44,283 nucleotides of DNA from the IMG/VR virus record IMGVR_UViG_3300007541_000040, positions 1 through 44,283 of that record; one strand, written 5' to 3'. Shown here in pieces: positions 1-44,283 of this stretch (its first letter is position 1; each line of letters starts with the position of its first letter). Source of the DNA: a virus. The translations under genes were made by a program, and so were the position numbers. The notes under the pieces are model-generated. The model saw only the letters and a list, made by a program, of their open reading frames with translations, ran no database searches and was not told the origin of the DNA.

Positions 1-2
1 AT

Positions 3-467
3 TGGACGGCTAATATTACAACGCCTGGAGGTCAAGGAACAGGAAACTTTAGCAGCTGGAGGATTCGAGAAAGAGGGTTGCATCACGAGATACCAAGGGA
101 CACTTTGGCGGCAGTGACGCTTCAGTACATAGGAACAGTTTCTTCTATTGAAGGCAACACGGTTACGTTCAGTTCCCCTGTATCTTCAATGTATGTTCCG
201 TATGAATCTCAGCTATATGTTGGTAATCAATACGTTAGCTCTGACTTTTTGTCGTTTTCCACCGCGTACTCCATGAACGTTACCGATGCATCAGGGGTTA
301 GCACTGGTGACGATGTATACATTTCTTTTGCTGACTCAGGAGACCCAATACGGGATTATTTTTGTGTCATCACCCTTACAAACAACTCAACAAATCAATA
401 CGAACTATTCTCAGTAAACACTCACTTTGACAGATCAAACTTGGGTGCTGAACTGAGCCAAAAATAA
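3..467 (+). CDS. C-terminal part of a virion-associated protein (5' end outside window)
   Basis: The reading frame is open from the first bases of the window, so the gene starts upstream; the TTG at 78 is internal and not a convincing start. The visible ~154 residues are rich in Ser, Thr, Asn, Val and Tyr with almost no Cys or Lys, as in beta-structured tail or head-completion proteins. The segment around CVITLTNNSTNQYELFSVNT and the ending THFDRSNLGAELSQK look like a conserved C-terminal module, but I cannot name the family. It lies six bases upstream of the first ejection-type protein gene, so a structural role is inferred from position. Function unassigned. Confidence 0.7.
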   Translation, partial: WTANITTPGGQGTGNFSSWRIRERGLHHEIPRDTLAAVTLQYIGTVSSIEGNTVTFSSPVSSMYVPYESQLYVGNQYVSSDFLSFSTAYSMNVTDASGVSTGDDVYISFADSGDPIRDYFCVITLTNNSTNQYELFSVNTHFDRSNLGAELSQK

Positions 468-473
468 TACACA

Positions 474-1358
474 ATGGATCCACTAACTATAGCTGCATTA
501 GCGCAAGGATTAACAGGAGCAACCCAAGCTATTATGGGGTTTGCCGATAGAAGAAGAGCGAAAGATCGCCTTTACGGAGAGAAGGGAGAGGACGGAACCA
601 GATCGGGTGGCCTCCTCGACAAACAGCTTCCTATGCTGCAAACGCCTGAGATGTACAACAAGATGTACAAGGCAGCTCAGAACAGCAAAGCCTTTCAAGC
701 TGAAAAGCAAGCGGCAGACCAAAGGTTTAGCAATATAGTCAACTCATTGGGTAGCGGCAGAGAGCGAATGGCGGCGACTACAGGAGCGGCAAGACAGAAC
801 TTTTCTGACATAGCCAACGCATCAGCAAGACAGCAACAGCAGGAGATACAAGCTGGAACCAATTTGGCTAACGCTCAGTTTCAAACGAATCAGTTCAATA
901 CTCAGGCGGGTATCAATAAGCAGATGTTTGATTTGCAAGCAGCTTTGGGTGGATATCAAGCGGGTACAGAAACGGGCTTGTCGGGATTGGGTGCTGGATT
1001 GGAAGGATTTGGTGTGGCTGCGGGTAATGAGTTTGGACAGGGATCAGTAAACGATATGCTTGCTTTCTTAGGGCGAACTACTCAAACAAATCAACAACCT
1101 ATTCAAGGCAGTCAAGAGGAAGGTGGTTCTGTCAGGCTCGACGGGGAGTTTAATCACGAGTCCAATCCCAAGTATGTGTACAACGACAGAGGGGAAGTAG
1201 AGGCTGAGATGACAGGCGACGAGACGTTGGTGTTCAACCCTGAGCAGCGCGAGTTCTTGAAGATGATTATGATGAAGTTGATGAGAAACGGAGAGATAAC
1301 ACAAGGTGACGTAGACCCTGAGGAAGCAAGGGAGGTACTTCACGCATTTATGAAGTAA
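474..1358 (+). CDS. Putative internal virion / ejection protein, small subunit (T7 gp14-like position)
   Basis: 294 aa. It starts with a short hydrophobic N-terminus (MDPLTIAALAQGLTGATQAI), followed by a long Gln/Ala-rich helical stretch (about residues 60-180, many QQ, NQ and AQ pairs) and a Gly-rich segment (about 160-200). The C-terminal part contains 'GEFNHESNPKYV' and 'EMTGDETLVFNPEQ', which I recall from structural proteins of Bacteroidetes phages. The order 294, 917, 2532 aa parallels T7 gp14-gp15-gp16, the proteins that leave the capsid and build the DNA-ejection conduit. The assignment is by gene order and composition, not by a catalytic motif. The next gene starts two bases after the stop, suggesting coupling. 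Confidence 0.55.
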   Translation: MDPLTIAALAQGLTGATQAIMGFADRRRAKDRLYGEKGEDGTRSGGLLDKQLPMLQTPEMYNKMYKAAQNSKAFQAEKQAADQRFSNIVNSLGSGRERMAATTGAARQNFSDIANASARQQQQEIQAGTNLANAQFQTNQFNTQAGINKQMFDLQAALGGYQAGTETGLSGLGAGLEGFGVAAGNEFGQGSVNDMLAFLGRTTQTNQQPIQGSQEEGGSVRLDGEFNHESNPKYVYNDRGEVEAEMTGDETLVFNPEQREFLKMIMMKLMRNGEITQGDVDPEEAREVLHAFMK

Positions 1359-1359
1359 T

Positions 1360-4113
1360 ATGCTTACAAAAGGAATACAAGCTTCGACGAGGAAGGACGG
1401 GCCGTTCGACGGGCTCACTAAACAGCTTATGAAGCAAAAGGAGGAACAGAGGAAGCAAGCTGATCTGTTTAGCCAAAACATGGGGGTGGTGAATGCCAAC
1501 GCTGCAAGCCTTGGGAAAAAGCACTTGGGTGTTGTTCAGACGTGGACTGACGGCATAGAGCAGATGATGGGGTACTATGCTCAGAAACCTTCTGACGAGG
1601 TGAAGCGGACTATTGCCAACCAAATGGCTATGGTGAATCAGTACATCACCAGCGCTAAGGAGTTGCAGAACGTAAACAATGCGTCCCTTGCTTCTGTGAT
1701 GGAGGACCCAACAGCTTATATCGACACTTTAGATAAAGCAACCGCTGAGTACAATAGAATTCATAACGAGCCATATCAAAATCTTACTTTCGATCCGTTA
1801 AAGGGTGTCCTTATGTCTGACGGTGAGTCAGAACCAGTGTCTGTTTTCCAAGACAAGTATATCAACGGAAGCGATGCGTTGGTATTTATGAAGCGTGGCT
1901 TATTAGAAAAAGTAGATCCTATAGGCACTTACGCTGCTGAGAACTACGATAAGTTTGCTGCTGTAAAAACAGAAGATCTTTTGTCTTCTGTTGAAAATGC
2001 ATTTATGGCCGCTCAAGGCGAGGAAGAGTTGGGGCAAAGAGCTGTTTCTCATTACTTACAAAGTCAAGGGAAATTAAATGCAATAAGGAGTGAGGAGCAA
2101 CTAAATAATTTAATGGCTCAAACGCTTGCAGATCCTGAAGAGTACGAAAAGGCTTTGAAGTGGTATGCTGGCGAGGAGGCTAAAGCTATGCAAAAGAGCA
2201 GAATGGATGAACAGGCCAAGTTAGCTGCCGATAAAAAAGCTGCCGAGGACAAGATATTCCAAGGTTATTTTGACCCTGAGGGTGATTTAGAGATCGCAGA
2301 TATTCAAGCTTCATCTATAGAAGGCTTGCCATCAATAGATGGAATAGATTGGGAGACAGCTGATAGAGACGTAATACACGAAGCAAACATATCCACGGTG
2401 GGGTTCAAAGACATGAAGGTGTTTACCAACCCAGTGGACCATTCTGTCGCCCCCGCTTTGTTGGGTGAGGACGAAAGGATTGTTGCTGTCAATGTCGGTG
2501 CTGATGGTAATTTTTATGTTCTTAGAGAAGAGATTGTGCCAGGTGAAGGAACGAGTATGACAGATTCCACAGTGGGTACGGACACTGAGGATCAGATTAA
2601 GCAGTATGTAGAGGTGTTAGACCCTGAGTCTGATATAGCAAGAACCATCATAGAATATCGTGGTGGCAAAGACACTTATGCCTCTTTGCTTAGGCAGTCT
2701 ATAGAAAACTCTGCGAGAGAAAGAGACAGACGGGTTAAAGAGAAATGGGAGAGAGTAAAGACAGCACAAGAAACAAGACAGCAAGAAGCTGCTCCTGCTT
2801 CTCAAGAAATGGAAATAGTACAGCCAACTCAGCAAACGCCTACTAACGAAGAGCGAGTAGAGGCTATGTTTGAAAGCGGTGCTTTAGGCAAACAGTCACC
2901 TATGACCTCCGACGTTAATTCAACAAATGTATGGGACGACAACATCTTTACAAGGGGTAACGCGAAGAGAGAGAACCCTTATATGTACAGGGTTGCAAGA
3001 GCGTTGATCAACAGAGGGTACAACGAGCAACAGATCGCTGAGACACTCAATTCACCTCAGTTCGCTACGTCGCTTGAGAACGCAGGGCTGAACAGAAGGG
3101 CTGGGATTCTCAACAGAGCGGCTTCAAATGTGATCGACGCTATTATGCCTGGTAAGTGGGAGAGTGGGTACGCAAAAGATCTTAAGGCTATGACCAACAT
3201 AGCTGAAAACATGATCAAAGGAGTAGAGCCTACGCCTCAGCAAACACCAACGGAAGAAGTAGCAGGTCCAGCGGCATCGCCCGAAGTAACGTCAGAGCCA
3301 AAAACTCAGGTAGAGATACCCAAGACAAATGGAGAGCCTGAAATTCTTGATTTAGGAAGCACTATACCTATCGTAGACGAAGGCGAATTGCAGTTAAAAA
3401 CGGACGCAATACAGCAAGCTCATGCTGACACAATAAACTCTTTAAAGGCTTCTCTTCCAATTGATTACGCCCCTAATGACGAGCTTACATCAATAGGTCA
3501 GGATGTGATAAACAACAACCCTGACGTCCTTCAAAACCCTATATCTTTTATTCTTAGAAATCACTACTCTTTGGATGAAAACAATATAGACCATCAGGCA
3601 ACTATAGCTGGGTTTTTCAAAAACGCTGGGGCTACTAATATTGGCGGAAGGGATGTTTCAATGCAGCCAGCATTAGTAACAGCGGATACTTTTGCTTGGT
3701 GCGGAGCGTTTGCTGACCACGTGCTCACAAACGTCGGCGCGGGAAGACTCCGTACTAGTGATAATTTTGATAGGCTTAGAGCAAGAAAGTATGTTGATTT
3801 AGGAGAGCCTATAGCGCAAGGATGGGATGGGGTTGATAAGGCTAAACCAGGTGATATTGTTGTAATTGAAGGGCCTGAAGGTGCTCACGTTGCCTTCTTC
3901 ACGGAGGCAAAGGGTGGAGATATATACTTATTAGGAGGCAACCAGAGCGACCAAGTTAAGGTAGCTAAGTTTAGTCCTGACAGCACAAAGATTCTCGCTA
4001 TAAATAGATTGAACGCCGAAATGGGGGCGTTGACTCAAGGGGAAAGAGATTTCTTAGCGGAAGAGATAAATATAGCTTATCAAAGCAAACAAAGCACATC
4101 AACCACAAGATAA
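1360..4113 (+). CDS. Ejection-type virion protein with C-terminal CHAP/TIGR02594-like peptidoglycan hydrolase domain
   Basis: 917 aa. The first ~600 residues are mostly charged and helical (coiled-coil-like around 440-480). Gln/Pro/Thr-rich linkers (about 470-490 and 625-665) lead to a C-terminal enzyme domain. That domain shows the TIGR02594/CHAP layout: FAWCGAF with Cys781, KPGDIVVI, GAHVAFF with His843, and LLGGNQSDQV with Asn861, i.e. a Cys-His-Asn triad. Such enzymes cleave peptide bonds of peptidoglycan. In an internal virion protein this would open the wall locally during DNA entry, a task done in T7 by the transglycosylase domain of gp16. It overlaps the next start by one base (TAATG). 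The role in entry is inferred from position between the other two ejection-type genes; the triad is visible in the sequence. Confidence 0.7.
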   Translation: MLTKGIQASTRKDGPFDGLTKQLMKQKEEQRKQADLFSQNMGVVNANAASLGKKHLGVVQTWTDGIEQMMGYYAQKPSDEVKRTIANQMAMVNQYITSAKELQNVNNASLASVMEDPTAYIDTLDKATAEYNRIHNEPYQNLTFDPLKGVLMSDGESEPVSVFQDKYINGSDALVFMKRGLLEKVDPIGTYAAENYDKFAAVKTEDLLSSVENAFMAAQGEEELGQRAVSHYLQSQGKLNAIRSEEQLNNLMAQTLADPEEYEKALKWYAGEEAKAMQKSRMDEQAKLAADKKAAEDKIFQGYFDPEGDLEIADIQASSIEGLPSIDGIDWETADRDVIHEANISTVGFKDMKVFTNPVDHSVAPALLGEDERIVAVNVGADGNFYVLREEIVPGEGTSMTDSTVGTDTEDQIKQYVEVLDPESDIARTIIEYRGGKDTYASLLRQSIENSARERDRRVKEKWERVKTAQETRQQEAAPASQEMEIVQPTQQTPTNEERVEAMFESGALGKQSPMTSDVNSTNVWDDNIFTRGNAKRENPYMYRVARALINRGYNEQQIAETLNSPQFATSLENAGLNRRAGILNRAASNVIDAIMPGKWESGYAKDLKAMTNIAENMIKGVEPTPQQTPTEEVAGPAASPEVTSEPKTQVEIPKTNGEPEILDLGSTIPIVDEGELQLKTDAIQQAHADTINSLKASLPIDYAPNDELTSIGQDVINNNPDVLQNPISFILRNHYSLDENNIDHQATIAGFFKNAGATNIGGRDVSMQPALVTADTFAWCGAFADHVLTNVGAGRLRTSDNFDRLRARKYVDLGEPIAQGWDGVDKAKPGDIVVIEGPEGAHVAFFTEAKGGDIYLLGGNQSDQVKVAKFSPDSTKILAINRLNAEMGALTQGERDFLAEEINIAYQSKQSTSTTR

Positions 4114-7100
4114 TGGAGCCGAAGACAGCACAAGAATATTTTAATCACTTCATTCGCTACAATATGGATGTCCCGTCGGCATCCAACATGATGAGGCTGT
4201 TGAAGCCTGACGAAGAGGTGGCTAATGAGGCCATGAAACTTCTCTACGACTATAGGGGGCAAAATCCTATATCGGAGAACACAAAGCAACTAAACCCTAC
4301 TGTCGATAAAGTTATGGGGGCTATACCTGGTGCTTATGATGCTGCAAAGGATAAAGCTCTGAGGGAGGTGTTGCAAAAGAATAATATAGTTCCTGAGCAG
4401 TTTATGATGGAGAATCCTGATGCTGATATTCTCCATGTAATTCAAGCTACTAACCCTGATTATGTAGAGCAAAGAAACAAGGCAGAAAACGCTGTCTATG
4501 AAAGCGGATTGCCTGGCATAGGCCCTATGGGTATGTTTGAGTTTCAGTCTTCTGAAGATAAGCCGTCTGGGATATTGGACTTTCTTCAGTTCAGTGGATC
4601 TGGTGGTGTCCAAAACACCCTCTCCGACACAAAGAGAAACGAGTACTTAGACAGATTGGATTCAAGGGCTGTACAGGCTTTTGAGAGTGAGTATATACTT
4701 CCTCAAATAAATGAGGAGATTAGAAAGCTTATCCCTGAAGACTTTTATAAAAACAAAGAGGCTGTTGGTGAGCTGGAGAGAGGCTTAAGAGAGAGGCTTA
4801 AAGACGAGGGGTTGACCTTCGGCATGGATATAGACAATGACGGGCTGATCGGATTGAAGGGTGTTGATGAAGAGGATACAGAGTCAGCGTTTGGTAAGAG
4901 CCTGTCTGAGCTTGGCATAGGTTTCTTAGAGTTGTCAAACTTTGCATTCGATTGGGGTGAGGAGCCAACCGACGACGTGGAGTACGATGAAGAGGATATA
5001 ACTTACTTCAACGCTATGTTTGACAGGGGTATAAAGAAAGAGCTAGCAAAGAGATGGAGAAATGAGTACGTCACTAACGCCAAGTCTATCGACGAGATTA
5101 ATGCCAAGGTAGAAGCAGAAGGCGCTTCTTTCGATTCGTTCCTTGACTACTTCGGTGTTATGGGGGATTTGATGGCATCAAGTATAGTCCCTATGACAGA
5201 GGTGGGGTTGACAGCATTAGTAACAAAGAAAGCGGGTAAGAGGGCGTGGAACAAGATGGCTGCAAGCCCTAACAAGTTTATTAAGAATCACGTCAATACT
5301 ACTCAGATGACCACAACAGGTATCCTTGCTACAGGATTGCAGATGGTGCACGTCAGAGAGAACGTAAAAGACGAGGCGTGGTATCAGAACCTTGATAACA
5401 TGCAGAAGTTTATGTACACTAGCATACAAGCAGCTGGTGAGGTAGTTCCTGCGTTGATAGGCGGTGCGATCATATCGAGGGGTGTTAACAAGCTGAAGGC
5501 TTCTGCTTTCGAGGCTAAGGCAGAGAGCAGTTACCTGAAGATGGTAGGTAAGGTGATGGGGACAGCCTTAGCTAGTATGGGCAGAGGTTTTGCAGAAGAG
5601 GCTATAACAGAGGGTGTTACGTCAGCTATTCAGTACTATAACGACTATAAGTATCGCACTTTAGGTGGTGATCCGAATGCTAAGTTTGACGTAGAGGAGA
5701 TGTGGAACAGAACCGTCAGCGCAGCAATGGCTGGCGGTGTTATGGGTTTGGCGTTTGCTGGATTGGGATCTACGGTTGGCACAGCTGTCGGCATAACAAA
5801 AGGTATTGCCGAAGTCAAGGACAAAAGAAAAATGGACTCTGATCCCAAGTACAGGGAGTTCAGACACAACGTAGAAACCATATCCTCAGATCCTACCATA
5901 AAGGCAGCAAAGAATGAGATAGACCAGCTCGCCAAGCAGCTCAAGAACGCCAAAACACCTGAAGAAAAGCAAGAACTACAGAACAGGCTCGATGAGGTGG
6001 CAAGCAACATGGGGGTGAGACACGCTGCTATAGTAAAAGCCTATCAGCAGCTACAGGAAGAAAATCCAGCCTTGCATCAAAAGCTTTTTAACGTTAACTC
6101 GTTGATAAACAACTTAGTAGCAAGATACAAAGCTATTTCTGTTGATGATTCCCCAGCTAAAGGCGGTATAGAGAAGCAGTTGCATGATGCCATTAGAAGG
6201 CGTTCCGAGTTGGAGACAGAGGGTAACGTTCAGCAAAAGGTTGCGGACCAAATCAACGGGAAGCTTAACGAAGTAAACACCAAGATTGGTCGGTTCAGAA
6301 TGAAGCAGGGGTATGCACCTCAGTCTATGACCATCGACGCTCAGGTTGATGAGACGCTTCGTGCCGCAGAGGTAGAGAGGGCTTTGAACAGCCTGTCTAC
6401 ACACACCAAGGAGCAGATGAAGGAGACGTACGGCGTGATGAGAAAGACTTTCAACTTACCAGCTGAACAGGCTTATCACGCTGCCGAGATAGCCAACAGG
6501 ATGATAGGTAATATGGCTCGTCGATCTGGCATGTCCTTCGATGCTGCTCGTGCTCTTATTGTTTTCAAAAAGGGAGACAAGGGCATGGAGGCTGGGTTAA
6601 AGAAGGGCGGTAAAGCCTTGTTCCAAAACAACTACTTAGATCGTAGGACTGGCTTAAGGTACGAGTACGACAAAAACTCAAAGAGATTTGAGCAACTGAA
6701 AGCAGATGGTAGGATAACAGAAGACAAAACGTTAGCTGATTTCGAAGGGGAGTTCATGTGGGTTCACGGACCAGATGACGCAGGTACAATGAACATATAC
6801 GTAGGCAATGATTTGGTCTACGAGGGCAAAGGTGGGGCTTACTACCCGATGAAGTTCGCTGATCAAAATGCTTTTTGGGCGTCTAGGGGTAAGACTCTTG
6901 CTGAGAATGCAGCTAAGACCTTGAACGAAGCGGCAAGGAAGAGCAAGAGCGGAAACGCTATGATGTCCTTGATGACGGGGAATTTCGCTAAGATCCTCAA
7001 CTCATCGCTTGGCTATAGAGGCGCTGTTGAATTATTGATAGGTTTATCAAAGAAGAGAAAGGGTCTTGGTATCACGCCTGACATGATCAAGGCCGCTATG

Positions 7101-10100
7101 ATCAGAACGTTAGAAAAAGATGATAAGGCTAATGGGATTAGTGAGAGATCTAGTCTAAACAAAGTCAAAGAACGATTCTACGAGTCTTATGACGATATGT
7201 CCTTCGATGACAGAGCTAAGATGTTTCATAGCAGCAACAACAGTTTTTTAGGGGAACTATCTGTTTTATTAAAAAAACTTCCTAAAGAACAGCAATTAGC
7301 TATAAGACAGGTCATAAGAAACCCATACTCTACAGGTGGTGCTGAAGCGTCAAGAACATCTTTAGTTGACGGCTTGTCTTATATGTTGGCTGAGCCTCAT
7401 GTAAGGGACTTATATAGAAAATACCCAACAGGGTCGTTTGCCTACGCTGTAGTAGAGGCTGTTCGACCTGAGGGGATGTCAAAGGACGAGGATCTTATTT
7501 ACGCTGAGGAAAGCGATTTACACGAAAGCTATCCTTATATGCTCAAGGTTAAACCTGGTGTACAGGTTAAGATACACTTCCTTCAAGAGCATGTAGAGTA
7601 CAATGACTCGTTTATGGATCCCGAAACAGGATTGACTCAGGGTTTAGAACTAAGCGAGGTAGGGAAGCCCAAGTCATACTTCGGGGGTCAGATACAAGCT
7701 TCTACCATGCCTATGCAGGTGAAAACAGAGCATAGTAGGGTCGGTGAGATAGAGTGGTTAGAAACGCCGATTCAGAATATGAAGGAGTCTGGTATATCCA
7801 GCAGAAACGAAATCGTACAACAGGCTGCTAACGATTTATACGAAGGAAAGATAACCAACGAAGAGTTTCAACAGATAGTAGCTGAAAACTCACCTATTGA
7901 TGAAATCATAAAGTTCTTTAAGGCTGTTGATGAAAATCATGCTGCTGAGGGTTTAGGAAATAAGGCTGACAAAATGTTCAAGCCGTTTGTTAATCCAGAT
8001 ACAGGCGAGAAGTTAGAAAAGGTTGGTTTGAGGCTAGATATACCCGCGTATCTAAATAAGAACGCTTGGGTTGTGTCCGTTCACGACGGAACCGTAGCCA
8101 ATGGAAAGGTAGCGAGCTATATGCCAGCTGCACGATTAACAAACGTAGAGTTTGTTACCGATCCTAATATTGCCATAAACATAGCCAAAGGCAAGTCAAA
8201 GAGCACATTCGCAAGGATGATTGGAACGCCTGTAGATATTGAAGGGGAGACTTGGAATGAAGTAGGAGAGAATGGTCAGAGAATGATTGAAGAGATTGTT
8301 GACTCTCCTAATTGGACTCAGGTAGGAATGAACCCTTTTCGGCATTCTTTCTTTTGGGACAGGGTAACAAAAGCACCTGTTGTAAGTGCTGATGAGGTAA
8401 TACAGGTTGGAGGTAACGTGTATGCTAAGAACGTTCAGTATGCTGCAAAAACAGACGATAGGTTTAAAGTAAAAGACCCAAAGGTCAAGCCTGTTAAGCA
8501 GCAAAAGCTTAATAAAAAAGGAGAGCCGCAGTTTAACAAGGATGGAAGTCCTATAATGGAAACCATCTACACCTACCTCAAAGACGCTAACGGCAAGGAC
8601 ATGCTGTTCCAAGACAGCAAGGGCGCTATGGTCGTGGAGGATTCAAGGTTCATTGTCTACTCACTGACAGATCCTGATGTTTCAACACCGCTGCACGAGT
8701 TGGCTCACGTATTCGAACACTACTTGACCCCTGAGGAAAGGGCTCAGATAATGGCTTGGGCGGGGCATGACACTTGGACAAGAGAGACCTCAGAAGCCTT
8801 TGCTCGTGGGTTTGAGAAATTCTTGTCAGAGAAGGCTGCTGACGTGACGTTATCTCCTGGAATGAAGAAGCTGTTTGGCAAGTTTCGTGAGTGGCTTCTC
8901 GACATATACCAAGGCATAACAGGCAGCGAGATAGATTTGGAGTTAAACGCTCCGATGAGAAACATCTACAACAAGATGATAGAGCCTACTCCTGAGCAGA
9001 ACAGAAGGTTCTTCAAGGAGAGCAGAAACCAACCCAACAACAAAGTAGCCGACGACGAGTCCCAATCAGTACAAGCAAAGCAGTTAGATAGGACTAAGTT
9101 GGAAATGCTTGGCATAGTCTTGGACAGGATGTTTGGAGACAGGTACAGGGAGGTGAAGGAATTGGTGAAGGATATTGAAAGCAAGCTGCCACGGGCTCTT
9201 AGGTTCTCTTCCAGGGAGCAATTGTTCTACGGAAGATCTGCCGCGAGGTTAGAGGACGCAAAGAGGGAGATGTTTGAGCCCTTCCACAAGAAGAGGTCAG
9301 AGGCTGGTGTCTCTTTGGATATGTTGAGTGAGTTCTTACATGCGCTGCATGCGGGAGAGCGTAACGCGATGATCTTTGAAAGGTCTCAAGGACAGGTTCA
9401 GGATGGCAGCGGAATGAGCTCACAAGAAGCTCGGGAAGTGTTCGGAAAGTACAACGAGCGTCAGTTGGCTGTGCTGAGAGACTTGGCTAACGATGTGTAC
9501 GCGATGCTCGCAGAGATACGTGAGCTTCAGGTTGAGTACGGATTGGAGTCGCAGGAAACCATCGACGCTTACGAGAACATGTTCCAATTCTACGTTCCGC
9601 TGCGAGGATTTGCTGATGCTGATTATGAACAGCAAACAGATGCGGGCGTTAAGCTTCCATCAGGAACAGGGTTTTCTGTTAGAGGCAGCGGGAACCTTAA
9701 GGCAAAGGGTAGAAAAACACAGGCGGCAAATATACTGCTTCAGATAGAGCGTATGCATGCGGCAACACTATTAGCTGGTGAACGTAACACTGTCATCAAC
9801 TCGCTTTACGATTTGGCTGCTAACAACCCAGATCCATCTGTTTGGACAATAACAAACCAACGACCTGAGGGTAAGATGATGGATCATGCTGTAGAGATTC
9901 GTAGAGATGGTCAGAGGTCTTATATCGTCTTTGCTGACAGGAGATATGCTGACCAACTCAACAACGCCCCTGGCAAGAAGCTGCAAGCGTTTATGGATGT
10001 GTTGGAAGCAACTAAGATTAGAAGCCTCAATAACTTCCTGCGATCTAGTTTCACTACGCTGAGCCCCGCGTTCGTATTCGTAAACTACTTTAGGGATGCT

Positions 10101-11711
10101 GGAGCTGTCATTTTTAACTCAGCAGCAGAGTCGTCTATACCCGACGGGTTGGCTGTAAAAGACTTCAAGTGGAAGATTATCTCTCAGTCTCCTTTGTACA
10201 TCAAGAACCTGTACACTCTCTTCAGAGGGGGTGAGGTCAGCCCTGAGTTCAAAGCCTTCTATGAAGAGTACAGGTCAAGCGGAGGTAGAACAGGTTGGGC
10301 TTACAATCAGTCTATAGAGGAGTTGGCTAAGAGCTTGGAGACGGCCGACAACAAAGCCTTAGCTGGTGCTAAGTGGGCGAGGAAGAATATCTTAGGTTAT
10401 GTTGAAGATGTCAACGCATCTGTAGAGGACAGCTTCAGAATGGCTGCCTTTGTCGAAGCAAGAAAAGCTGGACAAGATATTGAGTCTGCTGCCTTGTTAG
10501 CCAAGAACATCACGGTGAACTTTAACCAATCAGGTGAATTAGGCCCGTTGCTGAATACGCTGTTCTTGTTCTTTGGATCGTCCGTACAGGGTACTAAGAG
10601 GTTCCTTCGGTCTATGTTCACCCTCAAGAGCACCAAGAAACCAAAGGGTGTTCTTGACGCATGGCATAACAATCTTAATACAGCACAAAAGTTTGCTGTT
10701 TTCTCTATGAACTTGGGCGCTGTTATCACGGCCATGAACTACGCTATTAGTGACGAGGAGGAGGATGGAATCCTTTACTACGACAAAATAGCCGACTTTG
10801 AGAAGGAACGTAACATCATCATTATGGTGGGGCCAAAAAAGCACGTAAAGATTCCGCTCCCTTACGGATACAATATCTTCCATCAATTAGGTACGATGTT
10901 TATGGAGGTGGCTAATGGTGGTAGGACAACCATGAACGCCTCTGTGTTCTTAGGCTCTTCGTTTGTTAACTCATTTGTTCCATTCTCCTTCGGAAACATC
11001 GACTCCGCATCCGATTTAGCCAAGTCGTTTATACCAACAGCCTTTAGAGGGGCAGCGGATGTCTTTACGAACGAGACATACTTCGGATCCCCTGTCTTCC
11101 AAAAGAACTTGCCATTCGGCCCGCCCAAGCCAAATTCAGAGCTTTCGTTCAGAGGTCCTGATTGGTGGAAAGAAACCTTTAAGTTCATAAACAAAGCTAC
11201 TGGCGGTTCTGAATATGTGTCAGGCGGGGTGGATATAAATCCTGACGGACTCATGTACATGGTTAACTACTATATCGGTGGCTTAGGAAGGTTTGTGTCC
11301 AGGACAGGCAACCTGATCAGCAACGTTAATCAAGCCGACTTCGATGTCTCTAAGATTCACATGGATGCCAACGAGATGCCTATACTCAGAAACTTTATGG
11401 GAGGAGCTAACAAGTACTACGACTTTGATAGGTACGAAGAGTTCTCTAAGGAGATAGAACAGATGGGTGAAGAGTTGAAGTCAGGTAATTTGATAGAAGA
11501 CAAAGAAAGATACAGAGGAATACCGCAGCTTGTTCAGTACAACAAGAACGTAAACAAGAAGCGCAGGATGATTTGGGAGGCTAAAAATGAAGCCAAAAAG
11601 ATCGATGACTACGCAGAGAGAGAGGATAGGCTGTTCGAACTAAATGAGATGGAGAGGGAATTGATAGCAAACTTTAACATGCAATATGAAAAACTCAGAG
11701 GAGAAAATTAA
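4113..11711 (+). CDS. Giant polyvalent ejection-type virion protein with zincin motif (T7 gp16-like position)
   Basis: 2532 aa, the largest gene here. Hydrophobic, Ala/Gly-rich segments occur around residues 340-365, 440-455 and 530-560, followed by coiled-coil-like stretches (590-700). A zinc-peptidase signature is present: His1528-Glu1529-x-x-His1532 (HELAHVFEH), followed by Glu1561 in EAFARGFE, the expected third ligand of gluzincin-like domains in phage polyvalent proteins. The C-terminal third has the layout I associate with LPD38-type polyvalent C-termini: SPAFVFVNYFRD (1984-1995), TVNFNQSG (from 2134) and LFLFFGSSVQGTKRF. Such proteins are packaged and injected with the DNA. The zincin could process other ejection proteins or host targets; that is inference. 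The following holin gene starts inside its 3' end (26-bp overlap). Confidence 0.7.
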   Translation: MEPKTAQEYFNHFIRYNMDVPSASNMMRLLKPDEEVANEAMKLLYDYRGQNPISENTKQLNPTVDKVMGAIPGAYDAAKDKALREVLQKNNIVPEQFMMENPDADILHVIQATNPDYVEQRNKAENAVYESGLPGIGPMGMFEFQSSEDKPSGILDFLQFSGSGGVQNTLSDTKRNEYLDRLDSRAVQAFESEYILPQINEEIRKLIPEDFYKNKEAVGELERGLRERLKDEGLTFGMDIDNDGLIGLKGVDEEDTESAFGKSLSELGIGFLELSNFAFDWGEEPTDDVEYDEEDITYFNAMFDRGIKKELAKRWRNEYVTNAKSIDEINAKVEAEGASFDSFLDYFGVMGDLMASSIVPMTEVGLTALVTKKAGKRAWNKMAASPNKFIKNHVNTTQMTTTGILATGLQMVHVRENVKDEAWYQNLDNMQKFMYTSIQAAGEVVPALIGGAIISRGVNKLKASAFEAKAESSYLKMVGKVMGTALASMGRGFAEEAITEGVTSAIQYYNDYKYRTLGGDPNAKFDVEEMWNRTVSAAMAGGVMGLAFAGLGSTVGTAVGITKGIAEVKDKRKMDSDPKYREFRHNVETISSDPTIKAAKNEIDQLAKQLKNAKTPEEKQELQNRLDEVASNMGVRHAAIVKAYQQLQEENPALHQKLFNVNSLINNLVARYKAISVDDSPAKGGIEKQLHDAIRRRSELETEGNVQQKVADQINGKLNEVNTKIGRFRMKQGYAPQSMTIDAQVDETLRAAEVERALNSLSTHTKEQMKETYGVMRKTFNLPAEQAYHAAEIANRMIGNMARRSGMSFDAARALIVFKKGDKGMEAGLKKGGKALFQNNYLDRRTGLRYEYDKNSKRFEQLKADGRITEDKTLADFEGEFMWVHGPDDAGTMNIYVGNDLVYEGKGGAYYPMKFADQNAFWASRGKTLAENAAKTLNEAARKSKSGNAMMSLMTGNFAKILNSSLGYRGAVELLIGLSKKRKGLGITPDMIKAAMIRTLEKDDKANGISERSSLNKVKERFYESYDDMSFDDRAKMFHSSNNSFLGELSVLLKKLPKEQQLAIRQVIRNPYSTGGAEASRTSLVDGLSYMLAEPHVRDLYRKYPTGSFAYAVVEAVRPEGMSKDEDLIYAEESDLHESYPYMLKVKPGVQVKIHFLQEHVEYNDSFMDPETGLTQGLELSEVGKPKSYFGGQIQASTMPMQVKTEHSRVGEIEWLETPIQNMKESGISSRNEIVQQAANDLYEGKITNEEFQQIVAENSPIDEIIKFFKAVDENHAAEGLGNKADKMFKPFVNPDTGEKLEKVGLRLDIPAYLNKNAWVVSVHDGTVANGKVASYMPAARLTNVEFVTDPNIAINIAKGKSKSTFARMIGTPVDIEGETWNEVGENGQRMIEEIVDSPNWTQVGMNPFRHSFFWDRVTKAPVVSADEVIQVGGNVYAKNVQYAAKTDDRFKVKDPKVKPVKQQKLNKKGEPQFNKDGSPIMETIYTYLKDANGKDMLFQDSKGAMVVEDSRFIVYSLTDPDVSTPLHELAHVFEHYLTPEERAQIMAWAGHDTWTRETSEAFARGFEKFLSEKAADVTLSPGMKKLFGKFREWLLDIYQGITGSEIDLELNAPMRNIYNKMIEPTPEQNRRFFKESRNQPNNKVADDESQSVQAKQLDRTKLEMLGIVLDRMFGDRYREVKELVKDIESKLPRALRFSSREQLFYGRSAARLEDAKREMFEPFHKKRSEAGVSLDMLSEFLHALHAGERNAMIFERSQGQVQDGSGMSSQEAREVFGKYNERQLAVLRDLANDVYAMLAEIRELQVEYGLESQETIDAYENMFQFYVPLRGFADADYEQQTDAGVKLPSGTGFSVRGSGNLKAKGRKTQAANILLQIERMHAATLLAGERNTVINSLYDLAANNPDPSVWTITNQRPEGKMMDHAVEIRRDGQRSYIVFADRRYADQLNNAPGKKLQAFMDVLEATKIRSLNNFLRSSFTTLSPAFVFVNYFRDAGAVIFNSAAESSIPDGLAVKDFKWKIISQSPLYIKNLYTLFRGGEVSPEFKAFYEEYRSSGGRTGWAYNQSIEELAKSLETADNKALAGAKWARKNILGYVEDVNASVEDSFRMAAFVEARKAGQDIESAALLAKNITVNFNQSGELGPLLNTLFLFFGSSVQGTKRFLRSMFTLKSTKKPKGVLDAWHNNLNTAQKFAVFSMNLGAVITAMNYAISDEEEDGILYYDKIADFEKERNIIIMVGPKKHVKIPLPYGYNIFHQLGTMFMEVANGGRTTMNASVFLGSSFVNSFVPFSFGNIDSASDLAKSFIPTAFRGAADVFTNETYFGSPVFQKNLPFGPPKPNSELSFRGPDWWKETFKFINKATGGSEYVSGGVDINPDGLMYMVNYYIGGLGRFVSRTGNLISNVNQADFDVSKIHMDANEMPILRNFMGGANKYYDFDRYEEFSKEIEQMGEELKSGNLIEDKERYRGIPQLVQYNKNVNKKRRMIWEAKNEAKKIDDYAEREDRLFELNEMERELIANFNMQYEKLRGEN

Positions 11712-12141
11712 AGACGGCAAGCTGGGAGATTGGCTCAAAGAAAAAGCACCTAACATACTTGACTTAGCTGGGGATCTTCTCCCAGACAAAGGAGTTCTTG
11801 GTGTGGTCAAGAGGTTGGTTGACGGAGACCCTGATGTATCCCCTCAGGATAAGCTTGAGTTTGAGAAGTTATGGATGGACTACGAGGTCAGAATGCAAGA
11901 ACAGGTGACTCGAAGGTGGGAAGCCGACATGTCCAGCGACGTAAAACTTGCTAAGCTTATAAGACCTAGTATAATGATAGCTTTATTGTTATTTTTTATG
12001 GTTATAACTGTATGGGACGCGCTGACCGATGGATTTATGCCACGCGAGAGTTTTGTAGATTTGCTACAAGTATTAATGCTCACTGTGTTCGGTGCGTATT
12101 TTGCTGGAAGGACCATTGAGAAGACGACAAATAAAAAATGA
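11686..12141 (+). CDS. Holin of the 3-TM superfamily (Holin_3TMs-like)
   Basis: 151 aa. An amphipathic soluble N-terminal half ends in the family signature RRWEADMSSD...LAKLIRPS (Arg76-Arg77-Trp78, Arg93-Pro94). At least two membrane helices follow (about 95-112 and 122-141) and then a basic tail. This is the pattern of the Holin_3TMs family: inner-membrane proteins that oligomerise into holes and time lysis. The start overlaps the upstream giant gene by 26 bp, and no later Met fits. It overlaps the downstream M43 protease gene by four bases (ATGA), so the two are probably translationally coupled. The endolysin candidate is far away (32787-33248), so the lysis genes are split. Confidence 0.75.
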   Translation: MKNSEEKIKDGKLGDWLKEKAPNILDLAGDLLPDKGVLGVVKRLVDGDPDVSPQDKLEFEKLWMDYEVRMQEQVTRRWEADMSSDVKLAKLIRPSIMIALLLFFMVITVWDALTDGFMPRESFVDLLQVLMLTVFGAYFAGRTIEKTTNKK

Positions 12142-13331
12142 TGAGAAAATTCATTCTACTCTTAGCTATTTTGTCAGGTTATATCCTGACTTTTGCTCAA
12201 AAGGATACTACCAGCCTGTGCGCTGTCTTAGAAGAGGAATCGTTCAACCGAGTGGACGAAGACTACCAAGATCCATCCAATATCTACTGGAAGGACGTTA
12301 AAATAGTCGTTCACGTACACTACTCTATCTACGACTCATGGGCTGAAATACCTGAAGAGCATGTATACAACGCCATTGACAACCTGAATGATCAGTTTGA
12401 AGATTATTTGTTCAACTTCGACCTGATTCAAATTCAGTATCACGACATGATTGACGGGAGTCAAGACGGATGGGAGCTTGCCACAGGGGCTAAGTGTTTC
12501 CCTTATAGCACTTCAACGATGGTTGGGTATATTGGGAATAAAGCTTGGGACACAGATGAGTTCATGAACATCCACTTAGTACCTCGTATGTGCGGAACAG
12601 TGTTGGGATTCGCTTACCGATACCCAGCTTACTACAACGTAGCTGATGGTGTGTGGGTAGAAACGTCAGTATTCGGAATGGATGGCGATTATTTGTTTTT
12701 GAACAGAGACGAGAACAAAACATTAGTCCACGAGGTAGGCCACTATTTAGGCTTGCATCACGTATTCAACGGAGTAGATTTCTGCGGTGAGGATGCTGAT
12801 GCTGACTGCACAACGATTCATGACAACGTATGTGACACCCCTCCGACCAAAATAAACTGGACGTGTGAATCGCCAGTATGCTCAAGCTTCAACCCTGACA
12901 GACCTTGGGCTGACTACATCCACAACAACCACATGGATTACTATATCGACTCATGCAGAACAGCATTCACTGAGGGTCAGTTTAGGTACATGCACAACCA
13001 CATGGTTTACAATCGCCCAACAATCATTGATGAGAACGATATTAATTGTCTTGGGGACGTAAATGGAGATTATGTTGTCGGTAGTAATGATTTGATTTCA
13101 ATTCTTGGGTGTTGGGGTGAAGCAGCAGATGGAAACTGTTTTGCTTGTGATATAGACTCTGATGGTATTGTAGGGTCAACAGACCTTCTGATCATAACAT
13201 CAGCGTATGGGAATCAATGCTATGGCCCCATGTGGGATTACATAGAAGAGGCTCCACCTGTAGGTACATCAAGAGAGATTAACGTAGAGAGACGTTGGAG
13301 AGACGTAATAAACGACATCTATAAGCAATGA
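12138..13331 (+). CDS. Secreted M43 (cytophagalysin/pappalysin-type) zinc metalloprotease with C-terminal dockerin-like repeats
   Basis: 397 aa. The N-terminus is a classical signal peptide (basic MMRK, hydrophobic FILLLAILSGYIL, cleavage probably near FAQ), so the product should leave the cytoplasm. The catalytic core contains HEVGHYLGLHH, the metzincin HExxHxxGxxH (His198, Glu199, His202, His208), and a Met-turn NHMDYY with Met266 followed by a Cys and 'FTEGQ', typical of M43. Paired Cys residues suggest disulfides. Two calcium-loop repeats follow: GDVNGDYVVGSNDL (306-319) and CDIDSDGIVGSTDLL (337-351), resembling dockerin or EF-hand modules of secreted bacterial proteins. A ~45-residue tail ends the protein; I see no clear T9SS sorting domain. 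It is coupled to the holin (ATGA) and to the next small gene (ATGA). Its role may be host-surface degradation, lysis or release; unknown. Confidence 0.85.
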   Translation: MMRKFILLLAILSGYILTFAQKDTTSLCAVLEEESFNRVDEDYQDPSNIYWKDVKIVVHVHYSIYDSWAEIPEEHVYNAIDNLNDQFEDYLFNFDLIQIQYHDMIDGSQDGWELATGAKCFPYSTSTMVGYIGNKAWDTDEFMNIHLVPRMCGTVLGFAYRYPAYYNVADGVWVETSVFGMDGDYLFLNRDENKTLVHEVGHYLGLHHVFNGVDFCGEDADADCTTIHDNVCDTPPTKINWTCESPVCSSFNPDRPWADYIHNNHMDYYIDSCRTAFTEGQFRYMHNHMVYNRPTIIDENDINCLGDVNGDYVVGSNDLISILGCWGEAADGNCFACDIDSDGIVGSTDLLIITSAYGNQCYGPMWDYIEEAPPVGTSREINVERRWRDVINDIYKQ

Positions 13332-13477
13332 AGTACATAAAAAGAAAGGACGGGAGTAAGTCTCCTCGTGGCTTGTGGGATAACATTAGAGCCAAGAGAA
13401 AGAGAGGTGAGAAGATGCGCAAGAAAGGCGAAGAGGGAGCGCCTACAGAGGAGGCTATCAAGAGGTCACAGAAATGA
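13328..13477 (+). CDS. Small basic phage protein with 'KSPRGLWDNIRAKR' signature
   Basis: 49 aa, starting MKYIKRKDGSKSPRGLWDNI and ending in GEEGAPTEEAIKRSQK. I recall this short, highly basic, Gly/Lys/Arg-rich type of protein from many marine phage genomes; its function is unknown. The start codon overlaps the protease stop (ATGA), and its own stop overlaps the start of the next gene (ATGA), which strongly supports the reading frame. It carries the MK-x-I-K-R N-terminus shared with several other proteins of this phage. Confidence 0.8.
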   Translation: MKYIKRKDGSKSPRGLWDNIRAKRKRGEKMRKKGEEGAPTEEAIKRSQK

Positions 13478-14175
13478 GGCCGATAAAGAACGGGGACCCA
13501 ACAAAAAAACCAACAGGTTACTACGCAGTAGCCGAAAGCACAAGCACTCAATCTCCTATTGATCCTAACGTTCTTCGAGAAGCTAACGAATTAAGCGACA
13601 TTATTAAACGAGCTCAACTACAAGAAGAAATTCAAATGCTCGGATACCCATTTTCTTGGAGCGGACGGGTAACCCCAGTAGATAGCCCGCTTGATTACAT
13701 AATAGGGTTAGGCCCTTCGGTGGCAAGAGGGTTAACAAGAACAGCTTTAAAAAGCGCTTATAAACTTAACCCATTTGCAAATAAACTTAATAATCCAAGT
13801 GCATTCTATAGAATTGCGGGAAGAGACGCATTTGAAGATGCGATGTCTTCTGGAGTAGTAAGATCTATAACTATAATTCCAGAAGGATCTGATCTTTTTT
13901 CAATAATGAAATCAAGGCCCACATCCTTTCCTAGCTATGCCAAAGGAGCTCCAAATCTAACGTACTTAAGAAATGCAGACGACGTTATTTTTAAAAATAG
14001 CGGGCCAATGTATAAACGTGGTGATATACTCCCAAATGGGAATGTACTTACGGGAAGACATTGGGCATATAGACCTTATGATGAAGTAACTGAAAAAGTA
14101 GCGAAATCAATACCAGTAGAGGAAATTTATGAAGCTACTCCACATTGGTTAATGGGGCATAAAAAACTATACTAA
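13474..14175 (+). CDS. Hypothetical protein, MRPIK N-terminus, possible toxin/ART-like domain
   Basis: 233 aa. The N-terminal ~90 residues look disordered or helical and begin MRPIKNGDPTKKPTGYYAV. The C-terminal ~110 residues begin with FYRIAGRDAFEDAMSSGVVR, continue with a 'SYAKGAPNL' segment and end in VEEIYEATPHWLMGHKKLY. A 'Yr-x-x-G-x-x-a-x-x-d-A-x-x-S-G-x-v-R ... aKGaP' layout recurs in phage virion-associated proteins and reminds me of ADP-ribosyltransferase-like folds, but I cannot identify catalytic residues with confidence. The sequence is more A/T-rich than its neighbours, suggesting separate acquisition. Coupled upstream by ATGA; five bases separate it from the next gene. Confidence 0.65.
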   Translation: MRPIKNGDPTKKPTGYYAVAESTSTQSPIDPNVLREANELSDIIKRAQLQEEIQMLGYPFSWSGRVTPVDSPLDYIIGLGPSVARGLTRTALKSAYKLNPFANKLNNPSAFYRIAGRDAFEDAMSSGVVRSITIIPEGSDLFSIMKSRPTSFPSYAKGAPNLTYLRNADDVIFKNSGPMYKRGDILPNGNVLTGRHWAYRPYDEVTEKVAKSIPVEEIYEATPHWLMGHKKLY

Positions 14176-14179
14176 CCAA

Positions 14180-14464
14180 ATGAAAACTATAAAGAGACGT
14201 AGGAAGAAAGCTGCTAGAGACATGAGAAAAGGCATGGGTGTCATGCCTAACGACGGTGATGTATCTACTCACCTGATGGCTAGTGTAGATGCTGATGGAA
14301 AAATCTTTGTTTTCCCGACCATCTACCCTGTCTCTCCAAACAATTATGTCGATCAGTCGTTTGATGAAGCACTCGATAGGGGAGAGGTGTTCGAGTTTAA
14401 AAACCCAAGGAGAGCTGACAGATTTGCAAGAGGTTCGTGGAAACCAAGAGTTATTAGAAAGTAA
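14180..14464 (+). CDS. Small phage protein of the 'STHLMAS...FPTIYP...RGSWK' type
   Basis: 94 aa: a very basic N-terminus (MKTIKRRRKKAARDMRKG), then GVMPNDGDVSTHLMASVDADG, VFPTIYPVSP and a C-terminal ADRFARGSWKPR. The conserved pieces (n-STHlMa, FPTiyP, A-x-x-FA-x-GSWK) match a small domain I recall from tail/ejection-module proteins of phages; no function is known to me. It belongs to the run of small MK-x-I-K-R genes after the protease and is separated from the next gene by two bases. Confidence 0.7.
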   Translation: MKTIKRRRKKAARDMRKGMGVMPNDGDVSTHLMASVDADGKIFVFPTIYPVSPNNYVDQSFDEALDRGEVFEFKNPRRADRFARGSWKPRVIRK

Positions 14465-14466
14465 AA

Positions 14467-14745
14467 ATGAAACCGATAAAGAGGGGAAAAGAGCAAACAC
14501 AGCCTGATTTGGCGACCTTATACAATATGCTCAGGGCTTTAGAACTTGGTTATGAGCCTGAAGACGGACACTGGCCTTCAGTGGACTACACAAATGGTAT
14601 GTGGCTCAAGTCTGCAAAGCACCCAACAGCGATAAAAGAGCTGCTCTATGGCTACCTAAGTGGAAACCATTACAAGACTCACGACTTGGTTTCAAACCCA
14701 AAGGGATACTTCGGAGAAGATCAATTGCAGTATATACCTAAATAA
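14467..14745 (+). CDS. Small phage protein, MKPIKR N-terminus, 'GHWPSVDYTNGMWLKSAKHPT' type
   Basis: 92 aa. After MKPIKRGKEQTQPDLATLYN comes a compact domain containing ELGYEPEDGHWPSVDY, GMWLKSAKHPTAIKELLYG and a C-terminal NPKGYFGEDQLQYIPK. The spacing of GHwPd/s...Y-G-x-W-K-x-x-HPT...S resembles short domains found in phage virion-associated proteins, often next to the STHLMAS type encoded just upstream. It is the last + strand gene before the early block and ends two bases before a strong terminator hairpin. Function unknown. Confidence 0.7.
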   Translation: MKPIKRGKEQTQPDLATLYNMLRALELGYEPEDGHWPSVDYTNGMWLKSAKHPTAIKELLYGYLSGNHYKTHDLVSNPKGYFGEDQLQYIPK

Positions 14746-14746
14746 A

Positions 14747-14775
14747 GAGGGGCAGCCTTCATTGGGCCGCCCCTC
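14747..14775. terminator. Bidirectional intrinsic terminator between convergent gene blocks
   Basis: The arms GAGGGGCAGCC (14747-14757) and GGCCGCCCCTC (14765-14775) pair over 11 bp with one A/C mismatch and a 7-nt loop. ACATTTTAA follows on the + side and a T-rich stretch follows when read on the - side. It sits between the ends of the + strand late genes and the - strand nucleotide reductase gene, so it can stop transcription from both. Positions 14776-14859 show nothing else. Confidence 0.75.
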
Positions 14776-14859
14776 ACATTTTAAGGTAGCGTCTGCACTA
14801 ACGGTGTAACGCATCGCTAAGATAATACATCTGCATTATCCAGCATTGGTCTATCCTCT

Positions 14860-16752
14860 TCATCGTACTGGACATGCTCCACCTTCGCAGTCTTGGATGT
14901 CTATATCGTCCATTGACAAAGTATCCAAGGAGGTTATAGGTGTTACTCTCTCCCGCAACTCTGTGAACTCCTCTTCGGTAATCTCTTCCAAAGGAGCCTG
15001 ATCGAATCCGTGATCGTTGTGCAACAAGAATGAAACAGACTTGACGTTCTTGTAGTTGAGACGCAACCACTCCTTAATCTCCTCAAGTTCCTCTTTGCGG
15101 TAGTAGATGGTGACAGAAACAGCATTGTCGGACCACTCGGCTTGCAAGCGCTTGATGACTTCCAGTTGATCAACAGCGGTCATGTCGTTAGCGAACTTAG
15201 TGCCAACAGGGAACTGACAAGGAAAAGAAACGACAGAAGTACCCTTGTCTTCAGTCCCGTCAAAGTTTCTCACGTACTCAATGGGATAGTTGTGCTCTCT
15301 TGCTGCTCTAACAAGATCGCTATCTGATGCCATTCTAATTCTCCTGATGTAATACTGGCTGTACCCTGGATGAGCTCCTGGTGTAACGCCAGCAAGAAGA
15401 CTAAGCGTTCCTGATGGCTTAACAGTGGTGAGCTTAATAGAGGTAGGAAATCCAGCCAATCGTGAGTACTCATCATCATAAATTCTTAGTTGTTCGTAGC
15501 AGTCAGACAGCCAAGAACGCTGCTCTTCTGTGGCCTGAAGATACCCCGTAACCCCAATACCCATCCGCATATTCTTGTGTACAATATCTTCCGTCTCCTC
15601 AACAGCGCATGGGATAGCTAAGCTGTGCTTGTTGATGCGATACAAGAGCCGTGACACACGCAATAACTCCTCGTAGTTCTCTATGTTCGGCAGGTAGATT
15701 TCAGCCAAGCAGCACGTCTCAAAATTAGCGAGAGACTGCTCTGCACACGGATTGAACCCTTGGACATCAGGATCTGGGTACTGATTCTCAAACGTTCTAC
15801 CTTGCTTGCGAGAAGCCTCAAGGTTAATGAGTCCGTATGGCTCTCCGTTGCCGTTATATCCCTCCCAAAACTCATCAGGAAGCTGTGTGATATCGGAACA
15901 GATTACGCTGTTGTTAGACATAGCCCTCCAGTTTGGGATGTTGCCTAAGTCCCACCGCTTTGCTCTCAGGTAATCAATGTCATCACTATCACCGAGCGCT
16001 ATCTGAGCAGAACGTCTTACGTTACCAGCCACGACAATACGTCCGATGATGTTCATGATGTCCAAGCAATCAACAGGAGAGAGTCTCTTGCCTGACCTCT
16101 TATTCAGTATCTTGTTGATCTCTTGCATGCCCCACACCAAGTCTTCAGGTCCAGAGGCTGTCCCTCCAAATCCTTTGATTGGCGACCCCTTGGATCTGAT
16201 GAGGTGTGTGGCAAAGGTGAAGTCTTTTCCTGTTACAAACGAAGCCTCAAGAACACGCTGAAGCAGCTCAACCCACCCTTCGCGTGAGTCGGGTACGATA
16301 AAGTCAGCGTCGTTCTCATCCTTTCTTTCCACCTTGACACGCGCCTTTACCTTCGGAAGCTGGTATACGTTCTCTCTTTGGATGTTGAAACCAACACCAG
16401 ATCCCAACATCAACATCTCGAATGCCCAAGTGAACGGACGAATAGGGTCGTCAACTACCACAAAGGCACAATTCTGAAGTGACGGAAGGCCAAGTCGGTC
16501 AACAGTCTCCGTGCCTAACTGCCACAGGAATCTCCCCGCTACCGTACCCTTCAGGTTCATCATCATGTCCCTTACCTGACCTTCTTCGTAGGTGGTAAAT
16601 CCGCAGTTGAGCTGGGTTCTACAAGCGTCTATAACGCGCTCAATAGTATCGGGCCACTCTTCTGTTTTGCCGTTTTCCATCGGCCTTGCGTAGGTTCTTT
16701 TGAAGACAGGGTAGCCTACTTCCCCCCAAGGAATTTCCTTAGTTTGTAACAT
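14860..16752 (-). CDS. nrdJ: Class II adenosylcobalamin-dependent ribonucleotide reductase (RtpR/NrdJ type)
   Basis: 630 aa. It reduces ribonucleotides to deoxyribonucleotides for phage DNA synthesis, using a cobalamin-generated thiyl radical. The finger-loop motif Asn334-Pro-Cys336-Ala-Glu338 carries the radical Cys and its acid partner. The redox pair is Cys95 (SLQNCAF) and Cys347 (FETCC); the 11-residue gap Cys336-Cys347 matches the Lactobacillus RtpR arrangement 408/419. The C-terminus ends CEGGACPVR, giving the shuttle pair Cys622/Cys627. LLGSGVGFN-like (115-123) and KPSGTLSLLAG segments fit the barrel. It is a single-chain enzyme with no small subunit gene nearby. It is the last gene of the minus-strand block. 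A 44-bp gap upstream contains TAATTTTA with a TTG nine bases before it, a weak promoter candidate. Confidence 0.9.
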   Translation of the reverse strand: MLQTKEIPWGEVGYPVFKRTYARPMENGKTEEWPDTIERVIDACRTQLNCGFTTYEEGQVRDMMMNLKGTVAGRFLWQLGTETVDRLGLPSLQNCAFVVVDDPIRPFTWAFEMLMLGSGVGFNIQRENVYQLPKVKARVKVERKDENDADFIVPDSREGWVELLQRVLEASFVTGKDFTFATHLIRSKGSPIKGFGGTASGPEDLVWGMQEINKILNKRSGKRLSPVDCLDIMNIIGRIVVAGNVRRSAQIALGDSDDIDYLRAKRWDLGNIPNWRAMSNNSVICSDITQLPDEFWEGYNGNGEPYGLINLEASRKQGRTFENQYPDPDVQGFNPCAEQSLANFETCCLAEIYLPNIENYEELLRVSRLLYRINKHSLAIPCAVEETEDIVHKNMRMGIGVTGYLQATEEQRSWLSDCYEQLRIYDDEYSRLAGFPTSIKLTTVKPSGTLSLLAGVTPGAHPGYSQYYIRRIRMASDSDLVRAAREHNYPIEYVRNFDGTEDKGTSVVSFPCQFPVGTKFANDMTAVDQLEVIKRLQAEWSDNAVSVTIYYRKEELEEIKEWLRLNYKNVKSVSFLLHNDHGFDQAPLEEITEEEFTELRERVTPITSLDTLSMDDIDIQDCEGGACPVR

Positions 16753-16796
16753 GTAAAAAAGATTTTTGGGACGGTAAAATTACACCAAAAACAACA

Positions 16797-17282
16797 TCAA
16801 ATAACCCAAGTTCTTGTGGTTACTAAAGCCTTTATATCATCCTCCTTGACCTTTGCGATGAGGTCTTTTCTGCCGTCCCTTTGGTAAGCCCTCAGGTACG
16901 CTTGACGCTTGTCGTCTGTGACAACAGGGTCAACAACAGACTCCCAAAAGTCAAGCAATTCATCCCTGTCAACAACCAAAAACCTCCTATCTGTATCGTC
17001 CAAATAGAAGGCTATGCAGTCAGACTGCCCTCTCAACCACCCATCGTTTCCATTTACGTTGGTGTACTCAATCCACATCTCATTAGGAGAAGAAGACTTT
17101 TTTATGTCAAACCCACGACGCTTAGTGAGCAGCGGATTGAACACGTAGTAGTCGATGTGTTTGTTGATATCGTCAACAAAGCTGGCCTTCTCCACTTCCC
17201 AACCCTTAGCCGTTGCGAAGTTCTCAAAGGCCATCTCAGCCATCATACCTTTAATCCAACTGTCTCGTCTCCTGCTGTTCAT
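16797..17282 (-). CDS. Putative PD-(D/E)XK-fold nuclease-like protein
   Basis: 161 aa. The layout WIKGMMAEMAFENFATAKGWEVEKA, then HIDYYVF and GFDIKKS, gives an early Glu, a mid Asp and a D-x-K triplet, the order expected of PD-(D/E)XK nucleases. Similar small proteins occur beside replication and recombination genes in T4-like and T7-like phages. No further domain is seen. The start overlaps the end of the upstream 76-aa gene by 32 bp. The nuclease call rests on the motif pattern only; it could be an inactive member or a different fold. Confidence 0.55.
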   Translation of the reverse strand: MNSRRRDSWIKGMMAEMAFENFATAKGWEVEKASFVDDINKHIDYYVFNPLLTKRRGFDIKKSSSPNEMWIEYTNVNGNDGWLRGQSDCIAFYLDDTDRRFLVVDRDELLDFWESVVDPVVTDDKRQAYLRAYQRDGRKDLIAKVKEDDIKALVTTRTWVI

Positions 17283-17481
17283 GGTACTCTTTCAATGCTG
17301 TTTTGATGAGATCCAATTCGATATTGGCTGACTTCCTGTACTCTAAAACAGCATCGCTCACAGCGTCTAAGTTATAATTCGGATCTCCTTCGTCTGTAAA
17401 GCATTTCTCGTATAAATCGTCTATACCTTCGTGAAGACGCATACACGCCCCGTAAAATATATCAGCTAATTCCCTGCTCAT
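17251..17481 (-). CDS. Small hypothetical protein in replication cluster
   Basis: 76 aa, acidic and helical, beginning MSRELADIFYGACMRLHEGI and ending KTALKEYHEQQETRQLD. It overlaps the endonuclease I-like gene upstream (20 bp) and the PD-(D/E)XK-like gene downstream (32 bp), consistent with the tight packing of this block. I do not recognise the family; the call rests on packing and on an uninterrupted frame. Confidence 0.65.
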   Translation of the reverse strand: MSRELADIFYGACMRLHEGIDDLYEKCFTDEGDPNYNLDAVSDAVLEYRKSANIELDLIKTALKEYHEQQETRQLD

Positions 17482-17914
17482 CTTTTATTATTCTTATGGC
17501 ATACTCAATCTGAGCTTTATTCTTGCAAATAAACAAAGACGGAGGACTTATTGTGTCCTCCATCAAATGTTTCATGAACAATTTCCATCTCATAGGAAAG
17601 TCGTGGTGACTTCTGTTGTACCCTTTTGTTTCTATGATCCAAGTTTCATTAGGGCAAACAAAGTCAGGGGTGTACTTGATGGGGAATACACCCTTACCCG
17701 ACTTGTTTGTCATATCTTTACTCTTGGATGTCATCTTCCAATAAGTACCTGTATACTTAAAAGGCTCAAACACTACGTACTCCCTACTCTCGTATTCAAA
17801 GTCAAGGCCGCTATCTCTCAATAGATCAGCACAGGTTTTTTCCAAGCTGCTTTTGTATCTTCCGAGATTCCTCTTTTTTGTATTAGTCCGAGCTGTTGTT
17901 TGCTTGTTGCGCAT
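17462..17914 (-). CDS. Endonuclease I-like Holliday-junction resolvase (T7 gp3-like)
   Basis: 150 aa. The active-site layout of T7 endonuclease I is visible: Glu25 (SSLEKTCADLL), Asp84 (KYTPDF) and Glu95-x-Lys97 (IIETKGY), comparable to Glu20, Asp55, Glu65 and Lys67 of the T7 enzyme. A basic N-terminus (MRNKQTTARTNTKKRN) fits DNA binding. The family cuts branched DNA, resolves recombination intermediates and debranches DNA before packaging. It overlaps the primase-helicase gene by 32 bp and sits among ERF, exonuclease and SSB genes. The spacing between Glu25 and Asp84 is longer than in T7, so an insertion lies there. Confidence 0.75.
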   Translation of the reverse strand: MRNKQTTARTNTKKRNLGRYKSSLEKTCADLLRDSGLDFEYESREYVVFEPFKYTGTYWKMTSKSKDMTNKSGKGVFPIKYTPDFVCPNETWIIETKGYNRSHHDFPMRWKLFMKHLMEDTISPPSLFICKNKAQIEYAIRIIKDEQGIS

Positions 17915-19709
17915 ATCCCAAATTTAATAAATCGAACTGTCTATAATTATTAAAGTTGTTCGACAAACTTGAGAATAATTTCTGCCCAGACTGACCCACC
18001 CGAAATGCTGTTTTGCTTGAGTCCATAACAAATTCAACAGGACCATCCAATGGGGTTGGCTCGCCGCCCGTCTCCTTCACCCTGACCTTTCTGACGTGCA
18101 ACTCCGTCGTCTTTCTTTTGTACGGATCTGGGTGTTGTACCTTCCTGTGTATCGTAAGGAAACAATCCGCTCTGTTCACAAACTTGCCACCTCCCTCGGT
18201 GTCCTCAGCAAACGGAGCAACAGGAAGGTCGTCGTCACCCTTCCGTCGTTGCGCCTCAGTAACAGAGTGAACATTCAACCAAACTGCGATGTCATTCGCG
18301 GTGCTGTATGTAAGCATCTCTGAGGCAGCCTCGTAGTGGTATTCGTGCGTTCCGATACCCCTATCGCTCATCGTTATCTTCAAGCTGTTGTAAGGGTCAA
18401 TAAAGACAGCGTCTATCTCGTGCATCTTCCTCACCCTCTCAATAAACACGATGATATCGCTGTAGCTGTAGACATCCTTGTTTGAGATAACAATGAAGTG
18501 ATCCTTTACCCAATCGTATGCTTGCTTCCTTTGGTCTGAGTTCATGTTCTTGACAGGCATATCATAAGCAAACTGCATCAATGTCATCTTGACCGCTGCT
18601 GTTTTGTTCTCGCTGCTATACACTACCCACTTCCATCCGTGGTGTATTGATGCGTTTACCATTAAGTACATGGCCGTTGTAGTCTTACCAACGTTGCTGT
18701 GTCCGTTGATAACCACAAACTCTTTTTTGTAAAGAAAAAACGCATCCAAGTCCTCATTACCCGTAGTCAATCCCAACTTGATATTCCCACAAGCGTAGTC
18801 GTTAATCCAATCCAGATCATCACTATCACTACTCAAGAATGACATATCTCCATCGGCAATCATCATCTGTCTCTTGATGTCCCTCTCGCTTGATATCGTT
18901 TCCGATATAGGTAGAATCTTCCCGTGCTCTATACCATCTTGGATTGTCTTCTTAGCACCGTCAACCGACTCAATATCTCTCTTCTGTATCTCACGAAGCA
19001 GCACTCGATACGCTTCCTCTTCTTCCATCCGCCCAGCTGCTATGTACCCGCCGCACAGCTTTGATGCCTTCAGCAGTGCAGCATGCTTCTCTCCGTCTTC
19101 TGCCATGCGAATCATGTTGGCAGCCAAGTTCAGCTTCATGTAGTCCGTAGTGCTCTCCTTGCTTGGCTCAGACTCAACAGGGTCGTCACCAAGGGACATC
19201 TTAGCAAACGTCTCGTTGTCGTCGTTGATGATGATGTCAGGGTCGTATGACTCGAAACATGCCCTCGACTCGTTAATACCGCTGCCATCTAACTCTAACC
19301 CGTACTGCTTGTCGAAGTACTGAATCAAAGCCTTGAAGTGCTCCCTATGCTTCGTTGTATCGGCAATCTTCACCAAAGCCTTCACGCCATTACCGCTTGG
19401 GGATATCCAGCAGCTATGAATGTAGGGATCCATAGACAACTGCCCCTTCACGTCAACAGCATCGTCCAGCTTGTCAAAGTCCAAGACGATGTACCCGCTA
19501 TGCTTCCTCAATGTGTCGTCCTGACGCTTGGTAAAGACACCGCTGAATAGCACAACAGGAAGGCTGTTCTTTACATTATCCCCAGATCGTATCTTATCTA
19601 CCAACGACTTGCTCGAACCATCTTGTATGCGCTTCAGAACGGTTTCAATACTAACGTAGTGAGGACGTTCCGTGTCGTACATATTCTTGAAAATGGTAAC
19701 CTTATCCAT
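17883..19709 (-). CDS. Primase-helicase: VirE_N/BT4734-like primase domain plus DnaB-type RecA helicase domain
   Basis: 608 aa. The N-terminal ~170 residues have YIVLDFDKLDD (Asp77, Asp79) and SPSGNGVKALVKI (from Ser103), the pattern of VirE_N/BT4734-like archaeo-eukaryotic-type primases found in Bacteroidetes. A helical spacer (190-300) precedes a RecA-like helicase core: Walker A GHSNVGKT (336-343), Walker B DAVFIDPYNS (Asp438), a His in WLNVHSVTEAQRRK, and an Arg/Lys-rich C-terminal segment. The fusion is analogous to T7 gp4: it would unwind DNA and make primers at the fork. The next gene upstream (77 aa) overlaps by eight bases. No DNA polymerase gene is visible in the window. Confidence 0.85.
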   Translation of the reverse strand: MDKVTIFKNMYDTERPHYVSIETVLKRIQDGSSKSLVDKIRSGDNVKNSLPVVLFSGVFTKRQDDTLRKHSGYIVLDFDKLDDAVDVKGQLSMDPYIHSCWISPSGNGVKALVKIADTTKHREHFKALIQYFDKQYGLELDGSGINESRACFESYDPDIIINDDNETFAKMSLGDDPVESEPSKESTTDYMKLNLAANMIRMAEDGEKHAALLKASKLCGGYIAAGRMEEEEAYRVLLREIQKRDIESVDGAKKTIQDGIEHGKILPISETISSERDIKRQMMIADGDMSFLSSDSDDLDWINDYACGNIKLGLTTGNEDLDAFFLYKKEFVVINGHSNVGKTTTAMYLMVNASIHHGWKWVVYSSENKTAAVKMTLMQFAYDMPVKNMNSDQRKQAYDWVKDHFIVISNKDVYSYSDIIVFIERVRKMHEIDAVFIDPYNSLKITMSDRGIGTHEYHYEAASEMLTYSTANDIAVWLNVHSVTEAQRRKGDDDLPVAPFAEDTEGGGKFVNRADCFLTIHRKVQHPDPYKRKTTELHVRKVRVKETGGEPTPLDGPVEFVMDSSKTAFRVGQSGQKLFSSLSNNFNNYRQFDLLNLGYAQQANNSSD

Positions 19710-19935
19710 TTGTAATGCCTACTTGTTTCTTTGTGTAAATCTTAACTAACCTTGCCATACCCTCTTCCCACTTCTTGCCAAACTCTTCTCTTCTTAGCCT
19801 GTTTATAGCTCTCTTGTCCTTGGCGTTTATGAGGTTGACATCATCGTATGTAGTGACAATCCATACGTCCTTTGAGAACGTCCTCTTGCCCTTCTTAAAA
19901 CTCGCTCTCCCTGTTATGTAGTATATTGGATTCAT
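19702..19935 (-). CDS. Small hypothetical protein between primase-helicase and SSB genes
   Basis: 77 aa, strongly basic (KKGKRTF, RAINRLRREEFGKKWEEG, YTKKQ), which suggests nucleic-acid or protein binding. It begins MNPIYYITGRASFKKGKR. It overlaps the 117-aa gene by 41 bp and the primase-helicase gene by eight bases, so it is probably co-expressed with replication genes. No family recognised. Confidence 0.65.
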   Translation of the reverse strand: MNPIYYITGRASFKKGKRTFSKDVWIVTTYDDVNLINAKDKRAINRLRREEFGKKWEEGMARLVKIYTKKQVGITNG

Positions 19936-20248
19936 CGTGCCACGATCGTTTCATCACCTTTGCTATTTTTTCAAAACTTATGGTACTACCACATAGGTTT
20001 CCTGGAAGCATCACGTAGTTGTCCCCTCTCTTTTTGTTTCTGATGTGCAGCACAATCCAATCGCAATCGGTTTCGTCAAGGACAACGCTGTATTCCTTGT
20101 GTTCCTTCAGTTGACATGAAAAGGAGAACTCCCTACCATCTTCAGATTTGGCACTGAATGAATGAGGGCTGAGAACTACAATGTCCTTCAGCCCCCACTC
20201 AATTCGTGCTATAATGATGACAACCTTAGAAAGGAAGGTCGTCTTCAT
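19895..20248 (-). CDS. Hypothetical protein downstream of SSB-like gene
   Basis: 117 aa. The middle portion (KDIVVLSPHSFSAKSEDGREFSFSCQLKEHKEYSVVLDE) looks like beta strands with alternating charges, and the C-terminus is basic. It overlaps the SSB-like gene by 23 bp and the 77-aa gene by 41 bp. I do not recognise a family; a DNA-metabolism role is inferred from position only. Confidence 0.6.
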   Translation of the reverse strand: MKTTFLSKVVIIIARIEWGLKDIVVLSPHSFSAKSEDGREFSFSCQLKEHKEYSVVLDETDCDWIVLHIRNKKRGDNYVMLPGNLCGSTISFEKIAKVMKRSWHDESNILHNRESEF

Positions 20249-20567
20249 TGTCTGCTACAGGAGTTGATACAGGCTTTGGCTTGTATGAAGTCTTATTCCG
20301 TGAAGCACGAGCCTCTTGTGCGCTCTCGCTGTTTGGGTCAAACACTTGCAATCCCCAACGCCCTGACTTCTGCTGCCAGATCGTGAACCATGCGTTCTCG
20401 CCTTCACCCTTCTCGTTCAATGGGGTGACGTACTTCTCCCATATCTCCTTCAGTTCGCCTTTCTTCAACCGAAAGGATACTGAGAAAGAGTTCTCGTCGT
20501 ACTTAGAAGGAATCGGGTCGTTAACCCAGCCCATCAATGGGCCTGAATAGCTTTTCTTGTCGCTCAT
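20226..20567 (-). CDS. Single-stranded DNA-binding-like protein with acidic C-terminal tip
   Basis: 113 aa. It begins MSDKKSYSGPLMGWVNDPIP, has a basic and aromatic body (FSVSFRLKKGELKEIWEKYV, WFTIWQQKSGRWGLQVFD) and a disordered segment (SRNKTSYKPKPVSTPVA) ending in DNEDDLPF. The acidic tip with a final Phe is the hallmark of bacterial and phage SSB proteins, where it recruits repair and replication partners. The body does not look like canonical E. coli SSB, so it may be a divergent OB-fold SSB of the T7 gp2.5 functional class. It starts with an ATGA overlap on a 31-aa membrane peptide and lies among ERF, exonuclease and primase-helicase genes. The functional call rests on tail and context. 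Confidence 0.65.
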   Translation of the reverse strand: MSDKKSYSGPLMGWVNDPIPSKYDENSFSVSFRLKKGELKEIWEKYVTPLNEKGEGENAWFTIWQQKSGRWGLQVFDPNSESAQEARASRNKTSYKPKPVSTPVADNEDDLPF

Positions 20568-20659
20568 CTGATAAGAAAGTTTGAAAAATAAAAAAGTAAT
20601 GAAATAAAAATGGTGAACTTAATCCAAAAGGAGACAACTTGACGTGTTGTAAACATCAT
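20564..20659 (-). CDS. 31-aa putative membrane peptide coupled at both ends
   Basis: The frame reads MMFTTRQVVSF followed by a hydrophobic helix (WIKFTIFISLLFYFSNFLI) and a terminal Arg, i.e. a single-span membrane peptide. Its start overlaps the exonuclease stop as ATGA, and its stop overlaps the SSB-like start as ATGA. This fills the otherwise empty 88-bp gap exactly. Such double coupling is the main evidence; the function is unknown. Confidence 0.55.
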   Translation of the reverse strand: MMFTTRQVVSFWIKFTIFISLLFYFSNFLIR

Positions 20660-21444
20660 ACTTCGAATTCCATGTATTCCTGTGATGGGTCGTAGTCACT
20701 CGGTCTGTCCAAGAAATTCCTGATTCGATACGCTGCTGTAGAGAAATTCATTTCCCCTGCAAATAACGTGGAATCGCTGCACTTTACCAAAGCTGGTGTA
20801 TAAGGTTCTGTTTTTTCCTGAACCACCCAATAGAAGTCCTTGATGCCAAACACCTTGGTGTATATGTACGCTTGGATATCGTAGTTGAAGTCGCGAACGC
20901 TGTACTTAAACTTCTTCACTGATTGCGTTGACTTGCTGTCGCTAATGAAGTTACTACCCAAGCAGTCCAAGAATCCTTTCACAGGTACACCGTTGACCTG
21001 CTCATTGAACTCGACTTGGTACTTGCCGTTCAGATAGGAGTCAACCAACCCGCATGAACGAAGCCTGTCGATCATGTCGTTCGCCACCTGCATATCCGTC
21101 TTGGTCACCAAGACCTTGCCCTTTGCTTCTAACTCATCGGACAGCTCTTGCTTCTTGGCTTTGTACTCGGCTGTCATTGGAGGTGCTTTGGATGATCTGG
21201 TTTTTGGAGAGCAGCGTTCTAACACTTCGTCTTGGTGAACAACAACGTATACCTTCGCTGCCTTCTCAGGTTCAAACAACAGCATATCGTACAACGTACC
21301 AAAGTCCAAAGCCTTTGACTCAAACTTTAACAACCCAAGCATATAACGCTCGAAGTTTTTCATATCTCCTAAAGCCATCTTCATGCTGCTATAGGATAGG
21401 TGACCTTTACCGAAGCGGTCGACCAATTCGTCTTTAGTAATCAT
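20656..21444 (-). CDS. RecE/RecB-like PD-(D/E)XK exonuclease (DUF3799/PDDEXK-like)
   Basis: 262 aa from the ATG at 21444 (MITKDELVDRFG); an upstream TTG at 21453 is less likely. Motifs in order: LSYSSMKMAL, LDFGTLYDMLLFEP near residue 50, GVPVKGFLDCLG with Asp160, ISDSKST with Asp169 and Lys171, and FNYDIQAYIYTKVFG. This is the layout of exodeoxyribonuclease VIII/RecB-type nucleases, in which Asp...D-x-K coordinate metal and the Q-x-x-x-Y motif follows. Paired with the ERF annealase just upstream, it would resect double-stranded ends to give 3' tails for annealing, as in RecET or lambda Exo-Bet systems. It overlaps the preceding small membrane gene by 11 bp. Confidence 0.75.
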   Translation of the reverse strand: MITKDELVDRFGKGHLSYSSMKMALGDMKNFERYMLGLLKFESKALDFGTLYDMLLFEPEKAAKVYVVVHQDEVLERCSPKTRSSKAPPMTAEYKAKKQELSDELEAKGKVLVTKTDMQVANDMIDRLRSCGLVDSYLNGKYQVEFNEQVNGVPVKGFLDCLGSNFISDSKSTQSVKKFKYSVRDFNYDIQAYIYTKVFGIKDFYWVVQEKTEPYTPALVKCSDSTLFAGEMNFSTAAYRIRNFLDRPSDYDPSQEYMEFEV

Positions 21445-21649
21445 TTTCTTCAATCACTTCTTCTGCTGCATCCATAGCAGTGTTATACCAAAAGTTTAGG
21501 CCGATTAATCCAAAGAGAATCACAAACAACCAATACGTTATGTCTTTACCAGCTAAAGCAGCAATCGCATACCCAGCCAAGGTGGTCAGCATTGTCGCTC
21601 CTACAATGATGATGTAGGTGAAGATGTATACCGCTTTCCTGCTGTTCAT
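21434..21649 (-). CDS. Small two-helix membrane protein
   Basis: 71 aa from the ATG at 21649, whose ATGA overlap with the ERF stop argues for this start over the ATG at 21658. It has two hydrophobic spans (about AVYIFTYIIIVGATMLTTLA and WLFVILFGLIGLNFW) with an acidic C-terminus (DAAEEVIEENDY). It lies between annealase and exonuclease genes, an odd place for a membrane protein. No family recognised. Confidence 0.65.
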   Translation of the reverse strand: MNSRKAVYIFTYIIIVGATMLTTLAGYAIAALAGKDITYWLFVILFGLIGLNFWYNTAMDAAEEVIEENDY

Positions 21650-22236
21650 CGTACCCATTTTTGAAGTCCTGCTTTCTGAGCGTCGGACAGGTTGTTACCG
21701 TGCTTGGCAAGAATCTGCTTCAACGCATTCTCCTTCTCTGTCTTATTGCTCAAACCCTTGAGGTAAGCGACAGCATCGTCCATGATGTTAGACTTTCCAG
21801 ATCCGCCTTGACTTGGCTGTGCCTTGGGCGTGGATGGCTCTTGGCCGTGCGTATTTGTTGCATCAGAATCTTTAGTGTCGTCAATCAGGAGCAAGCCATT
21901 AAGTGCATACTTTCGAGCGTAAGATGATGCAGCACCAGTGATCTGGCTGCCGTCCATTCCTTTCTTGATTTCCTCTTCACGAGCAAACCCATCTGACTCC
22001 ATGTGCTCTCCTTCGTCGTTGGTCACAGATACCGTTGCTATAACGTACACACGATCACCGACCATCTCGATTGAGTCGCTGATTCTGAACGTCAGCCCGT
22101 GCTTAACAGCCAATGGCTTAAGTGCTTCTAGGATATCCTCGGCAGAGCGGTAGTTGTACTTGCCAAACGTGTTCCGCTGGCTCTTCGGTGCTTTAAGTTC
22201 CGCCTGTAGTTCGCGGAGTTGCTTGTAAATCTTCAT
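21646..22236 (-). CDS. erf: ERF-family single-strand annealing protein
   Basis: 196 aa. The ERF superfamily core is clear: TFGKYNYRSAEDILEALKPL (about 23-42), GLTFRI, VYVIATVSVTNDEGE, then GMDGSQITGAASSYARKYAL followed by NGLLLIDDTKDSDA. The remaining ~70 residues are a Ser/Gly/Gln-rich linker and a small C-terminal helical domain (AYLKGLSNKTEKENALKQIL). ERF proteins anneal complementary single strands in phage recombination and genome circularisation. Here it should work with the downstream RecE-like exonuclease and the SSB-like protein. The 16-bp gap to the DnaA-like gene upstream suggests a shared transcript. Confidence 0.88.
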   Translation of the reverse strand: MKIYKQLRELQAELKAPKSQRNTFGKYNYRSAEDILEALKPLAVKHGLTFRISDSIEMVGDRVYVIATVSVTNDEGEHMESDGFAREEEIKKGMDGSQITGAASSYARKYALNGLLLIDDTKDSDATNTHGQEPSTPKAQPSQGGSGKSNIMDDAVAYLKGLSNKTEKENALKQILAKHGNNLSDAQKAGLQKWVR

Positions 22237-22252
22237 TGTGTAATGAATTGGG

Positions 22253-22582
22253 TTATTTAATTAGCGATTCGAATGGTTCTGATTTCTCTACTGCGTTAAC
22301 GATGTCCAGGGCTCGGATGAAACACTCCCTGTAGTCCTCGTACAAGAGGTTGTCTTGGTGCTTCTTTGTGTGGTGCAGAACACTTGTCCTGTGCAAACCC
22401 AAACCATCGGCAATGATAGTCGGGTGGTAGAAGTTTGAGGCAGCGCATATGTACGCACCCTTCTTGATGATGTTGTCCTTGGTTCTGTTCTCACCAACAC
22501 CAAACTCCTTTTTAACTTGCTCCCACCCCTTACTAACCATGTTGGAGTGGTGCTTACGCAGACGGTCTAAGATTGATTCCAT
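22253..22582 (-). CDS. DnaA domain IV-like helix-turn-helix DNA-binding protein
   Basis: 109 aa. The central part ICAASNFYHPTIIADGLGLHRTSVLHHTKKHQDNL resembles DnaA domain IV, where the helix-turn-helix and the DHTTV-type signature (here HRTSVLHH) contact DnaA boxes. No AAA+ ATPase domain is present, so it cannot act as a full initiator. It could mark an origin or regulate the recombination operon, of which it is the first gene. A Bacteroidetes-type promoter lies just upstream. The call is by motif resemblance; another HTH family is possible. Confidence 0.6.
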   Translation of the reverse strand: MESILDRLRKHHSNMVSKGWEQVKKEFGVGENRTKDNIIKKGAYICAASNFYHPTIIADGLGLHRTSVLHHTKKHQDNLLYEDYRECFIRALDIVNAVEKSEPFESLIK

Positions 22583-22604
22583 TGTATTAAATTATCAGGT
22601 TTTG

Positions 22605-22635
22605 CGAATTTACGATTGTCTTGTCAATAAACCAA
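22605..22635 (-). promoter_or_regulatory. Bacteroidetes-type promoter for the DnaA-like/erf operon
   Basis: Read on the minus strand: TTG (22635-22633), exactly 20 bp, then TAAATTCG (22612-22605), one base from the TAnnTTTG -7 consensus. The ATG of the DnaA-like gene lies 22 bases downstream. It overlaps the 3' end of the decayed methyltransferase copy. Confidence 0.55.
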
Positions 22636-23229
22636 GGTCTTCATAGACGATTTTCTCATATGATTTTATACTCTCAAAAATTTCATAAGCTATATGCTTT
22701 TGGCTCGCCAGTTTGGAAAGGTAATTCTGTCCAGTTCACGGGAAAACCCATCATCTCCGCTACAAATCGGGGCGAAAGTTGGGAACTTCCTGAAGCGTTG
22801 TCCCTGTTTTCCTGTGCTTTGGGCGTAGGCAGCATTCCTGACTTCGCTAGATCGTGCAGCTGTGCGCTGAATTCCGTGCCGCCTTTGTTTTGCCTCTTGC
22901 CGTTTTCGTTCACTTGCACCGCGCCGCCCGTCACGTTCTTCGTTGTTGGAGTAGGCAGCAAACTAAACCCATTCCCGTCGGTGGGGATCTTCTTTGCATA
23001 CAACAGGAAGTAAGAGCGGTTGTATGTCGTACCCTTCAACCTCCAAGTCAGCACACATCTCTTCGAACACCAGCCCGACCGACCAATCAATAAGGCCGCA
23101 AACTTTTTCGCCCACAACGTAGGTCGGGGTAGCTTCTCAAATGAGTCTAAGCATCTCTGACCGCAGGTGGCGTACTGATATGACGTTAATTCGTCCTTCA
23201 TGCTTATTTGCTTGTAAGTTCTTGACATT
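22610..23229 (-). pseudogene. Decayed methyltransferase frame inside the second copy of the dcm locus
   Basis: In the frame one base ahead of the 181-aa gene, the DNA still reads as the C-terminal part of a cytosine methyltransferase: NVKNLQANKHEGRINV, YVVGEKVCGLIDW, GLVFEEMCADLEVEGYDIQP, FPTFAPICSGDDG, ELDRITFPNW, and after a small frameshift HIAYEIFESIKSYEK. Each matches the intact gene next door. Stops occur at 23137-23139, 22963-22965 and 22690-22692, and the segment encoding the GGFPCQP loop is missing. It cannot be an active methyltransferase. Confidence 0.8.
22683..23228 (-). CDS. Free-standing homologue of the methyltransferase-embedded protein ('LPTP ... MMGFP-x-NWTE' family)
   Basis: 181 aa. 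It starts three bases after the stop codon of the methyltransferase gene begins (TAA ATG). It matches the inner protein of the next entry along its length: MSRTYKQISMKDELTS, LWAKKFAALLIG, SKRCVLTWRLKGTTYNRSYF, two LLPTPT/LPTPKA boxes and SPRFVAEMMGFPVNWTELPF. I recall the LPTP and 'MMGFP-x-x-Wt' boxes from many phage proteins found beside or inside cytosine methyltransferase genes; no function is known to me. Relative to the inner protein it lacks a ~21-residue stretch (its residue 18 onward) that corresponds to the methyltransferase catalytic loop. The frame has stayed open for 181 codons while the methyltransferase frame on the same strand has decayed. Confidence 0.75.
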   Translation of the reverse strand: MSRTYKQISMKDELTSYQYATCGQRCLDSFEKLPRPTLWAKKFAALLIGRSGWCSKRCVLTWRLKGTTYNRSYFLLYAKKIPTDGNGFSLLPTPTTKNVTGGAVQVNENGKRQNKGGTEFSAQLHDLAKSGMLPTPKAQENRDNASGSSQLSPRFVAEMMGFPVNWTELPFQTGEPKAYSL

Positions 23230-24137
23230 TATGATTGGTAGCTTATTTTCTCGTATTCTTTTATGCTCTCAAATATTTCATAAGCTATATGAGGAACGAT
23301 GGCGTTGCCATATGCCTTCACGCTTTCTTTTCTCCACTTAGAAAAGGTGATTCCGTCCAGTTCGGTGGGAAGCCCATCATCTCCGCCGCAAATCGGGGAT
23401 TGAGTTGGGAATTTCTCGAATGATATTCCTCCCCCGTGTACTGATATACGTTCCGAAGCAGTCCTCTTCTCGCTGGGTTCTTGTCGATGCTCGTCGGGGG
23501 ATATGCTCCCTTGTAATCCGTCGCTGTTGGTGTTGGTAGTAACCCGAACTTCGCCATCTGCCGCAGGTTTACCTGTAGTGTTCCCTTGTGCTTTTCTATC
23601 GCCTTGTTCCACGACTCCTTCGATCTGGCCGTGTTCCAATCGTAGCTGTTTGGAGTGGGCAACAAACCAAACTCTGTCTCGTTTGTGCGGCGCGTTTTTG
23701 CTTGCAGCTGGAAGTATAAACGCTTGTACTTCGTAGCCTTCACGTTCCAAATCAGTGTGCACCTCTTCGAAGACCAATCCCTCGTTCCAACTAACAAGCC
23801 CGCGAACGTTTTCGCCCACAACCCAACGTGGCTGGCATTCCCGAATGACTCTAAGCATTTCGGGCCATAGATGGCGTTCGTCGTGCTTTCCTTTTCGGAG
23901 TCCTGCTGTGCTGTAGGGTTGGCATGGGAATCCTCCTGTGAGGACGTCAATTCGTCCTCTATACTTAGCTGCTTGTAGTTCTTTGACATCTGTGTGTAAT
24001 TCTGTGTTTGGAAAGTGGTGTTTTAGTACTCGTTGATTGAATGGTTCTATCTCGCATGAGAATATGTTCTCCAGATCCGCCCATTCCGCTGCCAATTCAA
24101 ATCCTCCGATTCCGCTAAATAAGCTTGCGTGTGTCAT
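23229..24137 (-). CDS. dcm: C5-cytosine DNA methyltransferase
   Basis: 302 aa. Conserved motifs: I SLFSGIGGFELAAEW (5-19), IV GGFPCQPYS with catalytic Cys72, VI VGENVRGL (Glu109), VIII HKRDRVWFVA (151-160), and X AYGNAIVPHIAYEIF (275-289). The target-recognition stretch is short and followed by KFPTQSPICGGDDGLPTEL and DGITFSKWRKESV, a C-terminus common in phage Dcm enzymes. It would transfer a methyl group from SAM to C5 of cytosine, protecting phage DNA from host restriction; no partner nuclease is next to it. The start overlaps the upstream gene as ATGA. From residue 50 to about 273 a second reading frame is open on the same strand. Confidence 0.92.
   Translation of the reverse strand: MTHASLFSGIGGFELAAEWADLENIFSCEIEPFNQRVLKHHFPNTELHTDVKELQAAKYRGRIDVLTGGFPCQPYSTAGLRKGKHDERHLWPEMLRVIRECQPRWVVGENVRGLVSWNEGLVFEEVHTDLEREGYEVQAFILPAASKNAPHKRDRVWFVAHSKQLRLEHGQIEGVVEQGDRKAQGNTTGKPAADGEVRVTTNTNSDGLQGSISPDEHRQEPSEKRTASERISVHGGGISFEKFPTQSPICGGDDGLPTELDGITFSKWRKESVKAYGNAIVPHIAYEIFESIKEYEKISYQS
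23318..23989 (-). CDS. Protein encoded in an alternative frame inside the methyltransferase gene
   Basis: 223 aa, shifted by one base relative to dcm and wholly contained in it. It starts at ATG 23989 (MSKNYKQLSIEDELTSS), which is codon 50 of the outer gene. Features: LWAKTFAGLLVG, SKRCTLIWNVKATKYKRLYF, LLPTPNSYDWN, LLPTPTATDYKGA and a C-terminal QLNPRFAAEMMGFPPNWTESPF. The free-standing 181-aa homologue next door aligns throughout and begins at the equivalent ATG, which marks this start as genuine. The sequence alone does not show how it is translated; no ribosome-binding sequence is evident. It could bind or modulate the methyltransferase; that is speculation. Confidence 0.7.
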   Translation of the reverse strand: MSKNYKQLSIEDELTSSQEDSHANPTAQQDSEKESTTNAIYGPKCLESFGNASHVGLWAKTFAGLLVGTRDWSSKRCTLIWNVKATKYKRLYFQLQAKTRRTNETEFGLLPTPNSYDWNTARSKESWNKAIEKHKGTLQVNLRQMAKFGLLPTPTATDYKGAYPPTSIDKNPARRGLLRNVYQYTGEEYHSRNSQLNPRFAAEMMGFPPNWTESPFLSGEKKA

Positions 24138-24331
24138 TGCTTTATTACTACTTCTGTGTTTATCAACTCAGCCATCTTGTTGGCTTCTTTAACTGCTTCA
24201 AACTTCCTGTTGAAGTAACCCTTTACTCCCTTCGTTTCTGTTCCGTCTTCCCTCCTCCTCACGCACACTACCCACGATCCCTTGCGTTTCTCCAAACTCA
24301 CAAACACTCTTATATTGGGTACGTCTCGCAT
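24134..24331 (-). CDS. Small basic hypothetical protein upstream of dcm
   Basis: 65 aa when started at ATG 24331 (MRDVPNIRVFVSLEKRKGSW), which overlaps the preceding gene by 22 bp; a longer form from 24367 would overlap by 58 bp and is less likely. The body VFVSLEKRKGSWVVCVRRREDGTETKGVKGYFNRKFEAVKEA looks like a small beta sheet plus helix. The stop overlaps the dcm start (ATGA). Unknown function. Confidence 0.6.
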   Translation of the reverse strand: MRDVPNIRVFVSLEKRKGSWVVCVRRREDGTETKGVKGYFNRKFEAVKEANKMAELINTEVVIKQ

Positions 24332-24507
24332 AGCTGTTCGATTAAGTGTTCTTCTGCTGAAGGCCATCCAAGGCCAATCTTTGCATCGTAGTCATTCAGG
24401 CAAGCACCTGCAAAACCATATTGGTTCGTCCGTATGTAGTGCATAGCTGTGACTATCTTCTTGTTCATGTACTCTCGTTTCTGCTCATTCGTCATCACTA
24501 TCATCAT
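24310..24507 (-). CDS. Small hypothetical protein
   Basis: 65 aa, with tandem ATG codons giving MMIVMTNEQKREYMNKK and ending SAEEHLIEQLCETYPI. The first 20 bases of coding sequence are repeated at 26749-26768. It begins immediately after the stop codon of the 30-aa membrane peptide and overlaps the next gene by 22 bp. No family recognised. Confidence 0.6.
   Translation of the reverse strand: MMIVMTNEQKREYMNKKIVTAMHYIRTNQYGFAGACLNDYDAKIGLGWPSAEEHLIEQLCETYPI
24487..24506. repeat. 20-bp direct repeat, copy 1
   Basis: attcgtcatcactatcatca occurs here and, identical and in the same orientation, at 26749-26768. On the minus strand it encodes MIVMTN at the start of a gene. The two copies are about 2.26 kb apart and enclose six or seven accessory genes. 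Confidence 0.85.
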
Positions 24508-24600
24508 TTATGCTGTTACAAGACCTAACAAGGACATCAACACCAGGGCAGCCAATAGCATCAAGGCGTGTTTTCTGTTGTACTGATGGAAATCTTTCAT
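24508..24600 (-). CDS. 30-aa putative membrane peptide
   Basis: Reads MKDFHQYNRKHA followed by one hydrophobic span (LMLLAALVLMSLLGLVTA). The start overlaps the stop of the 92-aa gene as ATGA, and the stop abuts the start of the next gene. This exactly fills the gap between the two. The charge distribution (basic N-terminus, hydrophobic C-terminus) suggests a C-tail-anchored or signal-like single-span peptide. Function unknown. Confidence 0.5.
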   Translation of the reverse strand: MKDFHQYNRKHALMLLAALVLMSLLGLVTA

Positions 24601-24875
24601 AGTTCAATTGATTCAGGTGATTTATACGGAAGGATGGTCATCGTGATCTGGCAGCACATATCGTACTTGCCCGATACTTCGCACCTGCTGAACGACGGTT
24701 CGTCAACGTCTGTGCTCCAATGAAAGTACTCCCCATCCCCGACAAAACCTACAGCATCGTTAACGAACTGCTCTAGGTCCATCTCTTCGTTCGGTTCGAG
24801 GTGTGAACTATCCCCGTTAATCAAAACAGGGATAGTCCAAAGACCTACGTTGTAAATATATTCTTTTCTGCTCAT
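24597..24875 (-). CDS. Hypothetical acidic accessory protein
   Basis: 92 aa, acidic, with GLWTIPVLINGDSSHLEPNE, DLEQFVNDAVGFVGDGEYFHWSTD and a C-terminal Cys-containing strand (YDMCCQITMTILPY). Both neighbours overlap by four bases (ATGA). It belongs to the run of coupled early accessory genes. No family recognised. Confidence 0.65.
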   Translation of the reverse strand: MSRKEYIYNVGLWTIPVLINGDSSHLEPNEEMDLEQFVNDAVGFVGDGEYFHWSTDVDEPSFSRCEVSGKYDMCCQITMTILPYKSPESIEL

Positions 24876-25567
24876 TGCGTTTTGATTTGTCCTTCTTCAA
24901 TCATGTAGTTAATTGTTTCTGCGATTTGGTCGTGTATCACCTCCATCAAATGCTCATTGTCTTCGAATGCTGCCACAAGCACACGTTCCAAATCCTTGGC
25001 GGATAGCTTGGCTTGAAATCTCCTTTGAGCAATCACTTCTACGTCTTCCACATTCCATTGTACTTCAGGGCCTGTGTAGTAACCCTCATCATCCAAGGCA
25101 TTATCCTTTATAGGATTTGGTTCGGTGTAGTCTGTTGTCACAAACGTGATGGGAAAATCCATATTCACCTTCCCGCCAATCTCGGCGTAGATTGTGGCTT
25201 TATACTTTGTAGCCATCTTTTGGCGTAGTTTGTATTTGTCCAATGGATCTGGTTCACACGATTCCCTCCATAGCTTTTCTACGCACACTTGGATGTTGTC
25301 GGTGAGTTCAAACCATTCGATGGTATTGGTCGTGTCAAACTCAAACCATTGGAATCCGTTCTCAAAGAAATCCGATACAAACTTCAGTTCAATTGTGTTG
25401 CTCTGTGGCATCTTATTTGTTGTCTTTTGTTTACACATACTACATTCGCTGACTACGAATACGTTATCGTTGATTGCTGGGTGACTATATAATGCAGTTT
25501 GGACGTACTGCGTCTTCCCGCATTTCTGACATACGACATCTTGTTGTCTTTTTACTTCTCTTATCAT
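24872..25567 (-). CDS. Zinc-ribbon accessory protein
   Basis: 231 aa from ATG 25567, chosen because it overlaps the upstream stop as ATGA; a start at 25612 would extend into the neighbour. The N-terminus holds CxxC pairs Cys13/Cys16 and Cys42/Cys45 (VCQKCGKTQ and ECSMCKQK), a zinc-ribbon pattern. The remainder includes an internal Met followed by ATKYKATIYAEIGGKVNMDFPITF and an acidic C-terminal helix region (LERVLVAAFEDNEHLMEVI). It may consist of two domains. DNA, RNA or protein binding is possible; no function can be assigned. Confidence 0.6.
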   Translation of the reverse strand: MIREVKRQQDVVCQKCGKTQYVQTALYSHPAINDNVFVVSECSMCKQKTTNKMPQSNTIELKFVSDFFENGFQWFEFDTTNTIEWFELTDNIQVCVEKLWRESCEPDPLDKYKLRQKMATKYKATIYAEIGGKVNMDFPITFVTTDYTEPNPIKDNALDDEGYYTGPEVQWNVEDVEVIAQRRFQAKLSAKDLERVLVAAFEDNEHLMEVIHDQIAETINYMIEEGQIKTQ

Positions 25568-25848
25568 ACTTTCACGATTTCGATTTTTACACCATCTACC
25601 TCTACTACACATTCAGGATACATCCCATCCCAATTCTTGCCTATGAATTTGATGTCATCGTTTGTTCTTGATATCCGTTCCGCAGCTAAGGCAAACGTGA
25701 GCACATCCCTGCTGCTGCCTTGCAAGACGATGTTATTTTCCCGCAGGGTGATGGCGTAAAATGCGTTCAATGAGTTTGACATCATTGATTCGTTCTCTAC
25801 GATATCCGCCAGCTTGCTGACGATCTGGTGTGTTTTTACGATGCTCAT
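25564..25848 (-). CDS. Hypothetical accessory protein
   Basis: 94 aa: MSIVKTHQIVSKLADIVENE, then FYAITLRENNIVLQGSSRDVLTFAL and VVEVDGVKIEIVKV. The predicted pattern is helix, beta hairpin, helix, beta. Coupled on both sides by ATGA overlaps. No family recognised. Confidence 0.65.
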   Translation of the reverse strand: MSIVKTHQIVSKLADIVENESMMSNSLNAFYAITLRENNIVLQGSSRDVLTFALAAERISRTNDDIKFIGKNWDGMYPECVVEVDGVKIEIVKV

Positions 25849-26240
25849 TTGAATCTTTTGTTTTCGACGTATACACGATGTGCGTTCAAAATGGTTTGAT
25901 ATGGTGCTGCCACTTCGGTCATGTACTTAGTCGTGCGAATCGTATCGACCAAGCCTTGCATCTCGTCAATTAGATTCAAGATGACCGTGGCATATGGTAA
26001 CCCATCCCATTCATCGAGCGGGATGTCTTGCCATTCGGTGTAGTAGATGTATTCGTCCTCGTATGCATCTTCCAAATCGTAATATCCGACATCCTGAACG
26101 TGCTTGATGGCATCCCGCTCATCCTTGATAAACATATCTCCGTCAAGTACACACCATCCTGCGAACATAGGTTGGCGAGTGATGGAGCAGTAACGTGGCG
26201 CGAGCAGGTGCGCAAGTGGGTTGTCTGTTGTGTTTTTCAT
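25845..26240 (-). CDS. Hypothetical protein with 'CSITRQPMFAGWCV...DLEDAYEDEYIYYTEW' domain
   Basis: 131 aa from ATG 26240, just after the upstream stop; a start at 26264 would overlap it. The segment YCSITRQPMFAGWCVLDGDMFIKDE, then VGYYDLEDAYEDEYIYYTEW, resembles a small domain (C-x-i-T-g-x-x-M-x-x-G-w ... G-Y-x-dl-x-x-aYed-x-x-Y-x-TeW) I recall from many Bacteroidetes phages and mobile elements. Its biochemical role is unknown to me. It is followed by a helical C-terminus. Confidence 0.65.
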   Translation of the reverse strand: MKNTTDNPLAHLLAPRYCSITRQPMFAGWCVLDGDMFIKDERDAIKHVQDVGYYDLEDAYEDEYIYYTEWQDIPLDEWDGLPYATVILNLIDEMQGLVDTIRTTKYMTEVAAPYQTILNAHRVYVENKRFK

Positions 26241-26242
26241 GA

Positions 26243-26665
26243 TTACTTGTACTTTTTCAACCAATTAAGAAATTTAGATGTAGCTTGTTCGTATGTCAGA
26301 TTCGATTCGTATGTCTGTCGTCCGCTCTCGTGTTCGATTGAGATGCTGTACTTGGGCTGGCCTGTCTTGCTGTCAATGTGCAGCCTTGTGTATGCTTCAG
26401 CGATTCTTGTGTAATATCCTGTGTACGTTGATGTCGGATAGACTCGGATGAAGGCTTCGTGCTCAATCCCTTGAACTGCCTTCTCGCAATCACCGCAAGC
26501 CATTCCTTTCGGAACAGGATTCAACCCTGTGTATCCTACAGCAGCCAAACGAAGTTCCAAGTAATATTGCACCCTGGCTTCGCTGTTCCCGTATATGCGC
26601 AATTTGTCCGATTCGTGCTTTGTCTTCTCGACAATCTTCGATGCATCATAGATGATTGTTCCCAT
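26243..26665 (-). CDS. Hypothetical accessory protein
   Basis: 140 aa. It includes a helical N-terminus (YDASKIVEKTKHESDKLRI), a single Cys pair CGDC, and C-terminal beta-like repeats with Tyr and Thr. The leader upstream of its ATG is rich in A and C (CAAACAAACAAAAGAC), which is typical of non-Shine-Dalgarno initiation in Bacteroidetes. No family recognised. Confidence 0.6.
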   Translation of the reverse strand: MGTIIYDASKIVEKTKHESDKLRIYGNSEARVQYYLELRLAAVGYTGLNPVPKGMACGDCEKAVQGIEHEAFIRVYPTSTYTGYYTRIAEAYTRLHIDSKTGQPKYSISIEHESGRQTYESNLTYEQATSKFLNWLKKYK

Positions 26666-26769
26666 GTCTTTTGTTTGTTTGTGTGCACAAAGATATGCAC
26701 AGGTTTGGTTAATACAATGCCTTTGGCGATTTTTTTTTCTATCTTCTTATTCGTCATCACTATCATCAA
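26666..26769 (-). pseudogene. Possible truncated gene start
   Basis: From ATG 26769 the minus strand reads MMIVMTNKKIEKKIAKGIVL..., sharing its first seven residues and 20 bp of DNA with the gene that starts at 24507. It then runs without a stop into the next gene's coding region in a different frame. A 7-bp hairpin (26770-26776 with 26783-26789) lies directly before it. It is most simply a fragment left by recombination between the repeats, but a short functional leader peptide cannot be excluded. Confidence 0.3.
26749..26768. repeat. 20-bp direct repeat, copy 2
   Basis: Identical to 24487-24506 over 20 bases. On the minus strand it again encodes MIVMTN directly after an ATG. Confidence 0.85.
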
Positions 26770-26804
26770 TCCTCGCGCGATGGCGAGGAAGGATGCGACG
26801 GTCG

Positions 26805-26954
26805 CTATAGCTTCTCAGCATTATCCCAATCCCGTTCGATGTGGATGGGGATCTGGTATTGGTTGCCTGTGATTGGGTCTTGCCATGTCTCGTATTCACC
26901 TGCATACGTCTCTTCAACGTATACGAGTCTGTCTTTGATTTTCTTGTCCATCAT
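26805..26954 (-). CDS. 49-aa hypothetical protein
   Basis: Reads MMDKKIKDRLVYVEETYAGE, then an aromatic/Gln segment (TWQDPITGNQYQIPIHIERDW) and ends DNAEKL. The ATG overlaps the stop of the upstream gene (ATGA), and the frame covers a gap that would otherwise be empty. Acidic and compact; no family recognised. Confidence 0.6.
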   Translation of the reverse strand: MMDKKIKDRLVYVEETYAGEYETWQDPITGNQYQIPIHIERDWDNAEKL

Positions 26955-27220
26955 GCTTCCAGGTCATCATTGATTAATATTTGCAGCAGCACCATCGCGT
27001 TTCGTGGCTTCCAAGTTTGGTCATCCAACCATTCACCCTTCGATCCCGTCCATCCGAAGATTTGTCGTGCTCTCCTCATCAACGTTCGGTCGTCCGTTTC
27101 TCTCGGCCATTTCTCCAGCTTGCGATGCACCCAACAGCAGTTCGATATGATTTGGTCTCCATCGTAGATGGCATCGCTGTACCAAAATTCCACATTCATC
27201 ATCTCTTGTTCGTTACTCAT
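26951..27220 (-). CDS. Hypothetical accessory protein
   Basis: 89 aa from ATG 27220 (MSNEQEMMNVEFWYSDAIYD), preceded by CAACCAACA, the same pre-start sequence as the gene starting at 27966. A longer form reaching 27295 would overlap the upstream gene and lacks support. Contains SNCCWVHRKLEKWPRETDDRTLMRRARQIFGWTG, possibly a small basic helical domain with a vicinal Cys pair. Unknown. Confidence 0.6.
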   Translation of the reverse strand: MSNEQEMMNVEFWYSDAIYDGDQIISNCCWVHRKLEKWPRETDDRTLMRRARQIFGWTGSKGEWLDDQTWKPRNAMVLLQILINDDLEA

Positions 27221-27231
27221 TGTTGGTTGAG

Positions 27232-27966
27232 TTAGTGTGTTGATATCTTGACATTCTTGCTGCCTTTGCCTGTGATGCCTGAGCACAAACCACATTTAGC
27301 GCAATGGCTTGCGAAGCCTGATTCCTTCGATGCAGGACATTGTATTGCGTTCGTAGTGGATGTGTCATCCTCAGCGATGAAGGAACGCCATCCTGTCATC
27401 GATATAGCATCCTTCTCGCTGTGTGCAGATGCCATGAAGAAAGCCTTGAAAGGTTGCGCCCATGGTTTGCGAGATTGATGTGTGTATCCTGTCCAAGACT
27501 TCGCGCCCAATACCATGTCGCCTACCAAATCAATCGGCAGGAGTGATGGTTCTCCGTATGTGCCGAAGCGAACGAAATTGCCTTCTGTCCATTTGCAGAT
27601 GTCTGCTCTCATTTCAGCATCCAAACGTGATTCCCAACCTTGACGGATGATGGAGCGAAGCATCGATATGAATCCGCTGAACTGCATATACTTGTGGGTG
27701 TAACATTTGCCGTTCCCGCTGTTGCCTGACAATGGACAGTCCATGCAGTTTGACGCATCGAACGAATAGAAGGTCTTCTGCGATGGCTTGATGCCATCAG
27801 CATCGCATTGTGCGATGTAACGTACCTGCTCCATGCTGAATGTGTACGTCTGAACTATCTTGTCCTGTGGCAAGGCAATTTTCTTGTTGGTCGTCTTGCC
27901 GATGCGAATGACAAACAAATTGTCACCATCCTGCCAAGCATACCGTGTCTGTTTCATGTTGTTCAT
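27232..27966 (-). CDS. Cys-rich conserved phage protein (DUF7227-like)
   Basis: 244 aa from ATG 27966, which overlaps the upstream stop as ATGA; the context CAACCAACAATG also marks the start. The conserved layout is NCMDCPLSG...GKCYTH (Cys74, Cys77, Cys88), then RFGTYGEPSLLPIDLV, SWTGYTHQ, and a C-terminal CPASKESGFASHCAKCGLCSG (Cys210, Cys222, Cys225, Cys228). I recall this arrangement (C-x-x-CPL...CY, R-x-G-x-YGdP, TGYTHqw, CPASkE-G...C-x-x-C-x-lC-G) from a widespread phage family without known function. The Cys clusters suggest zinc or an iron-sulfur site. Confidence 0.7.
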   Translation of the reverse strand: MNNMKQTRYAWQDGDNLFVIRIGKTTNKKIALPQDKIVQTYTFSMEQVRYIAQCDADGIKPSQKTFYSFDASNCMDCPLSGNSGNGKCYTHKYMQFSGFISMLRSIIRQGWESRLDAEMRADICKWTEGNFVRFGTYGEPSLLPIDLVGDMVLGAKSWTGYTHQSRKPWAQPFKAFFMASAHSEKDAISMTGWRSFIAEDDTSTTNAIQCPASKESGFASHCAKCGLCSGITGKGSKNVKISTH

Positions 27967-28148
27967 TGTTGGTTGTGATCTGGTGATGTGTGCTCCCAAA
28001 ATCCAATCTCTTTCCATCCGTTTTTGCGTTCCATGTAGCTTGCCCAATTCTGTGCATGGCGTTTGTCTGTGAATTCACGGATACCGCTATTCCAATATCG
28101 GTTTGTTACGGATGTGGTGCGGAACTCAAATTCTGCGAAGTATGGCAT
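27963..28148 (-). CDS. Small hypothetical protein
   Basis: 61 aa: MPYFAEFEFRTTSVTNRYWN, then FTDKRHAQNWASYMERKNGWKEIGFWEH. Aromatic-rich beta-alpha-beta look, similar to small modulators in phage early regions. Coupled to the downstream Cys-rich protein by ATGA. The start MPY is shared with the next gene upstream (MPYEKIAKFD), probably by chance. Unknown. Confidence 0.6.
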   Translation of the reverse strand: MPYFAEFEFRTTSVTNRYWNSGIREFTDKRHAQNWASYMERKNGWKEIGFWEHTSPDHNQQ

Positions 28149-28151
28149 TGA

Positions 28152-28334
28152 TTAATAATTAAGGTTCAACATATTCATATCGAAACGTTCCGAGCGAAAC
28201 GTTTGTGCTGTCCTGGAGTCTTGGTGGTACACCATCCGAGTCTTCGGATAGTATACGCACCATTCTCCTTTGCGAATCGTTCGTCCTGTCTCAGCGCAGA
28301 CACAATCGAACTTTGCTATCTTTTCGTATGGCAT
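28152..28334 (-). CDS. Small hypothetical protein, 'C-x-ETGRTIRKGEWCVYYP' type
   Basis: 60 aa: MPYEKIAKFDCVCAETGRTIRKGEWCVYYPKTRMVYHQDS. The spacing C-x-C-x-E-T-G-x-x-I-x-K-G-E-x-C-x-Y-Y-P is a small conserved module that I recall from phage and plasmid proteins; the Cys residues may bind zinc. It overlaps the upstream stop by one base (TAATG). Unknown function. Confidence 0.6.
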   Translation of the reverse strand: MPYEKIAKFDCVCAETGRTIRKGEWCVYYPKTRMVYHQDSRTAQTFRSERFDMNMLNLNY

Positions 28335-28756
28335 TAAAAGAGGATGCCTTGTGATTTGAACTCATCGTACTTGTCAACCCAAAACTGAATCTCTGCTTCT
28401 GACAATCGGAAATAGTCATCTCCAGCTTTGACACGAACTTCATTCTCTCCCCAAAGAACATCATGTTCTCTCGTTCGCAATGCTTGTACTGCCTTCTCAT
28501 TTCGTGTTGGAGGAACCCACCATTCATGCACCTTTGGTCGGCATACGACGCAGTCTGTGTTAGTCTTTTGGTCAATGCATGGATAGACGACAGCTTTCCA
28601 ATCGTGTTCGATATCGTCGAAGTATACGTTCAAATCCAATCCTTCGTTCAAGGAAATCCAATTGTCGTCTCCTTCGGTTAGAATCTCGAATGTCCTGCAC
28701 CCATCAATTCCGCGAACTGAACTGAACAATGGACTTTTCAATACGATGAACATCAT
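28334..28756 (-). CDS. Hypothetical accessory protein
   Basis: 140 aa, starting MMFIVLKSPLFSSVRGIDGC. It includes FEILTEGDDNWISLNEGLDLNVYFDDIEHDWKAV, a Cys cluster (PCIDQKTNTDCVVCRPK) and an acidic C-terminus (LSEAEIQFWVDKYDEF). No family recognised; position and coupling place it among the early host-interaction genes. Confidence 0.6.
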   Translation of the reverse strand: MMFIVLKSPLFSSVRGIDGCRTFEILTEGDDNWISLNEGLDLNVYFDDIEHDWKAVVYPCIDQKTNTDCVVCRPKVHEWWVPPTRNEKAVQALRTREHDVLWGENEVRVKAGDDYFRLSEAEIQFWVDKYDEFKSQGILF

Positions 28757-28782
28757 GACTATAAATTTTTGATGTGAATGAA

Positions 28783-29025
28783 TTACAAGTTTGAGTTAAC
28801 CTTTGACATGACATCCAATGTCACGCCATACGATGACAGCAGTTTGCCATCAACATCTTCGAACATGGTCTCATCGTCCGCAGACACGAAGTATGTGTTG
28901 ATGAGCAACGTTGCCGATGGCGATGTTCGCAAGTATACTGAGATGCCGAAGCCATCTTTCGCGTTGTTGTGTACGTCTACCTCTACATTGTAGACTCTGA
29001 GTGATTGTGCCAATGTATTAAGCAT
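28783..29025 (-). CDS. First gene of the minus-strand block, hypothetical
   Basis: 80 aa from ATG 29025 (MLNTLAQSLRVYNVEVDVHN), the first ATG after the promoter-like signals at 29051-29085; a longer frame to 29163 would start inside the control region. The rest (DGFGISVYLRTSPSATLLINTYFVSADDETMFEDVDG) is beta-rich. As the promoter-proximal gene it may be the earliest expressed product of this block. Unknown function. Confidence 0.6.
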   Translation of the reverse strand: MLNTLAQSLRVYNVEVDVHNNAKDGFGISVYLRTSPSATLLINTYFVSADDETMFEDVDGKLLSSYGVTLDVMSKVNSNL

Positions 29026-29045
29026 GGTTGATTGGGTTTGATTTC

Positions 29046-29118
29046 GTCGGCAAAGATATAGCAAACTTTCCGAGTTATGCACCAATTTAGAGAATTTTAA
29101 CAAATTGAGTTTGCCGAC
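29046..29118. repeat. 9-bp inverted repeat GTCGGCAAA ... TTTGCCGAC
   Basis: The arms at 29046-29054 and 29110-29118 are perfect inverted copies separated by 55 bp. The left arm overlaps the minus-strand -7 box candidate. The spacing is too large for a simple terminator hairpin; two operator half-sites is an alternative. Confidence 0.6.
29051..29085 (-). promoter_or_regulatory. Candidate minus-strand promoter of the early block
   Basis: On the minus strand, TATCTTTG (29058-29051) matches TAnnTTTG perfectly. A TTG lies at 29085-29083, with 24 bp between, slightly longer than usual. The first early gene starts 25 bases downstream of the -7 box. Confidence 0.5.
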
Positions 29119-29416
29119 TACATATTGTGTTGGTTGTGTGCCTGCAATCGTGTGTGTGCTCACGATCTGGTTTATATGGTTGTGGGGATTGTCCTGTGTT
29201 TCAGTTCGTTAGACCTTCCCATTTCGACCAAAACTTCACCCAAAACCGTCCAGATCGCAGAGAATCAGCGAGTTAGCTGCACCAAAAAAGCTAAAATATT
29301 GAGCGACAATGAGTTAACGCAGACCCCACCCCCTTGAGAAATCCGTTTCGGGTTGCGTATTCAAACGTTTTAAAATATATATTCTCCCCTACCCCTGTAT
29401 TTCTGAGCTATTTTCT

Positions 29417-29434
29417 GCAAAAAGGCGCGGGTAG
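29417..29434 (+). repeat. Imperfect direct repeat, copy 1
   Basis: GCAAAAAGGCGCGGGTAG resembles GCATAAAGACGCGGTAG at 29479-29495 (two substitutions and one extra G). Possible protein-binding sites in the control region. Confidence 0.5.
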
Positions 29435-29478
29435 TGTGCAAAAATTCGTCATTTTTTCATGATCTTACGTATTATCGT

Positions 29479-29495
29479 GCATAAAGACGCGGTAG
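29479..29495 (+). repeat. Imperfect direct repeat, copy 2
   Basis: GCATAAAGACGCGGTAG, the partner of 29417-29434, about 62 bp downstream of it in the same orientation. Confidence 0.5.
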
Positions 29496-29560
29496 AAGCG
29501 TTTTTAGAGGCTGTTCTTCTCATCCTTTAGGCGATTTTACAGGATTTAATACTACAAGGG

Positions 29561-29591
29561 TTGACATTGTCGATTTTTTTTTGTAACTTTG
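29561..29591 (+). promoter_or_regulatory. Bacteroidetes-type promoter (TTG-N20-TAACTTTG)
   Basis: TTG at 29561-29563 (within TTGACA), exactly 20 bp including a T tract, then TAACTTTG at 29584-29591, a perfect TAnnTTTG. It faces the + strand block and would start transcription near 29596, giving a leader of about 210 nt before the first gene. Confidence 0.75.
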
Positions 29592-29796
29592 CCAGACATT
29601 TGTCGATCCAAAAGAAGCATTAGAGTCGTGTGGTATTGGAAGGAAGAAAACAGCTTCAAATCCAAACGATGATACAGGTATTCTGATCGACAATCAGTTT
29701 TAGAATACAGGCAATCTGTGTCTTGTAATCCAGGAAGTAGGAATATCAGTAGATCTAGTACTTCATGGTGGGCAAAACTGGGTATCTCATATTGTT

Positions 29797-29804
29797 TAAA
29801 TTTG
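29797..29804 (+). promoter_or_regulatory. -7 box TAAATTTG directly before a start codon
   Basis: A perfect TAnnTTTG ends five bases before the ATG at 29809, so initiation here would give a leaderless or nearly leaderless mRNA. No TTG is found at the usual -33 distance, so this box is weaker evidence than the promoter at 29561. Confidence 0.4.
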
Positions 29805-29808
29805 CAAT

Positions 29809-30207
29809 ATGAAGTGCATCAAGAAGAGTTACATGAATGGAGGGTCTTACGAGCCTACAAACAGAGATATGCGGGATTCAGACAGAGCCTCTCGTGAGTC
29901 TTATCGTATGGCCCGTCCTGAGAGGCGTATGCAGCGTAACTACGAAGACATAGATAGGCTGTTAGGGGCTTTAGAAGGGTACGATCCTGAGGATACAGCG
30001 AAAAGAGACATGATTATGCGTAAGATCATCCCTATGTTGGCTGGTGTAGCTGCTGTACCAGCAACAGCTGCTGCCTATGGAGGTATGCAAGACGCTCGCA
30101 ATCAGTTTGTAAAGAACAGAAACCCCCTCTCTAACGAGTCTATGGACTTAAATGCACTTCAGAAGATCTTAATAGACTTGTTCGGTATAGGAGCTGGTGG
30201 TCAATGA
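29809..30207 (+). CDS. Hypothetical protein with MKCIKK N-terminus and one hydrophobic segment
   Basis: 132 aa. It begins MKCIKKSYMNGGSYEPTNRD and has an Arg-rich, Met-containing helical middle (RASRESYRMARPERRMQRN). One Ala/Gly-rich hydrophobic stretch (IPMLAGVAAVPATAAAYGGM) and a C-terminal helix end in GIGAGGQ. First gene of the second late block, coupled to the next by ATGA. Likely a minor virion-associated or membrane-interacting protein; unrecognised. Confidence 0.65.
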   Translation: MKCIKKSYMNGGSYEPTNRDMRDSDRASRESYRMARPERRMQRNYEDIDRLLGALEGYDPEDTAKRDMIMRKIIPMLAGVAAVPATAAAYGGMQDARNQFVKNRNPLSNESMDLNALQKILIDLFGIGAGGQ

Positions 30208-30806
30208 TACCTATTAGGAGAAAAAAATCAGATCTACCGCAAAGATCTCGATACGAACCGCTTTCTGATGTCTACGGGACAGCAGAACAACGCCTTGGCG
30301 ATGCCTTGGTGTCAGGTGGTAGAGATACAGGCGATCTTATGACGCTGTTGGGAGCTATGAGAGGGGGGAGGTATACTAAACCATCAGGTTTTAATATAGA
30401 CTTCTCTCCCGAAGAAGACTACTACAACAGAAGGTCGGAGCCATCGGGTAGAGCGTACTTGTCAGGAACAGAAACCCCATTATATCAACCAGCTTCAGAA
30501 AAAGAGGGTATGTACGAAGGTACTGGAAGGGCTATAACAGGCGAGGATGTACTCAGTATAATGGGGAGTAACGCATCGGTAAGCAACTCTCAGCTATCAA
30601 AAGTAGCTAAACTGCTTCGTGATCCAGCTGTTCTTCAGTACTTCATGGATATATACGGAGAGGCTGGTGAAGAAAGACGACCAGACATAGTAACACTTAA
30701 GAACAAAAAACAAGACGTTAGAGTCGGTGGTAAGAATGATTGTAACACCATACACATTGTTGATGGCATACCTATGCGAAAGAGAGACCCTTCGTGCAAG
30801 CCGTAA
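30204..30806 (+). CDS. Hypothetical protein with MIPIRRKK N-terminus
   Basis: 200 aa. It starts MIPIRRKKSDLPQRSRYEPL and contains a low-complexity Gly/Arg/Tyr middle (GAMRGGRYTKPSGFNIDFSP), a helical part (VSNSQLSKVAKLLRDPAVLQ) and a Cys-containing C-terminus (GGKNDCNTIHIVDGIP ... DPSCKP). Coupled to the upstream gene by ATGA and followed 14 bp later by the 654-aa gene. No family recognised; the N-terminus belongs to the shared MK-x-I-K-R class. Confidence 0.65.
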   Translation: MIPIRRKKSDLPQRSRYEPLSDVYGTAEQRLGDALVSGGRDTGDLMTLLGAMRGGRYTKPSGFNIDFSPEEDYYNRRSEPSGRAYLSGTETPLYQPASEKEGMYEGTGRAITGEDVLSIMGSNASVSNSQLSKVAKLLRDPAVLQYFMDIYGEAGEERRPDIVTLKNKKQDVRVGGKNDCNTIHIVDGIPMRKRDPSCKP

Positions 30807-30820
30807 CACACCTGCATTAG

Positions 30821-32785
30821 ATGAAACCGATAAAAGACCCCAAAAAACAAAACGTCACAAAAGCTTACCCAGCTTATTCAGAGGCAGGTTACAGGCTGCC
30901 TGGGCAGTTTCAGATTCGCGTAGATCCAGAAACAGGAGAGCAGATACCTATACTACTCCCCGAAGCTACGGTATACGACGATAACGCCCCGCTTGCAGGG
31001 CTTGAGGAGGTTGTTAAGGGTAGTGCTTTGGGTCAATTGGCTAGGCAGTACAGGACACCACAGTCTATGTACGATCAGGCGCGTATGATCTCTATGTTGG
31101 GGCAGGAGATGACAGGCGTACCTGGCACTATGAGAACGATCAACAGGGCGCTTGGAGAGGGTACTGTAGGTGGCAACCCGTTGTTTGCTCCGCCAAAGGA
31201 CGCCTCTACGCTTGATAAAGTACTAGACGCGACGGATATTATCGCTGCGTCTTTGCCTATCGTAGGCCCTGCGGTTGGTATGGCAGCAAAGGGCGGTATG
31301 AGCGTCATTAAGTCTGGAGCCAAGGCGGGTGTTAAGTCAGGTATAAACTATGCGTTGTCTCCTGACGTATTAAAAGCTATAGATAAATACTTACAACCAG
31401 ACCCATCAAAAGGATTCTCAGGAGGTTTGATTTCTCGACCAAACATGGGTAGCGGAGTGTGGACACGATACAGTGACATGAATGCTATTGAATTGGACGA
31501 TGAAGTTAGGTTGATAAAAGAGAAGTATGATGAGCTAATGAATAAAGCTGGAACCGCTGACGAAGAAATGAGGCTTTACGACGAGCAGAAAATAAAAATA
31601 GATGAACTCGACAGGAAATACAATGAAGAACGTGTTAGATTTCGCAATATAATGGATAAGAGGGAGAAGGGTATAGAGCTTAATCCTGATGAAAAAGATG
31701 TTTTGTATGAGTTCCTGTCAAAAGAACTAACCCAAAAAGTTCCAAAAACAAGAACATTAAATGATGTTTTGAATGATAGTCAACTCGCCAACATGACACT
31801 GAGCGGTGCGAATAGAGGTGTACAAGCATTGGCAAACAAGCCAGTTGTTAAAGACGCTCTAAAGCTGCTTGCTCGTAACTATATGAACAAGTCAGGAGGG
31901 GCGCCATCGACGTACATGGATAATATTTTTGGGGACTTGAAAAAACCAAGTAATGTCCTTGGGAAAGATAGAAAAATAAACTATACTGGTCTTAGCCTTA
32001 GATCTGATTATATCCCTGATAAAGGGCCAAACCCAGTTAATGCGTACATATACGGAGACTTCTCTAACTTCAATACAAACGTGAGCAAAGAGGCTGACGC
32101 TTTCGTGAGGTCCACATTCAGAGACTTTTTTGATAGGTATGGTGACATGAAAGTGGTAGAGCTGCCTATGGCGACAACCACATCTATAGACAACCCTCTG
32201 AAGTTTAACGTAGATCGCTACGGAGGATTAGAACAAGTGTACGACGATGCTGTCAATACGCATGAAGCTATTGAAAAGGCATTGTCAGGAATGTATTCTG
32301 ATCCTAATATGGTCGCATCAGCAGCCCGCCGAAATTTCTTCGATGACAGAACCAAGATTATCGAGGGTGTATTTAGTGATGTTTCAAGACAGGTGGAAGG
32401 GAAGGTTAATGGATGGAATACTAAAACCAGAACTTATGATCTAAAAGTAAATTCAGAAGGTGTTCCAGAGTCGTTTAGGATGTTGGCTGAAGAGGGTCAC
32501 AACCCGTTCAACCCAATCATAAACATAGCTGGTCACCAGCAGAAGTTTGATCTAATAAGCGACGACGGAACAAACCTTATTTATAAAGTGACAAGCGCAG
32601 ACACATGGAAGTTTACGCCAGAGCAGTACACTGAGAAGTGGGGCCTTCCTACCGATGCAACGAGAATGAAACAATCTGCCATGCTTGACGCCACTGGAAA
32701 GCCATTTGTATCTGTTTCTGAAGACTACGTTCAGATACCAAAGAAGTTTGTGATTGACAAAGGATACCAACCAGGAAGCTATTAA
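30821..32785 (+). CDS. Large virion-associated protein with MKPIK N-terminus
   Basis: 654 aa. The first ~60 residues (MKPIKDPKKQNVTKAYPAYS ... PEATVYDD) look extended. An Ala/Gly-rich hydrophobic region (about 145-180, LDATDIIAASLPIVGPAVGM) could insert into membranes. A charged coiled-coil follows (about 225-290), then a mixed C-terminal domain with PFNPIINIAGHQQKFDLI and YKVTSADTWKFTPEQYTEKW. The C-terminal piece resembles domains I recall at the ends of Bacteroidetes phage virion proteins. A delivered effector or an internal virion protein are both possible. The endolysin gene starts two bases after the stop. Confidence 0.6.
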   Translation: MKPIKDPKKQNVTKAYPAYSEAGYRLPGQFQIRVDPETGEQIPILLPEATVYDDNAPLAGLEEVVKGSALGQLARQYRTPQSMYDQARMISMLGQEMTGVPGTMRTINRALGEGTVGGNPLFAPPKDASTLDKVLDATDIIAASLPIVGPAVGMAAKGGMSVIKSGAKAGVKSGINYALSPDVLKAIDKYLQPDPSKGFSGGLISRPNMGSGVWTRYSDMNAIELDDEVRLIKEKYDELMNKAGTADEEMRLYDEQKIKIDELDRKYNEERVRFRNIMDKREKGIELNPDEKDVLYEFLSKELTQKVPKTRTLNDVLNDSQLANMTLSGANRGVQALANKPVVKDALKLLARNYMNKSGGAPSTYMDNIFGDLKKPSNVLGKDRKINYTGLSLRSDYIPDKGPNPVNAYIYGDFSNFNTNVSKEADAFVRSTFRDFFDRYGDMKVVELPMATTTSIDNPLKFNVDRYGGLEQVYDDAVNTHEAIEKALSGMYSDPNMVASAARRNFFDDRTKIIEGVFSDVSRQVEGKVNGWNTKTRTYDLKVNSEGVPESFRMLAEEGHNPFNPIINIAGHQQKFDLISDDGTNLIYKVTSADTWKFTPEQYTEKWGLPTDATRMKQSAMLDATGKPFVSVSEDYVQIPKKFVIDKGYQPGSY

Positions 32786-32786
32786 A

Positions 32787-33248
32787 ATGAAATTAAGCAA
32801 GAACTTATCCCTGCAAGAGTGCGTGAAGAGCAACACAGCCACGAGGCTGGATATAGACAACACACCGCCAAAGGAAGTAATAGCAAACCTTAAGCACATA
32901 GCGAATGAGGTTTTTCAGCCTGTAAGAGACTACTTTCGCGTTCCGTTAGGGGTTACGTCAGGGTATAGGTCAAAAAAATTAAACAAAGCCATTGGAGGAT
33001 CTTCAACATCGCAGCATATGGTGGGACAAGCCTTGGATATTGACGCCGATATCTATGGTGGTCTCACGAATAAACAAGTCTTCGATTACATTAAGAATAA
33101 TCTTGAGTTTGATCAACTGATCTGGGAGTTCGGCGACGACGCCTCCCCAGCTTGGGTCCATGTCTCGTATAAACATAACGAAGACAACAGAAAGAGATGC
33201 TTGAGAGCGTACAGAGATAATAAAGGAGTATACTATAAGCCATGTTAA
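32787..33248 (+). CDS. M15-family endolysin (D-Ala-D-Ala/L-Ala-D-Glu peptidase type)
   Basis: 153 aa from ATG 32787, directly after the preceding stop. Peptidase_M15_3-type motifs: VTSGYRSKKLNKAIGGS, SQHMVGQALDID with zinc ligands His77 and Asp84, and WVHVSY with His125. The TATRLDIDNTPP stretch near the N-terminus is typical of the family. It hydrolyses peptide cross-links of peptidoglycan for lysis. No signal peptide is seen, so it needs a holin, presumably the 3-TM type at 11686-12141. It overlaps the next gene by seven bases. Confidence 0.85.
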   Translation: MKLSKNLSLQECVKSNTATRLDIDNTPPKEVIANLKHIANEVFQPVRDYFRVPLGVTSGYRSKKLNKAIGGSSTSQHMVGQALDIDADIYGGLTNKQVFDYIKNNLEFDQLIWEFGDDASPAWVHVSYKHNEDNRKRCLRAYRDNKGVYYKPC

Positions 33249-35344
33249 AATTAGGATTAAGCGGTAGCGGATTAAATTTATTAGGAATTGAACCGCCTGA
33301 TTTATCGCCATTATTCTCAATAACTGATTTTTCTGTTGTTGAGTCCTTAGGAAGCATAGAATTTTCTGTAACTGTTTTAATTACAAACAACGCAACCAAC
33401 TTTACGGTCAATAGATCTGTTAACTTTAGTGAAGAGTTTTTGGTTTTAGTAGATCAGTCAAGTGTTGCGTCTTTTAGTTATTCTGATGGAACTGGTTTTA
33501 ATGTAGACTCTGTTTCTGTTAATGGCGTAGAAACAACTCTTGTTTTGTCTAAGTCTGTATTGTTTCCAACAGAGGTAGTATTGATCACAAACGAAATTTC
33601 TGAAGGTGCAATTCAGTACTCCCTTACAGTATTTCCAGCTCTTTCTTTTGAGTCAATAAACTCAACATACTCTACAGCACAAATAATAAGCTATGCTATT
33701 GACAATACAGCGCTATTTGAAGAAATAGTCTTGGTTTATGATTTTCACGACCTGACAGTTGACGAGTCATACGACGGCACAAACAACTCTGTAACGCTAA
33801 ACATAGACGTTGAGTTTCAGCCTTTACCAGATCCAGGCCCTCCGATAAGTCCAAACCCAGCCCCAGGTACTCCTACGATAACCCTTGATTTACCCATAAC
33901 GGTAACAGCGTATCAAATTGATGCACAAAATGGTGGTGTAGAAAGGACCGTAATGTCCGCTGAATTTACACAACTGGTCACAGATCAATATGTTATACAG
34001 GAAGCTGGCAGTATACTGAACGGCCACATAACATTTGATCCTTATGCCTCTGAGTATGTTGTCTCTCCTATATTAAAACAAACACCTCTTTTTTATCAGG
34101 TTACTATAGGGCAAACCATTTTGACAGCTAATGGGGAGAGTTATAACTATTATGAAGACGGAGATTTTACAAAAGAGGTGACAAAAGAAGAGACGGCAAT
34201 ACAACACCCTTGGACTTATACATATTCTTTTGATAATTTTAGTTTCTTAACTATTAACGACTCCGCTTTGTTTTCTATGAGGCTGTCTTTTGATGGTGAG
34301 GATTTAAACCCATTTCCTAGTATATACACACAAAGCGGTTCAACAAACACAAACATTCCGCTTACTCTTAACATATACCAAAACGGGAGTGTCATAACTA
34401 CAATAGATACTGCGGCGTCAACTGCACAAGTTTTTGATAACACACCTTATAACCTTTCTTACAACGCATCTTTTACAGTTACTTTTCCAGACGATATAGT
34501 AGACGGAACGTGCTTAATAACGCCATCTATTAATACAGAGACTACTTACGAGATAATAATAGATCAAGGTGTAGATCTTGGTTTATTTACTCAATCAGAT
34601 CAGATGTCGGTTTCTAATGTTTTGGGCTTTCCGTTTATAAACTATGAATGCGATAACGGAAATGTAGCTGCGTCTCCCATTTTAGCTGATTTTCAGGTTG
34701 GTTTGATTCAAAATAATATATCAAGTGTTTTTGGTTCGATAGAGCAGATATTTTCTACAACTTATATAAACCCTACTATATCAGGCAACACTTTTATCGT
34801 TCCTTTTACTGTGATTGTTCTTGGAGACTACTCTCCAAATCTTGTCACTGATTACCCCAGCCCATTAATTTTTGATTCACCATCTGACTTTGGTTTAGAG
34901 ATTAATGTTGATATATATAACTCTATATTTTATGGTGGTGAATGGTTTGGTGGCGAAGGCCAAAGCATAAGACTTTTAAATCCAACTATAACGGCAGCGG
35001 CTGATTACGCTGGTTCTCAAGGAGATTTTGATCACACATACGGGAATATATACCAAGGGGCTAGTTTTAATTTTGCTACGTATCATTATCAAATAGCAGT
35101 AGATCTTGATAACGATGAATTTTTGGAGTCACCAGGCTTTTTTATTAGCCCAAACTCTTATCTTACATTACAATTAACCATTAGTCCAAATCAAAGCTAC
35201 ACACAGAATCGAATTCAAGTGTCATCTGTTGATGGAACTGCTACAACTTTTAGTGGAACAACGCTTTATGGACTTGGTTATGATCTTAGCCAGTCTCCTT
35301 GGATTTTCCCGACTAATCACGATTTTACTTACAACTATTTTTAA
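33242..35344 (+). CDS. Large beta-rich probable tail-fibre/receptor-binding or adhesin protein
   Basis: 700 aa, dominated by Ser, Thr, Asn, Phe, Tyr and Ile with very few Lys or Arg, a composition typical of beta-helical or beta-sandwich surface proteins. It begins MLKLGLSGSGLNLLGIEPPD, has a Pro-rich hinge near residues 195-212 (PDPGPPISPNPAPGTPT) and ends in aromatic beta strands (WIFPTNHDFTYNYF). Its DNA is clearly more A/T-rich than that of neighbouring genes, which suggests separate acquisition or host-range turnover. It follows the endolysin by overlap and converges on a minus-strand regulator with a 4-bp stop overlap. Receptor binding is inferred from composition. Confidence 0.55.
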   Translation: MLKLGLSGSGLNLLGIEPPDLSPLFSITDFSVVESLGSIEFSVTVLITNNATNFTVNRSVNFSEEFLVLVDQSSVASFSYSDGTGFNVDSVSVNGVETTLVLSKSVLFPTEVVLITNEISEGAIQYSLTVFPALSFESINSTYSTAQIISYAIDNTALFEEIVLVYDFHDLTVDESYDGTNNSVTLNIDVEFQPLPDPGPPISPNPAPGTPTITLDLPITVTAYQIDAQNGGVERTVMSAEFTQLVTDQYVIQEAGSILNGHITFDPYASEYVVSPILKQTPLFYQVTIGQTILTANGESYNYYEDGDFTKEVTKEETAIQHPWTYTYSFDNFSFLTINDSALFSMRLSFDGEDLNPFPSIYTQSGSTNTNIPLTLNIYQNGSVITTIDTAASTAQVFDNTPYNLSYNASFTVTFPDDIVDGTCLITPSINTETTYEIIIDQGVDLGLFTQSDQMSVSNVLGFPFINYECDNGNVAASPILADFQVGLIQNNISSVFGSIEQIFSTTYINPTISGNTFIVPFTVIVLGDYSPNLVTDYPSPLIFDSPSDFGLEINVDIYNSIFYGGEWFGGEGQSIRLLNPTITAAADYAGSQGDFDHTYGNIYQGASFNFATYHYQIAVDLDNDEFLESPGFFISPNSYLTLQLTISPNQSYTQNRIQVSSVDGTATTFSGTTLYGLGYDLSQSPWIFPTNHDFTYNYF

Positions 35345-35751
35345 TCATACATAAGTTTTACAGCATTCCTTGCTTTCTGAGTCAGCGCGTACCTCACTCT
35401 GTAGTTGAACTTGTTCTCGTCGAACATCTGCTTGTCTATCTGTGCGCTCGGTGAGAGTTTGTCGTAGTACTTGTAGAGCAGCCCCTTCTTTAACAGAGGG
35501 TATATAATCCTGTTCTCTACGTGTGGATAGCTGTACTCGTTGTCTTCTGCTGCGTGGTATATAGTAAAAAACTCCAAATCGTATGCCCAACAGATGAATT
35601 GTAGCTGCACCACGGATATGTCGTACTTTTTAGACACTTCAATGGATTTCTTCCTGTAGTACTTTAAATAGTTGTTTTCTACGTTGTTACGATGCAGGAA
35701 GTCTCTAAACATGGACTTCCTGTTTTTCTTTCTCTTCGAAACCTGCGGCAT
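35341..35751 (-). CDS. Winged-helix (MarR-like) transcriptional regulator
   Basis: 136 aa. A basic N-terminus (MPQVSKRKKNRKSMFRDFLH) is followed by a helix-turn-helix-like core: SVVQLQFICWAYDLEFFTIY, then VENRIIYPLLKKGLLYKYYDKL and a wing ending in RYALTQKARNAVKLMYD, the usual end of MarR-type winged helices ('yrLT-x-kG/a-r'). It is the only minus-strand gene inside the late block, transcribed divergently from 35789 and convergent with the 700-aa gene. It may control late genes; its own promoter is not obvious. Confidence 0.6.
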   Translation of the reverse strand: MPQVSKRKKNRKSMFRDFLHRNNVENNYLKYYRKKSIEVSKKYDISVVQLQFICWAYDLEFFTIYHAAEDNEYSYPHVENRIIYPLLKKGLLYKYYDKLSPSAQIDKQMFDENKFNYRVRYALTQKARNAVKLMYD

Positions 35752-35762
35752 TGTTTGATGAT

Positions 35763-35770
35763 TAAATTTG
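35763..35770 (+). promoter_or_regulatory. -7 box TAAATTTG upstream of the co-chaperonin/terminase segment
   Basis: A perfect TAnnTTTG lies in the 37-bp gap between divergent genes. A TTG occurs nine bases before it (35751-35753) rather than at about 20. It would drive the genes starting at 35789. Confidence 0.45.
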
Positions 35771-35788
35771 TATCAAACAAGATAAGAT

Positions 35789-36070
35789 ATGAAGTTTAAT
35801 CAAGAAAGGTTTAAAGAGAGAATATCTGAGATATCTTCAGAGATAGAGGCGATGATAGAAGAGTTTGACCTGAAAGACTCTGTGTTATTCTCTATGGTGG
35901 TGGCTAATATAGAAGAGTCGGACGAAGGCCCTATGGTCAACTCAGACGTTTACATATCGCTTGACAACCAAATGGAAGTTGACTTAGTCAATGGATTGGT
36001 TCAAGTCGCGTACGATAGAGATTCTGACTTCAATGACCTTATCAACGGAGCTGGTATAAGCTTGAACTGA
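35789..36070 (+). CDS. Small acidic hypothetical protein
   Basis: 93 aa, acidic, with a helical N-terminus (KFNQERFKERISEISSEIEA) and beta strands (VLFSMVVANIEESDEG, VNSDVYISLDNQMEVDLV). First gene of the segment leading to the tRNAs and terminase. It overlaps the next gene (TGATG). Unknown. Confidence 0.65.
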   Translation: MKFNQERFKERISEISSEIEAMIEEFDLKDSVLFSMVVANIEESDEGPMVNSDVYISLDNQMEVDLVNGLVQVAYDRDSDFNDLINGAGISLN

Positions 36071-36324
36071 TGGAGTTAGGTGTTATTAGAAAGATCGTTA
36101 TAGGCAAAGAGCCTAAGAACGGTATGGCTTATTATGTAGGTATGCCAGTCGGTCCGTCTGCTAACCCCACGGGTAAGGTTACAGCTATTGTATTCGACGA
36201 AAGACACTTTCACTTCTCGGCTAAGAATAGGTTCCTCATATACGTAGAGACTCCTGAAGGATCTAGTATTTGGAAGGTCATAGACTCTATGCCTACTGTA
36301 GTTGAAATGGACTTAAACTTTTAA
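36070..36324 (+). CDS. Small hypothetical protein
   Basis: 84 aa, beta-rich: GVIRKIVIGKEPKNGMAYYV, VTAIVFDERHFHFSAKNRF, FLIYVETPEGSSIWKVID. Possibly a small beta-barrel or cupin-like fold. Sits five bases before the GroES-like gene. No family recognised. Confidence 0.65.
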   Translation: MELGVIRKIVIGKEPKNGMAYYVGMPVGPSANPTGKVTAIVFDERHFHFSAKNRFLIYVETPEGSSIWKVIDSMPTVVEMDLNF

Positions 36325-36329
36325 TTTAC

Positions 36330-36908
36330 ATGAATTCTATTAAATCGTTCATTGTCAAAATAGAAAAGCCTCTTAACGACGAAATTACTTTAAGTAACGG
36401 CCTTAAGTTGTTCGTAGACAATAAGTTCGATGAGTTTAAGCACAGAGTAGTTGAAGGTGAGGTAGTGGCAACGCCGAAGAAGTACGACACCCCTGTAGCT
36501 GTTGGCGACACCCTGTACTTCCACCATTTGGTGGTTATCAACGGAGGTCAGAAGCTCGATTGGGAGGAAGACAAGTACTTCGTTCACTACGATCCAGATC
36601 GACCTACCATGTCGCAAGCTTTTGCTTACAAGAACAAGGACGGGGAGATACACTGCCTGTCTAAGTGGTTCTTGCTTGAGTCAACTAAAGAAGAGGAAGT
36701 CATTGATTCTGAGTTGATTATATTAGATCACTTAAACAAAAAGATTAAGAACGAAGCTATAGTTACCTGTTTACCAGTAGGTTACGATATAGACGTTCAA
36801 CTAAATGATAAAGTAGGTTTTAAGAAGAACTCTGACTACGAGGTTACTATAGACGATCGAGTGTATTTTCGCGTGAGGGAAGAAGATATTATGTATGTCA
36901 CAGGATAA
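36330..36908 (+). CDS. GroES-like co-chaperonin (T4 gp31-type function)
   Basis: 192 aa. It has two GroES-type beta-barrel segments. The first is GLKLFVDNKFDEFKHRVVEGEVVATPKKYDTPVAVGDTLYFHH, with the 'EGeVv-x-vp-x-x...vGD-x-vyFhh' pattern. The second is AIVTCLPVGYDI, LNDKVGFKKNSDYEVTIDD and VYFRVREEDIMYV, resembling the 'vGf-k-x-x-dYe...rvr-x-eDIl-v' end of Cpn10. Phage co-chaperonins replace GroES so that the host GroEL can fold large capsid proteins, as T4 gp31 does. The start context TTTAATTTACATG recurs before the DUF3310 gene. The identification rests on motif similarity. Confidence 0.65.
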   Translation: MNSIKSFIVKIEKPLNDEITLSNGLKLFVDNKFDEFKHRVVEGEVVATPKKYDTPVAVGDTLYFHHLVVINGGQKLDWEEDKYFVHYDPDRPTMSQAFAYKNKDGEIHCLSKWFLLESTKEEEVIDSELIILDHLNKKIKNEAIVTCLPVGYDIDVQLNDKVGFKKNSDYEVTIDDRVYFRVREEDIMYVTG

Positions 36909-37185
36909 GTTCAAGACCGTAGACGCAGCCGTAAGGTTGATGAAGAGCATGGAGGTTGCCATAGACAACATGATCGAGGAGGTAAAGAAGCCTGTCGATC
37001 CTGAGATCAATGGCAGCGCACGTAAGGCTGAGCTTCAGTCTATCAAGCAAACGGCTGTTGACTGCAAGGAGCTCATCCTTGAGATGCAGAAGCTGGATCA
37101 GTTTGTGAAGGACTTAAGCGAGAAGGGGTCTATAGACGAGGAGAAGGACTACGGCGGCGGATTTGCAGAGAAATATTCAAAGTGA
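36895..37185 (+). CDS. Small helical protein upstream of terminase region
   Basis: 96 aa, all-helical by composition: MSQDKFKTVDAAVRLMKSME, DNMIEEVKKPVDPEINGSARKAELQSIKQTAVDCKELILEMQKLDQF. It overlaps the co-chaperonin gene by 14 bp and ends in the TGATG overlap with the next gene. A helical DNA-binding terminase small subunit is conceivable from size and position, but I see no HTH, so it is left unassigned. Confidence 0.65.
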   Translation: MSQDKFKTVDAAVRLMKSMEVAIDNMIEEVKKPVDPEINGSARKAELQSIKQTAVDCKELILEMQKLDQFVKDLSEKGSIDEEKDYGGGFAEKYSK

Positions 37186-37433
37186 TGAAAGTAATAAAGA
37201 GAAACTACAAGCAAGAGTATGAGGATTTTCAGTCTTCCGAAGAGCAGAAGAAAAAGAGAGCCGAAAGAAATAGGAACAGAAGGAAGGCTGAAAGAGAGGG
37301 GAGGGTAAAGAAAGGTGACGGGAAGGATATCCACCACGACGAGAACGGAACCAGGGTAGAACCAGCGTCTGTTAACAGAGGAAGAAGAGAAAAAAGTCGT
37401 CTAAAAGGCAGCGAAAGGAAGAAAAAAGATTAA
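37185..37433 (+). CDS. Highly basic small protein with 'DIHHDENGTRVEPASVNRGRREKSR' motif
   Basis: 82 aa from ATG 37185 (MKVIKRNYKQEYEDF); GTG at 37182 is also possible. Lys/Arg-rich helix (EEQKKKRAERNRNRRKAERE), then GDGKDIHHDENGTRVEPASV and NRGRREKSRLKGSERKKKD. The 'gkDi-hH...p-a-s-NRgr-EkSR-kGS' motif is one I recall from many phages near packaging genes, with some resemblance to HNH-type sequences but without a clear second metal site. It carries the MK-x-I-K-R start. DNA binding is likely from charge; function unknown. Confidence 0.7.
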   Translation: MKVIKRNYKQEYEDFQSSEEQKKKRAERNRNRRKAEREGRVKKGDGKDIHHDENGTRVEPASVNRGRREKSRLKGSERKKKD

Positions 37434-37438
37434 CTTTG
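37431..37438 (+). promoter_or_regulatory. -7 box TAACTTTG before tRNA cluster
   Basis: A perfect TAnnTTTG whose first three bases are the stop codon of the preceding gene, about 64 bp before the first tRNA. It is the same octamer as in the strong promoter at 29584. No TTG at the expected -33 distance. Confidence 0.35.
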
Positions 37439-37444
37439 ATCTGT

Positions 37445-37495
37445 TCTTTGCTTCGCGGCAAAGAGTTCTGCGCCTCTACGTTTCATACAGGCGCA
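37445..37495 (+). other. Two hairpins preceding the tRNA cluster
   Basis: TCTTTGC (37445-37451) pairs with GCAAAGA (37458-37464) around a 6-nt loop, and TGCGCCT (37469-37475) pairs with AGGCGCA (37489-37495) around a 13-nt loop. Neither is followed by a T tract, so processing or 5'-leader structure is more likely than termination. Confidence 0.5.
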
Positions 37496-37501
37496 TCAGT
37501 T

Positions 37502-37575
37502 GGGGACGTAGCTCAGCTGGTTAGAGCAGGACTCTTATACAGTCAAGGTCACAGGTTCAAGCCCTGTCGTCCCTA
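37502..37575 (+). tRNA. tRNA-Ile (anticodon UAU)
   Basis: 74-nt cloverleaf: acceptor GGGGACG/CGTCCCT (G1-U72), D arm GCTCAGCTGGTTAGAGC, anticodon loop CTTATAC giving UAU for AUA codons, T arm ACAGG-TTCAAGC-CCTGT, discriminator A. CCA is not encoded. AUA is a frequent codon in the late genes of this phage. Confidence 0.85.
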
Positions 37576-37642
37576 CAAAGGTTTGGTCGTTTAAAGCTAT
37601 TTAGGTTAAGCAATCGGTAGTGTCCTTTAAAAACGACATCTT

Positions 37643-37758
37643 AGTCAGGTGGGAAATGGGAAATCCGCTAGAGAAAATTGATTCCGTTTGGAAGCTGTGA
37701 TTTACGCTGAGGATGATAAAAGTAATAGAGGTTGCAGGTTCGAATCCTGCCCTGACTG
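37643..37758 (+). ncRNA. tRNA-like element with atypical 116-nt length
   Basis: The ends are clearly tRNA-like: acceptor AGTCAGG (37643-37649) pairs perfectly with CCTGACT (37751-37757), preceded by a perfect T arm GCAGG-TTCGAAT-CCTGC and followed by discriminator G. The 84 nt between acceptor and T arm are too long for a normal D/anticodon/variable region and contain extra hairpins (TTCC-GTTT-GGAA). I cannot assign an anticodon. It may be an intron-containing, degenerate or specialised tRNA-like RNA. Confidence 0.55.
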
Positions 37759-37774
37759 CTAAATTTGCTTATAC

Positions 37775-37936
37775 ATGACTACACAAATAACAGTAAACTT
37801 CGAGTTTTTGTCTTATCTGCTGATGTACCTCGGCCCTGGTATGCCACCGCCTTACAATCCGTTATACGATCTGAACGGAAGTGGTATGATAACGGTTGCT
37901 GACCTCTTGATAGCATTAAGCCTTTTCGTGCAATGA
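37775..37936 (+). CDS. 53-aa protein with dockerin/EF-hand-like repeat
   Basis: The frame begins MTTQITVNFEFLSYLLMYLG, continues with a Pro-rich linker (GPGMPPPYNP) and ends in YDLNGSGMITVADLLIALSL plus FVQ. The C-terminal part is a calcium-loop repeat of the form D-L-N-G-x-G-x-I-x-x-x-D-L-L, like the repeats at the end of the secreted M43 protease (12138-13331). The N-terminal FEFLSYLLMYLG may be the helix of a second, degenerate repeat. It lies between tRNA genes, and a TAAATTTG box ends seven bases before its ATG. No signal peptide. Function unknown. Confidence 0.6.
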   Translation: MTTQITVNFEFLSYLLMYLGPGMPPPYNPLYDLNGSGMITVADLLIALSLFVQ

Positions 37937-37993
37937 TGCGTATCTCATTCATTATGCCCTTTTAATGAGCTTAATGAACGATATCTCATACAC

Positions 37994-38067
37994 GCTCCCG
38001 TAGCTCAGTTGGATAGAGCATCTGCCTTCTAAGCAGACGGCCACAGGTTCGAATCCTGTCGGGAGTA
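37994..38067 (+). tRNA. tRNA-Arg (anticodon UCU)
   Basis: 74-nt cloverleaf: acceptor GCTCCCG/CGGGAGT (G1-U72), D arm GCTCAGTTGGATAGAGC, anticodon arm TCTGC-CTTCTAA-GCAGA giving UCU for AGA codons, T arm ACAGG-TTCGAAT-CCTGT, discriminator A, no encoded CCA. AGA is used heavily by the phage genes. Confidence 0.9.
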
Positions 38068-38071
38068 CAAT

Positions 38072-38156
38072 GGCCGAATGATGGAATTGGTAGACATGAC
38101 AGACTTAAAATCTGTTGACCCGAAGGGTCGTGTGGGTTCGAGTCCCATTTCGGCTA
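38072..38156 (+). tRNA. tRNA-Leu (anticodon UAA)
   Basis: 85-nt class II tRNA: acceptor GGCCGAA/TTCGGCT (G1-U72), anticodon arm ACAGA-CTTAAAA-TCTGT giving UAA for UUA codons, a long variable arm (GACCCGAAGGGTC), T arm GTGGG-TTCGAGT-CCCAT, discriminator A. No encoded CCA. It lies four bases after the tRNA-Arg. Confidence 0.9.
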
Positions 38157-38171
38157 CAAAATTTAATTTAC

Positions 38172-38408
38172 ATGAGCGCAAAAGACAAGCAAATAGGTGG
38201 TAACCACTACAAGAAGATGAACGTAGAGGTCTACGAGTTCTGCATGGCGAACAACATCCCGTTCGTAGAAGGGAACATCATCAAGTACGTATGCAGGTAC
38301 AAGGACAAAGGTGGTTTGGACGACCTCAACAAGGCCAAGCACTACCTTGAGATGCTGATTGAAAGCATGACTGTTGATTACGAATATGTCGTAACGAATA
38401 ATCCGTAA
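38172..38408 (+). CDS. DUF3310-family protein
   Basis: 78 aa from ATG 38172; a longer frame would run into the tRNA-Leu. GGNHYKKMNVEVYEFCMANN, then FVEGNIIKYVCRYKDKGGLDDLNKAKHYLEMLIE is the DUF3310 pattern (GGnHY...GniikYv-R-x-K-G-x-x-DL-Ka-hYle), sometimes annotated as nucleotide kinase-like; the true role is unsettled. Common in phage genomes near nucleotide-metabolism genes. The start context TTTAATTTACATG equals that of the co-chaperonin gene. Confidence 0.8.
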   Translation: MSAKDKQIGGNHYKKMNVEVYEFCMANNIPFVEGNIIKYVCRYKDKGGLDDLNKAKHYLEMLIESMTVDYEYVVTNNP

Positions 38409-38422
38409 CGGGTATACTTGAG

Positions 38423-38462
38423 ATCACAATCTGTGATGTCAAGATGCATCATTAAAGATGCA
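38423..38462 (+). other. Two short dyads in the intergenic region
   Basis: ATCACA-ATC-TGTGAT (38423-38437) and TGCATC-ATTAAA-GATGCA (38445-38462) lie in tandem after the DUF3310 gene. They could form RNA hairpins or be protein-binding dyads. No T tract follows, so termination is unlikely. The rest of 38409-38525 shows nothing. Confidence 0.45.
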
Positions 38463-38525
38463 GAACATAGGCTAATCGTTCAAATAAACGTCAGTAAACA
38501 GAAATATTGGTAAAAATTAGAAGCA

Positions 38526-38720
38526 ATGAAAACAGCAATAGATTGGTTGGTCAGCAAACTCCCAACGATTGATTGGGATGACCCGTACTACAAAGCCAAG
38601 CTCGAAGAAGCTAAGGCAATGGAGAAGGAGCAGATTATGGATGCATATATGGAAGGCGGTCAATGGGTTCCATGTCATCGTAACAGCTGCGAGAAATACT
38701 ACAACGAAACCTTTGAATGA
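38526..38720 (+). CDS. Small conserved phage protein (MKTAIDWL ... EKEQIMDAY ... YYNETF)
   Basis: 64 aa: MKTAIDWLVSKLPTIDWDDP, then KLEEAKAMEKEQIMDAYMEG and a C-terminal CHRNSCEKYYNETF. This short helical protein with its final YNETF is frequent in phages and mobile elements of Bacteroidetes; function unknown. The gene stands alone between two intergenic stretches; 38721-38854 holds only an inverted repeat TGTCAAG/CTTGACA and no gene. Confidence 0.75.
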   Translation: MKTAIDWLVSKLPTIDWDDPYYKAKLEEAKAMEKEQIMDAYMEGGQWVPCHRNSCEKYYNETFE

Positions 38721-38854
38721 GAATTCATTCATAAACCACTGATTTTACGTTTAGTGAATGACATTTCACGCAAGAATGTGTCAAGAACTTACAAGTAAAA
38801 TATTGATTCATGTCATGTATTCTGCGCAAGATACTTGACAAACACCACTGACAA

Positions 38855-39097
38855 ATGATGGCATCCACTATAGCAATAAGTGTATTAATAATCTCACTAC
38901 CGTTCTTTATTACTTACGAACGTCAAAAGCGCAAAGAATTAGAGCGTCTTGTGGGTCAGCAGACCAAAGTACTTGATCACATGGGAATGCATCTCAGAAA
39001 ATTAGACAACGATTTCGTTCACCTCGAAGGTCGCGTCGATGACCTTGCCGAGGATGTGCGTGAATTGCAACAAAAACAATTAAACCCTGAATCATGA
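38855..39097 (+). CDS. Membrane-anchored coiled-coil protein (spanin-like architecture)
   Basis: 80 aa. One N-terminal transmembrane helix (ASTIAISVLIISLPFFI) precedes a charged coiled coil (RQKRKELERLVGQQTKVLDH, LRKLDNDFVHLEGRVDDLAEDVRELQQKQ). This N-in anchored helix architecture fits an inner-membrane spanin, but no outer-membrane lipoprotein partner is visible and the gene is next to packaging genes. Function therefore open. Coupled to the next gene by ATGA. Confidence 0.6.
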   Translation: MMASTIAISVLIISLPFFITYERQKRKELERLVGQQTKVLDHMGMHLRKLDNDFVHLEGRVDDLAEDVRELQQKQLNPES

Positions 39098-39321
39098 AAG
39101 TAACACTTGAGTTCAATCTCCCTGACCAGCAAGAGAGGTTTGACAGCCTCATGAACGGGGCAAAGTGGAAGTATGTCGTCAGAGAAATGGACGAGCATAT
39201 GCGAGAGCTGCTCAAATGGAATACAGAGGACTTAGATGAATCACAGCTGCTTGTAGTCAGACAACTCAGAAGTATGCTGCTTCAGTATTTAGAACAAGAA
39301 AATTTAAGAATACACGAATGA
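39094..39321 (+). CDS. Small conserved phage protein (MKVTLEFNLPDQQERF type)
   Basis: 75 aa: MKVTLEFNLPDQQERFDSLM followed by a helical body (VVREMDEHMRELLKWNTEDL). I recall 'k-i-t-l-eFnLPee...A-x-x-g-x-x-w...mD-x-x-LR' proteins from many phages, usually near MazG or DUF3310 genes; function unknown. ATGA coupling on both sides. Confidence 0.7.
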   Translation: MKVTLEFNLPDQQERFDSLMNGAKWKYVVREMDEHMRELLKWNTEDLDESQLLVVRQLRSMLLQYLEQENLRIHE

Positions 39322-39617
39322 ACTTCACAGAACTAATTCAGGCCACCATCGAGTGGGGGAATCAACGAGGATTGATTCAAGAGCGTAACGCCACACGTCA
39401 GATGCTCAAGGTGACAGAAGAGATTGGTGAACTGGCTGGGTCTATTGCCAAGAACAAGCGTGATGACACGATCGACGCGATCGGAGATAGCCTTGTAACG
39501 CTTATTATCTTGTCGGCACAGCTTGGTCTCGATCCTGCTGAGTGTTTGCGGCAAGCATATGATGAGATTGTCGATAGAAAAGGCACTACCGTTGATGGCG
39601 TGTTTGTAAAAGAATAA
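39318..39617 (+). CDS. MazG-like NTP pyrophosphohydrolase
   Basis: 99 aa, all-helical. The metal-binding pattern EExxE...DxxxD is present: Glu34-Glu35-x-x-Glu38 (KVTEEIGELA) and Asp53-x-x-x-Asp57 (IDAIGDSLV), in the usual MazG/phosphoribosyl-ATP pyrophosphatase spacing. Members hydrolyse NTPs or dNTPs; in phages they may clean nucleotide pools or lower ppGpp. Coupled upstream by ATGA; the terminase gene starts eight bases after its stop. Confidence 0.8.
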   Translation: MNFTELIQATIEWGNQRGLIQERNATRQMLKVTEEIGELAGSIAKNKRDDTIDAIGDSLVTLIILSAQLGLDPAECLRQAYDEIVDRKGTTVDGVFVKE

Positions 39618-39625
39618 TTCAATCA

Positions 39626-41749
39626 ATGATCACCGAATTAGAAGGATACGATGAAGAAGTAATCATCATAGACCCTGAGGGGACTATAGGTGATGTAGAG
39701 GTTATCGGTGATCTGTTTATTGCTCTCCCTAAAAAGCCAGTTAAGTCGGAGATACTATTCAGCTCCCTCCCTAAAAAAAATCAATGCTGGTCCAGGTTGT
39801 CTGTTCCTGAAGAGCTTGATAAAATCAAGTCTATGGACGAGTGGTTAGAACGTCCAAAAGAGTTCAGGAGCAGATACTCTGACTACATAGAACGTGAGTT
39901 TAAGAGGCGTAGAGAGGGTGTGTGGTTTATGAATAACGGCACTCCTACCTACATAACAGGGAGGCACTATATGTTTCTTCAGTGGAGCAAGATAGACATA
40001 GGGTATCCGTCTTATCTGAAGTTCCAGCGAGATATCTTCATCCACATGGCAGCGTGTGAGGTAGACCCCCGTTGTTTGGGACAGCTTTACACCAAAGGAC
40101 GACGATCTGGTTATACGAACATATGCTCGGCTGTTATCGACGACGAGGCCACCCAAGTAAAAGACAAGCTGCTTGGTATACAATCAAAGACAGGTAAGGA
40201 CGCTCAGGAGAATATCTTCATGAAGAAGGTTGTTTCTATATTCAGAAACTACCCGTTCTTTTTCAAACCTATCCAAGATGGTACTACCAACCCTCGTATG
40301 GAGCTGGCTTTCCGTGAGCCATCTAAGCGTATCACCAAGAAGAACAAGACGTCCTATCGAGGCGATGCTCTCAACACTGTCATCAACTGGAAGAACACAA
40401 CGAACAACGCATACGATGGTGAGAAGCTTCATATGCTGTACCTCGACGAGGCGGGTAAGTGGGAGAAGCCAACGGACATAAGAGAGGCATGGCGCATTGA
40501 GCGTACCTGTCTTATCGTCGGTAGAACGGTGGTCGGCAAGGCGTTGGTCGGTAGTACTGTCAATCCTATGGACAAAGGAGGTGAGGAGTACAAGAAGCTG
40601 TGGGAAGATAGCGATCCGCTACAACGCAACGCTAATGGAAGAACAAAGACTGGATTGTACAGGCTGTTCATTCCCGCTTCAGAAGCATTAGAGGGTTTTT
40701 TCGATGTTTACGGAAATCCTATTGTAGACGATCCGTCAAAGCCAATAAAGACGTTAGACGGGACGTACATTAAGATAGGTAGTAAGTCGTACTTGATGAA
40801 CGAGCGCGACGCTATGAAACACGATGCTTCTGAACTCAATGAGGTCATCAGGCAGTTCCCTATGACAGAGGACGAGGCGTTCAGGGATAGCGTACAGGGC
40901 AGTATATTCAATGTCGGTAAGATCTATCAGCAGATAGACTACAACAACAATATGAAGACAAACCCTGTCATCAGGGGGAGCTTTATGTGGGAGAAGAAAG
41001 ACGATAGGGTCATCTTCTCACCGAATGCTCAGGGAAGGTTCTACGTCTCATGGATGCCACCAACAGAGAAGCAGAACAACAAGTACTACAAGTACGGGAG
41101 ATGGTGGCCTGGTAACGAAGAGTTCGGCTGCGGCGGCGTGGATAGCTATGATCTGGACGCTACTGTAGATGGTAGGGGTTCTAAGGGGGCTTTGCATATG
41201 TACAACAAGTTCAGCATGTCCGAGTCCTTTCCGAGCAATATGTTTGTCGTGGAGTACGCAGCGCGTCCTGATATAGCCAAGATTTTCTACGAGGATGTGC
41301 TCATGTGCGCTGTTTTCTACGGCTACCCGTTGCTTATAGAGAACAACAAGTACGGCATCGTAAGGTACTTTGAGTCAAGGGGTTTTGATGGTTATGTGAT
41401 GGAAAGGCCAAAGCACTTGAAGCCTCCAGGATCTAACCCTCACATATCTGAAAAGACCAAAGGCATACCTTCTAACTCTCAGGACGTAATACACGCCCAC
41501 GCCCAGGCTATAGAGCAGTATATACACACCCACGTTGGTGAAAACATAGAGACCAACACGATGGGGAATATGTACTTCAACAGGACGTTAGAGGACTGGA
41601 TAGGCTATAGGATAGACAAGAGAACAAAGTTTGACTTGACAATCAGCTCTGGGTTGGCTTTATTGGCAGCTCAGAAATTTAAAGATGTTAAGCCAAAAAC
41701 CAACTTCGATGAGAAGAAATTCTTCAGAAGGTATAAATATAATGTGTGA
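39626..41749 (+). CDS. terL: Terminase large subunit (ATPase/nuclease)
   Basis: 707 aa. The packaging motor motifs are visible: a Walker A-like segment YTKGRRSGYTN (about 155-165), Walker B LHMLYLDEAGKW with Asp274-Glu275, a coupling motif GSTVNP (309-314), and a C-terminal nuclease domain starting with CGGVDSYDLDATVDG (Asp506, Asp509). It packages DNA into the prohead and cuts it. The absence of a canonical GKT in Walker A is common among such terminases. It is followed by the portal gene, the normal order. A small terminase is not recognised. Confidence 0.88.
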   Translation: MITELEGYDEEVIIIDPEGTIGDVEVIGDLFIALPKKPVKSEILFSSLPKKNQCWSRLSVPEELDKIKSMDEWLERPKEFRSRYSDYIEREFKRRREGVWFMNNGTPTYITGRHYMFLQWSKIDIGYPSYLKFQRDIFIHMAACEVDPRCLGQLYTKGRRSGYTNICSAVIDDEATQVKDKLLGIQSKTGKDAQENIFMKKVVSIFRNYPFFFKPIQDGTTNPRMELAFREPSKRITKKNKTSYRGDALNTVINWKNTTNNAYDGEKLHMLYLDEAGKWEKPTDIREAWRIERTCLIVGRTVVGKALVGSTVNPMDKGGEEYKKLWEDSDPLQRNANGRTKTGLYRLFIPASEALEGFFDVYGNPIVDDPSKPIKTLDGTYIKIGSKSYLMNERDAMKHDASELNEVIRQFPMTEDEAFRDSVQGSIFNVGKIYQQIDYNNNMKTNPVIRGSFMWEKKDDRVIFSPNAQGRFYVSWMPPTEKQNNKYYKYGRWWPGNEEFGCGGVDSYDLDATVDGRGSKGALHMYNKFSMSESFPSNMFVVEYAARPDIAKIFYEDVLMCAVFYGYPLLIENNKYGIVRYFESRGFDGYVMERPKHLKPPGSNPHISEKTKGIPSNSQDVIHAHAQAIEQYIHTHVGENIETNTMGNMYFNRTLEDWIGYRIDKRTKFDLTISSGLALLAAQKFKDVKPKTNFDEKKFFRRYKYNV

Positions 41750-41761
41750 TTGTCAATGCAT

Positions 41762-41769
41762 TATATTTG
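41762..41769 (+). promoter_or_regulatory. -7 box TATATTTG before the portal gene
   Basis: A perfect TAnnTTTG in the 43-bp gap between terminase and portal, with a TTG nine bases upstream (41750-41752), the same short spacing as at 35751-35770. It would give a ~20-nt leader. Confidence 0.4.
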
Positions 41770-41792
41770 CGCAAGCGACCATCTGAAGAAAT

Positions 41793-44231
41793 ATGTTGCC
41801 TAGTAATAATAAAAAGTCGAATACGTTCCCAAACCCTTTAGCCAAACCAGCTGAAAAAGCTGAGAAGGACTATGGTTTACAGTACGCTAAGGCTATTGAA
41901 AATCAGTGGGGTAGGATAGACGACGACGGCAGCGTGTACAGGAAGAGACTTCGAGAGTTTCAGAAAAACAGAGACTACGCTAACGGAACGCAGGACACCG
42001 CTGTATACAAGCAGATACTTACCAGTTTAGATCCAAACAATGGGGACGGGACTTTGTTGAACTTGGACTGGTCGCCAGTTCCTATCGTACCTAAGTTCGT
42101 AAAGATCGTTGTCAACAAGATACTTTCTCAGAACTTATACCCCAACGTTAGAGCAGTCGATCCGTTGTCTACGAGTGAAAAAGACTCTAAGAAGAGGGAG
42201 ATTAAGATGCAGGTGGAGAACAGGGAGTTCTTCGAGCAGATGAAGTCTATGGGGATTCAGACCAAGACCAACCTTGAGGAGGTTCCTGACACGTTGGAGG
42301 AGGTGGAGATCTTTATGGATAGTAACATAAAGACACAGGCTGAGATAGCTGCTCAGATTTCTGCTGACCTGACGCTTAAGTGGAACAAGTTCGATGAGAC
42401 GACGCTTAGAAGGTGTGTAAACGATCTGGTTGCTCTTGGTATGGCTGTCGTGAAAAGGCAGAACGACCCAAGTCACGGTATAGTAGAAGAGTATGTAGAC
42501 CCATCAACGTTTATACACAGCTACACTGAGGACCCTAACTTCGGTGATCTGTCATACGCTGGTCATGTAAAGAAGATGACCATACAAGAGCTGAAGCGTA
42601 TAGCTGGTGAGCAGTTCACGGATAAGGAGTACGAGGAGATGGCTATGAAGGTTAAAGGTAAGTACACCAACAGCACCTCTAACTTTAGCAACAGGTACTA
42701 CGACAACTTTCTTCAACGGGAGGTGTACGGATACGAGGAGTATATAGTAGAGGTCTTGGACTTTGAGTTCTTGACGATAGACGACGTGTACTTCGAGGAA
42801 AAGCAGAGTAAGTACGGGAACGTAGGGTTTTACTACAAAGGTGATGAGTACAAGGGGTCAAAGAATTCTGTGTTCGAAAGAACCCCTCATAAGCTCTCTA
42901 ACATGTGTGTTTATGGGGGTAAGTACATCATGGGGTGCGGCAAGATCTTTAACTACGAGAAGAAGCCAAACGTACCGAAGAATATATACGACATCTCCAA
43001 GGCTCGATTGAGCTACTCTGTTGTTGCGACCAACCTGATGAGTATGATGCCTAAGAGCATGGTCGGCGGCATCACTGGGTTTGCTGATATGCTTCAGCTC
43101 ACTCACTTGAAGATACAACAGGCTGTTGCTAAAGCCAAGCCCGACGGGTTGATAGTAGATATCGAAGGGTTGGAGAATGTGCAGCTGGGTAGAGGAGGAG
43201 AACTACAGCCTCTTGATATACAGGATATATACGAGCAGACTGGTGTGTTCTACTACAGGAGCAAGAACCCAGAGGGTGGCTTTCAAAACCCTCCTGTTAG
43301 ACCGCTTGAGAATACCATCAGGAATATCAACGAGCTTATTGGGTTGTACAACCACTACCTGAATATGATTAGGGACGCTACGGGCATCAACGAGATGATG
43401 GACGGCAGCACACCTAAGGGTGAGACGTTGGTTGGTGTTCAGCAGAACGCTATAGCAGCTGGCAATAACGCTATTTACGATATCACTCATTGTACGATGG
43501 TATTGTATCAGTCTGTTGTAGAGGACATAATTAAGTGCTTGCAGATACTCCCTAACGATTCTATACTGTACAGGGTGTATGAGAACGCTATAGGCAAGGA
43601 GAATATGGATGTTATGTCCAGCTTCAACGATCTGCCTATGCACAACTTCGGAGTTCTTGTCAACAAGGATATGGACGAGAAGGATCGTCAGTACTTAGAG
43701 CAGAACATACAGGTTGCCTTGAGTCAAAAGGAGATAGACGTAGAAGACGCTTTGGCTATACGTCAGTTAAGGGATGTAGACCAAGCGGAGCGTTTGCTTA
43801 TCGTTAGACGTAAGAAGCGCATTAAGACTCAGCAAGAGCAGATGCAAGCTCAGGCTCAGGCACAAGCTCAGGCACAAGCTCAGGCGGCTCAGGCGGCTTC
43901 TCAGGCCAAGATGCAGGAGATACAAATGCAAGCCCAGATCGAGATGCAGAAGATGCAGATGGAAGCTCAAATTAAAGCTCAGATGTTGGAGGTTGAGTAC
44001 ACCTTCAAGAAGGAGCTGGAGCTTATCAAGGCGCAGGGCTTGCTTGGTATCAGAGGAACGGAACAGGAGTTCAAAGAAAAGTTAGAGACCTTCAAGGAGG
44101 ACAGAAAGGACGAGCGGGTGGCGAAGCAGACAGTCGAACAGAGTAAGCTTATATCACAGCGTCAGGGTCAGAGAGGAGAGCTCAAAGAGGAGGATAGTCA
44201 GATGGATATAGTAAAACAATTGCTGCAATGA
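41793..44231 (+). CDS. Portal protein with Gln/Ala-rich C-terminal coiled coil
   Basis: 812 aa, directly after the large terminase. Portal-like features are the N-terminal DYANGTQDTAVYKQIL, a helical wing/stem (PIVPKFVKIVVNKILSQNLY), and central YSVVATNLMSMMPKSMVGGI and RDATGINEMMDGSTPKGETL segments. The last resembles the 'tGi-x-x-x-dG-x-tpk-e-t-x-g' region of large portals in Bacteroidetes phages, including crAss-like ones. Residues ~685-740 form an extreme Gln/Ala/Met coiled coil (QAQAQAQAQAQAQAAQAASQ), probably the barrel. The portal forms the dodecameric vertex for packaging and ejection. The assignment rests on position and segment similarity. Confidence 0.8.
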   Translation: MLPSNNKKSNTFPNPLAKPAEKAEKDYGLQYAKAIENQWGRIDDDGSVYRKRLREFQKNRDYANGTQDTAVYKQILTSLDPNNGDGTLLNLDWSPVPIVPKFVKIVVNKILSQNLYPNVRAVDPLSTSEKDSKKREIKMQVENREFFEQMKSMGIQTKTNLEEVPDTLEEVEIFMDSNIKTQAEIAAQISADLTLKWNKFDETTLRRCVNDLVALGMAVVKRQNDPSHGIVEEYVDPSTFIHSYTEDPNFGDLSYAGHVKKMTIQELKRIAGEQFTDKEYEEMAMKVKGKYTNSTSNFSNRYYDNFLQREVYGYEEYIVEVLDFEFLTIDDVYFEEKQSKYGNVGFYYKGDEYKGSKNSVFERTPHKLSNMCVYGGKYIMGCGKIFNYEKKPNVPKNIYDISKARLSYSVVATNLMSMMPKSMVGGITGFADMLQLTHLKIQQAVAKAKPDGLIVDIEGLENVQLGRGGELQPLDIQDIYEQTGVFYYRSKNPEGGFQNPPVRPLENTIRNINELIGLYNHYLNMIRDATGINEMMDGSTPKGETLVGVQQNAIAAGNNAIYDITHCTMVLYQSVVEDIIKCLQILPNDSILYRVYENAIGKENMDVMSSFNDLPMHNFGVLVNKDMDEKDRQYLEQNIQVALSQKEIDVEDALAIRQLRDVDQAERLLIVRRKKRIKTQQEQMQAQAQAQAQAQAQAAQAASQAKMQEIQMQAQIEMQKMQMEAQIKAQMLEVEYTFKKELELIKAQGLLGIRGTEQEFKEKLETFKEDRKDERVAKQTVEQSKLISQRQGQRGELKEEDSQMDIVKQLLQ
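43847..43915 (+). repeat. Short in-gene tandem repeats encoding Gln-Ala pairs
   Basis: Six-base units CAAGCT, CAGGCT, CAGGCA and CAGGCG follow each other in tandem inside the portal gene and encode (Gln-Ala)n. Synonymous variation among units indicates an old, selected repeat rather than fresh slippage. Confidence 0.7.
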
Positions 44232-44283
44232 GTGTAGTAAACTTAGATACGGCTACGAGGTTGGATATCATCTGTCGTAGAGG
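44228..44283 (+). CDS. Start of next virion-cluster gene (3' end outside window)
   Basis: The ATG overlaps the portal stop (ATGA). The visible 18 residues are MSVVNLDTATRLDIICRR, running off the window. 'DTATRLDI-x-CR-r-G' starts are known to me from small proteins following portal genes in Bacteroidetes phages. Function unknown. Confidence 0.65.
   Translation, partial: MSVVNLDTATRLDIICRR

Follow-up and report, generated by a model that had tools for sequence, protein, structure and literature searches.

Here we describe a pair of overlapping genes in a tailed phage that very probably encode one C5-cytosine DNA methyltransferase (C5-MTase) as two polypeptides from the same DNA, a nested two-subunit enzyme of the M.EcoHK31I type; we put the probability of this reading at roughly 0.88. 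The window, which is the whole 44,283-nucleotide stretch that was analysed, is a separate virus record with terminase, portal, ribonucleotide reductase, primase/helicase and Erf present. The gene called dcm encodes the catalytic chain, alpha, and a second chain, beta, lies nested within it in the +1 frame. From its sequence, beta is most plausibly the specificity subunit of this enzyme, carrying motif IX and, probably, the target-recognition region, both of which are missing from the Dcm frame. Both frames are conserved and are under purifying selection where expected, the methyltransferase motifs are partitioned between them, the modules of beta are shuffled among loci, and the alpha frame has decayed in a neighbouring copy, beta2. 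The features of the locus are listed below, with TRD standing for target-recognition domain.

23229..24137, minus strand: alpha ("dcm"), 302 aa, with C5-MTase motifs I-VIII and X and without motif IX
23919..23927, minus strand: catalytic Pro-Cys-Gln (motif IV) of alpha; P71, C72 and Q73 are invariant in 88 sequences
23805..23813, minus strand: ENV (motif VI) of alpha; E109, N110 and V111 are invariant in the 88 sequences
23328..23642, minus strand: alpha frame across the TRD zone, residues 166-270; predicted to be mostly disordered linker, the TRD DNA being read out of frame
23292..23309, minus strand: motif X (GNAIVP) of alpha, beyond the end of beta; G277, N278 and A279 are invariant in the 88 sequences
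23318..23989, minus strand: beta, nested, +1 frame relative to dcm, 223 aa; N-terminal domain, putative TRD modules and motif IX; PHROG 1008
23540..23662, minus strand: beta module 1 (LPTPNSYDWNTARSKESWNKAIEKHKGTLQVNLRQMAKFGL), cluster M1
23405..23539, minus strand: beta module 2 (LPTPTATDYKGAYPPTSIDKNPARRGLLRNVYQYTGEEYHSRNSQ), cluster M0
23351..23404, minus strand: motif IX in the beta frame (LNPRFAAEMMGFPPNWTE), from phmmer alignment to M.HhaI, hhalign and a family pattern count
22683..23228, minus strand: beta2, 181 aa, stand-alone duplicate of beta with a dead alpha frame; its ATG abuts the alpha stop (TAA ATG)
22833..22958, minus strand: beta2 module 1 (LPTPTTKNVTGGAVQVNENGKRQNKGGTEFSAQLHDLAKSGM), cluster M2, of a type that differs from those of beta and is present in other phages
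22779..22832, minus strand: short second module of beta2 (LPTPKAQENRDNASGSSQ)
22725..22778, minus strand: motif IX of beta2 (LSPRFVAEMMGFPVNWTE)

Conservation and selection in two overlapping frames

The initial annotation had described a 223-codon frame, 23989-23318, open on the same strand with a one-base shift inside the 302-codon dcm gene, and both this frame and the boxes quoted from it were confirmed. Stop to stop, the beta frame runs for 234 codons. When the Dcm amino acids were held fixed and the synonymous codons shuffled in 20,000 versions, not one version reached 234 open codons (mean 69.6, maximum 215), which rules out codon bias alone as the source of the open frame. The same null gave p<=0.01 for 140 of 145 homologous genes, and across the 145 the observed median is 255 against a null mean of 102; the +1 frame of E. 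coli K-12 dcm is open for at most 88 codons.

Selection was estimated with an OLGenie-style count of 44 disjoint pairs. Within the overlap, dN/dS of beta is well below 1 by both contrasts, with dNN/dNS of 0.58 (0.48-0.70) and dSN/dSS of 0.21 (0.14-0.28); outside the overlap the same statistic takes the values 0.84, 1.11, 1.24 and 1.24, their intervals including 1. In the core zone, where dN/dS of beta is 0.50 and 0.21, alpha and beta are both constrained. In the TRD zone beta is again constrained (0.53 and 0.21) and the alpha frame evolves almost neutrally, being unconstrained by dNN/dSN (1.33, 1.24-1.43) and weakly constrained by the other contrast (0.53, 0.35-0.77). Within homologous modules the dNS/dSS of alpha is 1.06 (0.59-1.73), which is neutral, and yet the frame is open in all 409 modules examined; these module pairs were picked by beta similarity, so their beta dN/dS of 0.18 is biased and was set aside, and the alpha values alone were used. 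Substitution rates by codon position tell the same two zones apart. In the +1 register, positions 3 and 1 of a Dcm codon correspond to positions 2 and 3, respectively, of the inner codon; outside the overlap the position-1/position-3 rate ratio is 0.16-0.62, the normal state in which Dcm position 3 is fastest, and in the TRD zone the ratio is reversed, at 1.2-2.1. In the zone that the initial annotation took as the target-recognition domain of the methyltransferase, the constrained frame is the inner one, with Dcm close to neutral.

The inner frame is a real, conserved protein-coding gene under purifying selection. We give hardly any credence to its being an untranslated by-product of the codon and amino-acid constraints on Dcm. 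The conserved boxes that come first in beta (LWAKTF, GLLPTP) do lie opposite conserved Dcm motifs, as a by-product might, but the synonymous shuffles (0/20,000) and the inner-frame dN/dS both argue against it, as do the faster change of alpha position 1 than position 3 in the TRD zone and the neighbouring copy, which kept its beta frame after its alpha frame had died.

Partition of the methyltransferase motifs between alpha and beta

Alpha matches PF00145 with an E-value of 4.3e-45, but over profile positions 4-169 of 324 only, and the Pfam and NCBIfam models cover only its first ~175 residues, which hold motifs I-VIII. The PF00145 match and the alignment to M.HhaI place all of these motifs in alpha, with the catalytic PCQ, ENV and RxR, and its C-terminus carries motif X (GNxVxP). 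In an AF2 model, built from an input alignment without some of the phage-record rows, the catalytic domain and the motif X helix of alpha are confident and residues 181-265 have a pLDDT mostly below 50; the model superposes on M.HhaI with a Z of 22-24 over ~207 of 327 residues. As modelled, alpha is without a folded small domain.

Motif IX, which in C5-MTases follows the TRD, is found only in the beta frame, that is, in trans. In a joined sequence, phmmer aligns QLNPRFAAEMMGFPPNW of beta with TRKLHPRECARVMGYPDSY of M.HhaI, and the C-terminal consensus of the beta family, GktSQLNPRFVAEMMGFPpNWTELPF, aligns with M.HhaI motif IX (GKTRKLHPRECARVMGYPDSYKVHP) at an hhalign E-value of 1.4e-4. Of 139 beta frames, 135 show a motif-IX-like pattern, which is seen in none of the 139 alpha frames; motif X is present at the C-terminus of 133 of 139 alphas and in no beta, where nothing of the kind follows motif IX. 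For comparison, E. coli K-12 dcm, an ordinary single chain, has its motif IX in frame (RRLTPRECARLMGF). Chimeras that join alpha I-VIII, the TRD-IX segment of beta and alpha motif X score higher against PF00145 in six cases of six, by 4.8-10.6 bits, the controls carrying shuffled or random segments in place of the beta segment. Since alpha is without a small domain and beta has motif IX in the right place, beta would supply at least motif IX of that domain; and since beta holds motif IX and probably also the TRD absent from the Dcm frame, the two frames would be two halves of one methyltransferase. The initial annotation had proposed an enzyme and a second protein together, which stands in so far as beta is a conserved protein-coding gene, but motif IX marks it as half of the same methyltransferase and not as an unrelated extra protein.

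Against PDB sequences the beta profile matches nothing at E<=10, so motif IX had to be brought out by direct profile-to-sequence or chimera comparison. The AF2 model of beta alone has a pLDDT of 66.7 and a pTM of 0.34 and matched no solved fold (best Z 2.9); such a weak model might be expected if the domain folds on its partner, and we do not count it against the two-subunit reading. With no PDB or fold match for beta alone, its link to the C5-MTases rests on motif IX, colinearity and literature precedent. A separate functional protein unrelated to methylation could instead have been overprinted on a complete Dcm, an anti-restriction protein or inhibitor for instance. It would equally be under purifying selection, and neither Pfam nor PDB contains a known relative of the beta N-terminal domain (LWAK...W.S.RC.LTWK). 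We nonetheless regard such a protein as unlikely, because alpha is incomplete, being without motif IX and a folded small domain, because motif IX of beta sits at the right place in the motif order, and because beta homologues either overlap alpha or survive on a decayed copy beside alpha.

Two features of the beta start speak against the two-subunit reading: no single start codon is kept across the family, and in 120 of 128 loci the first ATG of beta has no Shine-Dalgarno sequence at a usable distance. A TTG preceded by AGGA was considered as the beta start and not adopted; it lies opposite a conserved Dcm motif. Programmed frameshifting could instead join the TRD-IX segment to alpha as a fusion polypeptide, with no separate beta, and it would suit the colinearity of the frames, the single base that separates them at each switch, and an ORF in one locus (L177) that joins alpha residues about 1-85 to the beta frame. 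We rejected this fusion, and judge it very unlikely, because the beta N-terminal region is constrained (core zone, 0.50 and 0.21) although it lies upstream of any useful shift point, and because beta2 is a free-standing gene whose ATG immediately follows a stop codon. An ATG precedes the conserved beta region in 128 of 129 loci, which also speaks for a separate start, and inclusion of motif X would need two shifts, one of +1 and another back.

Under the two-subunit reading, we infer that one transcript yields both alpha and beta, the latter from an internal ATG; with no Shine-Dalgarno sequence evident, initiation of beta may use coupling to alpha translation or an unrecognised signal. Alpha (frame 0) would be the catalytic large domain, made up of motifs I-VIII, a disordered linker and motif X, and beta (frame +1) the small domain, made up of a short N-terminal domain, one or more LPTP modules that would recognise the target, and motif IX. 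As a heterodimer the chains would form the active enzyme, the modules would set the sequence or sequences methylated, and methylation would probably shield the phage genome against restriction by the host. In an ordinary single-chain enzyme, too, the order is motif VIII, TRD, IX, X, so the arrangement likely arose by a frame split of an ancestral methyltransferase gene, in which the ancestral TRD-IX segment would have come to be read in the other frame. The new inventions would then be the beta N-terminal domain, overprinted on alpha motifs, and the alpha linker, and not the TRD. Upstream of dcm, the stop of an ORF at 24134-24367 overlaps the dcm start at 24137 (ATGA), which suggests translational coupling into alpha.

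LPTP modules and the neighbouring copy

Between the N-terminal domain of beta and motif IX lie segments of ~40 residues, here called modules, each of which starts LPTP. Most betas have one to four modules and some up to seven, while 19 of 207 betas have no module that fits the strict pattern. The 409 modules make up 63 clusters, which occur in 134 different orders, or strings, in the 207 betas. Near-identical modules are found with alphas only ~60% identical, and among 217 locus pairs whose alpha cores share at least 88% identity, the modules are ordered differently in 188, many of these pairs being mutually non-independent. Because module strings vary between near-identical alpha cores, combinatorial specificity is suggested, with each module presumably reading a DNA target. 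The multispecific C5-methyltransferases of Bacillus phages, SPR and phi3T, are single chains with interchangeable recognition modules of ~40 residues between motifs VIII and IX. By analogy with these, the LPTP modules would look like specificity cassettes under frequent exchange; they share the tandem layout, the length and the interchangeability, with a putative role in DNA recognition, but here the modules belong to a nested second subunit and not to a single polypeptide, and multispecificity is likewise putative.

The "homologue next door" of the initial annotation is the frame at 22683-23228, whose 181-aa product is 38% identical to the inner protein. It is related to that protein as claimed, with the correction that it is a copy of the whole overlapping gene that has kept only its inner frame. 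In the alpha frame of beta2 the catalytic PCQ loop is deleted, ENV has become EKV, three stops are present and motif X is lost; the beta frame is intact, with a homologous ATG start, and has kept motif IX. As this comparison indicates, beta2 derives from a duplicate of the same overlapping gene in which the alpha frame died and the beta frame lived, and it is best read as an un-nested second specificity subunit, which could lend alpha a second specificity. More broadly, shuffled LPTP cassettes lying in the second, hidden frame of the methyltransferase gene may encode specificity across many phages and prophage-bearing bacteria, at one target per cassette, with un-nested betas such as 22683-23228 extending the same alpha in trans, as a C5 counterpart of Type I HsdS swapping; we hold this proposal at even odds.

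Known split enzymes, distribution and annotation

M.EaeI, like M.EcoHK31I, is a naturally split C5-methyltransferase, and Lee, Kam and Shaw are said to have reported in 1995 that the alpha gene of M.EcoHK31I encodes beta in a different frame, a nesting of the small-chain gene inside the large-chain gene like that seen here. The large subunit of M.EcoHK31I carries motifs I-VIII and X, with the predicted TRD placed there too, and the small subunit carries motif IX; in M.AquI, the small subunit holds half of the TRD with motifs IX and X (PMC3404938). Compared by published description, our locus agrees with M.EcoHK31I in having I-VIII and X in the large chain and IX in the small one, and differs in that the TRD zone is conserved in the beta frame only, alpha being near neutral and mostly disordered there, and in that the family has 1-7 interchangeable beta modules and here a freed second beta downstream. 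The TRD assignment in M.EcoHK31I is itself a prediction, so the mismatch marks a variant and does not exclude the kind. With M.AquI the locus shares catalytic and recognition parts on two chains, but motif X is here in alpha and never in beta, and the genes are nested, which sets it apart from a type with IX and X in the small chain.

About 200 phage and bacterial loci show the alpha/beta overlap. Querying IMG/VR with the inner protein returned 506 encoding stretches, and both frames are open in all of the first 86 loci examined. The Dcm protein, a query unbiased toward the inner frame, returned 11 loci, ten of them with an inner homologue, and in the eleventh, which is cut by a contig end, the inner frame is open too. 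Bacterial genomes contribute 54 loci with this overlap that appear prophage-like, mostly from Bacteroidota, and there are 90 matching phage records, including Paenibacillus, Lactobacillus, Salmonella and Escherichia phages; both frames are open in the six records that were opened. In every complete homologue examined, the +1 frame is kept open; with its dN/dS well below 1, the frame passes both of the refutation tests proposed in the initial annotation.

In the record of Paenibacillus phage Rani the inner frame (RANI_51) is annotated inside the Dcm gene as a "hypothetical protein" with the note "g50 Internal gene"; in the other five phage records the alpha frame alone is annotated. PHROG 1008 ("DNA methyltransferase") matches the beta of the window and all six betas tested, and neither the alpha of the window nor two further alphas tested; going by these matches, it is the beta family despite its name. 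These two annotations thus concern the beta family, but give no subunit relation and no motif IX, and a literature search turned up no paper on genes nested in phage methyltransferases or on the "internal gene" of Paenibacillus larvae phage. PHROG 31772, also named "DNA methyltransferase", matches the C-terminal part of the beta of Salmonella phage SW3.

In this phage group, "DNA cytosine methyltransferase" entries would describe half an enzyme, with the recognition half in a usually unannotated frame, which could explain failed activity detection or specificity prediction. The same-strand overlap is unusually long and strongly supported, and the neighbouring copy, with one frame dead and the other alive, is a natural control. 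The module arrays also make testable predictions about phage methylation targets and about how phages alter targets to escape restriction.

Several loci depart from the common layout. One viral contig (L161:2745-4600) has two overlapping alpha/beta genes adjacent in tandem, and in two loci (L220 and L137) a stop interrupts the alpha frame while the beta frame is open. The Paludibacter contig mentioned above (L177:2566-3660) has alpha residues ~1-85 and the beta frame in one ORF and the remaining alpha in a second, either a natural frame fusion or a frameshift. In the Prevotella group, L224:2830-4314 and L225:2797-4146 have very long betas, which measure 450-495 codons from stop to stop and would fit long module arrays.
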